Source: Candidatus Roizmanbacteria bacterium CG_4_9_14_0_2_um_filter_38_17
GTDB lineage: Bacteria > Patescibacteriota > Microgenomatia > GCA-00278855
Length of the DNA: 49,753 bases
Reading direction: 5' to 3'
Assembly: GCA_002788855.1 (NCBI GenBank)
Contig: PFSB01000010.1
Location: forward strand, 1 to 49,753
Shown piece after piece: positions 1-49,753 of this stretch. Both the position numbers and the translations under genes were made by a program. Position 1 is the first letter of the stretch. The number at the start of each line of letters is the position of its first letter. The notes beneath the pieces were generated by a model. The model had not been told where the DNA came from. It saw only the letters and a program-made list of their open reading frames with translations, and made no database searches.

Positions 1-78
1 CAGGAAGTATTTTCTGAGTACCTTAATAATCCCTAGGGGTTGCATTAGTTTCTAGAATACGGGACCTTGTGGGATTTG

Positions 79-831
79 TTATTCAAGATTGGCGATGGGT
101 TTGGCGATTACAAGTAAGCGTTTAAGCGTTGTACCGGGTGGCCAGCAGGTCTGAAGGATAAGCACTTCCTCGTCTGAAGGTTCGACCAAGTACTGCACGT
201 CATCGGCTTCTACAGTCCTAATTTCCACAGTCTCATACACATAACGTCTATTGTTGTAAAAGATGTCTATTTCATCCCCTGGCTCTAGTTCTTTTAATAA
301 AAAGAAAATGGCGTTGTAGCGGTTTATGTTCCACCAATTATCTGTCGAGTGAGCAAACAGATATGTCTTGCGGTTCCCCTCTTTAGCCCCAGGAAAAGCA
401 GTCCCAGCGGCATGGGCAACTCCTATTTGCAGAGCATCTTGGTACTCTTTTTCGTTTCCTGCGTCGACGTTGGCCACAACGTTTGAGTTAGCGCCAATCT
501 TAGGAATGACAATTCCAAAGTCTGTGGAGGTTGGAGATACGCGCTGTTCGCTTGGTTGAGCATTGCTTAGCAGTTTGGCAATAGGATTGCTAGAGCTTTC
601 TTCATAGGAACGGACGATGAGGTCACCTTCAACCCTGTACTCTACACCTGTATATGACCGATAATAATATCCTACCTGCGCAAAGGCAATAGGAGCGAAT
701 GTTGCAGCCACTCCATATAATGCAAAAAGCACAAGAAAATTACCAACTGTACGCATGATGAGAAATTTTCGTTTCTCTTCATGTCCTATAATCTGCATAA
801 ACCTATTTTTGTAACCTACTATATGATTCAT
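79..831 (-). CDS. sortase family transpeptidase
   Basis: A 250-aa membrane-anchored sortase, expected to join surface proteins to the envelope or to each other outside the cell. Residues about 28-52 form one hydrophobic membrane segment. The catalytic His is in LFAHST (about residue 160), the Cys in the strand ILQTCWPPGT (about residue 228), and an Arg follows in LKRLLVIA. This gives the His-Cys-Arg triad in family order. The length suits class D/E-like sortases, but I cannot assign a class. No pilin operon lies beside it; many surface-type proteins with Pro-Thr linkers occur elsewhere in the window. The ATG at 831 is the most upstream plausible start. Confidence 0.9.
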   Translation of the reverse strand: MNHIVGYKNRFMQIIGHEEKRKFLIMRTVGNFLVLFALYGVAATFAPIAFAQVGYYYRSYTGVEYRVEGDLIVRSYEESSSNPIAKLLSNAQPSEQRVSPTSTDFGIVIPKIGANSNVVANVDAGNEKEYQDALQIGVAHAAGTAFPGAKEGNRKTYLFAHSTDNWWNINRYNAIFFLLKELEPGDEIDIFYNNRRYVYETVEIRTVEADDVQYLVEPSDEEVLILQTCWPPGTTLKRLLVIAKPIANLE

Positions 832-1236
832 CTCTTAATATGATAATCGTTAATTATTGTTTAGTTTAACCATTTATAACACAATTCACTATTATGTCTA
901 TATAACAATCCATAACTTGAGTAATATTTATACTCATAATACAACTCCAGCCAAAACAATAATAGTGCTTTGAAAATTTTGGTCATGGATTTTGTGAAAT
1001 AATTGTAACCTCTCCCCTATTCCTATAATTATTTATAACAGGTTGGCAAAAAATTAACCCCGGAAGCGTTGTGAGAAGTTCTGCCCGTACCTCCCACAAC
1101 GCTCTCAGGGTCAATAATGCATAGTTATTATATACCCTTTGATATAGTATGTCAATGCTATAGGTTGTTGTACTTTTCATAGATAGAGACTGTTCTAGCA
1201 GTTGATATCATTTTACAGTAAAATAGAGAGAGATGC
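832..1236. other. intergenic region with one hairpin
   Basis: No convincing gene. The AT-rich stretch holds a hairpin at 1057-1111: arms AGCGTTGTG (1065-1073) and CACAACGCT (1095-1103), with an outer ACCC/GGGT pairing. TATAAT at 1024-1029 could be a -10 box for a short plus-strand RNA carrying this hairpin, but the possible -35 (TTGTAA, 1004-1009) is only 15 nt away. A 65-codon minus-strand reading frame here (983-1180) has no start signal and no recognisable composition. Confidence 0.4.
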
Positions 1237-1308
1237 GTCCTTGTAGTTCAATGGACAGAACAAGGGTTTCCTAAACCCTAAATGAAGGTTCGATTCCTTC
1301 CAGGGACA
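1237..1308 (+). tRNA. tRNA-Arg (anticodon CCT)
   Basis: Complete cloverleaf. Acceptor GTCCTTG (1237-1243) pairs with CAGGGAC (1301-1307) with one G-U. D stem GTTC/GAAC, anticodon stem AGGGT/ACCCT around loop TTCCTAA with anticodon CCT, a 4-nt variable loop, and T arm GAAGG-TTCGATT-CCTTC. Discriminator A at 1308. CCA is not encoded, so it must be added after transcription. It decodes AGG. Confidence 0.96.
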
Positions 1309-1329
1309 CTAAAATGTTATAGTGGATAT

Positions 1330-2547
1330 ATGAATCAGCATAAGAAACTGTTGGAGAGATACCAAGCTGCCTCAAATGAAGAGAAGCCGCACTTTCTTCT
1401 GGGGTTGAACCGCTATTGGCGCAAGCAATTACTGTACCAACTTTCAGATGAAGAGATTGCCGATGCACTTACATATTCCGATGAAGATGATGCCGTAACC
1501 TCTTTGGATATTCTTTCAACTCATAGAAGAGAAGGTATTTTAAAACTGCTGCACCACTCTAAGAGTGAAAAATTAAAGCAGCTTTTATCTTTTGCACATC
1601 ATACAGCTGGAAGACTGGTTGATATGAATTTTATTGAGATTAAAGAAGATAGCTCAAGGGCAGATCTGGAGACTAAGCTTAAAAACCATTACCAGACAAC
1701 TGGCAAGTCTCCAACTATTATTGTGGAAAACAAGGAAGGTAAGATATTGGGGCAGCTACCTATTGAAAAGCTTGTCTTGGAGGAAGTAAAGAGCTTAAAA
1801 GGGCTAAGACTTGCACCTTTGCCAGTGGTAAAGTACACGCTTGATCAAGAGCATCTTATTGAAAAAGTTGTGGGCACATCAGCACGGGTGATAGTTGTTA
1901 GTGACAAAGAAAGTCGGATACTAGGTGTAATTAGAACTAAGAACTTACTGGGAGTATTGGAACATGAAAATACAGAGGATTTTTATAAGTTTGCCGGATT
2001 ACCCATCGCAGAGCATATTTATGATTCTCCGCTCAGATCTGTTCGGCTTAGATCTAAGTGGTTAATTGTTAATTTGTTTACAGCATTGTCTGCCGCTTTT
2101 GTTGTTTCTATGTTTAGAGAAACCTTAAGCCAAGTAGTAATATTAGCGGCATTTATGCCAGTTGTAGCAGGTATGGGGGGCAATGCAGGAACTCAGACTT
2201 TGGCTGTTATGGTGAGGGGTTTGGCAACGGGTGAAATTAAAGCAAAAAGCGCAATGTCTGTAGTGGTAAAAGAGCTCTCGGCTGGATTTTTAAATGGTCT
2301 TATTACTGGCTTAATTGTGGGAATAATTGCAACTATTTGGCAAGGTTCACCTCTGTTAGGTGTTGTTCTGTTTTTTGCGATGATGATTAATCTGGTTGTT
2401 GCAGGATTTTTTGGTGCGATCATTCCTCTTATATTAAAAGCTGTACGCATTGATCCTGCTGTTGCCTCTTCAATTTTTATCACGACAGCGACGGATATAA
2501 TTGGCTTTCTAGCTTTCTTAAGTTTGGCAACTCTTTTGCTATTGTAG
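1330..2547 (+). CDS. mgtE: MgtE magnesium transporter
   Basis: A Mg2+ channel/transporter of the MgtE family, 405 aa from the ATG at 1330. An upstream ATG at 1282 lies inside tRNA-Arg and is rejected. Residues about 1-100 are the helical MgtE N domain, about 105-215 the CBS pair that senses Mg2+, and about 240-405 five membrane helices. The signature PVVAGMGGNAGTQTLAVMVRG is present as two adjoining parts (PVVAGMGGNAG and TQTLAVMVRG), as is the last-helix acid in TATDIIGF. It starts 22 nt after tRNA-Arg and probably shares its transcript. No clear Shine-Dalgarno sequence precedes the start. Confidence 0.95.
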   Translation: MNQHKKLLERYQAASNEEKPHFLLGLNRYWRKQLLYQLSDEEIADALTYSDEDDAVTSLDILSTHRREGILKLLHHSKSEKLKQLLSFAHHTAGRLVDMNFIEIKEDSSRADLETKLKNHYQTTGKSPTIIVENKEGKILGQLPIEKLVLEEVKSLKGLRLAPLPVVKYTLDQEHLIEKVVGTSARVIVVSDKESRILGVIRTKNLLGVLEHENTEDFYKFAGLPIAEHIYDSPLRSVRLRSKWLIVNLFTALSAAFVVSMFRETLSQVVILAAFMPVVAGMGGNAGTQTLAVMVRGLATGEIKAKSAMSVVVKELSAGFLNGLITGLIVGIIATIWQGSPLLGVVLFFAMMINLVVAGFFGAIIPLILKAVRIDPAVASSIFITTATDIIGFLAFLSLATLLLL

Positions 2548-2618
2548 GTATATCAAAATACTATATTAGTAGATCAAATTACGTATTAAAGGCTTAGCCT
2601 TATACTCGCTTTTATATC

Positions 2619-2639
2619 CCACAAGGTCAGACCTTGTGG
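2619..2639. repeat. palindrome, GGTC-GACC family
   Basis: Perfect 10-1-10 palindrome with arms CCACAAGGTC and GACCTTGTGG, between the convergent mgtE and AAA/DUF4143 genes. The same core recurs at 18908-18928, 22610-22638 and 32719-32747, and a half copy is at 63-73. No long T-run follows, so it is not a classical terminator. Confidence 0.85.
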
Positions 2640-2649
2640 AGTTCAACTT

Positions 2650-3774
2650 TTAGGTTATAAAATTCAGATAATTATCCTTATTAATGGTCAAAACAGATGT
2701 ATTATAGGATTGTTTAAATAGTTTCGGCGTTTTAGCAATGCTACCATATTTAAACTCATATGCCACCAAGTGACCGCTGTCTTCTTCCAACCAGTCAACC
2801 TCCGCTTGTTCATAACTGCGCCAAAAATAATAGTTGGGTTGCGTACCACCATAGCTATTATGCTTAATTCGTTCTATAGCTACGAAATTTTCCCACAACT
2901 GCCCTATATCATTTCGAAGATCAAGTTGAGTAAATTGACCAATTAGGCTGTTACGAATTCCCAAATCCCAGAAGTAATATTTTCTGCTTTTTGCCACCTC
3001 CTTGCGAAGGTTAGTCGAGTAAGATCCAAGCTCGAAAATAATAAAACCCTGCTTTAAAAGATATAAATAGCTTGTTACTGTCTTTGCGTCAATTCCAAGA
3101 GCACTCGCAAGTTCATTTATTGAGACTTTTGAACCAACTTGAAAAGACAATAAAACAGCTAATTTATACAAGGCTTCAGGACGCCCAATGTCTTTAAGCA
3201 GGAGCAGATCACGAAAAAGATAAGATTTTATAATCATACGCAAGTAATCCTGTTTTTCGGCAGACGAGGGTAGCTGTTGTAAATATGGGTAGCCACCAAA
3301 CTGTAGCTGATCTGGCAGTAGCGCGGACAGTTGGTGTAAGATCAGTCCTTGTCCAAGTTCTGGCGTTGATAGTGGATAGAGCAGATATTGCTGAAAACGA
3401 CCTGTCAAGGGCTCTTGGATGCCGTGGGCGAGTTTTAAGGACAAAGACCCGCTAACGTAAAAACATTTTTCTGGAAACGAGTCAATCATAATTTTTAATA
3501 CCAAACCAATATTGTCTATCCTTTGCGCTTCATCAATAACTATGATCCCGTATTTCTGAATAAGCTTGCTGATTTTAGTTTGGGAAGTAGAAGACAGAGC
3601 TAATCGTGTATCTTCATCGTCGCCATTGAACCAAATCACGTCGGACTTGGGAGTTTTAGTTGTCAATTGTGAAAGCAGAACAGTCTTACCCACTCGTCTT
3701 GGTCCATAAATAATGTTAATAAATCCCGATTTTTGGCGCGAGAGTATGTTTTTAGTAAGCTGCCGTGTAATCAT
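2650..3774 (-). CDS. AAA ATPase with DUF4143 domain (copy 1)
   Basis: A 374-aa ATPase of the AAA_14 plus DUF4143 type. Walker A is GPRRVGKT (about residues 24-31) and Walker B IIVIDEAQ (about 77-84). A winged-helix region follows (SINELASALGIDAKTVTSYL), and the C-terminal DUF4143 part contains YFWDLGIRN and the restriction-enzyme-like core YFWRSYEQAEVDWLEE...YEFK. The family is common in anaerobes and CPR bacteria, and its cellular function is not established. The gene has a textbook promoter with repeated operator-like sequence and a start codon 9 nt from the -10 box. Two further copies (26808-27989, 47300-48721) are in the window. Confidence 0.9.
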   Translation of the reverse strand: MITRQLTKNILSRQKSGFINIIYGPRRVGKTVLLSQLTTKTPKSDVIWFNGDDEDTRLALSSTSQTKISKLIQKYGIIVIDEAQRIDNIGLVLKIMIDSFPEKCFYVSGSLSLKLAHGIQEPLTGRFQQYLLYPLSTPELGQGLILHQLSALLPDQLQFGGYPYLQQLPSSAEKQDYLRMIIKSYLFRDLLLLKDIGRPEALYKLAVLLSFQVGSKVSINELASALGIDAKTVTSYLYLLKQGFIIFELGSYSTNLRKEVAKSRKYYFWDLGIRNSLIGQFTQLDLRNDIGQLWENFVAIERIKHNSYGGTQPNYYFWRSYEQAEVDWLEEDSGHLVAYEFKYGSIAKTPKLFKQSYNTSVLTINKDNYLNFIT

Positions 3775-3783
3775 TTCCTCAAA

Positions 3784-3843
3784 ATTATACCAAATTTATG
3801 GAATTATGTCAACAGATTAATACCATATTTATGGAATTATGTC
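3784..3843 (-). promoter_or_regulatory. promoter and direct-repeat operator of DUF4143 copy 1
   Basis: On the minus strand, TTGACA (3807-3812), a 17-nt spacer and TATAAT (3784-3789). The spacer and -35 lie in a 21-bp unit (3790-3810) repeated at 3823-3843 with one mismatch, period 33 bp (three helical turns). This suggests binding by a dimeric or cooperative repressor, possibly the ATPase's own winged helix (inference). Confidence 0.8.
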
Positions 3844-4283
3844 TAACTTCCACAACAGCCGCCGCCACAACAGCCATCAACGCTTGAGCCAAAGAGGAGG
3901 TTGGTTTCTTTCTCTACAGACTCAGGAGAATCTGAGATATGCACGACGTTACGTTGAATGTCTTCACCAAGGTCTCCACGTATGGTGCCTTTATCTGCTT
4001 TGGTTGAATCTGTTATTCCAGCTAAGTTACGAACTTTTGCTATAATGTCCTCCCCTTCCCAGATCATGGCCAAAACTGGACACTCAGTCATAAAGGAAAC
4101 TATGTCAGGGAAAAATGGCTTGTCTTTGTGATGGACATACCAGACTTTGAGTAATTCTTCGGTTAGGTCTACAACTTTCGCTTCCTTTGGCTTAAAGCCA
4201 GCTTTTTCGAGGCGGGAAACAACCTGACCAGCATAGCCTTTCTGCATTCCGTCTGGTTTAATGATGACTACAGTTCTCTCCAT
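3843..4283 (-). CDS. ndk: nucleoside diphosphate kinase with Cys-rich tail
   Basis: A 146-aa NDP kinase that moves the gamma phosphate from ATP to nucleoside diphosphates through a phospho-His. It begins with the family start ERTVVIIKPDG, and the active-site His is in RNVVHISDSPESVEKE. Length is close to the usual 135-150 aa. The unusual part is the C-terminus, GCCGGGCCGS, with four Cys in two CC pairs and nothing comparable in typical Ndk. It could bind metal or form disulfides (inference). The stop codon touches the operator of the downstream ATPase gene. Confidence 0.95.
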   Translation of the reverse strand: MERTVVIIKPDGMQKGYAGQVVSRLEKAGFKPKEAKVVDLTEELLKVWYVHHKDKPFFPDIVSFMTECPVLAMIWEGEDIIAKVRNLAGITDSTKADKGTIRGDLGEDIQRNVVHISDSPESVEKETNLLFGSSVDGCCGGGCCGS

Positions 4284-4288
4284 TTTTT

Positions 4289-4313
4289 TATATAAAGATC
4301 GGATCTTTATATA
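4289..4313. repeat. palindrome TATATAAAGATC family (intergenic copy)
   Basis: Perfect 12-1-12 palindrome, TATATAAAGATC, G, GATCTTTATATA. It fills the gap between the M16 peptidase and ndk. In the minus direction it supplies a TATATA box 6-7 nt before the ndk ATG, so the element may act as the ndk promoter. Copies occur inside coding sequence at 30335-30357 and 40850-40874. Confidence 0.85.
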
Positions 4314-4314
4314 G

Positions 4315-5589
4315 TTAGAATTGTAACAGCTTGGCTATTTTTTGTCTATCCTTAATTGGCCCAATTGCTGAAAAGTTAATATTCTTATCCTTTATGATAT
4401 CTTTAGCAACCGCCCTTACCTCCTCTACTGTAACTGAGTTAATTTTATTTATTACTTGTTGGGGCGTTTTAATCTCACCTTCGAGCAAGTATTTGACTGC
4501 GTAATGATTGGCAACATCGCCTGAATCCTCAAGACTTAAGATGAAATTGCCTTTTATATGCTCTTTGGCTTTTGTTAGTTCTTTGGCTGGTATTTCTTCA
4601 GTTAAGACGTGTCTGAGCTCTTGCATGATGACCTCTAACGCTTGGATTAATCGTTTAGTATCTAAGCCTGCCTTGATACCTAAATACCCGGCGTCAAGAT
4701 AACTCTGGCTATATGAAAATACACTATACGCTAGTCCCCGACGCTCACGTACTTCCTGAAACAAGCGAGAGCTCATCCCGCCTCCAAGTATGGAAGAAAG
4801 TACTAAAAGTGGATAACGCCTGGAATCAAAACGATCAAATGTGCGCAGAGCCAAGATCATGTGAGTTTGCTCCGTTTTTTTGTTAACAATAGATAGCGCG
4901 GGTTTATTTTGAACTATACTTTTTGTGGATTTAGTTTTTTTAAGCTTACTACCGCCCCAGTTGCCAAGGTGCTTATTGACAAGCTCCATTACTTTATGAT
5001 GTGTTGTTCCACCTGAGACGACCAAGACGATGTTGGAAGGAGTGTACCAGTTGTTTCGATAATCCACGATGTCTTTTCTTGTCATGGAGCTAACGGTTGC
5101 CTTAGTTCCAATTATTTCTCTGCCTAAACTTGTACCTCGAAATATTAGCTCTTCAGAGATCTCCCCCACTTTACTACTGGGATGATCTTCGTACATATTT
5201 ATTTCCTCCAGAATTACTCCCCGTTCACGCTCAACTTCTGCTTCGACAAACAGGCTATTTTGCAACATATCTGAAAGCATATCAATTACCAGGCTAAGCT
5301 GAGCGCTTGCAGCTTTTACGTAGTAACCAGTGTATTCTTTTCCGGTGAAAGCGTTCTGCTCGGCGCCAATTGCATCGATCTCCTCTGCAATCTGCATTGC
5401 TGAGGGTCTTTTAGTAGTTCCTTTAAATGCCATGTGTTCAAGAAAGTGAGATATTCCAGCGACTTTATCTTGTTCCCAGCGTGAACCTGCCCGAACCATG
5501 AATAGCCCTGTTACAGACTTGGTGGGCATTGGTACTGTAATTATTGTAAGGCCGTTTGCAAGATTTTCTTTGTGATATTTCTCTGCCAT
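4315..5589 (-). CDS. M16 family zinc peptidase
   Basis: A 424-aa M16 (processing-peptidase-like) metalloprotease. The inverted zinc motif HFLEH is in ISHFLEHMAFKGT, and the distal Glu lies in the region EAEVERERGVILEEINMYED. A second M16 half domain follows, with the R-Y pair region RERRGLAYSVFSY. It is a single-chain cytoplasmic type without signal peptide. I chose the ATG at 5589 because TAAAAT (5598-5603, extended by TG) lies 8 nt upstream, which would make the transcript nearly leaderless; a GTG at 5607 overlaps that box. Confidence 0.92.
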   Translation of the reverse strand: MAEKYHKENLANGLTIITVPMPTKSVTGLFMVRAGSRWEQDKVAGISHFLEHMAFKGTTKRPSAMQIAEEIDAIGAEQNAFTGKEYTGYYVKAASAQLSLVIDMLSDMLQNSLFVEAEVERERGVILEEINMYEDHPSSKVGEISEELIFRGTSLGREIIGTKATVSSMTRKDIVDYRNNWYTPSNIVLVVSGGTTHHKVMELVNKHLGNWGGSKLKKTKSTKSIVQNKPALSIVNKKTEQTHMILALRTFDRFDSRRYPLLVLSSILGGGMSSRLFQEVRERRGLAYSVFSYSQSYLDAGYLGIKAGLDTKRLIQALEVIMQELRHVLTEEIPAKELTKAKEHIKGNFILSLEDSGDVANHYAVKYLLEGEIKTPQQVINKINSVTVEEVRAVAKDIIKDKNINFSAIGPIKDRQKIAKLLQF

Positions 5590-5620
5590 AAGAAATGATT
5601 TTAGCACAGCTTAAAAACCA

Positions 5621-5657
5621 AAGGTTGAGCCTTTCACTTCGTAAAGGGCTCAACCTT
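5621..5657. repeat. hairpin, AAGGTTGAGCC arms
   Basis: Imperfect hairpin. The left arm AAGGTTGAGCCTTT pairs with AAAGGGCTCAACCTT, leaving one unpaired G, around loop CACTTCGT. It lies just upstream of the M16 peptidase. It shares the AAGGTT / AACCTT core with the other scattered palindromes. Confidence 0.7.
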
Positions 5658-5799
5658 GCCTCGTCTTATAATAGCTCTTTAGTCTTCTATAAGGTTTGTC
5701 CTTGTATTTTTTGTCTTGAGCGTGGTTAGCACTCTCTAGTCCACTCTGATAGCTAATCCTTGAAATAAGTTTGGTCTTTATCTGCGCTCCCAAATGCTA

Positions 5800-6696
5800 T
5801 TATTTATCACTCTCTATTTTATATTGCTGACCATCGGTAATAACCACTATATCCCCATCATTGTCTGTTCTTAGTATAGGTATAGAACGTAAACTAAGCC
5901 TAGAAAGCAGTTCGGGGGTTGGATGTCCCCACTGATTCTTGCCCACCGAAATAACAGCGAAACCCGGTTCAAATCTATCTATAAACTCATCTAGTAAACC
6001 GTAGCGAGAGCCATGGTGTGGTATTTTAAAGATCTCCACTGGTTTAAGCTTGGTATTTGCAGCTAGAATTTCATCTTGGATATTTTCATCTGCATCTCCG
6101 GTAAACACAGCATCAAAGGTACCGTATTCTAGTTGAAGTATTACAGAAAAATCATTTAGATCAGAGTTGGTTGTGGTGGCTCCCAAAATATTGGCTGAAA
6201 TTGTGGCATTGGTATTATCTGCAACAAACTCTCTACTAGGCCAGAGAGTACGCAAAGTAATATCATTAATTTTTATTTCATCACCAGTGTAGATATTTTG
6301 AATAGTAGTATTCCCCTCTTGAATTGCTTTTGTTAGCGCTTGGTATCCTTTGGTAGCATTGCCGACTGGGCTGGTGACAAAATGCTTAACCTTGTAACGC
6401 TTGGCAACCTCTATAAGACCATTTAGATGGTCTGCCTGGGGATGCGTCAAGACCACTATCTCTATTTCTCTATCCCAAAAAGGCATATACTTACCCAGGC
6501 ACTCAAGAATCTTAGTATTCGGTCCTCCATCTATTACGACGTCTATATTATTGGGTAGATCGAGATAAATGCCGTCACCCTGGCCAACGTCACAAAAGAT
6601 AATTCGGGCATCTTTACTATTGGGCGGTGAAAATTGTGATAAGTATAAGATAAGAATTAAGACTGTAATTACGAGTGAAAGTGCTTTTTTATTCAT
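5800..6696 (-). CDS. ComEC metallo-beta-lactamase domain protein (separate gene)
   Basis: A 298-aa protein matching the C-terminal hydrolase part of ComEC. It has a signal-anchor at residues 5-22, then FCDVGQGDGIYL, the metal motif THPQADHL (HxxxDH), and PHHGSRYG near the end. In typical ComEC this domain is fused behind the channel and probably degrades the non-transported DNA strand. Here it is a stand-alone gene 41 nt after the channel gene, with its own membrane anchor that would put it outside the membrane. Role: DNA uptake (known for the family). Confidence 0.9.
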   Translation of the reverse strand: MNKKALSLVITVLILILYLSQFSPPNSKDARIIFCDVGQGDGIYLDLPNNIDVVIDGGPNTKILECLGKYMPFWDREIEIVVLTHPQADHLNGLIEVAKRYKVKHFVTSPVGNATKGYQALTKAIQEGNTTIQNIYTGDEIKINDITLRTLWPSREFVADNTNATISANILGATTTNSDLNDFSVILQLEYGTFDAVFTGDADENIQDEILAANTKLKPVEIFKIPHHGSRYGLLDEFIDRFEPGFAVISVGKNQWGHPTPELLSRLSLRSIPILRTDNDGDIVVITDGQQYKIESDK

Positions 6697-6737
6697 ATTA
6701 GTTATTTCTTAATATTATCAGTAGCTATTGATTAATT

Positions 6738-7589
6738 CTAGAAGAAATTAATCTGTGCAAATGGAATTAGTGCTGTTACTTCGACAATCACAATGAATAT
6801 TGTCAGCAGTAACCATAAAATCATACCCAACAAGACTCCTAGCGGTCTTATGACAGCTCCCGCAGTAACAAGTAGTATGCCTAGCCATGTAATGTATTCT
6901 ACTACCCATAATCCGAGCGCGTTTGTTAGTGGAGCCACTAAAGATAGGCGCCCGAAACTGTATACCAGTAAAGGCGTGATAAATACCTGGGCAGCGAGAG
7001 TTGTTCGTAGATTTTCCATAAAAATAAACTTAAACCAGCTCGCTACCAGCCCTATCTGTACATTCCAGGAATGTGCAAGGTTGACATTCCTGGAATGTGG
7101 TTTTTGGCCACGGTTATCAAAGATAATTATTCCCAGCGTGGCAAAGAAAGAAAGCTGGAAAGATAAACTAGTAAGCCACTCTGGCTTGATGATGAGCATT
7201 AGTGCGGCGGTAAACAGTAAACTGTAGATGACATAGGTTCTTCGCCCAATGTATGAGATTAACGTCGCAAGCCCTCCCATAATTGTTGCGCGTACAATAG
7301 GCGGATCAGCTCCTACCATGGCTACAAAAAGCGTGATAGTGACCATAGTAGCAATAAACCCAAACCTGCGACCTATGCTGCCAAAGACCTTGTCCACAAC
7401 CCGGATCAAAATTGACACATTTGTACCTGAAAGCGCCACAACGTGTAGGGTGCCAGTTGTAATAAGATCGTTATATAGTGCTTGAGGCATATGGGAATAT
7501 TTCTGACCAAAAAGCATTCCAGCGAGTAAGGATGCCTGCGGCTCGGGTAATTGCTGGTTGATGATGCTGACAAAATAATCTGGAGACAA
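6738..7589 (-). CDS. comEC: ComEC channel domain (Competence domain only)
   Basis: A 283-aa multi-helix membrane protein with the ComEC signature TTGTLHVVALSGTNVSIL (residues about 44-61), followed by about seven membrane helices. It has neither the N-terminal OB-fold domain nor the hydrolase domain of full ComEC; the hydrolase is the next gene. It would form the channel for single-stranded DNA uptake. The start is 4 nt after the comEA stop, so the genes are co-transcribed. A 39-bp palindromic element (7060-7098) sits in frame and adds residues about 164-176 (HSRNVNLAHSWNV) to a loop between helices. Confidence 0.9.
   Translation of the reverse strand: MSPDYFVSIINQQLPEPQASLLAGMLFGQKYSHMPQALYNDLITTGTLHVVALSGTNVSILIRVVDKVFGSIGRRFGFIATMVTITLFVAMVGADPPIVRATIMGGLATLISYIGRRTYVIYSLLFTAALMLIIKPEWLTSLSFQLSFFATLGIIIFDNRGQKPHSRNVNLAHSWNVQIGLVASWFKFIFMENLRTTLAAQVFITPLLVYSFGRLSLVAPLTNALGLWVVEYITWLGILLVTAGAVIRPLGVLLGMILWLLLTIFIVIVEVTALIPFAQINFF
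7060..7098. repeat. 39-bp double palindrome inside comEC
   Basis: Two 15-bp palindromes (ACATTCC-A-GGAATGT at 7060-7074; ACATTCC-T-GGAATGT at 7084-7098) flank GCAAGGTTG. The two halves are also inverted repeats of each other. A near-identical 39-bp copy (one mismatch) is at 28594-28632 in the same orientation and, if translated, the same reading frame. Confidence 0.92.
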
Positions 7590-7593
7590 TTTT

Positions 7594-8199
7594 TTAGTAG
7601 ACGCTTATCTGGTCCTTAATCTTGTCATAAATGGATTGCCCAAGGATTTTTTTGGAAACTAGCTCAGAAATCTCACCATAAGGCCTATTGGCAATTATCT
7701 CTGCGGCACGTACTGGGCCAATTCCAGTTAAGGTCTCGAGCGTAGATTGGGAATCATTATTAATGTTAATCAGCTTATCTGTGCTGGCTCCGGGCACGGT
7801 TTGAGCTGCACCCACCTCCATTTCTTCACCCTGAAAGGGTACGATGATTTTTTGTCCATCCGTCAATAAGGCGGCTAGGTTAAGACTTAGTGAAATCTGT
7901 TCCTGATCAGCTTCCTTGATGAAGCCACCTGCCTCAGTGATGATGTCTTTTATTCTAGAGCCTACGGGTAGCTCATATACGCCAGGTTTTTCTACAGCTC
8001 CGCCGATGTCTATAACGACTATCTTGACTGTAGTTTGAGCTGGAGTTAGCTGCTCTTGAGTGTTAAATACAACCTCACTCTGCTTATCTCTACCCAAGGT
8101 GGCTGCTAACCCGATAGAAAATAGGAATAACCCCACAATAACCAGACCTACAGGGAAACGGTATTTCTGCAGAAGCTGAGCAATATCCTCAAACTGCAC
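7594..8199 (-). CDS. comEA: ComEA DNA-uptake receptor
   Basis: A 201-aa membrane-anchored DNA-binding protein. It has one membrane helix (residues about 16-36), an SLBB domain (about 58-122, VDIGGAVEKPGVYELPVGSRI), a linker, and a C-terminal helix-hairpin-helix pair (ININNDSQSTLETLTGIGP, then AAEIIANRPYG). It binds incoming double-stranded DNA outside the membrane and hands it to ComEC. First gene of the comEA-comEC-hydrolase set. The start is GTG at 8199. Confidence 0.94.
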   Translation of the reverse strand: MQFEDIAQLLQKYRFPVGLVIVGLFLFSIGLAATLGRDKQSEVVFNTQEQLTPAQTTVKIVVIDIGGAVEKPGVYELPVGSRIKDIITEAGGFIKEADQEQISLSLNLAALLTDGQKIIVPFQGEEMEVGAAQTVPGASTDKLININNDSQSTLETLTGIGPVRAAEIIANRPYGEISELVSKKILGQSIYDKIKDQISVY

Positions 8200-8224
8200 A
8201 ATATTCGGAGCATATCAGATAGCT

Positions 8225-8279
8225 CAATTTAAGGCAAGGCCATTCATTGCATGAAAGGCCTCGCCTTGTTTCGCTTTCT
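8225..8279. repeat. GCGAAACAAGG hairpin element, copy 1
   Basis: Between leuS and comEA. Arms AAGGCAAGGCC (8231-8241) and GGCCTCGCCTT (8257-8267), followed by GTTTCGCTTTCTT. On the minus strand it aligns over about 50 nt with the element at 11787-11834. The two stems differ but each remains paired. It may also end the leuS transcript. Confidence 0.75.
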
Positions 8280-10639
8280 TAGATTACAAAGTTAAGGAGG
8301 CGACCTGGGACAAAGATGGTCTTTTTAGGCTCGCTCAAGAGATATTTTTTTACATTAGGAAGCTCTCTGGCTAATTTTTCTATTTCGCTTTGTATTTTTG
8401 ACTGCTCACAACTTACTTCAAGAGTTTGGCGCAGCTTGCCGTTGACCTGAACAGGAATGGTGATTATGTCTTCTTTCACCTGATTTTCATCAAATTTAGG
8501 CCAGAGCTCCAGATGAACTGAAGCAAACTCTTCATCATTAGTAAGACTCTGGTATATCTCTTCGGAAACATAGGGAGCAAGCGGGGCAATTATCTTGATA
8601 GCACTAATTGCGTCCTCTTTGCTTAAAACCTGATCAGTTTCTCGCCAGACATTAACTAATTCCATGTATCTGGCAATGGCCGTGTTGTACTTAAAAGAGG
8701 CAATATCTTCCCCCATCTGTTTAATGGTCTGGTTTAGCTTGCGCAAAAGCTTATTAGTTGTTTTAGCTTTCACTTTTTGGCTGTCTGTAAATAAGCTCCA
8801 GCATCGAAGTAGGAAACGATTCATACCTGCCATGCTGGTGTCTCGAAAATCTCCACCTTGGCTGTAAGGACCTACAAACATTAAATACATTCGTAGTGTG
8901 TCCGCACCATATTTGTCTATATAATCATCTGGAACGATGACATTGCCACGGCTTTTACTCATTTTAGCTCCATCTTTGATAATCAGCCCGTGGCTAAAAA
9001 GGAAAGGGAAAGGTTCCTCGAAATCCAGCATTCCCCAGTCATGAAGGGCAATCGTAACAAAGCGTGCGTATAATAAATGTAAAACGGCGTGCTCTGCTCC
9101 CCCAATGTACGCATTAACCGGCAGCCACTTCTTAGTCAACCCTTCATCCCACGGCACATCGAGAAGCGGGTTCTCTATATTTTTCTTGACGCTGGGGTAG
9201 CGCAGGAAGTACCATGAACTATCTAAAAAGGTATCAGAAACGTCAGTCTCACGCTTAGCTTTACCTCCACAGTTGGGGCACTTTGTATATAACCACGCGT
9301 CTGGTGCTTTTTCTAGTGGCCCTTTTCCATCGCCTTTAGGCTCCCAGTCAGAGACAGCTGGAAGTAAAACCGGCAATTGGTCTTCAGGTACAGGCTGCCA
9401 GCCTTGTCCGCCGGGGAGGCGCGCGCATTTTTCACAATAAACCATAGGTATGGGTGGACCCCAGTACCTCTGCCTGGAAATAAGCCAATCTCTAAGGTGG
9501 TAGTTTGTTTTTTTAACACCGGCATCTTTGTCCTCTAGCAGCTTAAAGACCTCATCTTTATCCGCCAGTTTATCTATAGTTGGTAGGTTAAACTTTGCTG
9601 CGAAAGCTGCATCGCGCTCGTCGTGGGCAGGAACAGACATTATTGCCCCAGTACCATAATCCATGAGTACAAAATCAGCTATCCAGATTGGGATTCTATT
9701 ACCCGTAATCGGGTGAATAGCTTCAAAACCAGTATCCGCGCCTGTTTTGTCTTTCTCTGTTGCTTTGCGTTTTTGTTCGGTCTTTTTTAGAGCCTGCAAT
9801 TTGTATTCCTTGGCTTCCTTGGAGATATTGAGCTTGTTTAAGATGGGATGATCTGGAGCTATAACGATAAAAGTTGCTCCATAAATAGTGTCTGGGCGTG
9901 TTGTAAAAGTCCAGATTTTTTCAGCTGTTTTAGCTACTTCCCAGGCTATCTCTAGACCTTCGGACCTACCTATCCATTGTCTTTGGGCGCTTTTTATTTT
10001 GTTGGGCCAGTCTATTTTTTCGATGTTCTCGAGTAATTTATCCGCATAGTTAGTAATCTTAAAGAACCACTGCTCCATTTCTTTGCGCTCGACCTCATTT
10101 TTACAGCGTTCACAAACCCCTGACTCTACCTGCTCGTCAGCCAGCACTGTCTTACAACTTGGGCACCAGTTCACCATTGCTTTCCCCCGGTAGGCTAAAC
10201 CTTTTTTGTACATCTGAATAAACAACCACTGAGTCCATTTGTAGTATTCGGGATCATAGGTTTCAAGTTTATTATTCCAGGCAAACCCGTTGCCAATGCG
10301 GGCAAGCTGTTCATAGAAACGTTTTTGGCTTACCTTGGCCAGCTTAGCTGGGTGCTTGCCTAGTTTAATAGCGTAGTTTTCTGAATGAATACCAAACCCA
10401 TCTAGCCCAATAGGTTCAAATACGTCGTATCCCTGCTGTCTCTGAAAACGACCGTAAACATCTGCTCCTGTAAACGCGTACATGTTCCCTACGTGAAGAC
10501 CCTCAGCGGAGGGATACGGGAACATCATGAGGTTGTAGAAGGGTTTTTTGGCTTTGTCTAGGTCCACTTGATATGTCTTATTTTGATCCCATTTGACTCT
10601 CCATTTAGCTTCAACATCTGTGTGTTTATATTGTTTCAT
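8279..10639 (-). CDS. leuS: leucyl-tRNA synthetase
   Basis: A class I aminoacyl-tRNA synthetase of 786 aa that charges tRNA-Leu. The HIGH-type motif is in PYPSAEGLHVGNMY. Zinc ribbons are CPSC...CERC and a later CPNC. The editing domain has WTFTTRPDTIYGATF, and the class signature is AKMSKSRGN. A short anticodon-binding and C-terminal domain completes it. The start is the ATG at 10639: TATAAT (minus strand, 10646-10651) ends 6 nt before it, so the transcript should be leaderless. The TTG start 15 nt upstream overlaps the -10 box. Confidence 0.97.
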   Translation of the reverse strand: MKQYKHTDVEAKWRVKWDQNKTYQVDLDKAKKPFYNLMMFPYPSAEGLHVGNMYAFTGADVYGRFQRQQGYDVFEPIGLDGFGIHSENYAIKLGKHPAKLAKVSQKRFYEQLARIGNGFAWNNKLETYDPEYYKWTQWLFIQMYKKGLAYRGKAMVNWCPSCKTVLADEQVESGVCERCKNEVERKEMEQWFFKITNYADKLLENIEKIDWPNKIKSAQRQWIGRSEGLEIAWEVAKTAEKIWTFTTRPDTIYGATFIVIAPDHPILNKLNISKEAKEYKLQALKKTEQKRKATEKDKTGADTGFEAIHPITGNRIPIWIADFVLMDYGTGAIMSVPAHDERDAAFAAKFNLPTIDKLADKDEVFKLLEDKDAGVKKTNYHLRDWLISRQRYWGPPIPMVYCEKCARLPGGQGWQPVPEDQLPVLLPAVSDWEPKGDGKGPLEKAPDAWLYTKCPNCGGKAKRETDVSDTFLDSSWYFLRYPSVKKNIENPLLDVPWDEGLTKKWLPVNAYIGGAEHAVLHLLYARFVTIALHDWGMLDFEEPFPFLFSHGLIIKDGAKMSKSRGNVIVPDDYIDKYGADTLRMYLMFVGPYSQGGDFRDTSMAGMNRFLLRCWSLFTDSQKVKAKTTNKLLRKLNQTIKQMGEDIASFKYNTAIARYMELVNVWRETDQVLSKEDAISAIKIIAPLAPYVSEEIYQSLTNDEEFASVHLELWPKFDENQVKEDIITIPVQVNGKLRQTLEVSCEQSKIQSEIEKLARELPNVKKYLLSEPKKTIFVPGRLLNFVI

Positions 10640-10645
10640 TGCTAG

Positions 10646-10651
10646 ATTATA
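10646..10651 (-). promoter_or_regulatory. -10 box of leuS (leaderless)
   Basis: TATAAT on the minus strand, 6 nt before the leuS ATG. No good -35 is seen at 17 nt; TTGACC inside the neighbouring palindrome is 21 nt away. Confidence 0.65.
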
Positions 10652-10669
10652 CAATAATGAAATCGCTCA

Positions 10670-10712
10670 CAGGGTCAAACCCTGCTAGCTAAGGTAGCAG
10701 GGTTTGACCCTG
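10670..10712. repeat. large palindrome between leuS and 10753 gene
   Basis: Perfect 18-bp inverted repeat: CAGGGTCAAACCCTGCTA (10670-10687), a 7-nt loop, and its complement (10695-10712). It lies in the divergent promoter region of leuS and the next gene, so a terminator role is unlikely. It shares the GGGTTTGACCC core with other palindromes here. Confidence 0.9.
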
Positions 10713-10739
10713 TTTTACTGTTTTACTTATACTTTTTGG

Positions 10740-10745
10740 TATACT
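10740..10745 (+). promoter_or_regulatory. -10 box of the 10753 gene
   Basis: TATACT, 7 nt before the ATG at 10753, predicting a leaderless mRNA. The -35 is weak. Confidence 0.6.
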
Positions 10746-10752
10746 TAAAGCT

Positions 10753-11763
10753 ATGAAGCATCTAAGTTCGATTATAACTATTTTATTCTTAGTACTTCTT
10801 CATAACCCCGTGCTTGCTCAGACGCTGGAAGGGGCCGATGTACAGATTGAGGTTCACAATATTGAGATTAAGTCCTCGACAAAAAATGCCAAAGCTCCAC
10901 AAGCTTCAGCTGAATTTATCAATGAAGGCTATCTACTTCAGACACTTGCTGTGGATAAAACAGTGTCTCGTCCATTTACTAGCTCACCTCAGTCTTACCT
11001 TCTGCGAGCCAAGCCCGGAATTGGCCTATCCCTGCCTCTAGAGATTAACAACTACCAATCAGCAGTGGTTTTGGACCTAGCCGTTGTACCGTTTAATTCA
11101 CAATCCTCAATTGACTGTAATGTTGTAGAGGTATCAGCGTGTGACGCCTTGGATTGGTTATCTATAAGCAAAGAAGCCCAAAAACTATTTATGGAAGCTG
11201 AGGAAGCAAGGGAGCTTCAACTAGATCTAACTATCCCCGAGGATGCCAGCGAGGGTGATTATTATCTTTCTATCCGCTTAGGTGAATATAATAAACCATA
11301 TCATTATACCTCAACTGAGCTCTATATTACCGTAACAAAAGATGGCATAATACAACAAAATGTATCAGTTGATGGCTTAAAGATAGCTGATTCTTTATTG
11401 TTTATCCCCCACATACCTACTGTTGTGTTTGGAGATCAAGCTCACGAGCTACTTGTGCAAATAAGCAATGGGTCTCCTGTTTATGGAGTTACAGACTTTG
11501 ATATTAGAATAAGATCGCTACTGGGTTTTGAACAAGTAATAGCTGCGCCTATAAAGGTAGTATTGGGGAACACAACAACCCAGCTGACGGTTGATGTGGA
11601 AAAACTGCCGTTTGGACTGTTAATCCTATCCCCTAGCGATAATGTTAAAATTCCCGCACTTGCCTTTCCTAATCCTATAGTCTCGCTAGTTGTACTCGGA
11701 CTGGTTGTTGTGTCAATTTGGTCCTTCATAATTGTTAAAAGGATGCACCACTCTCACAAGTAA
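10753..11763 (+). CDS. secreted, C-terminally membrane-anchored protein
   Basis: A 336-aa protein with a cleavable-type signal peptide (residues 1-22, ending NPVLAQ), a beta-rich body of about 280 residues, and a C-terminal membrane helix (about 305-328) followed by KRMHHSHK. The layout is that of a surface protein held by a C-terminal anchor. The stretch IPEDASEGDYYLSIRLGEY resembles Ig-like domains of the DUF916/NEW3 kind, but this is a weak resemblance and I give no function. It stands at the head of an envelope gene block. Confidence 0.85.
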   Translation: MKHLSSIITILFLVLLHNPVLAQTLEGADVQIEVHNIEIKSSTKNAKAPQASAEFINEGYLLQTLAVDKTVSRPFTSSPQSYLLRAKPGIGLSLPLEINNYQSAVVLDLAVVPFNSQSSIDCNVVEVSACDALDWLSISKEAQKLFMEAEEARELQLDLTIPEDASEGDYYLSIRLGEYNKPYHYTSTELYITVTKDGIIQQNVSVDGLKIADSLLFIPHIPTVVFGDQAHELLVQISNGSPVYGVTDFDIRIRSLLGFEQVIAAPIKVVLGNTTTQLTVDVEKLPFGLLILSPSDNVKIPALAFPNPIVSLVVLGLVVVSIWSFIIVKRMHHSHK

Positions 11764-12250
11764 CCATATATTAGTTACCAAAACAAGCGAAACAAAGCAA
11801 GACCCTACATGCAATGGAAGGTCTTGCCTTAAGTTGAGAGGATAGAACATTCACTCGCTTAAGGTCGATCTCTTTACTAAAGCAAAGTGAACGACCTTGT
11901 CTTGTTCACTTTTGATAGCTCATATACGTTGCTCTATTTTCGTCCTTTGGCCCGCTAAATCAATCTAAACTCCCTATCCAATAATTCTAGCACTTGGTAT
12001 CCTTAACTGATAAAATACCTTTTTCCCGTGATTGAGTACTGAGAGAAGAATCAAAACCTTCTACTTGGTGTATATGGATATACCCTAAAAGGGTACCTAG
12101 ACATGTCTACATTTTTGTATACCAAAAACAGAGACGTTGTTTTTTTCACACACAAGCTTCGCCTGTACACCTGCTTTTCGCGCTGCTTTGCGTGAATTAA
12201 GTATTGTTATAATTAGTATAATCCTTTATAATTTAGGTATATTATAAATC
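11764..12250. other. gene-free repeat region
   Basis: 487 bp without a gene. It holds the second GCGAAACAA hairpin (11787-11834), a looser inverted repeat AAGGTCG ... CGACCTT (about 11864-11894) with further CTTGTTCACTT sequence, then AT-rich DNA with several TATAAT-like boxes leading to the 12251 gene. TATATT at 12238-12243 is 7 nt before the ATG. Confidence 0.6.
11787..11834. repeat. GCGAAACAAGG hairpin element, copy 2
   Basis: Starts AAGCGAAACAAAG. Stem GCAAGACC (11797-11804) pairs with GGTCTTGC (11820-11827), then CTTAAGTTGAG. It aligns with the element at 8225-8279, whose stem is GCGAGGCC/GGCCTTGC, so pairing is kept although the bases changed. A more diverged third copy is near 32880-32932. 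Confidence 0.75.
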
Positions 12251-13573
12251 ATGCGGGAATCACTTCTCCTACAAAAATATAAGTCTTATCTTGAGAGTAC
12301 TAATGTATCCACAGCTACTGTGGATAACTATGTGGCTGATGTTGTCTTTTTTTTGGGTTGGTTGATCACCTACTTACCTTCCCATGGATATAGCATAAGC
12401 ACCGCACAGCCTTCTGCATATATTTCTTATGTAGATAATGCTATCGTAGGAGAGTTCTCTGCTCATCTTTCTCGAGGAACTTTTTCGAATTCAACGGTTG
12501 CAAGGAAAGTTGCGGGCTTAAAAAGTTTCTTTAAGTTTGTAGTCACGGAGGGATATTTGACTACTGACCCATTTTTGAACTTCAACATAGATCCACTTAA
12601 TCATAGCCGTTCTACTCTAAGCTCATTTCGTACTTGGCTTCAGAGAAAAAAAGTAACTGATCATACTATAAAAAACTATATCAGTGATATACGGCATTTA
12701 CTACATAATGAGGTTAAACTTATTCCAGAGTCTATTAGGGCCTACCTTATACTACTGGACAAACAATATAGTAAGGCCTCTTATAAAAGAAAGTTGGCAA
12801 GTATACGCAAATTTATTGACTTTATGGAGTCGGTCACAAAACTTGATCAGCAAGCAGCAACTACCTTAAAAAAAGAGCTACTCATAAATACCAATGTTGC
12901 AGATGTTGCATTAAAGGTAGATGTTGTACCAAAAAATGAACCAGACTTAACAATAGACGAGCCTAAATCAAGCATTACTGCCTCTCTCAGGCCTCTTTTT
13001 TCTTCTCACTTTTCCTTGGTGCTACTATTTTTAATCTTATCTTCCAACATATTCCTACTAGGTAGGATGAATACCTCCCTTTCATCGGCTATAAACGCTA
13101 CAACTGACATCTTAGATAAAGGGTCTGCAGGCTCGGTTGAGGATAGTCTTACTGTTACTATTCCTTTTACAGGCAAGCTTAAAGATATGTTTGGAATCCC
13201 ACTATCATATGAAAATGAATTCAGTTTTTCTTTATATCCCACCAGCGACGCTATAGACCCTATCTATAGCACCGGTCGCTGCTCCACTACTCCCGGTAGC
13301 AGTGGTAATTTTACAGTTATCTTAGGTCAAGATTGTGGTCATCCGATTCCTTATTCATTACTACAGCAATACCCCGAAGTATATCTAGGAGCCAGCGTAG
13401 GATTTGGACCTGAGCTCAAACCCAGAATCGCGCTGAAACGTTTTGAGTTTGGCTACGTTGCGCCTACCCCTACTCCTACTCCTGTTATGAGAATTGCTCC
13501 GCTATTTCTTGATGATGAGCTATCTACTCTCTCGGCAGAGCTTGCAACAACAAGCGCAAGTCTTTCTAATTAA
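12251..13573 (+). CDS. membrane protein with tandem recombinase-like core-binding domains
   Basis: A 440-aa protein of unusual build. Residues about 5-105 and 120-205 each resemble the helical N-terminal SAM-like (core-binding) domain of XerC/D tyrosine recombinases (TVDNYVADVVFFLGWL, NSTVARKVAGLKSFFKFV; then HTIKNYISDIRHLLHN, ASYKRKLASIRKFIDFM). The catalytic domain with its R-H-R-Y residues is absent. A membrane helix follows (about 251-270), then about 170 outside residues with a Cys pair (GRCSTTPG, GQDCGHP) and an APTPTPTP linker. I infer an inside DNA-binding-type head and an outside domain; it cannot be an active integrase. -10 TATATT lies 7 nt upstream. Confidence 0.8.
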   Translation: MRESLLLQKYKSYLESTNVSTATVDNYVADVVFFLGWLITYLPSHGYSISTAQPSAYISYVDNAIVGEFSAHLSRGTFSNSTVARKVAGLKSFFKFVVTEGYLTTDPFLNFNIDPLNHSRSTLSSFRTWLQRKKVTDHTIKNYISDIRHLLHNEVKLIPESIRAYLILLDKQYSKASYKRKLASIRKFIDFMESVTKLDQQAATTLKKELLINTNVADVALKVDVVPKNEPDLTIDEPKSSITASLRPLFSSHFSLVLLFLILSSNIFLLGRMNTSLSSAINATTDILDKGSAGSVEDSLTVTIPFTGKLKDMFGIPLSYENEFSFSLYPTSDAIDPIYSTGRCSTTPGSSGNFTVILGQDCGHPIPYSLLQQYPEVYLGASVGFGPELKPRIALKRFEFGYVAPTPTPTPVMRIAPLFLDDELSTLSAELATTSASLSN

Positions 13574-13894
13574 GGTTAATTCTACAAGCTAAATGCCCTA
13601 CTCCAATTGTGTAGCAGTTAACCATCTTTGAGTGATAAATAAATAATCTACAAATACCAATATGGAATTACAAATTTCTACTAATTTTGAGTATTTATTT
13701 AAAAAATCTATTTCTCGCGACTAAAATTAGTCAAACGTATCATTTTGTAGCTTTACATCTCTTTTTTGGTCTTATATAACTATCATACTACTACTTAACT
13801 ACATCATATTTACCACTTGACATTTGCATTAACACTAGTTTATAGTGGTATTAGAAATACGTTCTCGTGACGAGAAATTAAGTAAAAACTAAGC
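13574..13894. other. intergenic region with MerR-gene promoter
   Basis: 321 bp, AT-rich, without a gene. The last 80 bp hold the promoter and palindrome of the next gene. TTTCTCGCGA near 13710 resembles half of the palindrome at 13862-13876. I see nothing else. Confidence 0.5.
13817..13876 (+). promoter_or_regulatory. promoter and palindromic operator of membrane MerR gene
   Basis: TTGACA (13817-13822), 18 nt, TATAGT (13841-13846). About 10-24 nt after the expected transcription start lies a 7-1-7 palindrome, TTCTCGT-G-ACGAGAA (13862-13876). It could be an autoregulatory site for the MerR-type domain (inference). Confidence 0.7.
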
Positions 13895-14518
13895 GTGAAA
13901 AATATTGACCAAAGCATAGATAAATATATTAGCGTATCCGCAATAGTGAGAAATGCTAAAGAGGCTGGGTATGACTTCGGCAGTGGTAATCCAATTAATC
14001 GCATTCGCCATTACATCAAGCTAGGCTTGCTACCACATATGTTACGTCAACAGTCAGGTCCACACCTTTCTTATACTGAAGGATTTTTACCTCTCTACTC
14101 TATAGTCCTGCTTTTGAAAATACAGGATCTAAAGCAACAAGGAAGAAATATAGATGAGATTCAGGTGCTCATAAGTGATGAGCTTGCGCATTATAAGAGA
14201 TCTGAGCTATTGGCTAAGTTAGGTGACTTTAACCGACCCGCTAACGCTTTTTACTCCACCTTGCTTGTTCTTTCCACGTTAGTGGTTGTATTTTCTTTAC
14301 ATACACCCCATGTTGAGACTGTGTTTGGAAATGTAGGTCAAGTCCAACCAGCTAAACAACTGGAAATAAAAGATGGACTAGAAAATATATCTGTTTCCAA
14401 TAAGACTGGTAATAAGATTCCCGATGTCTTGGGCTTGGATATATCCCTTAAGGATAAGCCTGAACCAGAAAATATGGATTTACTGTTTTATAAGAGTGTA
14501 CATAGTTGTATCAACTAA
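13895..14518 (+). CDS. membrane-anchored MerR-type DNA-binding protein
   Basis: A 207-aa protein. Residues about 10-105 resemble a MerR winged-helix domain (YISVSAIVRNAKEAG, then NRIRHYIKLGLLPHM, SYTEGFLPLYSIVLLLKIQ, QGRNIDEIQVLI). About 119-137 is one membrane helix, followed by about 70 polar residues outside. MerR proteins are normally soluble, so this resembles ToxR/CadC-like one-component signalling in layout only. It starts at GTG 13895, sits next to another DNA-binding-type membrane protein, and precedes polymer-ligase genes that it may control (inference). Confidence 0.75.
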   Translation: MKNIDQSIDKYISVSAIVRNAKEAGYDFGSGNPINRIRHYIKLGLLPHMLRQQSGPHLSYTEGFLPLYSIVLLLKIQDLKQQGRNIDEIQVLISDELAHYKRSELLAKLGDFNRPANAFYSTLLVLSTLVVVFSLHTPHVETVFGNVGQVQPAKQLEIKDGLENISVSNKTGNKIPDVLGLDISLKDKPEPENMDLLFYKSVHSCIN

Positions 14519-14570
14519 TAGTTGACAGTAAGTTTTTGTCTATGATACAGTCTCGTTTATTGAAATAAAA

Positions 14571-14596
14571 ATGGGTAAACCATGAAACAAATGAAA
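14571..14596 (+). repeat. GGTAAACCATGAAACAAATG translation-start repeat, copy 1
   Basis: The sequence ATGGGTAAACC followed by ATGAAACAAATGAAA contains the start codon of the next gene (14582). The same unit surrounds the start at 15801-15844 and lies in the rpsA leader at 39991-40014 (minus). Confidence 0.85.
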
Positions 14597-15796
14597 CTAT
14601 TTAGAAACATAATATTATATTTGGTCAGTTTTCTTTTGCCTGTCTTCTTCTTGCCAGCAGTTTTTGGAGACTCCATTGGGATTCCTAAATTATTAGTGCT
14701 TCTTGTTGGTAATGTTGGACTACTTCTGTTCTGGGCATACGAAGTTTACCGCACGGGCTCCCTAAGATGGATGAGCACCTCTTTTGATATGCCACTATTA
14801 GCTTTGGCAGTTTCTTATATTGCAGGCGCTATATTTGCCTCATCTAATACCATTGGCTCTTTGTTATCTCCCGCCGCGGCGGGAGCGATGTTAATGTTGA
14901 TACTATTCTATATTCTAGTAGTCCAAACAAAAGCTATAGTGAGTAAACAGAGTGACATTCATATGTTTCATGGTTTACCTATAGAGGCAAATGCAGACAA
15001 ACTGCCAATTGCTAGATTTGTTACCATGATAAGCAATAGTGATTATGCTTTAGTAAATGGCTTACTACACGGAGCGCTTGTGGTTGCAGTGTGGAATCTT
15101 ATAAATGTTGGCATGGAGTTAGCAAACTTTAGTTACACAACTAATATTGGACAGGTGACCCTGCAATTTCCATTATCACAGCTGTCGCCCCTGGGGGACG
15201 TTATCTCTCAAGCTGTATTTTTGTTAATTGTGCTTGCATATCTACTTCTTAACCTACCTAAGCGCGGTCTATTTGGCTACATCTGCCTTGCAATCTTATC
15301 GTTGGGAATTATAGGAACTGGATACGTGTTATCTCAAGTTTCTCCTTTTCCTTTATTACCGTTTAAGTTTGGCTGGATTATAGCAATTGAAAGCTTTAAA
15401 AATGCTCCGATATTTGGAGTTGGGCCTGATGGATTCATTACTGCCTTTACTCGTTATAAACCAGCAAGTATTAATTTGACTGATTATTGGACTGCTTCCT
15501 TTGGTCTCTCTAGTAATATGTATTTTCATTTATTAACTACAGTGGGAATATTGGGACTTGGAAGCTACCTATTGCTAGTGCGTAGAGTGCACGTTCTATT
15601 TAGACATGCTGAGAAAAACAATAAGGGCATTTTGAGAGTTATATTAGGTATCTTTTTAATTCAGCTACTTATACCGTTTGGTATGACTTTGCTATTTGCT
15701 CAACTGGTTCTGCTTCTAGAGTACGGCGTGAAGTCTAGTTCGCCTGCTACAAAAATTAAGTTGGTTAAGATTTCTGACGCATTTAATGTTGATTAA
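14582..15796 (+). CDS. O-antigen-ligase-like polytopic membrane protein (1)
   Basis: A 404-aa protein with about ten membrane helices and the Wzy/O-antigen-ligase region near its end: IAIESFKNAPIFGVGPDGFITAF, then a long outside loop and SNMYFHLLTTVGILGLGSYLLLV. The family transfers lipid-linked glycans or polymerises them at the outer face of the membrane; here the acceptor is unknown. It is shorter than the common 600-800 aa ligase-TPR fusions of this group, and a TPR protein is encoded separately right after. The start MKQMK lies within a repeated translation-start sequence. Confidence 0.82.
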   Translation: MKQMKLFRNIILYLVSFLLPVFFLPAVFGDSIGIPKLLVLLVGNVGLLLFWAYEVYRTGSLRWMSTSFDMPLLALAVSYIAGAIFASSNTIGSLLSPAAAGAMLMLILFYILVVQTKAIVSKQSDIHMFHGLPIEANADKLPIARFVTMISNSDYALVNGLLHGALVVAVWNLINVGMELANFSYTTNIGQVTLQFPLSQLSPLGDVISQAVFLLIVLAYLLLNLPKRGLFGYICLAILSLGIIGTGYVLSQVSPFPLLPFKFGWIIAIESFKNAPIFGVGPDGFITAFTRYKPASINLTDYWTASFGLSSNMYFHLLTTVGILGLGSYLLLVRRVHVLFRHAEKNNKGILRVILGIFLIQLLIPFGMTLLFAQLVLLLEYGVKSSSPATKIKLVKISDAFNVD

Positions 15797-15800
15797 TTTA

Positions 15801-15844
15801 ATGGGTAAACCATGAAATCACGCTTAGCGTGATGAAACAAATGA
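15801..15844 (+). repeat. translation-start repeat copy 2, split by a 17-bp palindrome
   Basis: ATGGGTAAACCATGAA is followed by ATCACGC-TTA-GCGTGAT (15817-15833) and then by GAAACAAATGAA. Compared with 14571-14596 the 17-bp palindrome is an insertion, apparently with a short GA/AT overlap. This is direct evidence that such palindromes can insert. Confidence 0.8.
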
Positions 15845-16782
15845 ATAAACAAAATACAGTATTTAGCTACATAGTATTAACACTGGGTCTAGCTCTGGCG
15901 GGAGGGTTATCGTATGTAGGTTATAGAGTTGCTGCTGGAGAGTATGTATTCGGTAGATCAATAAGAGAAGCGGCTGCCAATCGTGGAGATGCAACTTACA
16001 ATTCACAGATTCAAGCTATTGGGCTCAATCCTTATGATATAAGATATAGACTGAGTTATGCTCAGACTAACCTTGCGATAGCTAATTCTTTAGCGGCTAA
16101 CAAAGACTTAACAGATCAAGATAGGCAGATTATTCAGCAGCTAGTAACTCAATCTATAGAGCAAGCAAAAAATGCCATAGCCATAGACAGCTTAAGAGCT
16201 GATAGCTGGGCGGTTCTAGCTAATATCTATCAGAGTCTCATAAATGTGGCAGAAGGATCAGATCAATGGGCAGTTGCTACATATCAGCAGGCGATTGCTG
16301 TTGATCCTAATAATGCACAGCTAAGGTTGGCATATGGTCAGTTATTATTTAGCTTAAATGAATTTGAGGCATCCCAACGTCAGTTTGAGCTAGCGGTTTC
16401 CTTAAAACAGGACTATACAAATGCTTTTTATAATCTTGCTTTTGCATACAGCAAGCAAGAGAAACTACTTCAAGCACAGTCGGCAATGACACAAGTATTA
16501 ACTTTAGTTGAAAGAGATTCGGACGATTATAAAAATGCTCAAGAGCGTTTAACTGAAATTAACGACTTGATTGTTCAAACCCAACCTCAACAGCCAGCTG
16601 AAGGCGCACAGGATGTACAAAATAATCAACAGGCAGTTACAAGTCCTTCCCCCACGCCTAAACCAGTGTTGTTTGGCCCTGAAGAGGCAACGAATGAGGC
16701 TTTTATGGAACCGCCACTAGAATTGGATGAGAAGAGCGCAGCTCCAAATGTAACCGTTGCTCCTACTAAAGCCACTCAGTAG
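15832..16782 (+). CDS. TPR protein with N-terminal membrane anchor
   Basis: A 316-aa protein. Residues about 10-32 form a signal anchor (YIVLTLGLALAGGLSYVGYRVAAG). The outside part contains at least three TPR units (IEQAKNAIAIDSLRADSWAVLA, AIAVDPNNAQLRLAYGQLLF, AVSLKQDYTNAFYNLAFAYS), ending in a Gln/Pro/Thr-rich tail. It corresponds to the TPR half often fused to O-antigen-ligase-like proteins in related genomes, so it probably works with the preceding gene. It overlaps the convergent PaaX-like gene by 7 bp. A GTG one codon upstream is also possible. Confidence 0.82.
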   Translation: MKQMNKQNTVFSYIVLTLGLALAGGLSYVGYRVAAGEYVFGRSIREAAANRGDATYNSQIQAIGLNPYDIRYRLSYAQTNLAIANSLAANKDLTDQDRQIIQQLVTQSIEQAKNAIAIDSLRADSWAVLANIYQSLINVAEGSDQWAVATYQQAIAVDPNNAQLRLAYGQLLFSLNEFEASQRQFELAVSLKQDYTNAFYNLAFAYSKQEKLLQAQSAMTQVLTLVERDSDDYKNAQERLTEINDLIVQTQPQQPAEGAQDVQNNQQAVTSPSPTPKPVLFGPEEATNEAFMEPPLELDEKSAAPNVTVAPTKATQ

Positions 16783-17537
16783 TTAGCTTTCTTAAGAAGT
16801 TTTAAGTATAGAGTATATGCTTGTTTACCGAGGTATTCACTTGAAAGTAAATTGAAAGGCAACTGTGGATCTTCTTTTAGGATGGCGAGGTACTCAAAAG
16901 CTATATGCAAACACTCTCTTTTAACCTTAGTTGCCTTATAATGACTGTGTCTTCCTATGAATAGTGCATACTTATTATTAATGTCTTCGAGATTATAGAT
17001 CTTCCAAACCAATTCTTTAAAACTTAAAGCCTCGCCATATATGCCGCTTTGTTTAAGTTCGGAGACCACAATCTGATCATTGAGCTGACCATCTTGGTTT
17101 AGCTTAAGAATGGTGGAATGAGGATTATATGGGGTTAGATATACGCTCTGCTGTATCATCACGGCGCTTAAGCTGACTAGTGCCTTACGGAAGGCGTCAC
17201 GGCGCTGGTTGTGCTTAATCTGAAAATCATAGGTAACCAGATATAGCTTATTGTCCCAGCTACGCTGTTCATCATAAAAAGGAATCTGCCCTTGTAGTCT
17301 TTTTAAGCCTTGCTTGGTCAAAATATACTGTTTGTGTTTAGCTTTATTGTTTAATTTAATCAAGTTGGCTTGACTAAGATTGTAAACTGCTTTTTGAATC
17401 TGAGCAGGGCTAAATACATTAAGCAGCTTGTCTGACTCATTAAATCCTCCACTTTCAATTGCATATAGCACAATATTGTTTAGGCCGTCGATCAAGCCTA
17501 AACTAAGATCATTCACTCTTTTACGGGTGCTAGGCAT
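16776..17537 (-). CDS. PaaX-family transcriptional regulator
   Basis: A 253-aa protein. Residues about 1-80 form a winged helix (VNDLSLGLIDGLNNIVLYAIE, IQKAVYNLSQANLIKLN). About 90-170 resemble the Cas2-like ferredoxin fold of PaaX (WDNKLYLVTYDFQIKHNQRRD, then LVSLSAVMIQQSVYLTPYNP). The C-terminal PaaX domain ends in DPQLPFNLLSSEYLGKQAY. PaaX in E. coli represses phenylacetate genes, but no such pathway is here, so the ligand is unknown. An inverted repeat over its own promoter suggests autoregulation. No cas genes lie nearby, so Cas2 is rejected. Confidence 0.85.
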   Translation of the reverse strand: MPSTRKRVNDLSLGLIDGLNNIVLYAIESGGFNESDKLLNVFSPAQIQKAVYNLSQANLIKLNNKAKHKQYILTKQGLKRLQGQIPFYDEQRSWDNKLYLVTYDFQIKHNQRRDAFRKALVSLSAVMIQQSVYLTPYNPHSTILKLNQDGQLNDQIVVSELKQSGIYGEALSFKELVWKIYNLEDINNKYALFIGRHSHYKATKVKRECLHIAFEYLAILKEDPQLPFNLLSSEYLGKQAYTLYLKLLKKANY

Positions 17538-17544
17538 GTTTTCA

Positions 17545-17600
17545 ATCTAACAAATATTTCTAGATAATGCAATCATCTACTGTTTAGATCTAGAAATATT
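17545..17600 (-). promoter_or_regulatory. promoter and inverted-repeat operator of the PaaX-like gene
   Basis: Minus strand TTGCAT (17567-17572), 16 nt, TTAGAT (17545-17550), 7 nt before the ATG. A 13-bp perfect inverted repeat, AATATTTCTAGAT (17553-17565) and ATCTAGAAATATT (17588-17600), puts one arm in the promoter spacer and the other upstream of the -35. Confidence 0.8.
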
Positions 17601-17603
17601 CTA

Positions 17604-17624
17604 TTTTAAAACCCGGTTTTAAAA
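17604..17624. repeat. palindrome TTTTAAAACC
   Basis: Perfect 10-1-10 palindrome, TTTTAAAACC-C-GGTTTTAAAA, 9 nt beyond the 3' end of the tRNA-like sequence. It may end the LysM-M23/tRNA-like transcript, though it has only short T-runs. Confidence 0.75.
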
Positions 17625-17632
17625 CACTTCTG

Positions 17633-17686
17633 TGGACCTACTGGGAATCGGACCCAGGACACGGTATACCACTTACCTATAGGCCC
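17633..17686 (-). ncRNA. tRNA-like sequence lacking the anticodon arm
   Basis: 54 nt. Acceptor GGGCCTA (17680-17686) pairs fully with TAGGTCC (17634-17640) including G3:U70, discriminator A at 17633. U8-A9, then a normal D arm GGTA-AGTGGTA-TACC with A14 and G18G19. T arm CTGGG-TCCGATT-CCCAG, where U55 is replaced by C. Between base 26 and base 49 only TGTC remains: the 17 nt of the anticodon arm are missing, with no room for an intron. G3:U70 plus A73 are the alanine identity elements. It begins directly after the stop codon of the LysM-M23 gene. It may be a tRNA remnant or a non-decoding RNA; it cannot translate codons. Confidence 0.6.
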
Positions 17687-18817
17687 TTACTGTAGGAAGC
17701 TCATGGGGTTAAGGGCAACTCCATTTTTGCGAATTTCAAAATGTAAGTGAGTACCAGTTGACCGACCAGTTGACCCCATCTGACCGATGGACTGTCCCCT
17801 AGCGACGGCGTCACCCACGTTTACATAATACTGGGAAAGATGTGCGTAGAGCGTCTGAAAGCCATTGCCATGGTCGACAATCACATGACAGCCATATCCC
17901 CATTTTAGACAGCCTGCATATACAACCGTACCTGTGTCGGCTGCGGCAATTGATGGTGCTTGCTTATTGGCAATGTCTATAGCTTTGTGATACCAAACAA
18001 AGTTTTGAGTAATTCTACCATTTGTTGGCCATAGGAATTGGCCATCTCCATGGGCAATAATCTCAGGGGCAAGTGGAACTTGACGAATGACTGGCTTTGC
18101 GCCTTGAATAACTCCATCGGGTACAATTAAGATCTGACCTGTGTCTAAGGCGAAAGTTTCTAAATCGGCGAACTCATTAAAGGGAAAATTTACTATATTT
18201 TGAGCTTCAGCCTGGTATTTTTTGGAAATAGAATAGACAGTTTCCCCTTTTTTAACTGTATGCACTACTCCTGAAACAGGTGGGACTTTTAGCATTGTCT
18301 CGATCTTGAGCACGGGATTTTTGACAGTTAGATCATTTGCCCATTTAATGGTATCTTCAGAAACACCAAACTGTTCTGCAATAGATGAAACAGTGTCACC
18401 CTCTCGAACAACGTACTCAATAACCTGATCACGTGGTTTTTCTGAGATCTGAGTAGAAGTAGATATTTCATCATATGTGAGCGATGACAATACCGCAGAA
18501 GGTGATTCATAGTCCTCAAAGCCCGTTCCCCCCACAATTGGATGACTTTCTTTAATGATTGGAGCTACAATAAAGCCCGCTCCAACTATAACAAATACCG
18601 ATACGTTTAGGAATGAGCGCGAATAACGACCTCGTTTATGCAATAGAAATGTAACTATAATCCCTTTAAAGCTTTCAAAGTGTTCAGCAAAAAATTCTAA
18701 CTTAGACTTGATATAGCTAGCGCTAAATTTAAGCCATAATTTCAAATCCTGCAGGAGAGCAGCTAGGTCACGTTTTAAGCGTGCCTTTTGATGATGCCAA
18801 TGAATTCGGTTTATCAT
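17687..18817 (-). CDS. LysM-M23 peptidoglycan endopeptidase
   Basis: A 376-aa envelope protein. It has a basic cytoplasmic N-part (1-70), a membrane helix (about 71-90), two LysM domains (about 132-180 EYVVREGDTVSSIAEQFGV; about 185-237 HTVKKGETVYSISKKYQ) that bind peptidoglycan, and a C-terminal M23 domain (about 255-376). The M23 zinc ligands are in HKAIDIAN (HxxxD) and HLHFEI. It should cut cross-links in the wall. The tRNA-like sequence follows its stop codon immediately. Confidence 0.93.
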   Translation of the reverse strand: MINRIHWHHQKARLKRDLAALLQDLKLWLKFSASYIKSKLEFFAEHFESFKGIIVTFLLHKRGRYSRSFLNVSVFVIVGAGFIVAPIIKESHPIVGGTGFEDYESPSAVLSSLTYDEISTSTQISEKPRDQVIEYVVREGDTVSSIAEQFGVSEDTIKWANDLTVKNPVLKIETMLKVPPVSGVVHTVKKGETVYSISKKYQAEAQNIVNFPFNEFADLETFALDTGQILIVPDGVIQGAKPVIRQVPLAPEIIAHGDGQFLWPTNGRITQNFVWYHKAIDIANKQAPSIAAADTGTVVYAGCLKWGYGCHVIVDHGNGFQTLYAHLSQYYVNVGDAVARGQSIGQMGSTGRSTGTHLHFEIRKNGVALNPMSFLQ

Positions 18818-18907
18818 TGTTTGGGCACTGGAATTATACCAAAGATTCCAAGCTGAGATTTAGAATCCTTTGTCAAACATCCAGCGTTTGACACTTTTCC
18901 ATTAATC

Positions 18908-18928
18908 CCGCAAGGTCTGACCTTGTGG
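18908..18928. repeat. palindrome, GGTC-GACC family
   Basis: Arms CCGCAAGGTC and GACCTTGTGG around a T; one G:T pair breaks the symmetry. It is nearly the same as the element at 2619-2639 (central base complemented). It lies 8 nt after the rho stop codon. Confidence 0.8.
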
Positions 18929-18936
18929 AGTTATTC

Positions 18937-20085
18937 TTATCCTTCTTTGAGGTTATCCAAGAACTCCTTGTTGTTCTTTGACTTCTTGATCTGGCTAATT
19001 AGCGTAATGATGCGCTCCTCATCACTTCCAAGTAGAGAAAGCATGTTGCGGAGAGTCACAATCTTTGGAAGGTCTTCTTTGCTGATAAGTAGCTCTTCTT
19101 TTCTTGTAGATGACTTATCTATGTCTATTGCTGGATAGATCCGGCGATTAGCAAGCTTCCGACTAAGATGCACCTCCATATTACCTGTTCCTTTAAACTC
19201 TTCATAGATTAGTTCGTCCATTCGACTACCTGTATCTACCAAGGCAGTGCCTATAATAGTTAAGCTTCCACCACCCTCGCAGTTTCTAGCTGCTCCTAAG
19301 AAATGCTTAGCTGGATATAAAGCTGCAGGGTCAAACCCTCCTGACAATGTTCTTCCCGATGGTGAAACATTTAGATTGTAAGCGCGGGCTAAACGTGTAA
19401 TTGAATCAAGAAGCACCACAACGTCTTTACCTAGCTCAACTAGGCGACGAGCCCTATCTAATGCAATTTCAGCAACTCGAGTCTGTTTTTCGGGAGCTTC
19501 ATCAAAATTTGAGGCAACTACTTCACCTTTAATTGACCTACTCATATCTGTTACTTCTTCTGGTCTTTCACCAATTAATACAGCCATAATATGAGCATCA
19601 GGAAAGTTTTGAGCAACGCCATGGGCAATGTCTTTCAGAACAGTTGTTTTACCAGACTGGGGTTGACTCACAATTAACCCCCGCTGACCAAAACCAATTG
19701 GACTTATAAGATCAATAATTCGCGTGCTGAGGGTGTCTTGATCGGTTTCAAGTATTAGCTGCTTATCTGGATATATTGGAACTAACTCGTCATATTTAGG
19801 GCGGCGGGTTGCTTTACTACTGTCATCTCCATTGACTTTGTCTACTCTAAGTAATCCCCAATAACGTTCACTTTCTTTAGGTGGACGAGCAATTCCACTT
19901 ACTTGATCGCCCGATCTGAGCCAAAATTTGTGAATTTGAGATTGGCTTATATAGATATCATCAGGTGAGTGATGAAATTTGGGCCGCAAAAACCCATGTC
20001 CATTTGGATTTAAATCTAGAATTCCTGTTACAACCTCGGTATCGTCAGATTTTTCAGGTAGTTTTGTTTCGTCTGTTTCTGCCAT
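18937..20085 (-). CDS. rho: transcription termination factor Rho
   Basis: A hexameric RNA-dependent ATPase helicase, 382 aa. The cold-shock-type RNA-binding domain (about 18-100) contains GILDLNPNGHGFLRP, the site of primary RNA contact. The motor domain has Walker A QPQSGKTT, Walker B VVVLLDSITRLARAYN, and the Q/R loop region GGSLTIIGTALVDTGSRMDELIYEEFKGTGN given here in its known order. The N-terminal helical domain of longer Rhos is absent. I chose the ATG at 20085; the longer frame begins upstream of any good signal. Confidence 0.95.
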   Translation of the reverse strand: MAETDETKLPEKSDDTEVVTGILDLNPNGHGFLRPKFHHSPDDIYISQSQIHKFWLRSGDQVSGIARPPKESERYWGLLRVDKVNGDDSSKATRRPKYDELVPIYPDKQLILETDQDTLSTRIIDLISPIGFGQRGLIVSQPQSGKTTVLKDIAHGVAQNFPDAHIMAVLIGERPEEVTDMSRSIKGEVVASNFDEAPEKQTRVAEIALDRARRLVELGKDVVVLLDSITRLARAYNLNVSPSGRTLSGGFDPAALYPAKHFLGAARNCEGGGSLTIIGTALVDTGSRMDELIYEEFKGTGNMEVHLSRKLANRRIYPAIDIDKSSTRKEELLISKEDLPKIVTLRNMLSLLGSDEERIITLISQIKKSKNNKEFLDNLKEG

Positions 20086-20175
20086 AAAGCTCAGAGATCT
20101 AAAATAATTGGGTAAAGTGTAATCCATTGGACTACAACTTTCGAAGCTCCTTTATATTAGCTTACCTTGCTAACT

Positions 20176-20204
20176 TTGTCAAATTACATTAAATACATTA
20201 AAAT
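20176..20204 (+). promoter_or_regulatory. promoter of the UbiA gene (leaderless)
   Basis: TTGTCA (20176-20181), 17 nt, TAAAAT (20199-20204), then 7 nt to the ATG at 20212. It probably drives the whole glycosyltransferase run to 26760. Confidence 0.75.
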
Positions 20205-20211
20205 AGCTTAT

Positions 20212-21144
20212 ATGAATAATCTTAAGCTCCCTCCTTTGTTTAAAGCATTGCGACCTGGTCAATGGATAAAGAATCTATTGCTGTTTGCTGCAATCATTTT
20301 TAATGGCAAACTGTTTGACCCTATTTTCCTACTCCGCTCCATTGAGGGCTTTATTGTATTTTGCGCTATATCATCAGCTAGTTATTTATTAAATGACATC
20401 ATTGATGAGCCGTTCGACAAAAAACATCCCAAGAAGAAATTTCGACCAATAGCCTCGGGCATGTTTCCAAAGTCGCGCGCTTTTGAGATTATTATTCTAC
20501 TTACCATCTTGGGATTTGTGGCGGCATTTGCGATCCGTGTGAACTTCTTTTTTATTACCGTGGGATTTTTTGCATTACATGTTCTGTACTCTTTCTATCT
20601 TAAGCGCTTTGCTATTTTGGATATATTGGCGATCGCATTGTCATTCGTGCTGAGAGCTTTTGCAGGAGAGGTGCTAACGGGTCTTCACTTGCCAGTATGG
20701 TTGATGTTTACGGTGGTCTTTTTGTCATTGTTTATTGCTGCCAGCAAACGCCGCTCCGAGTTTACACATGAAGGTACTAGAACAAGGACTTCACTGAAAC
20801 ATTACCATGAAAAAATGCTGGATTTTTATGTTTCTACTTTTGCTACAGCTTCTATTGTGACTTATGCAATGTTTACGTTCATCGAAGGAACGCTTAAGTT
20901 CCCTAAGAGCGAAGCAAGGCTACTAACTCCTCTGCTTTTACAGTATGCTCCGCATATTTTGGAGCGCAAGTGGTTAATGATAACAGTTCCTTTTGTAATT
21001 ATTGGGATCATGCGCTATGCCCAGCTTATTTATGAACGCTCACTTGGGCAAGAGCCGGAAAGATTGATTACCTCAGACATGCCTCTTGTCTTAACAGTTT
21101 TGGGATGGGGGTTAAGCATCATCTTAATTCTGTATGTCATCTAA
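20212..21144 (+). CDS. UbiA-family decaprenyl-phosphate phosphoribosyltransferase
   Basis: A 310-aa UbiA prenyltransferase with about eight membrane helices. LRPGQWIKNLLLF is followed by the Asp-rich motif YLLNDIIDEPFDKKHP with KKKFRPIASG. The form NDxxDxxxDxxHPxKxxRPIA is that of the decaprenyl-phosphate 5-phosphoribosyltransferase branch (mycobacterial Rv3806c), which moves phosphoribose from PRPP to polyprenyl phosphate. A second Asp-rich loop is less clear. Followed by PMT-type glycosyltransferases and an epimerase, it suggests a polyprenyl-P-pentose donor pathway (inference). Confidence 0.85.
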   Translation: MNNLKLPPLFKALRPGQWIKNLLLFAAIIFNGKLFDPIFLLRSIEGFIVFCAISSASYLLNDIIDEPFDKKHPKKKFRPIASGMFPKSRAFEIIILLTILGFVAAFAIRVNFFFITVGFFALHVLYSFYLKRFAILDILAIALSFVLRAFAGEVLTGLHLPVWLMFTVVFLSLFIAASKRRSEFTHEGTRTRTSLKHYHEKMLDFYVSTFATASIVTYAMFTFIEGTLKFPKSEARLLTPLLLQYAPHILERKWLMITVPFVIIGIMRYAQLIYERSLGQEPERLITSDMPLVLTVLGWGLSIILILYVI

Positions 21145-22726
21145 ACAAACCTTAACTTCGAGAACCCGCTTCTCGATACTAATTTTACTTATCTTAATAG
21201 TAGCTTTAGGAGGATTATTGCGATTTTATGGCCTAACCTGGGGAGATGGTTTATTTTTCCACCCTGACGAAAATAACATGGCGAGGGCAATATCCCAGCT
21301 GAACCTAAACAGTGGTTTTCATCCTGATTTTTTTGCTTATGGACAACTTCCTTTGTATCTAGTTTACTTCAGCTACCAGCTTGTTCATGGTCTGGATTTA
21401 AGACTGGTTCCGTTTAAAGAAGCGATCTATAACTTGCGTTTCTGGTCAGCGCTCTTCTCTACATTGACTATTCCCCTGGTATATTTGATATCCCGCAAAC
21501 TACTTTCTACCTCCTACTCCCTACTGACTGCTGTTTTAGTAGCGTTTATGCCGGGGCTAATTCAAGCTGCTCATTTTGGCACAACAGAATCACTACTAAC
21601 TTTCTTCTTCATGTTAATTATCTACCTCACTCTCCACTTAGGACCTGGTCCTAAGTATAGATCAATACTTATGGGAATCGTCTTTGGGCTAGCGGTTGGA
21701 ACTAAGGTTTCGGCTTTGTATTTTATAGCACCCGTTATTGTTGCCAGCTTATATGTTGCGCGGGACTGGAAAAGGTTTATTTATTTCTGGCTTATATTTA
21801 CGGTATTTGCAGTGCTGGTTGCACTGTTAGCTTCACCATATAACCTCGTTGATTACGAGTCATATCTCTCATCGATGAGATATGAGTCAGCTGTAGCCCT
21901 TGGAGAGGTTAAGGTTTTTTATACCAGACAGTTTGAGAACTCAGTACCTTTGGTTTTCCAGGCAATTAGAGTTTTTCCGTTTGCGGTTGGATTTATTACC
22001 AGTATTTTTGGTTTATTTGGGTTATTACTATCACTTAGAGAATATAGGAAGCAGTTTTTTGTAATTTTGATATTTTCATTTTTATTTATTATTGCTGTAA
22101 ACTCATTAATTTTTGCCAAATGGACAAGGTTTATGACGCCAGCCTATCCCCTATTTGCGGTATTCACGGCTTACGCACTCTATAAACTGCAAAATAAACT
22201 AGCAGTAATACTAGTTCTGCTTTTTACAGTGGCTCAGGGAGTATTGCTTTTTCAGATATATACAATGCCTGACACTAGAATTGCGGCATCTACCTGGATT
22301 AATGAGAATATTCCTGATGGCAGTTACATACTGTCTGAAACTGCCAATGTAGTTGATATTCCCGTACGCAATGAAAATGAACTTACTGTGATTTCCTTTG
22401 ATTTCTATCACCTAGATCAGGAAGAAGAGCTGTCTGATCAGCTGATCAACCACCTAGAAAAAGCAGATTATATTTTTGTTCCCTCTAGGCGTCTATTTGC
22501 AAATCTACCTCAGAACGCCGGTAATTATCCATTATTAGAAAAATATTACGATGCACTATTTTCAGGTCGTCTGGGATTTGAACTTATCCACACCCAACCC
22601 CCCTATTTTGAACCCAGAAGGTCAGACCTTCTGGGTTCATTTGAGGAGATTTGGGCGGAGGAGACGTTTACTGTATTTGATCACCCAACGATTCGGGTTT
22701 ATAAGAAAGTTGATGTGCTAGAATAA
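21134..22726 (+). CDS. PMT/ArnT-type membrane glycosyltransferase (1)
   Basis: A 530-aa GT-C fold enzyme. The first outside loop carries WGDGLFFHPDENNMARA with the catalytic-type DE, then HPDFFAYGQLPLYLVYF and about ten helices, ending in an outside domain. Such enzymes use polyprenyl-phosphate sugars to modify lipids or surface glycans. It overlaps the UbiA gene by 11 bp. A perfect 29-bp palindrome (22610-22638) sits in frame in the C-terminal domain and encodes FEPRRSDLLGSF. It is a paralogue of the gene at 23772 (shared HPDE and PDFFAYG). Confidence 0.88.
   Translation: MSSKQTLTSRTRFSILILLILIVALGGLLRFYGLTWGDGLFFHPDENNMARAISQLNLNSGFHPDFFAYGQLPLYLVYFSYQLVHGLDLRLVPFKEAIYNLRFWSALFSTLTIPLVYLISRKLLSTSYSLLTAVLVAFMPGLIQAAHFGTTESLLTFFFMLIIYLTLHLGPGPKYRSILMGIVFGLAVGTKVSALYFIAPVIVASLYVARDWKRFIYFWLIFTVFAVLVALLASPYNLVDYESYLSSMRYESAVALGEVKVFYTRQFENSVPLVFQAIRVFPFAVGFITSIFGLFGLLLSLREYRKQFFVILIFSFLFIIAVNSLIFAKWTRFMTPAYPLFAVFTAYALYKLQNKLAVILVLLFTVAQGVLLFQIYTMPDTRIAASTWINENIPDGSYILSETANVVDIPVRNENELTVISFDFYHLDQEEELSDQLINHLEKADYIFVPSRRLFANLPQNAGNYPLLEKYYDALFSGRLGFELIHTQPPYFEPRRSDLLGSFEEIWAEETFTVFDHPTIRVYKKVDVLE
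22610..22638. repeat. 29-bp palindrome inside glycosyltransferase 1
   Basis: Perfect 14-1-14: arms GAACCCAGAAGGTC (22610-22623) and GACCTTCTGGGTTC (22625-22638). It is in frame inside coding sequence. Same core and centre as 2619-2639 and 32719-32747, while the outer arm bases differ but stay complementary. Confidence 0.93.
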
Positions 22727-22730
22727 TTAG

Positions 22731-23771
22731 ATGAACATATTAATCACGGGTGGAGCTGGATTTTTAGGTCTTCACCTGGCGACTTATTTTCATAAGAAAA
22801 AGCATAGCTTGACTCTAGTAGACATTAACCCCTTTAATAAGACTGAATATCCGCGAGATTGCAAGATGATTTTGGCTGACGTAAGAGACAAAAAGAAGAT
22901 GAAGAAACTTATGAAAGGAATAGACGTTGTAATCCATACAGCCGCTGCTCTCCCCTTATCTAAACCTGAAACTATTATGGATGTAAATATCATGGGAACT
23001 AAGAGTATTCTTGAAGTTGCCAAAGCTAATAGTGTGAAGAGGGTTATTCATATCTCCTCTACGGCTGTGTATGGTGTGCCAAAAAAACATCCAGTGTATG
23101 AAGATGATACACTAATTGGTGTAGGACCATATGGTAAGAGCAAGATAGCGGCAGAAAATTATTGCTTGCAAGCCATGGCTAAAGGATTAAATGTGACAAT
23201 AATCCGCCCTAAGACGTTTGTAGGTACTGGAAGATTGGGAGTGTTTGAGATTTTGTTTGATTGGATACATGATGGGAAAAAAATTCCAGTGATTGGTAGT
23301 GGAAACAATCGATACCAGCTTCTGGATGTTGATGATCTGATAGAGGCAATTTATCTAATATCTTCAAGAGACTTAAAAAAATACAACGCTATCTATAATA
23401 TTGGCGCAGCAGAATTTAGTACAGTTAAAAATGACTTGGGAGCACTGTTTGAATTTGCTGGTTCTCGCTCAAAGCTAGTTCCTACTCCAGCTGGTCCAGT
23501 TAAAGGCGCCCTCTGGTTTTTTGAAAAAATAGGATTATCGCCTTTATATCAGTGGGTTTATGACACGGCAGACAAAGATTCATTTGTGTCGATAGATAAA
23601 CTCACAAAGGACTTGAACTGGAAACCTAAGCACTCCAATCGCCAGGCTCTTATTAAAGCTTATAAGTGGTATTTATCTAACTATGATGAAATTAAAGCAA
23701 GATCTACCGGAATTACACATACCGTGGGCTGGAAACAAGGAATACTGGGGATTGTAAAGAAATTCCTCTAA
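22731..23771 (+). CDS. NAD-dependent sugar epimerase/dehydratase
   Basis: A 346-aa extended SDR enzyme. The nucleotide-binding GGAGFLG motif is at residues 7-13. The catalytic Ser-Tyr-Lys set is in HISSTAVYG and VGPYGKSKIAAE (YxxxK). The C-terminal substrate domain carries WKPKHSNRQAL. It probably converts a nucleotide sugar or polyprenyl sugar for the surrounding glycosyltransferases; the exact substrate is not visible. It starts 4 nt after the previous gene, and the next starts directly at its stop. Confidence 0.88.
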   Translation: MNILITGGAGFLGLHLATYFHKKKHSLTLVDINPFNKTEYPRDCKMILADVRDKKKMKKLMKGIDVVIHTAAALPLSKPETIMDVNIMGTKSILEVAKANSVKRVIHISSTAVYGVPKKHPVYEDDTLIGVGPYGKSKIAAENYCLQAMAKGLNVTIIRPKTFVGTGRLGVFEILFDWIHDGKKIPVIGSGNNRYQLLDVDDLIEAIYLISSRDLKKYNAIYNIGAAEFSTVKNDLGALFEFAGSRSKLVPTPAGPVKGALWFFEKIGLSPLYQWVYDTADKDSFVSIDKLTKDLNWKPKHSNRQALIKAYKWYLSNYDEIKARSTGITHTVGWKQGILGIVKKFL

Positions 23772-25328
23772 ATGAAAAAATATCTACTGCCTATTATTCT
23801 ACTGCTAGCCTTATTCTTAAGACTGTATGGCATAGACTGGGATGCCGGATTTCATCTACATCCCGATGAAAGAATGCTGATTATGGTGGCAGAACGTTTG
23901 CGCTTTCCAGATGCCCTTAACCCAGATTTTTTTGCGTATGGATCTTTTCCTATATACTTGTTGAAGTTTTTAAGCTGGTTAGTTGGATTGGATAGTTATA
24001 GTGGAATGTTGTACATAGGAAGAGCTATTTCGGCGTTATTTGATACAGGAACGGTCTTACTGGTATATTTCATTGCCAAACAAATAAAGCCCAAAATTGC
24101 TGATCTTGCTGCATTTTTCTATGCAGTATCCGTGCTACCTATGCAGTCAGCGCACTTTTTTATCTCAGATATTCCCCTCACTTTTTTTACCACTCTAACC
24201 CTCTATCTACTCCTAAAACTAATATCGAGGACCAGGTATTCTATACGATTGGCGATAGGATTAGGTGCCGCTATTGGTCTGGCGCTGGCCACAAAAATAC
24301 CAGCAGTTTTCCTCGCCTTCCCAGTGTTGGCAGTAATTATTCTTCGCCGTGTAAGCTTTAAGCAAGTATTGGTTATTGGAATGGTGTCGTTTATTGTTTT
24401 TGCTGTAGCTATGCCATATGCAATACTGGATTTTGCCGAGTTTAGGTCACAGTTAATTCAGCAATCGCTTATGCGCAAAGATGCCTTTATCTTTCCTTAT
24501 ACACTGCAGTATGTTGGCACAAGGGCCTATTTATACTTTATTGATAATATTGTCCGCTGGGGTTTGGGCTGGCCTTTGGGGATATTAGCTATCGCAGGCA
24601 CTACCTTTGTCTTCTTACATATAAAGGCGAAGCCTTTTATAGTAATTTTTGCTTTTGCAGTTCCCTTTTTTCTCTTTATGGGGTCATCGGCGGTTAAGTT
24701 TATGCGCTATATGCTTCCCCTCTATCCTCTACTAGCTATCTTTTCTGCTCTGTTTATATCAAGGGTTCAACCCTTATTAAAATTAAAGGTTGAACCCTTA
24801 TTAATCGTAATTGTAATTTGGCCACTGGCATTTATGTCTATATATTCTCGTCCGCACTCGAGAGTTGCTGCGTCAGAGTGGATGTTTAGTAATATTCCAG
24901 CTGGATCAACCCTGGCGGTAGAACACTGGGACGATAGGTTGCCCTTGCCTATAAAAGACAGTTCTATCTATAGCTATATTGAGCTTCCATTGTATGAATC
25001 TGATACACCAGATAAATGGCAGAGCATAAATGAAAAGCTTGTTAATACAGACTATATCATTATGGCTAGCAATCGTCTGTATACACCGCTAATGAAATTG
25101 ACAGATTGCGAGAATCTCCCACCAGATAGGTGCTATCCACAAACAGCTCAATATTATCAAGACCTGTTTGCTGAAAAGCTAGGCTTTGAGTTAGTAGCTG
25201 ATTTTGTTAGCTATCCGCGATTTTCAATTTTTAATTTTCAATTTTCAATTCCTGATCAAACATCTGATGAATCATTCACGGTCTACGACCACCCAAGGGT
25301 GATGATCTATGAGAAAAATATTGAATAA
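23772..25328 (+). CDS. PMT/ArnT-type membrane glycosyltransferase (2)
   Basis: A 518-aa GT-C membrane enzyme, paralogue of 21134-22726. It has WDAGFHLHPDERMLIMVAERL and NPDFFAYGSFPIYLLKFL near the N-terminus, about ten helices, and a C-terminal outside domain with FTVYDHPRVMIYEK that matches TVFDHPTIRVYKK of copy 1. A composite palindrome (24761-24799) lies in frame and gives SRVQPLLKLKVEPLL inside the last helix region. It overlaps the next gene by 20 bp. Confidence 0.88.
   Translation: MKKYLLPIILLLALFLRLYGIDWDAGFHLHPDERMLIMVAERLRFPDALNPDFFAYGSFPIYLLKFLSWLVGLDSYSGMLYIGRAISALFDTGTVLLVYFIAKQIKPKIADLAAFFYAVSVLPMQSAHFFISDIPLTFFTTLTLYLLLKLISRTRYSIRLAIGLGAAIGLALATKIPAVFLAFPVLAVIILRRVSFKQVLVIGMVSFIVFAVAMPYAILDFAEFRSQLIQQSLMRKDAFIFPYTLQYVGTRAYLYFIDNIVRWGLGWPLGILAIAGTTFVFLHIKAKPFIVIFAFAVPFFLFMGSSAVKFMRYMLPLYPLLAIFSALFISRVQPLLKLKVEPLLIVIVIWPLAFMSIYSRPHSRVAASEWMFSNIPAGSTLAVEHWDDRLPLPIKDSSIYSYIELPLYESDTPDKWQSINEKLVNTDYIIMASNRLYTPLMKLTDCENLPPDRCYPQTAQYYQDLFAEKLGFELVADFVSYPRFSIFNFQFSIPDQTSDESFTVYDHPRVMIYEKNIE
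24761..24799. repeat. composite palindrome inside glycosyltransferase 2
   Basis: Arms AAGGGTTCAACC (24761-24772) and GGTTGAACCCTT (24788-24799). The left part AAGGGTT-C-AACCCTT is itself a 7-1-7 palindrome. The two-part design is like 7060-7098. Confidence 0.85.
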
Positions 25329-26760
25329 TATCAAATATCAGGATTATTTATTGCTGGTGACATTATATATTGCTACTCTAGTCTTCTATACATGGGGTAT
25401 AAATTCATGGCGCTTTTCTTTCGTAGGTGATGAATGGTATTTTTTTACTTATGCAGCTGATATAGTCTCAAAGAGTTTCATGGTTAATCCATTCGACCTT
25501 AATGGAGTATTCTCTCAAAATCCTGTTCTGGGTAGTATTTGGCAAGCATTATTCATGTGGGTAATAGGAGTCAATAATTTTGCGTGGCGATTCTCAAATG
25601 TTATCTTGATAGTTCCTATTTCTTTCTTTAGCTATACATGGTTACGGAGCCTGATTAATCGCAAAGTTGCGCTTATGACGGCGGTATTAATATGTTCTTC
25701 TGCTTACTTTGCTAACTTTCTTAAAATTGGCAAAGTAAATCCTCTTGCGTTAGCTATGCTAATGCTCTTATTTTACCTAGCAGAGCAAGCTCGTCTTAAA
25801 GATAAAAGATTAAATTATATATTGATTGGAGTTTTGCTTGGCTTATCATTTTATGTATATATTGGTCCTCTCTTCCCTTTTATTCTTAGCCCTTATTTAT
25901 TACTATTATTCAAGCGTAAAAATCTGGATAAATATATACAGATGGTGATAATTTATCTTATCTTTGTATCTTTAGCTTTATTTTCCATTCAACAACATTT
26001 AGGTCCAACAGCAGAAAAAACCATATTGAATCCAGAGTTTGAGAATAAATCACAAGTCATAATAAATATCCTGCGTAATTTCGCCTTGTATTACAAAAAT
26101 TTCGATTACAACTACAACCATTTTGTTATTGGACCATACTTAGATTTTATTACCCGTATATTGGCTCTAATAGGTTCATTTATGGTCGTTATGAAGATAA
26201 AAAATCTATCTTATGCAATTATCTTATCACTGTACATATGCACAATTGTTGCTATTGGAATAACTTCTCCATATGTATATGCACCTACTATGCGAGGGAT
26301 ATATTTTTTGCCATTTGGCTATATATTTGCTGCAATAGCATTGGTAAAAATTAGCAGTTATTTGCCTAAAATTTTAATATATATCCTGATAATCGTAATC
26401 TTTGGAATAAATGTGTACCAAAGCCAAATAAGGATATTTCAACTAGTCAACCATCAAGAAACAGCTCTTATTATTAAATATCTACAGCAAGCAGAAGTTG
26501 GTAGCGAAAGCGTGTTGTTGCTGAGTGACAGTAGTAGTTTTAATGAATACAACTTAGCTCCTATAAAAATTGCTTATGACCTTATTGAATCCAAGTTAAC
26601 TGTGATACATTCTTCCAGAGTAGACTGTAATCAGGTAAGTCATAAGACCGTGTTAGTGCCAAAAAGTGAGTTAACTAAAATAGATACGGACTTGTTGAGT
26701 GAATGCGATAATATGGATAAGGTGATTATTATAATTCTTGATCCCTTAGTTTCTAAATAA
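25309..26760 (+). CDS. PMT-like membrane glycosyltransferase (3)
   Basis: A 483-aa membrane protein with about eleven helices. Its first outside loop WRFSFVGDEWYFFTYAADIV contains the DE of GT-C enzymes, followed by NPFDLNGVFSQNPVLGSIWQALFM. It is more distant from the two upstream paralogues and more AT-rich. The last about 100 residues are outside the membrane. It is the last gene of the plus-strand glycosyl run; the run GGGGGGGG follows at about 26774. Confidence 0.8.
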   Translation: MRKILNNIKYQDYLLLVTLYIATLVFYTWGINSWRFSFVGDEWYFFTYAADIVSKSFMVNPFDLNGVFSQNPVLGSIWQALFMWVIGVNNFAWRFSNVILIVPISFFSYTWLRSLINRKVALMTAVLICSSAYFANFLKIGKVNPLALAMLMLLFYLAEQARLKDKRLNYILIGVLLGLSFYVYIGPLFPFILSPYLLLLFKRKNLDKYIQMVIIYLIFVSLALFSIQQHLGPTAEKTILNPEFENKSQVIINILRNFALYYKNFDYNYNHFVIGPYLDFITRILALIGSFMVVMKIKNLSYAIILSLYICTIVAIGITSPYVYAPTMRGIYFLPFGYIFAAIALVKISSYLPKILIYILIIVIFGINVYQSQIRIFQLVNHQETALIIKYLQQAEVGSESVLLLSDSSSFNEYNLAPIKIAYDLIESKLTVIHSSRVDCNQVSHKTVLVPKSELTKIDTDLLSECDNMDKVIIIILDPLVSK

Positions 26761-26807
26761 AATACTTCAAATGGGGGGGGTGTTTGTAAGGCAGGCAGCT
26801 GTCAAAG

Positions 26808-27989
26808 TTAATCATTTTTTTCTGCCAGGGAAACTATTGGGAAATTACTGGTTATTATTTTTACATCAACTCCGTACTTATCTTTAAATGCTTTTGATCC
26901 TCTCTTTTTATGCGATAACCACTTAATTTCAAAAGCGCTGATCTTTTCTCCATCTTTTACAATCAGGTCAACTTCGCTTCCAGCTCGGGAACGCCAAAAA
27001 TAAAGTGTTTTCCCAAGCTCGAGCTGAATATTTTCTTTAGCAAGTTCCGAAACAACCCAATTCTCCCACAGTTTTCCTATGTCTGATCTTAAAGGGTTTA
27101 CGCTTAATTCGCCCAGTAGCGCATTGCGAATACCCGTGTCCCAGAAATAGATCTTTGAATTTTTTGCTATTTCTTTTCGCAAGTTTGTGCTGAAAGCTGG
27201 AAGTCTGAAAATAACAAATGTTTGTTCCAAAAGATCAATGTATCTGTCAACCGTAACTCTGGATAAATTTAAATTGTTGGCAAGCTCATTTATAGAGACT
27301 TCTGAGCCTGTTTGAAAAGCTAAAAGCATCAGTAGTCTTTTTATTACGCCTGGATCTTTTACTAATCCAAGGTTGAGAATATCTTTAAGGAGAAAGTCGG
27401 AAACCAAGTTTGTTAAATATTGCGGTTTCTGTGCAGTTGTTACAGCTTCAGGATAGCTACCGAAAACCAAAGTCTCTAGTAATAGAGTCCTTACTTGTTC
27501 AGAAAACTGCCTTTGTATTTTGTTCCAAGAAAAAGCAGTTGAATACCAGTCTTGGGTTGATATTATTTCTTTAAATAGAAGCGGCGTGAGAAAAAGCTTG
27601 ACATTGCGTCCTGTTAAGCTCTCGGTTGACTGGTTTAATATGTTTAGGCTTGAAGAACCAAGAAGTACTATTTTTGTTGAAATTGCCGAATCGTACCAGC
27701 CTTTAACTATCTTTCCGGTTTCTATCAATCCCTGCGCCTCATCAATAACAAGAACTTCAGGCATTCCAAAACTTTTGATTGCCGCTTTTGGTGTGATTTT
27801 TGAAGCTGCTAAAAATCTTTGCTTGTCTACTTCAATATCAAGATTAAGGAAATAGACATTTCTAGTCCTAAAAACTTGTTGAACCAATGTGGTTTTTCCA
27901 ACCTGACGTGAGCCCAAAATAATAACTATTTTTTGAGTCTTTAATAACTGCGCGAGTCGCCCTTGGGCAAGTCTTGGCATGAAATTCAT
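26808..27989 (-). CDS. AAA ATPase with DUF4143 domain (copy 2)
   Basis: A 393-aa protein with the same build as copy 1: Walker A GSRQVGKT, Walker B VLVIDEAQG, winged helix SINELANNLNLSRVTVDRY, then YFWDTGIRNALLGE and the nuclease-like core YFWRSRAGSEVDLIVKDG...AFEIKW. I chose the ATG at 27989, exactly where transcription should begin from its promoter; the TTG at 28004 overlaps the -10 box. It stands alone between glycan genes, so it is probably an independent unit rather than part of the glycan pathway. Confidence 0.9.
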   Translation of the reverse strand: MNFMPRLAQGRLAQLLKTQKIVIILGSRQVGKTTLVQQVFRTRNVYFLNLDIEVDKQRFLAASKITPKAAIKSFGMPEVLVIDEAQGLIETGKIVKGWYDSAISTKIVLLGSSSLNILNQSTESLTGRNVKLFLTPLLFKEIISTQDWYSTAFSWNKIQRQFSEQVRTLLLETLVFGSYPEAVTTAQKPQYLTNLVSDFLLKDILNLGLVKDPGVIKRLLMLLAFQTGSEVSINELANNLNLSRVTVDRYIDLLEQTFVIFRLPAFSTNLRKEIAKNSKIYFWDTGIRNALLGELSVNPLRSDIGKLWENWVVSELAKENIQLELGKTLYFWRSRAGSEVDLIVKDGEKISAFEIKWLSHKKRGSKAFKDKYGVDVKIITSNFPIVSLAEKND

Positions 27990-27995
27990 AACTAC

Positions 27996-28025
27996 ACTAT
28001 ACAATATGTACTATTATTTTGTCAA
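27996..28025 (-). promoter_or_regulatory. promoter of DUF4143 copy 2 (leaderless)
   Basis: Minus strand TTGACA (28020-28025), 18 nt, TATAGT (27996-28001), 6 nt to the ATG. Confidence 0.78.
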
Positions 28026-28586
28026 GTGCACTATTTGCTTAATAAAATATTTCAAGTGAGGGTGTTTGTGTTTGTATGGTAAGTAGCTGTCAAATAGGTT
28101 ATAGATCCAGTGGATTTGCGTCTTGGTTGTTTTATTAAGATGCTCAACTATGTCTAAGTTATCCTCCAAAAAGTAATCTACTTTAAGAGATTTAACCATC
28201 TTTTCTTTGAACTTGTGGGGTTGATCGTCACTCTCGTTATGATAAATGCCTGAAAAATAGTCATATAGGTCGTTTCGCTTGAGCCAGCGCTCCAGTTGAG
28301 GACGCAAGAAGGAGTAGCGACTGGTAATAATAAAGCCTTCGATCTTATTTTTTTTGAGTAGATTGCGTAGCTCATCTATTCCTGGCGCTGGGAAAAAACT
28401 TGTTTCGTGGATTAGCTCCCAGATCCTTTTTTCGAAAATGCTTTTTGGATAGTAAAAGCCTAGTTCTTTTTTGCCTAAAATAAGGCTTTTTAAGTATTTT
28501 GTGGGCTTTCTAAAAATTCGCAGAGGGTTATAGGCAATAACTCCATCAAAATCAAAACCTACTTTAAGTTTTTTTTGTTTCATCAT
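28014..28586 (-). CDS. HAD-superfamily phosphatase
   Basis: A 190-aa HAD hydrolase. The nucleophile motif is VGFDFDGVIAY (DxD), followed by a helical cap, a Thr/Ser motif in GFIITSRYSF, a Lys region, and the acidic motif YFLEDNLDIVEHL. It probably removes phosphate from a small substrate, perhaps a sugar phosphate given galE just upstream. I chose the ATG pair at 28583-28586. A GTG at 28643 would add 19 residues made of the palindromic element at 28594-28632 (HSRNVNLAHFWNV), which is more likely untranslated leader, though translation cannot be excluded. Confidence 0.8.
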   Translation of the reverse strand: MMKQKKLKVGFDFDGVIAYNPLRIFRKPTKYLKSLILGKKELGFYYPKSIFEKRIWELIHETSFFPAPGIDELRNLLKKNKIEGFIITSRYSFLRPQLERWLKRNDLYDYFSGIYHNESDDQPHKFKEKMVKSLKVDYFLEDNLDIVEHLNKTTKTQIHWIYNLFDSYLPYKHKHPHLKYFIKQIVHLTK

Positions 28587-28593
28587 ATTCTGT

Positions 28594-28632
28594 ACATTCC
28601 AGAAATGTGCAAGGTTGACATTCCTGGAATGT
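28594..28632. repeat. 39-bp double palindrome between galE and the HAD gene
   Basis: Arms ACATTCCAGAAATGT (28594-28608) and ACATTCCTGGAATGT (28618-28632) around GCAAGGTTG. One mismatch to the comEC copy at 7060-7098. Confidence 0.92.
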
Positions 28633-28646
28633 CTTCTGTTCACTGT

Positions 28647-29612
28647 TCACTGCTTGCCAGCATATTCCCAAGCACTTTGAACAATCTCCGCAAGATCCGA
28701 GTGCTGTGGCTTCCAACCAAGAGCCTGTTTTATCTTTGTTGAATCGGCTACAAGCTCAGCTGCGTCGCCGGGTCGTCTAACCTCAATTTTCACTAAAAGC
28801 TCTTTTTGAGTGATTTTTTTTACAGTATCTACGACTTGCCTGTTTGACCAACCTCTACCCGTTCCAACATTGTAAGCGTCGTGACGAGGATCGTTTATTA
28901 ATGAGCTTAGTGCCATAAGATGGGCTTGGCAGAGATCTACTACGTGAATGTAATCACGGACACAAGTGCCATCAGTAGTGGGATAGTCGTCACCAAAAAG
29001 CTTAAATTCAGCTCCTTCTTGAGCAGCTTGAAGAGCCAAAGGAATAATATGGGTTTCGGGCTCATGGGTCTCTCCTAAAGATCCGTCACTGCTGGCACCA
29101 GCCAGGTTATAGTAGCGCAAACTTAATGAGCTTAGGTTTTTAGTGCGCCAGAACCAGAGCAACATCTGTTCAACCAATAGTTTACTCTCGCCGTAAGGAT
29201 TAGTGGGTTTTTTTACTCCTGACTCAACAATTGGAACCACATCGGTATTGCCGTAGACCCCAGCAGATGAGGAAAAAATGAGATTGTTGATACCTGCATT
29301 TAGCATTGCAGTTATTAGTGATAAAGATCCAAAAGTGTTTACTTTAAAATACAGCTCGGGCTTGCGGGTAGACTCCTCCATCGAAATTAGTCCAGCAAAA
29401 TGAATTACAGCATTAGGCTGCTCTGTTTTAAGAATCTCTTCAAGCTTAGCCATGTCTAAGATGTCTTGTTGGTAGAATTTGGCCCTTTTATTGGCTTCTA
29501 CTGTGGAGTTTTTAGTTCGATCTACTATTACCACTTCGTGATCATTATTAAGAAGCATCTGGACCATTATTGAACCTATGTACCCTGCTCCCCCAGTTAC
29601 TAGTACCTTCAT
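28647..29612 (-). CDS. galE: UDP-glucose 4-epimerase
   Basis: A 321-aa extended SDR that interconverts UDP-glucose and UDP-galactose. GGAGYIGS is the NAD motif, FSSSAGVYG carries the catalytic Ser, and NPYGESKLLVE the YxxxK. GTCVRDYIHVVDL and AYNVGTGRGWSNRQV are family signatures of GalE. It supplies UDP-Gal for surface glycans. The start ATG (29612) is 6 nt from TAAAAT (minus, 29619-29624) and diverges from the DUF2298 gene. Confidence 0.93.
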   Translation of the reverse strand: MKVLVTGGAGYIGSIMVQMLLNNDHEVVIVDRTKNSTVEANKRAKFYQQDILDMAKLEEILKTEQPNAVIHFAGLISMEESTRKPELYFKVNTFGSLSLITAMLNAGINNLIFSSSAGVYGNTDVVPIVESGVKKPTNPYGESKLLVEQMLLWFWRTKNLSSLSLRYYNLAGASSDGSLGETHEPETHIIPLALQAAQEGAEFKLFGDDYPTTDGTCVRDYIHVVDLCQAHLMALSSLINDPRHDAYNVGTGRGWSNRQVVDTVKKITQKELLVKIEVRRPGDAAELVADSTKIKQALGWKPQHSDLAEIVQSAWEYAGKQ

Positions 29613-29618
29613 TCGCCT

Positions 29619-29652
29619 ATTTTATCACTTATCTCAATGAATGCGGTAAAAT
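29619..29652. promoter_or_regulatory. divergent leaderless promoters of galE and the DUF2298 gene
   Basis: Minus TAAAAT (29619-29624) precedes galE by 6 nt. Plus TAAAAT (29647-29652) precedes the ATG at 29659 by 6 nt. Both have the form GNTAAAATAG and both predict transcripts starting at the ATG. Confidence 0.7.
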
Positions 29653-29658
29653 AGCTTA

Positions 29659-31875
29659 ATGTCGTCATTAATGCCGTCACTAGATATTCTCTATATCCTT
29701 ACTTGGTGGTTAGCCTTGATGTTTATAACCCTATCTTTTATACCTATAACTTCCATTTTGTTCTCCAAATTTGTAGACAAAGGGTATATTTTTACCAAAG
29801 TAATAGGGATGTTGGTATTATCTTACCTAGTGTTTATTGGAGGATACCTCAAGCTAGTTCCTTTTACTTTTCCAGCTGTACTGGGAATTTTAGTCATATT
29901 GGCGGGTTTAAATTATCTAGTGCTTAGAAAAAGATCCCTAAAATTTAATAAACAAGATATAAAATTTTTCATTATTGAAGAGTTGCTGTTTTTAGCAGTA
30001 CTTGCTTTTTGGAGCTATGTTAGAGCGCATCAACCAGCAATTGAGGGATTGGAGAAATTAATGGACTACGGTTTTGTGCGCACAATGCTCGCTAGTGGAA
30101 CATTTCCTCCCCAGGATATGTGGTTGGCCACAATCGCTAAGCCGGAAATCGGCGAGGTTATTCCGGAAAACATAGCTGGTTTTTATATTAACTACTATTA
30201 CTTCGGTCAATTAGTTGCTGCCGTACTAACTAGATTATCTATGCTTCCTTCAGCCGTTACATATAATCTACAAATTGCAACACTTGCCGCTTTTACTTTT
30301 GTGTGCTCTTTTTCTTTAGGGATAAATTTATTTTATATAAAGATCCGATCTTTATATTCTCTTAAGCAACTTTTGGTGGTGGGAATATTGTCTGGGTTGC
30401 TGGTGACTTTTGCTGGCAACCTGCACACAATCTACGCGTTTACAGCAGGCTATCCTCTGGGAGACACACTTCCACTAGCTCCCTGGCAACTTACCTGGGA
30501 CTTTAACCTTAATAACTACTGGTATCCTAATGCTACTCGTTTTATTCCTTTTACCATTCATGAGTTTCCTGCATATTCCTTTATAGTTTCTGACCTCCAT
30601 GGGCATGTGAATAACATTCCATTTGTGATGTTAATACTCGCTGGATTACTAGCGCTTATTCAGTATGGAAAAGTTAAATTAAAAGTGGTTATAGGATTTG
30701 GTTTTTTACTCGCCGTATTTTATATGACCAATGCCTGGGATCTTTTGATCTACGGGGCTTTAACTGTAGCTACACTGTTTATCATATCTCTAAAAAAGAT
30801 TAAATCTTTTCTGGTAGCCGTGCTTATCCTTGCTATTAGTTTTATGGTTTTTTCACATCCGTTTAGGACAAATTTTAGACCTATTTCTTCAAGTTTAGGT
30901 ATTAACTGTGGATACGAGGCAGCATCAGTATTTATTAAAGGCCTTGCCTTTAATAATGCTGAGAATACGCGCCAGATAAGCTTTGGTCCATTTACGGCGG
31001 AAGCTGGTAAGTGTCAAATATCCAAACCCTGGATGCATATGATCCTCTGGGGGTTTTTCTATTTTGGTGTACTTGGATATTTGCGGTTTATCCTTCGATT
31101 TAAGGACCTTATGAAGTCGCCAGTAGACAAGTTTATGCTCCTAATAATTGTCTTATCCGTAGGTCTCTTGTGGGCTCCAGAGATTATATATATTAGAGAC
31201 ATTTATCCGGCACACTTTAGAGCTAATACTATGTTTAAGCTGGGTTATCAGGCATATATGATGCTTTCATTGGTTGTAAGTTATACGATTGTAAAACTAA
31301 TTTTTAATTTTAAACTTAGACTCTCTAGGATTATCTATGCTGCTATTTTGCTTCTAATGACATTTGTTGTTCTAATCTATCCCCTATTCGGAATTAACTC
31401 CTACTACAATAGCCTTTCTAACTATAAAGAGCTGTATGGCTTAGGGTGGCTTATGGAAAGATACCCTGAGGATTACAATGGAGTCATCTGGCTAGATATG
31501 CGAGCAGACAAGCTATGTGCTGCTGCTGCAGGCAAGTGTCCGGTTGTTTTAGAGGCGGTAGGAGATTCATACACGACCTATGCGCGAGTCTCGTCAAATA
31601 CTGGATTGCCAACTGTTTTAGGATGGCCGGTTCATGAATGGCTATGGCGAGGTAGCTATGATGAGGCTGGTAAAAGAAGAACGGAAGTAGAGACAATGTA
31701 TACCTCTAAAGATTTAGCTGAGGTAAAAAGATTACTAGAGAGATATGCAGTTGAGTATGTTTTTGTTGGTAAACTCGAGCGCGAAGCTTATCCGAAAATG
31801 ATTGAATCTAACTTTGATCAGTTAGGAAACGTCGTCTATTCTTCAGGGGATACTAGGATATACTTACTTAGGTGA
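29659..31875 (+). CDS. DUF2298 (Chlor_Arch_YYY) membrane protein
   Basis: A 738-aa membrane protein with about sixteen helices. It carries the family hallmarks YGFVRTMLASGTFPPQDMW, then GFYINYYYFGQLVAAVL (the YYY motif), FPAYSFIVSDLHGHVNN, and LWAPEIIYIRDIY. The family looks like a GT-C glycosyltransferase in layout and is often next to PMT-type enzymes, but its reaction is unknown. The C-terminal part (about 620-738) is outside the membrane. A palindrome at 30335-30357 is in frame and encodes YIKIRSLYS within a helix loop. Confidence 0.9.
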   Translation: MSSLMPSLDILYILTWWLALMFITLSFIPITSILFSKFVDKGYIFTKVIGMLVLSYLVFIGGYLKLVPFTFPAVLGILVILAGLNYLVLRKRSLKFNKQDIKFFIIEELLFLAVLAFWSYVRAHQPAIEGLEKLMDYGFVRTMLASGTFPPQDMWLATIAKPEIGEVIPENIAGFYINYYYFGQLVAAVLTRLSMLPSAVTYNLQIATLAAFTFVCSFSLGINLFYIKIRSLYSLKQLLVVGILSGLLVTFAGNLHTIYAFTAGYPLGDTLPLAPWQLTWDFNLNNYWYPNATRFIPFTIHEFPAYSFIVSDLHGHVNNIPFVMLILAGLLALIQYGKVKLKVVIGFGFLLAVFYMTNAWDLLIYGALTVATLFIISLKKIKSFLVAVLILAISFMVFSHPFRTNFRPISSSLGINCGYEAASVFIKGLAFNNAENTRQISFGPFTAEAGKCQISKPWMHMILWGFFYFGVLGYLRFILRFKDLMKSPVDKFMLLIIVLSVGLLWAPEIIYIRDIYPAHFRANTMFKLGYQAYMMLSLVVSYTIVKLIFNFKLRLSRIIYAAILLLMTFVVLIYPLFGINSYYNSLSNYKELYGLGWLMERYPEDYNGVIWLDMRADKLCAAAAGKCPVVLEAVGDSYTTYARVSSNTGLPTVLGWPVHEWLWRGSYDEAGKRRTEVETMYTSKDLAEVKRLLERYAVEYVFVGKLEREAYPKMIESNFDQLGNVVYSSGDTRIYLLR
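30335..30357. repeat. palindrome TATATAAAGATC family inside the DUF2298 gene
   Basis: Perfect 11-1-11 (ATATAAAGATC-C-GATCTTTATAT), in frame, encoding YIKIRSLYS. Same family, orientation and frame as 40850-40874. Confidence 0.9.
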
Positions 31876-32055
31876 AACTCAATCTAAAGACCGTACGAGC
31901 GATGCACATGAGAGAGAACTTTTAAGCTATTTATCAAGCAGAAATAAAAGCAGAATTGATGAATCTGACTTCGAAAATCAGAAAGAGTTCGTATAAGGTA
32001 TGGAATTATGAATAATATATGAAATGCCCATTTTTTAATACATAAGGAAACTAAT

Positions 32056-32367
32056 ATGGAAATAGCAACTCTATTACTTACAGGGCTAAATATTCTAATT
32101 ATCCCTTTTTTACTTTGGTATCTTAATTCAAGAACTACTAAGCAAATTGAAGAATTAAAAATCAAGAATGATCTTAAAATACAAACATACAAAAAGCTGT
32201 TTGATATTTTTAATTCTATTCTTACAAAAGATCGCACTACCAACTGGCATCCTAAAGATAGGATAGATCTCGTTGTTGACTTGTTAAAATATGCTCCAGA
32301 TGAAATAGTAGATAAATTTATTTTATTTTGGAATGAAGCAAAAAAAGGGAGATATGAAAAAAGTTAA
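32056..32367 (+). CDS. small membrane protein, 103 aa
   Basis: Not recognised. One N-terminal membrane helix (residues 5-22, LLLTGLNILIIPFLLWYL), then a charged helical cytoplasmic part with likely coiled coil (QIEELKIKNDLKIQTYKKLFDIF). A Shine-Dalgarno-like AAGGAA lies 8 nt before the ATG, unlike most genes here. It overlaps the next tiny gene by 14 nt, which suggests coupling. The low GC and isolated place suggest a recently acquired or accessory pair. Confidence 0.7.
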   Translation: MEIATLLLTGLNILIIPFLLWYLNSRTTKQIEELKIKNDLKIQTYKKLFDIFNSILTKDRTTNWHPKDRIDLVVDLLKYAPDEIVDKFILFWNEAKKGRYEKS

Positions 32368-32476
32368 TTTATCACCACTGTATGAGGATATTCTCTTGTT
32401 GATTAGACATGACTTAGGTTATAAAGATTCTAAAATTAATAGAAAACAAGTAGTAGAGTTGCTATTAAGCAAATAA
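32354..32476 (+). CDS. 40-aa protein coupled to the 32056 gene
   Basis: Begins MKKVNLSPLYEDILLLIR and ends QVVELLLSK. It starts inside the end of the preceding gene with GGGAG 3 nt upstream of the ATG. It is helical and charged, without a membrane segment. The overlap and the good ribosome site support it as real; function unknown. The two together could be a small two-gene module (inference). Confidence 0.55.
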   Translation: MKKVNLSPLYEDILLLIRHDLGYKDSKINRKQVVELLLSK

Positions 32477-32590
32477 AAAATGGGCACATCATATGACATG
32501 GCATATCTGCAAGTGCTAAAACCATACGTATCGTGAGTCCACCATGGATTTAAGAGATTTATTATGTTCTGGGTTTCGGTAGGAATATTC

Positions 32591-32626
32591 ATAGTTTCGA
32601 ATGATGCAACTGTTATTCGAAACTAT
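32591..32626. repeat. inverted repeat ATAGTTTCGAAT
   Basis: Perfect 12-bp arms ATAGTTTCGAAT (32591-32602) and ATTCGAAACTAT (32615-32626), loop 12 nt. No T-run. Confidence 0.85.
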
Positions 32627-32638
32627 TGCAAGTAGGAC

Positions 32639-32877
32639 AATGATGGCTGACCCCATTAACCCTCCGTCATTCCCGCACAGGCGGGAATCCAGAAATGAGA
32701 TTCGCAGACGCTTATTCTGAACTCAAAAGGTCAGACCTTTTGAGTTCAATAAACTTAATTTGAGTATTTACTTACCGATACGCTTAAGCTTTTTACAATG
32801 TTGTCACACCAAGTTGCTCTATCATCTTCCGTGCTACAATCCCAGAATAACTCAGATTAATGGGGTCAGGCACCATT
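32639..32877. mobile_element. MITE-like element with 21-bp terminal inverted repeats
   Basis: The ends 32639-32659 and 32857-32877 are inverted copies with two mismatches; core TGACCCCATTAA. There is no coding sequence in the 239 bp. A single end-like copy stands alone at 46762-46780. GGTGCCTGACCCC-type ends are common beside REP-associated transposases (general knowledge), but no transposase is in the window. Confidence 0.6.
32719..32747. repeat. 29-bp palindrome, GGTC-GACC family
   Basis: Perfect 14-1-14: arms GAACTCAAAAGGTC and GACCTTTTGAGTTC around A. It differs from the copy at 22610-22638 at paired positions only, so the changes are compensatory. Confidence 0.92.
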
Positions 32878-32981
32878 CTTTACAAGCCGAGCTTTACATG
32901 AAATGGATAGCCTCGCCTTGTTTCGCTCATACTTTTATATGAGGTGATATGTTTACCGAAGCTAGGTAGATAATTGATAAC

Positions 32982-33031
32982 AAAAAAAGCGGGAGGTTGA
33001 GTGTCTGCCCTACACTCTACCTCCCGCTTTT
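32982..33031. terminator. strong bidirectional intrinsic terminator
   Basis: Stem with 20-nt arms (32985-33004 and 33012-33031) and a single T-T mismatch, loop CTGCCCT, GC-rich centre GCGGGAGG. The minus strand ends in seven T, the plus strand in four T. It most likely ends the transcript that begins at the 33.5-kb promoter. Confidence 0.88.
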
Positions 33032-33301
33032 ACTGTCAAAATACCCACAAGACGTGCCTTGGGGTAACCAAAGGTCATCTGCGGCTTGACAACCATATAC
33101 CAATTTGTTACAACTACACTAATATAGATTGCAATCTGCCTGGCAATCCATATCTCAGTCATCTGACTGACATTTTTAGCGGCTAAAGGGCATTGCTATT
33201 CGTAGTCTGTTCAAACGGTACTAGCGATAGTGATGCTCTTTTCTTTCGATCTGTCCCCTTGCGGGGATGTTCCACCCACTTCTTTTTGCCCTCTTAAGCG
33301 A
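33032..33301 (-). ncRNA. possible structured RNA downstream of the 56-aa gene
   Basis: About 270 nt transcribed (by inference) between the small gene's stop and the terminator. AGAGGGCA near 33290 can pair with TGCCCTTT near 33190 to close a domain that contains a CCCC-GCAA-GGGG tetraloop hairpin (about 33254-33265). A repeat of about 24 nt (TAGCAA, CCCTTTAG, CGCT) occurs at its start and again about 120 nt later. I do not recognise RNase P, tmRNA or SRP RNA. Hypothesis only. Confidence 0.3.
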
Positions 33302-33472
33302 CTAAAGGGTTGCTATTGGTATACTTAAACCTCTCTTTTGTAATCGTAAAAACTGCTCTCTTGCTTGTTTTGTAAAGAAATCATTGTGCTGCAACTTCCC
33401 CTCCAAGACACTTGCGCGTTTACCTGGCTTATCCCCTAAGACTGCTTTAATTAGTGACTTAATTTTTTTCAT
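33302..33472 (-). CDS. 56-aa basic protein
   Basis: Not recognised. It begins MKKIKSLIKAVLGDKPGKRA and ends RGLSIPIATL; it is rich in Lys and Arg, with no membrane helix. Its expression signals are the clearest in the window: TTGACA-17-TTAGAG and TTTTAGGAGCG about 10 nt before the ATG. The frame after the TAG stop stays open for 26 basic codons (SLKRAKRSGWNIPARG...), which may be chance. A nucleic-acid-binding role would fit its charge (inference). Confidence 0.7.
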   Translation of the reverse strand: MKKIKSLIKAVLGDKPGKRASVLEGKLQHNDFFTKQAREQFLRLQKRGLSIPIATL

Positions 33473-33494
33473 TCTTTTTTCGCTCCTAAAATAA

Positions 33495-33523
33495 CTCTAA
33501 CATACGCGGATATTATTTGTCAA
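33495..33523 (-). promoter_or_regulatory. promoter of the 56-aa gene
   Basis: Minus strand TTGACA (33518-33523), 17 nt, TTAGAG (33495-33500). The leader is about 20 nt long and carries GGAG (33484-33487). Confidence 0.75.
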
Positions 33524-33731
33524 GCCCCATAGTTAACATACTGTTAAGATATGAGTATCCTATAATATAGGATGTTAATTATAGCCCTTATTTACGGTCC
33601 GTAAACTTATCTACATGCGTTGTGGATAAGTTGTTAGTTAACTATCTACTGCCGTAGACATGCTAGATGCTGATTAGGGTTATAAAGAAAATGGGGTAAA
33701 ATCCTATAATGTGGTTATTTAGAAGTAGACC

Positions 33732-35036
33732 TTATTTAAAGACCTTTTTGATCAATTCAGGTAGATATTTGGATGTATTGTTAGAATAAACAGCAGTCAT
33801 TCCTAATCTCTTAGCTTCTTTAAGGCGTTTGTTTTCTTGTAGCACTGGCCTTACACCTGCTAAGAGCGTTAATTCTCCCAGTGCGCAGCTATTATTGGCA
33901 AGTGTCTTATTTTTTACTGATGAGTAGACTGCAAGTGCCACCGCCAGATCTGCACCGGGGTCTTCGATCTTTAGACCGCCTGAGACGTTAATAAAAATAT
34001 CGTATTGGTAAAGTGGAATGCGTAGATGCTTTTGTAGAATTGCGGCGATCATCTCAAGTCTGGAACGAGAAAAACCTTGGCTTACTCGTTTAGGGTTGGG
34101 AATTTTACTATCCACAACTAGACATTGAATCTCAACTAATAGTACTCTTGCTCCGGCTATGATTGGGCAAAGAACAGCTCCTGGAGCTGAAATGAGTTCA
34201 TCGTCCAGAAACATTTTACTGGCATCCGCTATTTCTTCCATACCATCTTCCCCCATCTTAAAGACTGCCAACTCGTCAACTGTTCCAAAACGGTTTTTAA
34301 AGCTACGAAGTAATCTTAATTCTTCTAGGCGTTCTCCTTCTAAATACAATACTGTATCTACGGCGTGCTCAAGAACTTTAGGGCCAGCAACGGTTCCTTC
34401 TTTGGTTACCTGACCAACAAGAATTACTGGAATTGAGAGTCTTTTTGCCAGTTCAATAAGCTTCTGCGAGCAGTAGCGAACTTGACCAATTGAGCCGGGA
34501 ACTCCCGTTAAACCGTCGGACCAAAGAGTTTGAACGGAGTCAACTATAACAAGGTTAGTATCTGGATTTTTACTGATGGTAGTTAAGATTTCTTCGATGT
34601 TGGTTTCTGGGAAAAGCTCAATGCTTGCTCCTTTAATGTTAAGCCTGTCAGCTCGAATTTTGATCTGTTCAGGTGATTCTTCTCCGCAAACGTATAGACA
34701 GCCTGCCTTGTCTGCTACCTGTAGCAAAATTGTGCTTTTACCAATTCCTGGCTCCCCCGCCAAGAGAACCACATGTCCTCCTACTAGACCTCCACCCAAT
34801 ACCCTATCTAGCTCCAACAGCCCTGTTGAGACGCGTACGATGTCTTTATTAACTGTATTGGACAAAGAGATTGGAGATGTAGTTGAAGAGCGATGTGAGC
34901 TCTTGGTTTTGCGGATATCCTTGGTGCTTACTTCAACTAAGGTTTCCCACTCATGACAAGCTGGACATTGACCATTCCATTTAGGAAACTCGTTGCCACA
35001 TTGTTGACACACAAAAAGGGTTGTAGCTTTCACCAT
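33732..35036 (-). CDS. radA: DNA repair protein RadA
   Basis: A RecA-like branch-migration ATPase, 434 aa. It has an N-terminal zinc finger CQQCGNEFPKWNGQCPAC, Walker A GEPGIGKST, the RadA-specific KNRFG motif in LRSFKNRFGTVDELAVFKM, and a C-terminal Lon-protease-like domain (from about 280, INVSGGLKIEDPGADLAVALA). It helps recombination, including of DNA taken up by the Com proteins. TACAAT lies 6 nt before the start, so it is probably leaderless. It diverges from the AbiE operon. Confidence 0.95.
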   Translation of the reverse strand: MVKATTLFVCQQCGNEFPKWNGQCPACHEWETLVEVSTKDIRKTKSSHRSSTTSPISLSNTVNKDIVRVSTGLLELDRVLGGGLVGGHVVLLAGEPGIGKSTILLQVADKAGCLYVCGEESPEQIKIRADRLNIKGASIELFPETNIEEILTTISKNPDTNLVIVDSVQTLWSDGLTGVPGSIGQVRYCSQKLIELAKRLSIPVILVGQVTKEGTVAGPKVLEHAVDTVLYLEGERLEELRLLRSFKNRFGTVDELAVFKMGEDGMEEIADASKMFLDDELISAPGAVLCPIIAGARVLLVEIQCLVVDSKIPNPKRVSQGFSRSRLEMIAAILQKHLRIPLYQYDIFINVSGGLKIEDPGADLAVALAVYSSVKNKTLANNSCALGELTLLAGVRPVLQENKRLKEAKRLGMTAVYSNNTSKYLPELIKKVFK

Positions 35037-35060
35037 GGGCTAATTGTACTATATATAATA

Positions 35061-35120
35061 TTGACAAATACGTCATTATGCTGTAACATCTACCTAAGAT
35101 TATTTCTTATGTAGATGTTA
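35061..35120 (+). promoter_or_regulatory. AbiE operon promoter with inverted-repeat operator
   Basis: TTGACA (35061-35066), 17 nt, TAACAT (35084-35089). Inverted repeat arms TAACATCTAC (35084-35093) and GTAGATGTTA (35111-35120), extended inward by TAAGA/TCTTA. The left arm covers the -10 box and the right arm reaches the start codon. AbiEi antitoxins are known to repress their operon through inverted repeats. Confidence 0.82.
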
Positions 35121-35683
35121 TGATTAATCAAATACTACGTCGCAAATGTGCTTTTCAGACAGTTTTTAGTGTATCTGACGTTGCTCGTCTTACTGGTAAA
35201 CAGCCAGATGAAAATTTACTGTCGGCTTTAAGTTATCACGTTAAGAAAGGTAACTTACTCAGACTTACCAAGGGTATCTATTCGCTTGATAATCAGTACT
35301 CAAGAGAGGAACTTGCAAATAAATTGCGCCAACCGTCATACATTAGCTTATATACTGTGTTGCAGAAAACGGGGGTTGTGTTTCAGCCGTATACTTCTAT
35401 TTTTGTTGTTTCAAACAGATCAGAAACCTTAATAATTGGTAATCAGAAATATCTGTACCGTAAAATAAAAGATACAATACTACTAAATTCACAAGGTATT
35501 AGTGAAAATAATGGCGTATTTGAGGCTTGCGTGGAGCGAGCAATTTTGGATAAAGTCTATCTGGATGGAGAAGAACATTTTGATAACTTAAATTCGGTAG
35601 ACTGGAATTATGCGAATAATCTAAACGTTGATGTGTTTAAGAGCAAAACAATACAAAAATATATAAATAAACATGCTGGATAG
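35120..35683 (+). CDS. AbiEi-type antitoxin / autorepressor
   Basis: A 187-aa protein with an N-terminal winged helix (FSVSDVARLTGKQPDENLLSALSYHVKKGNLLRLTKGIYSL, shown here by its order of HTH then wing) and an AbiEi-like C-terminal domain (PSYISLYTVLQKTGVVFQ, VERAILDKVYL). In type IV systems it neutralises AbiEii and represses the operon. It overlaps the toxin gene by 11 bp and has the operator above. Confidence 0.85.
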   Translation: MINQILRRKCAFQTVFSVSDVARLTGKQPDENLLSALSYHVKKGNLLRLTKGIYSLDNQYSREELANKLRQPSYISLYTVLQKTGVVFQPYTSIFVVSNRSETLIIGNQKYLYRKIKDTILLNSQGISENNGVFEACVERAILDKVYLDGEEHFDNLNSVDWNYANNLNVDVFKSKTIQKYINKHAG

Positions 35684-36389
35684 CCAAAAACACAAGGTAC
35701 ATTTGTCAAATATCTTAAGTTCTTTATATAAAAATAGCCAGGTTTCCACCAATCTTGGGTTTAAAGGTGGCACAGCTTGTTATTTTTTCTATGAGCTTCC
35801 CCGGTTTTCTGTAGATCTGGATTTTGATCTTATTATCCCGAGTTTAATATTGAAATCAGCTAAAGATATGCTTATTAAAAGCATTACAGCTATTTTAGAC
35901 AAAAATTACGATGTAATAGATTCCTCGACAAAGTACAATACCCTATTTTGGCTCGTATCCTATGAGAAGGGTCAGCGTAATATTAAGATTGAAATATCAG
36001 TTCGCGACTTTCCAAATACATATGAAGTAAGAAATTTCTATGGAACTTCGGTAAATGTGTTACAAATAGGTGATATTATTGCGCATAAGTTAGTCGCAAT
36101 TCAGGATCGGAAAATAACAGCCAATAGAGACATTTTTGACGGTCATTTTTTCTTAGGTTCAAAATATGCCACTGAAATAAATAATGAGATTATTGAATTT
36201 AGGACAGGACTCAAAACTCTTAATTTCTATAAATCACTACATAAATTCATGAGCTTCTATAAACCCAAGAGTGCTTTGGAGGGCTTAGGAGAGCTTTTGA
36301 GTGAGAGTCAAAAAAACTGGATTAGGAGTGGGAAAATGATTTCTGAATTTACTGGATTAGTCGAGAGACAAATTGAAGTTTTTAGTTGA
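35673..36389 (+). CDS. AbiEii-type nucleotidyltransferase toxin
   Basis: A 238-aa toxin with the DNA-polymerase-beta nucleotidyltransferase core: LGFKGGTACYFFYELPRFSVDLDFDL (GGT...DxD, about residues 29-54), a later acidic strand in IKIEISVRDF, and IGDIIAHKLVAIQDRKITANRDIFD. Related toxins such as MenT transfer nucleotides onto tRNA and stop growth; the target here is unknown. It overlaps the convergent metalloprotease gene by 8 bp. Confidence 0.88.
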   Translation: MLDSQKHKVHLSNILSSLYKNSQVSTNLGFKGGTACYFFYELPRFSVDLDFDLIIPSLILKSAKDMLIKSITAILDKNYDVIDSSTKYNTLFWLVSYEKGQRNIKIEISVRDFPNTYEVRNFYGTSVNVLQIGDIIAHKLVAIQDRKITANRDIFDGHFFLGSKYATEINNEIIEFRTGLKTLNFYKSLHKFMSFYKPKSALEGLGELLSESQKNWIRSGKMISEFTGLVERQIEVFS

Positions 36390-38064
36390 GCAGAATACCT
36401 TTAAGCAGGTAGAGGTAGTCGAGGATGTTTACAACATTGTCGTTGTTGTAGTCAAATCTCATACTACCCTTGGCCCAGTTTTGTTGCCAATTTTTTATTG
36501 CTTGGGAAGAGTCTTGTTCAGATATTATAATTTCAATTTCCGCTCCATTTGCATTATGAGATAGTTGTTTAATTGAAATATTACTACTTAAACCGCCATA
36601 TTCATCACCATCGAATATTAAGCCGTCATGATGCCCAGTAGCGTCTGTTATGGGATCTGGTGTTGTGTCTATCCAGTGAGAAAATCCCGAATATTCTAGT
36701 ATGTGAATTAGAGTTCCTTGAGTTACTAAGCTGGGTAGACTTGCATCAACTCCTATGTTTTGCCTGTAAGACAGGTAATAATATGCGTTGTTATTTTCTT
36801 GTATGTTGTGATGTATTCGTATGAGTTTAGTACCTGGTTCGCTACTTTCTGAGGGTATAATTGTAAATCTGTAGCTACCAACTTCGTCACTCCATACATT
36901 TTGCACTTCTTCTTCTCCTATCCAGCCAACATGGTATTTATGTGGTCCATTAAATTGATGCCCTTCACTAAAACCCATGACATCTGTATCATCAGAGTAA
37001 CCAAATGAATCGCAACTACTTAGTGTAGGTTTTGTATCACCTGTGCATTCTAGAATATTTGCGTGATGTGCCCCCATATTATGACCTATTTCATGCTTAA
37101 AATTATGTAAATTATTCCCCCAACTGTTATAGTACCAGGAGCGTTTACCCCAGAGTTCTCCTTGTCCATTTGGTCGACCGCATGGTGAGTCTGGAATTGA
37201 ATATGCAACATAGTCATAATTATCTATCGAAATTTCACCTTGATTATTAATGAGTTCATCTATTTCAGTTGCCCAAGTATCGTAATAATATGGGTCGCTG
37301 CAGTCATCGTTAGGGTGTGGTATTTCAACTGGACCATAGGTTCTACCAGTGAGTTTGACTTTACCAAATGAGACTTCTTCAAAATATGCAGAAACTGAAT
37401 CATTTTGTTGAAAAAATGATCTTAATAGAAAATCTTGATCTGTAACACTTGTGCTGTTGTTAAACTTAACTTGAACAACTAATACTTGTTTGTCTCTAAT
37501 GTTAGTTTCAGAAGATATTGACACCGTAGAATCCTCAATTAATTGATCACTATCTATTATTACGTAGTTATCTAGGACATATCCTTTAATTCTTATTTTT
37601 GAGTTTATATGCTGCTTGAGCCGTGGGTTGTTAGATTTAATAACGTAGTTTCCGATAAATAGTTCCTCCGAGCTAGTTTTTTGCTCAAAATAATCAGCTA
37701 TAACTAGTTTTAGCTTCCCACTAAAAACTTTTTCTTGCTCCACAAGACCTAAGTCTGTTAATTTCCGGGGTAAAGCTGATGTCTCTTGACTGTTTAGTAC
37801 GTGCTGAAAAAAGGTGTCTGAATTTTGCTCAATGGTCTTGATTAGTAGCTCTTTGCGATCTGTGGCTACATCTACTGAATCATTAGTGTCTGAAGTTTGG
37901 ACTAATAACTCTTTCAGTTCATTTAGCTCACTTGATGTTGATTTGGCCTGAACAATATTAAGCTTTAATGGCAAAATCATTACTATCGTTAGTAGTAGGC
38001 TAGTTATTAGAATACTGACAAAGAAAACTCCTGCCTTTTTAATAAGAAAAAATGCTAACTTCAC
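36382..38064 (-). CDS. secreted gametolysin-like (M11) metalloprotease with dockerin-like end
   Basis: A 560-aa secreted protein with an N-terminal signal anchor (about 12-38), a propeptide-like region, and the catalytic zinc motif HEIGHNMGAHHA (HExxHxxGxxH, about residues 328-339), as in M11 gametolysins. The C-terminal MRFDYNNDNVVNILDYLYLLKGILLN is one Ca-binding dockerin-type repeat, given here as FDYNNDNVVNILDYLYLL. It would act on extracellular or partner-cell proteins (inference). Start GTG at 38064. Confidence 0.87.
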   Translation of the reverse strand: MKLAFFLIKKAGVFFVSILITSLLLTIVMILPLKLNIVQAKSTSSELNELKELLVQTSDTNDSVDVATDRKELLIKTIEQNSDTFFQHVLNSQETSALPRKLTDLGLVEQEKVFSGKLKLVIADYFEQKTSSEELFIGNYVIKSNNPRLKQHINSKIRIKGYVLDNYVIIDSDQLIEDSTVSISSETNIRDKQVLVVQVKFNNSTSVTDQDFLLRSFFQQNDSVSAYFEEVSFGKVKLTGRTYGPVEIPHPNDDCSDPYYYDTWATEIDELINNQGEISIDNYDYVAYSIPDSPCGRPNGQGELWGKRSWYYNSWGNNLHNFKHEIGHNMGAHHANILECTGDTKPTLSSCDSFGYSDDTDVMGFSEGHQFNGPHKYHVGWIGEEEVQNVWSDEVGSYRFTIIPSESSEPGTKLIRIHHNIQENNNAYYYLSYRQNIGVDASLPSLVTQGTLIHILEYSGFSHWIDTTPDPITDATGHHDGLIFDGDEYGGLSSNISIKQLSHNANGAEIEIIISEQDSSQAIKNWQQNWAKGSMRFDYNNDNVVNILDYLYLLKGILLN

Positions 38065-38137
38065 GTGAGTATCATCTCAAAATACCCAGACAATATCAAC
38101 CATGAGTCTTATACAACCAATAGACAATATCGAGGGT

Positions 38138-38569
38138 TTAGATGTATTGTACTTTAATCTCCTTGATATTTTTAATTTTCTTATCGGCGGTGATAAATAG
38201 CTGAGTATTTGTTGCCAGCGCTGTGGCAAGATGGATTGCGTCTGGAGTCTTAAGATTGTATTTTGCTCGCAGTTCGGCTGATAAAATACTTATTTCCCTT
38301 GTTAGTGGTATAAATTCCAGCCCAGGAATATGATCATCCAGATACTTATATATTCTTGCTAACTCAAGCTGTTTTTCTTTTATTGGAGCAACTAATAACT
38401 CCGTAATAAGCAAAGTGGAAGCAATAATCGTGGTTTGTTGCTGTACTAAGTCAAGAAATATTTGCTCAGAGTCTGCTGCAAAACGTGGATTGTTCTCAAA
38501 CAGATAAATATAGATACTTGTATCTAAATATACTCTATCTACTTCATTTATTGATTTTCTTGCTTCCAT
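38138..38569 (-). CDS. vapC: VapC-type PIN-domain toxin
   Basis: A 143-aa PIN ribonuclease. The acidic residues of the active site are in VYLDTSIYIYLFENN, STLLITELLVAP, TPDAIHLATALA and FITADKKI. VapC toxins cut tRNA or rRNA. It overlaps the antitoxin gene by 22 bp. Confidence 0.9.
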   Translation of the reverse strand: MEARKSINEVDRVYLDTSIYIYLFENNPRFAADSEQIFLDLVQQQTTIIASTLLITELLVAPIKEKQLELARIYKYLDDHIPGLEFIPLTREISILSAELRAKYNLKTPDAIHLATALATNTQLFITADKKIKNIKEIKVQYI

Positions 38570-38811
38570 GCATTACGCTCACTTGAAAGATACTTGGCTC
38601 CTCCACCGTATTGCTTATAGAGATTGCCTGCAATTCCACGCAACGACTTTATTGTTTTGACCGTAGGAACGGTTATAATAATTTGTAAAGACCCTTGAAC
38701 CCTTTCTTCTATATCCCATCTTAGCTCGTCGCCAGACTTAATTGCGAGTTGCTTGCGGATGAAAGCTGGTACACTTGTCTGACCCTGTGGTGATACTTTA
38801 GATATCAACAT
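38548..38811 (-). CDS. vapB: VapB-type AbrB/MazE-fold antitoxin
   Basis: An 87-aa protein. The N-terminal swapped-hairpin domain (MLISKVSPQGQTSVPAFIRK, then LAIKSGDELRWDIEE) binds DNA. The C-terminal tail (about 50-87) would hold the PIN toxin. It starts 8 nt after a perfect -10 box; two TTAAAGCA repeats flank that box and may be its operator. Confidence 0.88.
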   Translation of the reverse strand: MLISKVSPQGQTSVPAFIRKQLAIKSGDELRWDIEERVQGSLQIIITVPTVKTIKSLRGIAGNLYKQYGGGAKYLSSERNAWKQENQ

Positions 38812-38819
38812 ATGCTTTA

Positions 38820-38848
38820 ATTATAGCAATTTGCTTTAAGTATGTCAA
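38820..38848 (-). promoter_or_regulatory. vapBC promoter
   Basis: Minus strand TTGACA (38843-38848), 17 nt, TATAAT (38820-38825). The direct repeat TTAAAGCA occurs in the spacer and again just before the ATG. Confidence 0.82.
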
Positions 38849-39975
38849 CGATACATCACTGGTTTTGAGGTGGGAATGACAGAGAGGGCAATCCTGTGCT
38901 CGTTGGAATCAATTGTATCCACCTGAACAGTGACCTTATCTCCCACGTCTGGCTCTTGCCCTGATGGGATGTTGGAGATATGAGCTAAGCCTTCGATGCC
39001 TTTTTCAAGCTCAATAAATACACCGTATGCCGTCTCGCGAGTTACCACTCCTTTGACCATGTCTCCTTTTTTAAGCTTCTTGGCTATTTTAATCCAGGGA
39101 TCTTCGGTGGTTTGTTTAATAGAGAGGTTTAGCTTAGCTTCGCGCTCATCTTTCTCAAGCACCTTGACCTTGATGTCGTCACCTTCAGAGAAGTAGTCAG
39201 CGGGATCTTCAACCTTCTCCCAGGCAATCTCGGAGATATGGACCAAACCTTCAAGAATAACTTCATCTTTCTTTGATTTAGGATTAATACGAACAAACAG
39301 ACCAAACGGCACAACTCCCTCAACAATTGCATCAAGCACATCTCCAGCTTTAATAGTTTTTAGAACTTTACGCTTGGCAGCAATTTCTTCTTTTCTGGTA
39401 ACTAACATCTGGGAAACTACAAAACGATTTTGCTCACGGTCTAGCTCTAGAATTTTAACTTCCATCTCACGTCCGCGTAAACTTGCGGGGTTTTCCTGAA
39501 ACTCGGGATCGATATGACTTGGGGGAATGTATCCCTTGATGGTTTTGTAATCAATAAGGATGCCCCCATTAACTACGTCGCGAACCATGACAGTAATTTT
39601 TTCACTATCTTTATATGCCTGTGTTAAGCCTTTCCAGCGATGATCAAACGTAAAGCGTTTTAGTGATACAACCACACGTCCTTCCCTGTTTTCCTCAGAA
39701 ATAATTCTACCAAATACTTTGTCCCCTACTTTGAAGTCTTGAAAAAGATCGCTGAGTTCTTCCAATTCCTTGTGCCCTACAACAGCATTGGCCTTTCCTC
39801 CAATATCAATTAAAACTTCCTTTGGTTGAATAGAAGAAAGGGTTCCTTCTATCATTTCTCCCAAGGAATACTTAGGGATATTGTACTTTTCTCCCTTTAG
39901 AAGATCCGCCATGGTAGTTGGCGTTTTTGATGGCTCCTTAGTCTGTTTGACTTGTGGTGTTTTGGCTTTGGACAA
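38845..39975 (-). CDS. rpsA: ribosomal protein S1 (four S1 domains)
   Basis: A 376-aa protein with four S1 RNA-binding domains, at about residues 41-107, 125-190, 209-285 and 298-366. The last two are most typical (VPFGLFVRI...GLVHISEIAWEKV and TAYGVFIEL...GLAHISNIPSG). It helps mRNAs bind the ribosome and is shorter than the six-domain E. coli form. It starts at TTG 39975 with GGAG 12 nt upstream, one of few Shine-Dalgarno sites here. The leader contains a tandem repeat and a possible short upstream frame. The 3' end overlaps the vapB promoter. Confidence 0.93.
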   Translation of the reverse strand: MSKAKTPQVKQTKEPSKTPTTMADLLKGEKYNIPKYSLGEMIEGTLSSIQPKEVLIDIGGKANAVVGHKELEELSDLFQDFKVGDKVFGRIISEENREGRVVVSLKRFTFDHRWKGLTQAYKDSEKITVMVRDVVNGGILIDYKTIKGYIPPSHIDPEFQENPASLRGREMEVKILELDREQNRFVVSQMLVTRKEEIAAKRKVLKTIKAGDVLDAIVEGVVPFGLFVRINPKSKKDEVILEGLVHISEIAWEKVEDPADYFSEGDDIKVKVLEKDEREAKLNLSIKQTTEDPWIKIAKKLKKGDMVKGVVTRETAYGVFIELEKGIEGLAHISNIPSGQEPDVGDKVTVQVDTIDSNEHRIALSVIPTSKPVMYR

Positions 39976-39990
39976 TTTGAGTTCCAGCTC

Positions 39991-40036
39991 CTTTCATTTG
40001 TTTCATGGTTTACCTATGTTTCATAGTTTACCTATT
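39991..40036 (-). repeat. translation-start repeat copy 3 in the rpsA leader
   Basis: On the minus strand AGGTAAAC-TATGAAACAT is followed by AGGTAAACC-ATGAAACA-AATGAAAG, giving one partial and one full unit. The full unit equals the starts of 14582 and 15832. Here its ATG (40006) opens a 22-codon frame (39938-40006) overlapping rpsA in another frame. Confidence 0.75.
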
Positions 40037-40045
40037 ATGAGAGTA

Positions 40046-40074
40046 ATTATATCTTGAGAGTAATAGAATTACAA
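40046..40074 (-). promoter_or_regulatory. rpsA promoter
   Basis: Minus strand TTGTAA (40069-40074), 17 nt, TATAAT (40046-40051). This predicts a leader of about 65 nt, long for this genome. Confidence 0.78.
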
Positions 40075-40111
40075 ATACCTGTTTATGCTGTGAATCTGCT
40101 ACAATCAGGAT

Positions 40112-41320
40112 GTGCTACGCATAAGACTACAGCAACTACATAAATTTCTCTTTTATGTGTTGATATTGTTAATCCCGGTACAGCTTGGTAAGCATTTCTG
40201 GCCAGATTTTGCATTTATTAATGGCATTAGGATAGATTATTTGGCCCCTACTGTATATTTAACAGATATATTAATAGGCCTTATGCTACTCTCCTGGCTA
40301 ATAACTTCTTACAAGCGTGGGAAGGACCAGGTCCTCGATATTCGAGGTTGGATATTAGTTGTGGGAATATTTGCTGAAGCTAATATATTGCTATCTTCGA
40401 GCCCATGGGTTGCAACTTTAAGATGGATAAAATACTTAGAGATGGGTTTGTTAGTGGCATATGTTAGCCAAGCTAGCTTAGGTATTCAGAAAATTACCAA
40501 GCTTCTAATTCTAGCTGGGCTGTTTACTGTTTTTCTGGCACTGATACAGCTAATTAATGATGGCTCAATTGGCGGCTTATTCTATTTTCTAGGGGAACGG
40601 AGCTTTAGCTTAAACACCCCTGGAATCGCAAGACAGATGTTGTTTGGCAGGGAATATTTACGCCCATACGCTACATTTGCTCACCCTAATATTCTTGCGG
40701 GATATTTTGTAATTACTATGCCTTTTATATTAAGTGGTCAGTGGATTGGGAAGAATCTAAAACTATTTCTCGTGGGTCTATGGCTTATGATAATTTATAT
40801 TAGCGGTAGCGCTATGGCATTAATAGTTAGCATAGGAATATTATTTCAATATATAAAGATCCGATCTTTATATAAGTATCTAGCGTTTGGAGCAATCGTA
40901 TTCATAATGGGTATTTTGTCCATAACATATGGGACCGAGAGTGTGTCACGGAGAGTTGAGCTTAATAATATAGCTTATGAACTATTTAAAAGCTCACCGA
41001 TTGTTGGAATTGGGATGAATAACTTTGTTGTTCAAATGAGTAATTATCGCGATGTGAATGAACCGGGGTTTTTCTTTCAACCAGCACATAATATTTACCT
41101 GTTGCTACTCTCAGAAGGAGGAATTATAGGGGTGGGTTTGTTAGCCTGGTTAATATGGAAAATTTATATGATTGGGTTAAAAAGAGGGGTTTATATCATA
41201 CCTCTTGTGGCAATTTTAGTATTAGGGTTATTTGATCATTATCCCCTAACCTTACAACAAGGCCAACTATTGCTGGCTATGGTAATAGGGCTAAATTTAA
41301 GATCCACCACAGGCGGATGA
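40112..41320 (+). CDS. O-antigen-ligase-like polytopic membrane protein (2)
   Basis: A 402-aa protein with about eleven membrane helices and a Wzy/O-antigen-ligase region: LRPYATFAHPNILAGYFV, then ELFKSSPIVGIGMNNFVVQM and QPAHNIYLLLLSEGGIIGVGLLAWL, where the His in PAHN is typical of the family. It acts on lipid-linked glycan outside the membrane. Start GTG 40112 is 6 nt after TACAAT. Two palindromes shape it: 40850-40874 encodes YIKIRSLYK, and its last codons (RSTTGG) come from a hairpin repeat at 41301-41332. Confidence 0.85.
   Translation: MLRIRLQQLHKFLFYVLILLIPVQLGKHFWPDFAFINGIRIDYLAPTVYLTDILIGLMLLSWLITSYKRGKDQVLDIRGWILVVGIFAEANILLSSSPWVATLRWIKYLEMGLLVAYVSQASLGIQKITKLLILAGLFTVFLALIQLINDGSIGGLFYFLGERSFSLNTPGIARQMLFGREYLRPYATFAHPNILAGYFVITMPFILSGQWIGKNLKLFLVGLWLMIIYISGSAMALIVSIGILFQYIKIRSLYKYLAFGAIVFIMGILSITYGTESVSRRVELNNIAYELFKSSPIVGIGMNNFVVQMSNYRDVNEPGFFFQPAHNIYLLLLSEGGIIGVGLLAWLIWKIYMIGLKRGVYIIPLVAILVLGLFDHYPLTLQQGQLLLAMVIGLNLRSTTGG
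40850..40874. repeat. palindrome TATATAAAGATC family inside the ligase gene
   Basis: Perfect 12-1-12, in frame, encoding YIKIRSLYK. Identical in core to 30335-30357, and it encodes the same peptide. Confidence 0.92.
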
Positions 41321-41332
41321 GCCTTTGGCTCA
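41301..41332. repeat. double hairpin at the end of the ligase gene
   Basis: ATCCACC-ACA-GGCGGAT (imperfect) followed by TGAGCC-TTT-GGCTCA (41318-41332). It lies between the convergent ligase and 5S genes and overlaps the ligase stop. It may end either transcript; there is no T-run. Confidence 0.6.
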
Positions 41333-41345
41333 AAAAGCTCCCTTG

Positions 41346-41463
41346 TTCCGGCTACGACCTATTGTCCCAACCCGTTGCCAGGTAAGTATCGTGGGCGCGG
41401 ATGTGTTTCACTTGCCTATTCGGAATGGAAAGGAGTGGTGCCACAACGCTAAAATAACCGGAA
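41346..41463 (-). rRNA. rrf: 5S ribosomal RNA
   Basis: 118 nt. The ends TTCCGG and CCGGAA pair. It contains the conserved GTGGCACCACTCC, CCATTCCGAA, AGTGAAACAC and GCGCC...GATACT. It lies 76 nt downstream of 23S in the same transcript. Confidence 0.93.
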
Positions 41464-41516
41464 AAAGAGAGCTTTTTATGCCAGGTACCATACGATACCT
41501 GAATCTAGTTCTTCAG

Positions 41517-41544
41517 GCTGCATTCAGCTGATATATGATAGATT
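41517..41544 (-). repeat. 23S processing stem, 3' side
   Basis: Complementary to 45212-45240: GGTTGCATTCAGCC ... pairs with GGCTGAATGCAGCC-like sequence. The long stem brackets the 23S gene as expected for RNase III processing. Confidence 0.75.
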
Positions 41545-41929
41545 ATGACTATTAGTACTCCTCGGCTGAATCCCTCACGGAACTTACACCTAGAGCCTAT
41601 CAACCTGTTAATCTTACAGGAGTCTTAAAGATACCTTATCTTAGGGAGGGCTTCGCGCTTAATATGCTTTCAGCGCTTATCCTAAATGAATATAGCTACC
41701 CAGCGATGCCGGAGAGATCCCCAACAACTGGTACACCAGGGATTCATTCAACTCGGTCCTCTCGTACTAGAGTCAAATCCCTTCAAGTATCAATGCGCTT
41801 GCACCGGATAGAGACCAACCTGTCTTACGCATTCTTATTCGTTGTTACCAACGAGAATGGACTATACTACTACCCTAGTATATGACTAGGGAGTCGGCGT
41901 ATTATAGATTCTACAGAAAGATATCTATC

Positions 41930-41952
41930 TTGTTCAATCTTAGATTGAACAA
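41930..41952. repeat. palindrome within the intron
   Basis: TTGTTCAATC-TTA-GATTGAACAA, perfect 10-bp arms with a TTA centre as in 15817-15833. It lies just after the endonuclease stop codon. Confidence 0.85.
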
Positions 41953-41965
41953 AGTCTCTACGGGG

Positions 41966-42430
41966 CTAAATTAGCTTGTTTCGCTTTATATATGCAGCAA
42001 CGTTCTTGCTTGTTATTTTTCTATTTTGAGAGTAATTCAAAGTTTCAAATTTATCAATTAGCTTAGCCAATTGTAAAAAGTCTTTACTGGAGCTAATATT
42101 TTGCTTAGTTCTAAGAATTACCTCTAATAGCTCAATTTGCTTTTGTTTTAGTACTATATACGGTTTGGTAAGCGAAATAATTGTTAACAATCCTTTTGTG
42201 TCAGAGATTGTTAGCTCAACTATTCCATCTTTTCTATTATGTATATATCCAACTTGGGCTAAATTGATTATATATTTCAGGACGCTCTCGTTTTTTTTAC
42301 TTTGAAAGAAAACAATACTTGGTGCTATCTGGAAGCCGTATTTATAACTATCGTTTGGCTTTAGCCTAACGTAGATGCTTCCATCCGCATCAAGAAATCC
42401 TGAAATGTAAGCTTTATGTGTTGCTTGCAT
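41966..42430 (-). CDS. single-motif LAGLIDADG homing endonuclease
   Basis: A 154-aa protein with one LAGLIDADG motif, YISGFLDADGSIYV, at residues 9-22, and a length close to I-CreI (163 aa). Single-motif enzymes act as homodimers and cut the intron-free allele, here the 2593 site of 23S rRNA. FQIAPSIVFFQSKKN and the basic ITSKNVAAYIKRNK match the DNA-contact and tail regions of that family. The reading frame is intact, so it may be active. Confidence 0.92.
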   Translation of the reverse strand: MQATHKAYISGFLDADGSIYVRLKPNDSYKYGFQIAPSIVFFQSKKNESVLKYIINLAQVGYIHNRKDGIVELTISDTKGLLTIISLTKPYIVLKQKQIELLEVILRTKQNISSSKDFLQLAKLIDKFETLNYSQNRKITSKNVAAYIKRNKLI

Positions 42431-44049
42431 AACGAAAAAACCAATCAGCTTCCCTCGGTATTATCCTAACACACGACAGGTTAATCGTGCAAGGATTTCA
42501 CCGATATGAGCCAACTTTTGCAATTCGCCTTTCGGCGTAAAGCCGCCAAATTGACGGTTTGAACCCAGCTCGCGTAGCGTTTTAATGGGCGAACAGACCA
42601 ACCCTTGGGGGCTTCTTCACCCCCAGGATACGCTGAGCCGACATCGAGGTGTCGAACCTCCTCGTCGATATGAACTCTTGGAGGAGACCAACCTGTTATC
42701 CCCAGAGTAGCTTTTATCCGTTAAGCTCGTTCCACAACCACAGTGGAATCGAGGATCACTAAGACCTGCTTTCGCATCTGCTCGACTTGTCCGTCTCACA
42801 GTTAAGCCGGCTTATGCCTTTACACATAACACGCGATTTCCATCCGCGCTAAGCCGACCTTTGTACGCCACCGTTACTCTTTAGGTGGCGGTCACCCCAA
42901 CCAAACTGCCCACCAAACAATGTTCCCTAATAATATAGAGTTAGGCTCAATAATAAGAAAGAGAGGTATTCCACTAATGTCCGAAGACTCCCTCCTATTC
43001 TCGACAATTCTCACAATTTTGCCAATGTTAAGTTACAGTAAAGCTTCTGGGGTCTTTTCGTCCTTGTGCAAGTAGGCCGCATCTTCACAGCCATTTCAAT
43101 TTCGCCGGGCAAAGGTTCAAGACAGTCGCTGAGTCGTTCTGCCTTTCGTGCGGGTCACCAATTAAGTGACAAGGAATTTCGCTACCGTAGAACAGTTATA
43201 GTTACTGCTGCCGTTTACTGGAGCTTACATCCACAGCTTCTCACCGAAGTGATAACCACAGATGGTTAACTTACCAGCACTGGGCAGGCGTCAGCCCCTA
43301 TACTTCGCCTTTCGGCTTTGCAGAGACCTGTGTTTTTGTTAAACAGCCGCTCAGCTTCTTTAACTGCGGCCAATACCTCTAGGGCATTGGCAGGGCATCT
43401 CCCGAAGTTACGCCCAGTTATTTTGCCGAGTTCCTTGAACCTCTTTCTTCCGCTCGCCTGAGTGTTCTCCACCCACCCACCTGTGTCGGTTTGCGGTACG
43501 GATACTTTTAGACCCAGCTACGATGCTTTTCTTGGAAGTAGAAATTACCAGAATTTTCTCTTGACGAATCTTAAGAATCTTATTCACAGCTCGACTACAT
43601 CACGTAAACGTGACATCATTTCTGCGGATTTTCCAACAGAAACTACCTTACTGCTTAAATCCAACTAACGCTGGACTCCAGTTATCCCACCCCGTCACAC
43701 CTTAGCTGAATACAATCTAAAAATAGCACAGGAATATCAACCTGTTGTACATCGAGTACGCCTAAAACGGCGCACACTTAGATCCGGCTAACCCGAGGAC
43801 GACGAACGTTGCCTCGGAAACCTTGGGTATTCGGCGATCAGGATTCTCACCCAATTCTCGCTACTTATGCCGGCATTCTCACTTCCAGGCGCTCCACTAA
43901 ACTTTTCAGTTCAACTTCACCGCCCCTGGAACGCTCCTCTACCACTCATCAATCAAAAGATTAATAAATCTCTGGCTTCGGTACAAAGCTTAGCCCCGAT
44001 CATTTTCGACGCAAGTGCGTTATTCCAGTAAGCTATTACGCTATTTTTA

Positions 44050-44080
<31 letters not shown>

Positions 44081-44479
44081 GTGTCTTAACACACTTACTT
44101 TCTTATCCACTTAGCTTTGATTTAGGGACCTTAGCCGAGAGTCTGGGCTGTTTCCCTTTCGACACATTAGCTTAGCCCAACATGTCTGAGTCCATTAGTA
44201 TACACAATGGTATTCGGAGTTTGGTTGGAAACAAGACGATTACTCACCCTATCCCCAGTCAGTGCTCTACCCCCAATGCTTAAACTAACAGCCTATACCT
44301 AAATATATTTCGAGAAGAACCAGCTATCGCTAGGTACGATTAGCATATTACCCCTATCCACAAGTCATCCAAAGATTTTGCAGCATCTACTGGTTCGGGC
44401 CTCCATTCTCCTTTCGGAGAACTTCACCCTGCTCATGGATAGCTCACCTAGCTTCGGGTCTTACTCCAGCTCCTAACCC

Positions 44480-44520
44480 ATTCGACTCCGCTCAGGGTTA
44501 TCCTGAGTATAATCGAAGGA
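44480..44520. repeat. palindromic insert within 23S rRNA
   Basis: Inner arms CTCAGG/CCTGAG (44491-44496, 44502-44507) and outer TTCGA/TCGAA. E. coli has only a short stretch between the matching flanks (GGGCG and GACCCG). The motif TTCGACTCCGCTCAGG is a frequent dispersed repeat of other bacterial genomes (general knowledge). Confidence 0.7.
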
Positions 44521-44713
44521 TATTTCGCCCTATTTAAGACTTGGTTTCCCTGCGCCTCCACTACAAAAATAGCTTAGACTTGGAACTAGAGTAAACTCAC
44601 CGGCTCATTATGCAAAAGGCACAATATCAGTCCGGTTTTAACACCGGACCCTTATCAGTTTGTTAGCCAACGGTTTCAGGTACTATTTCACTCCCCTCAC
44701 AGGGGTACTTTTA

Positions 44714-44748
<35 letters not shown>

Positions 44749-45296
44749 GTTTGAGTATTTAGCCTTGGCCCGTGGCCGGGCCGGATTCCCACAGGATTTC
44801 ACGTGTCCCGCGGTACTCAGGAATCCCACTAAAGCTAGTTTCAAGTTTCATATACGAGGCTTTCACTCTCTATGGCCAGCTATTCCGAGCTGTTCTACTA
44901 CTATCTACTATGCTTATTATGTGGGTCCTACAACACCCCAATAAATCAGGGTTTGGGCTCCTCCGCTTTCGCTCGCCGCTACTGACGGAATACATATTTG
45001 TCTCTTTTCCTCTGGGTACTAAGATGTTTCAATTCCCCAGGTTCCCCTCCCTCGTTAAAAACTCGGGATTCCCATCATTACTGATGGAAGGATTACTCCA
45101 TTCGGAAACCGACGGATCATAAGGATGTAGACTCCTCCCCGTCGAATATCGCTGCCTACTACGTCCTTCTTCGGCTCAAACTGCCAAGGCATCCACCGTT
45201 GGCATTACGAGAATCTATCATAAATGGCTGAATGCAACCTAAAAAACTAGATTTTGCATTCTTTACTTACAATCATTAAATTTTCAAAGTGCTAAG

Positions 45297-45370
45297 TGGA
45301 CCGTGGGAGAGTCGAACTCCCGACCCCTGCATTGCAAATGCAGTGCTCTGGCCAGCTGAGCTAACGGCCC
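45297..45370 (-). tRNA. tRNA-Ala (anticodon TGC)
   Basis: Acceptor GGGCCGT pairs with ACGGTCC including G3:U70, discriminator A. D stem GCTC/GAGC, anticodon stem CTGCA/TGCAG around TTTGCAA, T arm GGGAG-TTCGACT-CTCCC. No encoded CCA. It stands about 80 nt before 23S, where the 16S-23S spacer tRNA is found in ordinary rRNA operons. Confidence 0.96.
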
Positions 45371-45490
45371 CTAACATGGAATTCAGACTTAAAGAAGAGA
45401 TATGACAGGTTACGAAACTAAACTTTCGGCTGCATCAGTTTTATTTCTCTTGTCTACACTCATTCTTAAAGTAACGAATTCCTAAGTGAT

Positions 45491-45519
45491 ATTCTACCAG
45501 GAGTATTAACGAGAGTCAA
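45491..45519 (-). promoter_or_regulatory. promoter of the tRNA-Ala/23S/5S operon
   Basis: Minus strand TTGACT (45514-45519), 17 nt, TAGAAT (45491-45496). The leader to tRNA-Ala would be about 114 nt. The -35 lies inside the end of the upstream gene. Confidence 0.75.
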
Positions 45520-45949
45520 TTAGGGTGAGAATGAGATGTTCAGAGTCAACTAGTTTTAGCTGAGCTTTCATACCTTTTGCAATATCTGCAAATTCGGCAG
45601 ATTCTGCTTTGCCACCAGCAACCATCATAACTTGAACCAAGGCTTCGTCTATAGGAACCAGTATTTCCTTGGGTCCTCCAGCTAATACAATATTAGAATC
45701 TTCTATTCTGGAAACAACCAAATCAAACTCACCAAGAGCCTCATTTGTATTATCCAAAACCTCCTCTTGTGTTTCGGTTGGCCTTAATTCATCAACCGCC
45801 TGCGGACTGGTTTCTTCTTGATCTATGATCCGATTTTCAGGATTTGGAGTTGATGAGGTATTTTTATCAGCCCCAATAAAAACCAGCGCTCCTATTAAGG
45901 CTATCGTTACAATGGCAACAATGACTAATATCAGCTTCTCCCCTTTCAT
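45506..45949 (-). CDS. small membrane-anchored protein (paralogue A)
   Basis: 147 aa. It begins MKGEKLILVIVAIVTIALIG, a signal anchor; the rest is an acidic outside domain. Not recognised. It is a paralogue of 46786-47250: the first 29 residues and the promoter are almost the same, the outside domain is diverged (both end with a short beta-rich region about lysine-binding of levels unknown). The ATG at 45949 is 7 nt from TACGCT. Confidence 0.75.
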   Translation of the reverse strand: MKGEKLILVIVAIVTIALIGALVFIGADKNTSSTPNPENRIIDQEETSPQAVDELRPTETQEEVLDNTNEALGEFDLVVSRIEDSNIVLAGGPKEILVPIDEALVQVMMVAGGKAESAEFADIAKGMKAQLKLVDSEHLILTLIDSR

Positions 45950-45956
45950 AAGCTTA

Positions 45957-45985
45957 AGCGTACCAAGTATTGCTGTTTGTGTCAA
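45957..45985 (-). promoter_or_regulatory. leaderless promoter of paralogue A
   Basis: TTGACA (45980-45985), 17 nt, TACGCT (45957-45962), TAAGCTT, ATG. Confidence 0.78.
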
Positions 45986-45994
45986 CTCCTATAA

Positions 45995-46744
45995 CTATTT
46001 TGAAATATTAAAAATAAACCCAAAATAGTATCTTGAGACATCTGTTATTTGACAACCACCAATAACAACCTCCGATGGGTAAATCTCAAAATTATAATAC
46101 TTGTTTCCTGTACTTGGTAAGTTAAGCTGAGAAAATGGAAAACTTACCGTTTTACCGATGGAATCAATCATAACCTGTCCGCAAACTGTAGCTCCAGTAG
46201 CTGCGTTGTATGGCTGATCATATGCAACCCAAGAAATAGTTTGACCCAGCGGACCAGTAATAACAAAATCAATTTTGCCATTAGGATCTGGATTGAATAT
46301 GTATTGTGTTGCTGAACTTACTGACCAGCCTATTACTTGTGTTGGAGTAGGCGTATTGGTTGGGGCGGGTACGTGGGTTGGAGCTGGAGTTGCAGTTGGC
46401 ATAAGAGATACTTGTGGAAGCTCATCAGGCGTAAAATCTGGAGCGATGATCGCAGTTGGACTGCCAAGAAAAATCCAGCCGATAAAAGCAGCAATAACAA
46501 AACTTGAGACAATCAACAATAAACCAATTAATGACTTCCAGATACTCCCCCACGCCTTACTAAGGGCTTCTGGATCATTTCCTGCGCTCATAAAAAAGAA
46601 CCCGGCAACAATAAAATTCCAGATCGAGAACAAACCAGCGAGAATAGTAATCATCCGGATTAAAAAGCTTGCTAGACCTGCAAAACCACCATCTAAAATT
46701 GGTGCGCTTGGAGGTGTAACAGCATTTCCTATAAAGCTACTCAT
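45995..46744 (-). CDS. pilin-like (TrbC/VirB2-type) membrane protein with outside domain
   Basis: A 249-aa protein. Two helices (about 22-52 and 68-95) separated by a short loop SAGNDPEALSKAWGSIWKS resemble VirB2/TrbC pilin-type proteins common in CPR genomes. A Pro-Thr linker (about 112-136, PTATPAPTHVPAPTNTPTPT) leads to a beta-rich outside domain with two Cys (TVCGQ, GGCQI). It may be a surface filament or anchor subunit (inference). No other secretion genes are next to it. Confidence 0.72.
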   Translation of the reverse strand: MSSFIGNAVTPPSAPILDGGFAGLASFLIRMITILAGLFSIWNFIVAGFFFMSAGNDPEALSKAWGSIWKSLIGLLLIVSSFVIAAFIGWIFLGSPTAIIAPDFTPDELPQVSLMPTATPAPTHVPAPTNTPTPTQVIGWSVSSATQYIFNPDPNGKIDFVITGPLGQTISWVAYDQPYNAATGATVCGQVMIDSIGKTVSFPFSQLNLPSTGNKYYNFEIYPSEVVIGGCQITDVSRYYFGFIFNISK

Positions 46745-46761
46745 ATAAATTACTTATGGTA

Positions 46762-46780
46762 AATGGTGGCTGACCCCATT
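46762..46780. repeat. solo copy of the MITE-like terminal repeat
   Basis: AATGGTGGCTGACCCCATT, matching the ends of the 32639-32877 unit. With its flanks (GTAAATGG ... CCATTTAC) it is itself a short inverted repeat. Confidence 0.7.
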
Positions 46781-46785
46781 TACAT

Positions 46786-47250
46786 CTAGCGAAGGAGATA
46801 TAACCATGCAGACTTGCCAGGAACAATCTCTAGCTGTGTTCTATCTCCAATCTTGATCTCGGCAATGGCAACTTCCGTGTCAGTGTCTACCGTACGCACA
46901 TAAACCTTAACCTGATCGGGATCTTTTGGCAGGGCCATCTCTCCTTTTTCTCCCTCCAGCAAGATATAATTATCATCAATCCCTTTGACTGTATAATCAA
47001 TGTTTGCCTTAAACCTAGCAGGCTTATCTTCTGCTGTACTTGCAGCAGGCACTTCCTCCAGTGTATTAATAACCTCTCGCGCGCGCTGATCAGCTTCAAC
47101 TGCGCCATTCTTATTTTCTTCAGCAGGGACTGTTGCTGTGTCAGGAACTATGTTTAATTGTGATTTATCAGCCCCAATAAAAACCAGCGCTCCTATTAAG
47201 GCTACCGTTATAATGGCTACAATAATTAAAATCAGCTTCTCCCCTTTCAT
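46786..47250 (-). CDS. small membrane-anchored protein (paralogue B)
   Basis: 154 aa. MKGEKLILIIVAIITVALIG is a signal anchor; an acidic Ala/Glu-rich linker (about 35-70) leads to a small beta domain (about 75-154). Not recognised. Paralogue of 45506-45949 with the same promoter core, so both are probably expressed alike. Confidence 0.78.
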   Translation of the reverse strand: MKGEKLILIIVAIITVALIGALVFIGADKSQLNIVPDTATVPAEENKNGAVEADQRAREVINTLEEVPAASTAEDKPARFKANIDYTVKGIDDNYILLEGEKGEMALPKDPDQVKVYVRTVDTDTEVAIAEIKIGDRTQLEIVPGKSAWLYLLR

Positions 47251-47257
47251 AAGCTTA

Positions 47258-47286
47258 AGCGTACCAAGTATTTAAACTATTGTCAA
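47258..47286 (-). promoter_or_regulatory. leaderless promoter of paralogue B
   Basis: TTGACA (47281-47286), 17 nt, TACGCT (47258-47263), TAAGCTT, ATG. The segment ATACTTGGTACGCTTAAGC is shared with 45957-45970, while the upstream part of the spacer differs. Confidence 0.78.
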
Positions 47287-47299
47287 ATTTTTTAACTAT

Positions 47300-48721
47300 T
47301 TAAAGCAACGTAAAAACCCAAGCTGGTATAAAAAGAGTTGAATCCACTAATTCAAATTCATTTTTCGTAATAACTAAGGCTTGTTTTGTGTTGTAACGTT
47401 TAGAAAACTCTTTTAAGTTGAGATAATTTTCTTTTGTGGCTTCATTCCTATATTTGACCTCTATTGGAAGCAAATGACTTGCTGTAGAAACTATAAAATC
47501 TATTTCCAACCTGTCTCTCCAAAAATGCGTATTTAACTTATAATATTTGAACCTAAGAACAGAGCTAATTGATGTTTCTACCAACTTTCCAAGCATAGTG
47601 TAATCCAACAAAACTTCTCTGCCAATATTGTTTAGGGCATTTATAATTCCCGTATCAGTTAGGTATATTTTTGGTTGTGTTCTTGCCTGTGACATTCCCC
47701 CTTTGCTAAATTTTCGCACCATAGAAATGAGATAAGATTCATGCATATACCAAAGGTGCGTTTGCACAGTTTGAAAGCTAACAGAAAACTTTCGACTAAT
47801 TTCCCTTAAATTCGCAACACTACCCGACTCTGTTGACAATAAGGCAAAAAGTTGTTGCAAAAAATAAGTATTTTTAATTCCTGTTAGCTCGGGTATGTCT
47901 CTGAATAATACTCGCTCTATCACCTGAACTTTCAAGTATTCTGTCACCTCTGATTGGTCATAACTTTGCGGTTTGTAAAAATCGTTGATAATCTGAGGGA
48001 ACCCGCCCATCAACAAGTACTCTTCATACATATTAAGCATTAGGGTTCTTGCCCCTTTGAATCTCTCCCAAACCACCAAAGACTTGGTAAATATTTTTTT
48101 CACGTCAATAAAGTCTATGGCTTCTAAGTTAGGAACATACTCTAAGCTATCATTTTGAGACCAAATATATACTTCTCTAAAGCTTAAAGGTGCTATTACT
48201 ATTTCTTTAAATCTTCCCACCAAGCTTTCTTTAGTGTTTTTTGTAATTTTTATCGAAGCGGAACCTGAGATAATAAATTTTATCGGGTAGCCTAAATCAT
48301 TGTATTTTTTAAGATATTCAGCCCATAAAGGAGTTGACTGAATTTCATCAATCAAAACTACTAAAGGATTTTTCTTGCTGTACGCTTCTGTTATGGGCTT
48401 TCCTATTAGATACTTTTCAATTGTATGTATAAGATCCTGCACAAGGTTATCTTTTATCTTAATAGAAGGATCATCTGCTTTAAAAAATATAATTTGTTGG
48501 GGTTTATAATTTTGAGCTAAAAGATATTCGATAGTTTGGTATAAGAGCACAGTTTTACCAACTCGCCTTGGTCCTACAATAGAAGTTATATTTTGTGTAT
48601 CGCCTAATTGCTTTATTATGGTTTGTAAATAACTTCTTTTGGTTGGATATAAATATTTTTCAGGGATTTTTTTGGTTTGCCACCAAATATTGTATTGTTC
48701 TAAAATTTCTTGGCTTAACAT
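47300..48721 (-). CDS. AAA ATPase with DUF4143 domain (copy 3, larger type)
   Basis: A 473-aa protein, longer than copies 1 and 2. Walker A GPRRVGKT and Walker B PLVVLIDEIQ, a sensor region FIISGSASIKI, a winged helix (NLREISRKFSVSFQTVQTHL), then IYLTDTGIINAL and the nuclease-like core THFWRDRLEIDFIVSTAS...PIEVKY. It belongs to a different subfamily from copies 1 and 2. I chose the ATG at 48721, 6 nt after the -10 box. Confidence 0.9.
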   Translation of the reverse strand: MLSQEILEQYNIWWQTKKIPEKYLYPTKRSYLQTIIKQLGDTQNITSIVGPRRVGKTVLLYQTIEYLLAQNYKPQQIIFFKADDPSIKIKDNLVQDLIHTIEKYLIGKPITEAYSKKNPLVVLIDEIQSTPLWAEYLKKYNDLGYPIKFIISGSASIKITKNTKESLVGRFKEIVIAPLSFREVYIWSQNDSLEYVPNLEAIDFIDVKKIFTKSLVVWERFKGARTLMLNMYEEYLLMGGFPQIINDFYKPQSYDQSEVTEYLKVQVIERVLFRDIPELTGIKNTYFLQQLFALLSTESGSVANLREISRKFSVSFQTVQTHLWYMHESYLISMVRKFSKGGMSQARTQPKIYLTDTGIINALNNIGREVLLDYTMLGKLVETSISSVLRFKYYKLNTHFWRDRLEIDFIVSTASHLLPIEVKYRNEATKENYLNLKEFSKRYNTKQALVITKNEFELVDSTLFIPAWVFTLL

Positions 48722-48727
48722 AAACAT

Positions 48728-48756
48728 ATGTTAGCATAAACTGGATTTTTGCGCAA
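48728..48756 (-). promoter_or_regulatory. promoter of DUF4143 copy 3 (leaderless)
   Basis: Minus strand TTGCGC (48751-48756), 17 nt, TGC-extended TAACAT (48728-48733), 6 nt to the ATG at 48721. Confidence 0.65.
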
Positions 48757-48792
48757 GTATACTTTAGCAAATGTTGGACATATATAGACTTT

Positions 48793-49753
48793 CTATGGCG
48801 CTACCTCTTCCCACAGTGTATATCGAACTTGTAAGAACTCAGGTGCGGAAAATAGTAGCGATGGCTTGTAGTAAAACTTCTCAGCTGGAGCATTGCTGTT
48901 GTTCACGGCGCTTGCTGGGTCAAGATTACGCTCGAGACTGAATTTTTCTGCAATAAAGATTCCTTCAAGTTCAAGTTGGGATTCATATCCAGAGAGATTA
49001 TTACCTGTGGAGAAAGTTCCTCCCGCATAATATAAACCTTGTATTTCAGTAACGTCTTTGTCAATATTAATATTCCCAGTTGCAATAAGCATCAAAAAGC
49101 CATTATTATTAACTGTGATGTTCTCTGTAATATTAATATTCCCCTCAACATAAATAACTGCCTTTTTACCTGATGCAACATTTAAGTTTTCAACCGTTAG
49201 AGGACCAGAAACATGGTCATATAATGGATTGTTGCTGTTTACACAGCCTGTGTTAAGCTTGCCACTGCAAGGAGTGTTATCAATGGCAGTGCTATCAGGA
49301 ACTTTGTTATTCAACAGAGCTAGAGGGAAATAGCTGTTGTTAGAAATAATTGGCCAATCTGTTGTTGACTTCCAATTGGTGGCTGAGTATCCCTTTAGAT
49401 CTGAACCCGTCCCTCTCGACACAATTCCCTCAGCTCCGATGTTTCTACCAACTATGTATCCTCCAGTTGGAGGAGCCTGTAAGTTAATACTTGTTTGTGA
49501 ATGGACGTCCGCATCATATGCCTGGATGTATGCTTGAAAGCCAGGGATTGGAGTGGGTGTAGCGGTTGGAGTGGGGGTTGGAGTGGCGGTTGGGGTAGGG
49601 GTGTTTGGAACTGTGGTTGGAGTGGCGGTTGGGGTTGAGACAGTGTTGACAGTAACATCACAAGATTCTCTATCATCAGCATTTAAGTAACACATGGCCG
49701 GATTTACAATAGAATCGCCGTAGCAACCAACAGTATAAGTATATGTACCTGCC
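48793..49753 (-). CDS. surface protein with Pro-Thr linker (5' end outside window)
   Basis: At least 320 aa; the frame is open to the window edge, so the N-terminus is missing and the ATG at 49695 is not the real start. The visible part begins with the end of a Cys-containing beta domain (GTYTYTVGCYGDS ... DRESCDVTV), then a TPTATPTP-type linker (about 30 residues), then a domain with repeated beta strands (AVIYVEGNINITENITVNNNGFLMLIATGNINI given here by its order) like polymer-forming or right-handed helix proteins. It is probably a cell-surface protein. Confidence 0.8.
   Translation of the reverse strand, partial: AGTYTYTVGCYGDSIVNPAMCYLNADDRESCDVTVNTVSTPTATPTTVPNTPTPTATPTPTPTATPTPIPGFQAYIQAYDADVHSQTSINLQAPPTGGYIVGRNIGAEGIVSRGTGSDLKGYSATNWKSTTDWPIISNNSYFPLALLNNKVPDSTAIDNTPCSGKLNTGCVNSNNPLYDHVSGPLTVENLNVASGKKAVIYVEGNINITENITVNNNGFLMLIATGNINIDKDVTEIQGLYYAGGTFSTGNNLSGYESQLELEGIFIAEKFSLERNLDPASAVNNSNAPAEKFYYKPSLLFSAPEFLQVRYTLWEEVAP

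Follow-up and report, generated by a model that had tools for sequence, protein, structure and literature searches.

A tRNA-Ala(CGC)-derived sequence without an anticodon arm, probably a young pseudogene, beside a LysM-M23 peptidase gene of Candidatus Roizmanbacteria

The window analyzed here, i.e., the whole stretch of 49,753 nucleotides, carries on its minus strand a 54-nt sequence (17633..17686) that resembles a tRNA-Ala from which the anticodon arm has been removed. Is it an RNA that can still be charged with alanine, or the remains of a tRNA that once decoded? The sequence itself, a covariance model (R1) and a comparison with 19 relatives identify the element as derived from tRNA-Ala(CGC), and they suggest that it is probably a young pseudogene of this dispensable isoacceptor.

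A tRNA-Ala body without its anticodon arm

The element, read on the minus strand from 17686 to 17633, is GGGCCTATAGGTAAGTGGTATACCGTGTCCTGGGTCCGATTCCCAGTAGGTCCA. Its acceptor stem (17680-17686/17634-17640, minus strand; GGGCCTA and TAGGTCC) forms 7/7 pairs including G3:U70, and is followed by TA and by a D arm (17663-17677, minus strand; GGTA-AGTGGTA-TACC) with 4/4 pairs. A 5-nt connector, GTGTC (G plus TGTC; 17658-17662, minus strand), leads from there to a T arm with 5/5 pairs (17641-17657, minus strand; CTGGG-TCCGATT-CCCAG). The element ends at the discriminator A73 (17633, minus strand), CCA not being encoded. This direct reading bears out the initial annotation, which had described a 54-nt tRNA-like sequence without an anticodon arm, with paired acceptor, D and T stems and with G3:U70 and A73. 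The latter two, which are alanine identity elements, are common to the relatives, and the alanine identity proposed in that annotation is partly supported: it holds for the origin of the element, as the body of a tRNA-Ala(CGC) gene, and not as evidence for function. The anticodon arm (with CGC, GGC or TGC) that a functional tRNA-Ala requires is not there, and because these 17 nt are missing the element cannot decode.

Standard tools passed over the element. ARAGORN, when run on the window, called only a tRNA-Arg and a tRNA-Ala(TGC), both located elsewhere in it, and in an Rfam scan of the window the element stayed below the gathering score. In the source genome (G000), R1 gave the element 84.7 bits, a score that is partly due to construction, the model having been built from arm-deleted relatives and the element itself; the next match, an ordinary tRNA-Ala(GGC), reached 28.9 bits. 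The first 24-26 nt at the 5' end are identical to the tRNA-Ala of the class relatives G001, G012 and G025, which carry 17 nt more at the anticodon, and this identity to real tRNA-Ala genes, together with the R1 score, indicates that the element did not arise by chance. The nearest relatives share 49/54 bases with it.

The peptidase-linked slot and the missing nucleotides

Upstream of the element lies a gene for a LysM-LysM-M23 peptidase (17687..18817, minus strand; Pfam PF01551, E=1.4e-32, plus two LysM domains), whose stop codon TAA (17689-17687) abuts G1 of the element with zero spacing. The next gene downstream, outside the element, encodes a PaaX-like regulator with a Cas2-like domain (16776..17537, minus strand; PF20803, E=1.2e-9). 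Orthologues of the peptidase occur across the class, the best ones being 50-57% identical, and tRNA-Ala(CGC) is found within ~1.5 kb of the peptidase in 22 of the 29 best orthologous loci, the element's own locus left out. In a hand-compiled, non-random set of 50 relatives having both genes among the matches listed, a tRNA-Ala match lay at most 2.6 kb from the peptidase gene in 34, and downstream of it in 33 of those 34. Since most orthologous loci of the class carry tRNA-Ala(CGC) 3' of the peptidase, the element occupies the ancestral slot of this tRNA. The abutment to which the initial annotation drew attention is thus genuine, but it continues an old arrangement and is not special, because the gaps between stop codon and tRNA are also short in relatives (at the shortest, 3 nt in G232 and 4 nt in G002). 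The linkage being ancestral to an intact, decoding tRNA, it is uninformative on the arm-less form.

The tRNA-Ala(CGC) genes in question (L005, L006, L103-L121 and others) form a short-D-loop subtype, which has the D arm GGTA-AGTGGTA-TACC and G11:C24 in place of the pyrimidine 11:purine 24 usual in elongator tRNAs. Throughout the class, linkage of this subtype to LysM-M23 genes is frequent. The element resembles this subtype in its slot 3' of LysM-M23 and in G3:U70/A73, and differs from it in lacking the 17 nt of the anticodon arm. The relatives all measure 71 nt here, and the deletion junction falls at 17661..17662 (minus strand). The description of bases 27-43 as cleanly absent stands as far as the loss of 17 nt is concerned, whereas the placement is one of two equivalents, the other being 28-44 with T27 kept; T27 occurs in 4/19 relatives, A44 in 18/19 and T44 in 1/19.

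We then compared the remnant with the 19 short-D-loop tRNA-Ala sequences after removal of their bases 27-43. No base of the element (0/54) was outside the range of these relatives, so that the deletion is the sole detectable lesion; there were no private substitutions relative to this set, which is drawn from other families of the class. Against the same 19 sequences, the element keeps 33/36 near-invariant columns. The three exceptions are T44, present in one relative, and the T50-A64 pair, a double change also found in L009. Because both bases of this pair depart from those of most relatives, selection was acting on the T stem up to the deletion, if not beyond it. Under neutrality, the probability of no change at these 33 positions is ~0.18 for a divergence of 5% and 0.03 for one of 10%, meaning that either the deletion is recent or the remainder is under selection.

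Two earlier arguments lose their force in the light of these comparisons. C55, given as a ground for caution, is also the base found in the intact tRNA-Ala genes L005, L085 and L121, and we rejected it as a sign of decay. The intact stems, for their part, had been taken to speak against decay; yet the loss of 17 nt in one step takes out a single hairpin and spares the rest until later mutations, and since one recent deletion suffices to leave all stems intact, selection need not be invoked.

We applied R1 to 374 class genomes; among the best 150 matches listed, all but the element were at least 71 nt long, i.e., complete tRNAs. An exact alanine-type arm-less pattern, applied to 380 genomes of the phylum, matched the element alone, which thereby served as the positive control, and a generic arm-less tRNA pattern gave no match. 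The search of relatives by covariance model, proposed with the initial annotation as a check, went mostly against it: the 54-nt form occurs in no other genome covered (374 of the class, the relatives all coming from other families; 380 of the phylum by pattern), and on this ground we discarded the idea of a novel ncRNA family. The one match among genome contigs, L127, was also discarded: its 5' part resembles a tRNA, but the sequence beyond is unrelated and fits the T-loop motif only by chance.

G000 has 43 tRNAs, including Ala-GGC and Ala-TGC. No other tRNA-Ala(CGC) is among them, and a pattern requiring a CGC anticodon and, after it, the T arm of the element likewise matched nothing in G000. 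However, tRNA-Ser(GCT), which is expected to be essential, was not found in the assembly either, so the missing Ala-CGC could reflect an assembly gap. In nine ORFs of the window, GCG accounts for 40/284 alanine codons. The tRNA set of G000 also includes a tRNA-Ile whose UAU anticodon is encoded in the genome (L034/L064; G000:C17:55456-55527), beside which only two CAU tRNAs were found, a combination that is unusual for bacteria.

Partial copies of tRNA-Ala were seen near intact tRNA-Ala genes elsewhere: a 39-nt 5' remnant (L003:1501-1539), an exact 36-nt 3' copy (L084:2717-2752) and a 17-nt 3' end (L009:1180-1196, minus strand). Judging from these, the tRNA-Ala locus seems prone to rearrangement. 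In the window, a 440-aa protein (12251-13573, plus strand) resembles phage integrases in the N-terminal SAM-like domain alone, with no match to the catalytic domain.

Pseudogene or alanine acceptor

The most probable account, in our view, is that a complete short-D-loop tRNA-Ala(CGC), located directly 3' of the LysM-M23 gene, lost its anticodon arm in a single 17-nt deletion, possibly through a polymerase skipping the anticodon hairpin. GCG codons would then be decoded by the remaining tRNA-Ala(UGC) via wobble, and the loss would be tolerated because of this coverage. Read-through transcription of the peptidase gene probably still covers the remnant, which would have no function and whose stems would be intact for want of time to decay. 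Like a pseudogene, the element is homologous and syntenic to an intact tRNA gene and carries a disabling lesion. The synteny of the slot, the uniqueness of the form, the missing Ala-CGC, the deletion as sole detectable lesion, the 5-nt connector, the predicted fold, the lack of a promoter site and the partial tRNA-Ala copies elsewhere all point the same way; against it, the 33 near-invariant positions kept without a decay mutation would be expected under selection too, and the double change at T50-A64 and the possible assembly gap behind the missing Ala-CGC also count on that side.

As for the fold, thermodynamics alone puts the two-arm form at -19.1 kcal/mol and an alternative at -19.4, with an ensemble probability of 0.07 for the former. 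This is weak evidence, because intact relatives are also poorly predicted in this way. A scan of the minus strand found no sigma-70-like promoter, although CPR promoters may differ from the sigma-70 type. Eight nt downstream of A73 there is a palindrome, TTTTAAAACCCGGTTTTAAAA (17604..17624), which is unique within the window (0 expected) and has related copies at many sites of G000; it is probably a bidirectional, lineage-specific terminator-like repeat.

If the element is a pseudogene, it shows neatly how a reduced genome loses an isoacceptor, and it cautions against taking the pairing of all remaining stems as evidence of function when a single deletion has occurred. Prokaryotic tRNA pseudogenes and fragments (PMC9897764) resemble it as non-decoding remnants that pose the same class of annotation problem; those, however, are end fragments, whereas the element has an internal deletion of exactly one arm. 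In armless mitochondrial tRNAs (e.g., Romanomermis, PMC7730189) an arm is missing as well, but it is the D and/or T arm, and the anticodon is kept.

An alternative, which we hold to be unlikely, is that the RNA has been repurposed as an alanine acceptor: RNase P and the CCA-adding enzyme would process it, AlaRS would charge it via G3:U70/A73 and, being unable to decode, it would supply alanine to a FemAB-type ligase for the wall cross-bridge, or else act as a sink or regulator. AlaRS recognizes the acceptor stem and is established to charge minihelices, and the element has both identity elements and all three stems intact. G000 encodes two FemAB-family proteins, possible users of Ala-tRNA, although these can be fed by ordinary Ala-tRNA. 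The class-wide linkage of the tRNA to a wall peptidase gene also fits, but it predates the deletion; moreover, the 54-nt form is present in one genome only and the two-arm fold is not favored. With its FemAB genes, and with alanine-type tRNA-likes known from phage contigs (see below), the alanine-donor reading keeps some plausibility. Were the element charged, bacteria would possess a natural RNA able to accept alanine but not to decode.

We also regard it as improbable that the gap is an artefact of assembly, sequencing or strain mixture, with the gene intact in most cells and the hairpin dropped from the consensus. The genome is fragmented (28 contigs) and the lost segment is exactly one hairpin, but the junction is clean, the 54 bases and both flanks are normal, and a 17-nt consensus deletion in unique sequence is uncommon for short-read assemblies. 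A mobile-element scar or attachment site is the least credible origin, even if non-canonical tRNA genes are known to arise from fragments left by integration (PMC9897764) and partial copies lie beside tRNA-Ala in L084, L009 and L003, as integration yields 5' or 3' fragments while the element has both ends and no middle, the flanking genes look conserved, and the nearby integrase-like ORF (12251-13573) is matched in its N-terminal SAM-like domain only.

The tRNA-like domain of tmRNA (ssrA) shares alanine acceptance with the type from which the element derives, and the absence of an anticodon arm with the element. tmRNA differs from the element in having no proper D stem and a long mRNA-like part, and the element is not linked to a tag ORF and pseudoknots. 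The only tmRNA-family match at the element reached 14.8 bits, where the gathering score is 84, while G000 has its own tmRNA elsewhere (101 bits); a tmRNA or two-piece tmRNA was rejected for this reason.

Anticodon-arm-less tRNA-likes of phage contigs

A pattern in which the D arm is followed directly by the T arm matched 47 viral contigs, with 40 distinct sequences. In most of these 40, the acceptor stem pairs 7/7 and the T stem 5/5, although the sequences of the stems diverge widely. With a wider pattern that allowed connectors of 2-17 nt, we obtained 81 distinct sequences, whose acceptor, D and T stems are for the most part fully paired, all with connectors of 7-17 nt (mode 8-9) and none (0/81) with the 2-6 nt that the pattern also permitted. 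These genes are found in L128-L174 and L178-L227 (e.g., L162:3635-3692, minus strand; L139:997-1055, minus strand; L150:5474-5530, plus strand).

Alanine-type examples, with G3:U70 and A73, occur in 8 contigs (L130:63-119, minus strand; L150:5474-5530, plus strand; L232:6105-6164; L233:4664-4722, minus strand; L234:746-804; L235:7793-7850; L236:8316-8374; L237:7664-7722), amounting to six distinct sequences, in all of which the stems pair fully and the connector measures 8 or 10 nt. The one in L235 also encodes CCA. Alanine-accepting arm-less tRNA-like RNAs may well exist in nature, as these sequences suggest.

Like the element, the phage tRNA-likes have paired acceptor, D and T arms and no anticodon arm, and some share its G3:U70 and A73. 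They differ in that they are viral and are represented by many diverse copies with intact pairing, whereas the element sits in a chromosomal tRNA context, between LysM-M23 and the PaaX-like gene in class-wide synteny and not in a viral or prophage setting; and its 5-nt connector is shorter than in all phage examples, which weakens the case for an alanine acceptor. That the deletion turned a decoding tRNA-Ala, beside the wall peptidase gene from the outset, into a non-decoding alanine acceptor feeding a FemAB-type ligase, as a chromosomal counterpart of the alanine-type phage genes, strikes us as quite unlikely. The recurrent phage set merits separate study and is a stronger lead than the element; the literature searched, which covered few subscription papers, holds no description of anticodon-arm-less bacterial or phage tRNA-likes.

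Some of the phage genes lie near tmRNA-like genes, the other neighbors being varied (DNA polymerase, tail and terminase genes). GOLLD and ROOL RNAs are known to occur near phage tRNA islands (PMC12286853), and in L152 just 3 nt separate the end of a GOLLD match (6773-7223) from a following arm-less tRNA-like gene of the same strand. In Polaribacter phage Danklef_1 (L229:2495-2552), an arm-less gene located a few genes upstream of the terminase small and large subunits is annotated as 'tRNA-OTHER, Undet NNN'. In P335-type Lactococcus phages, an unannotated arm-less sequence beginning with GGTTCTTTAGCTCAGTTGGTAG either lies between the lysin and the integrase or occupies an end of the genome (L228:2494-2554 in phage bIL309, L230:200-262 in P335 and L231 ~2323-2384 in D7138), and could be a tRNA mimic acting as an attachment site.
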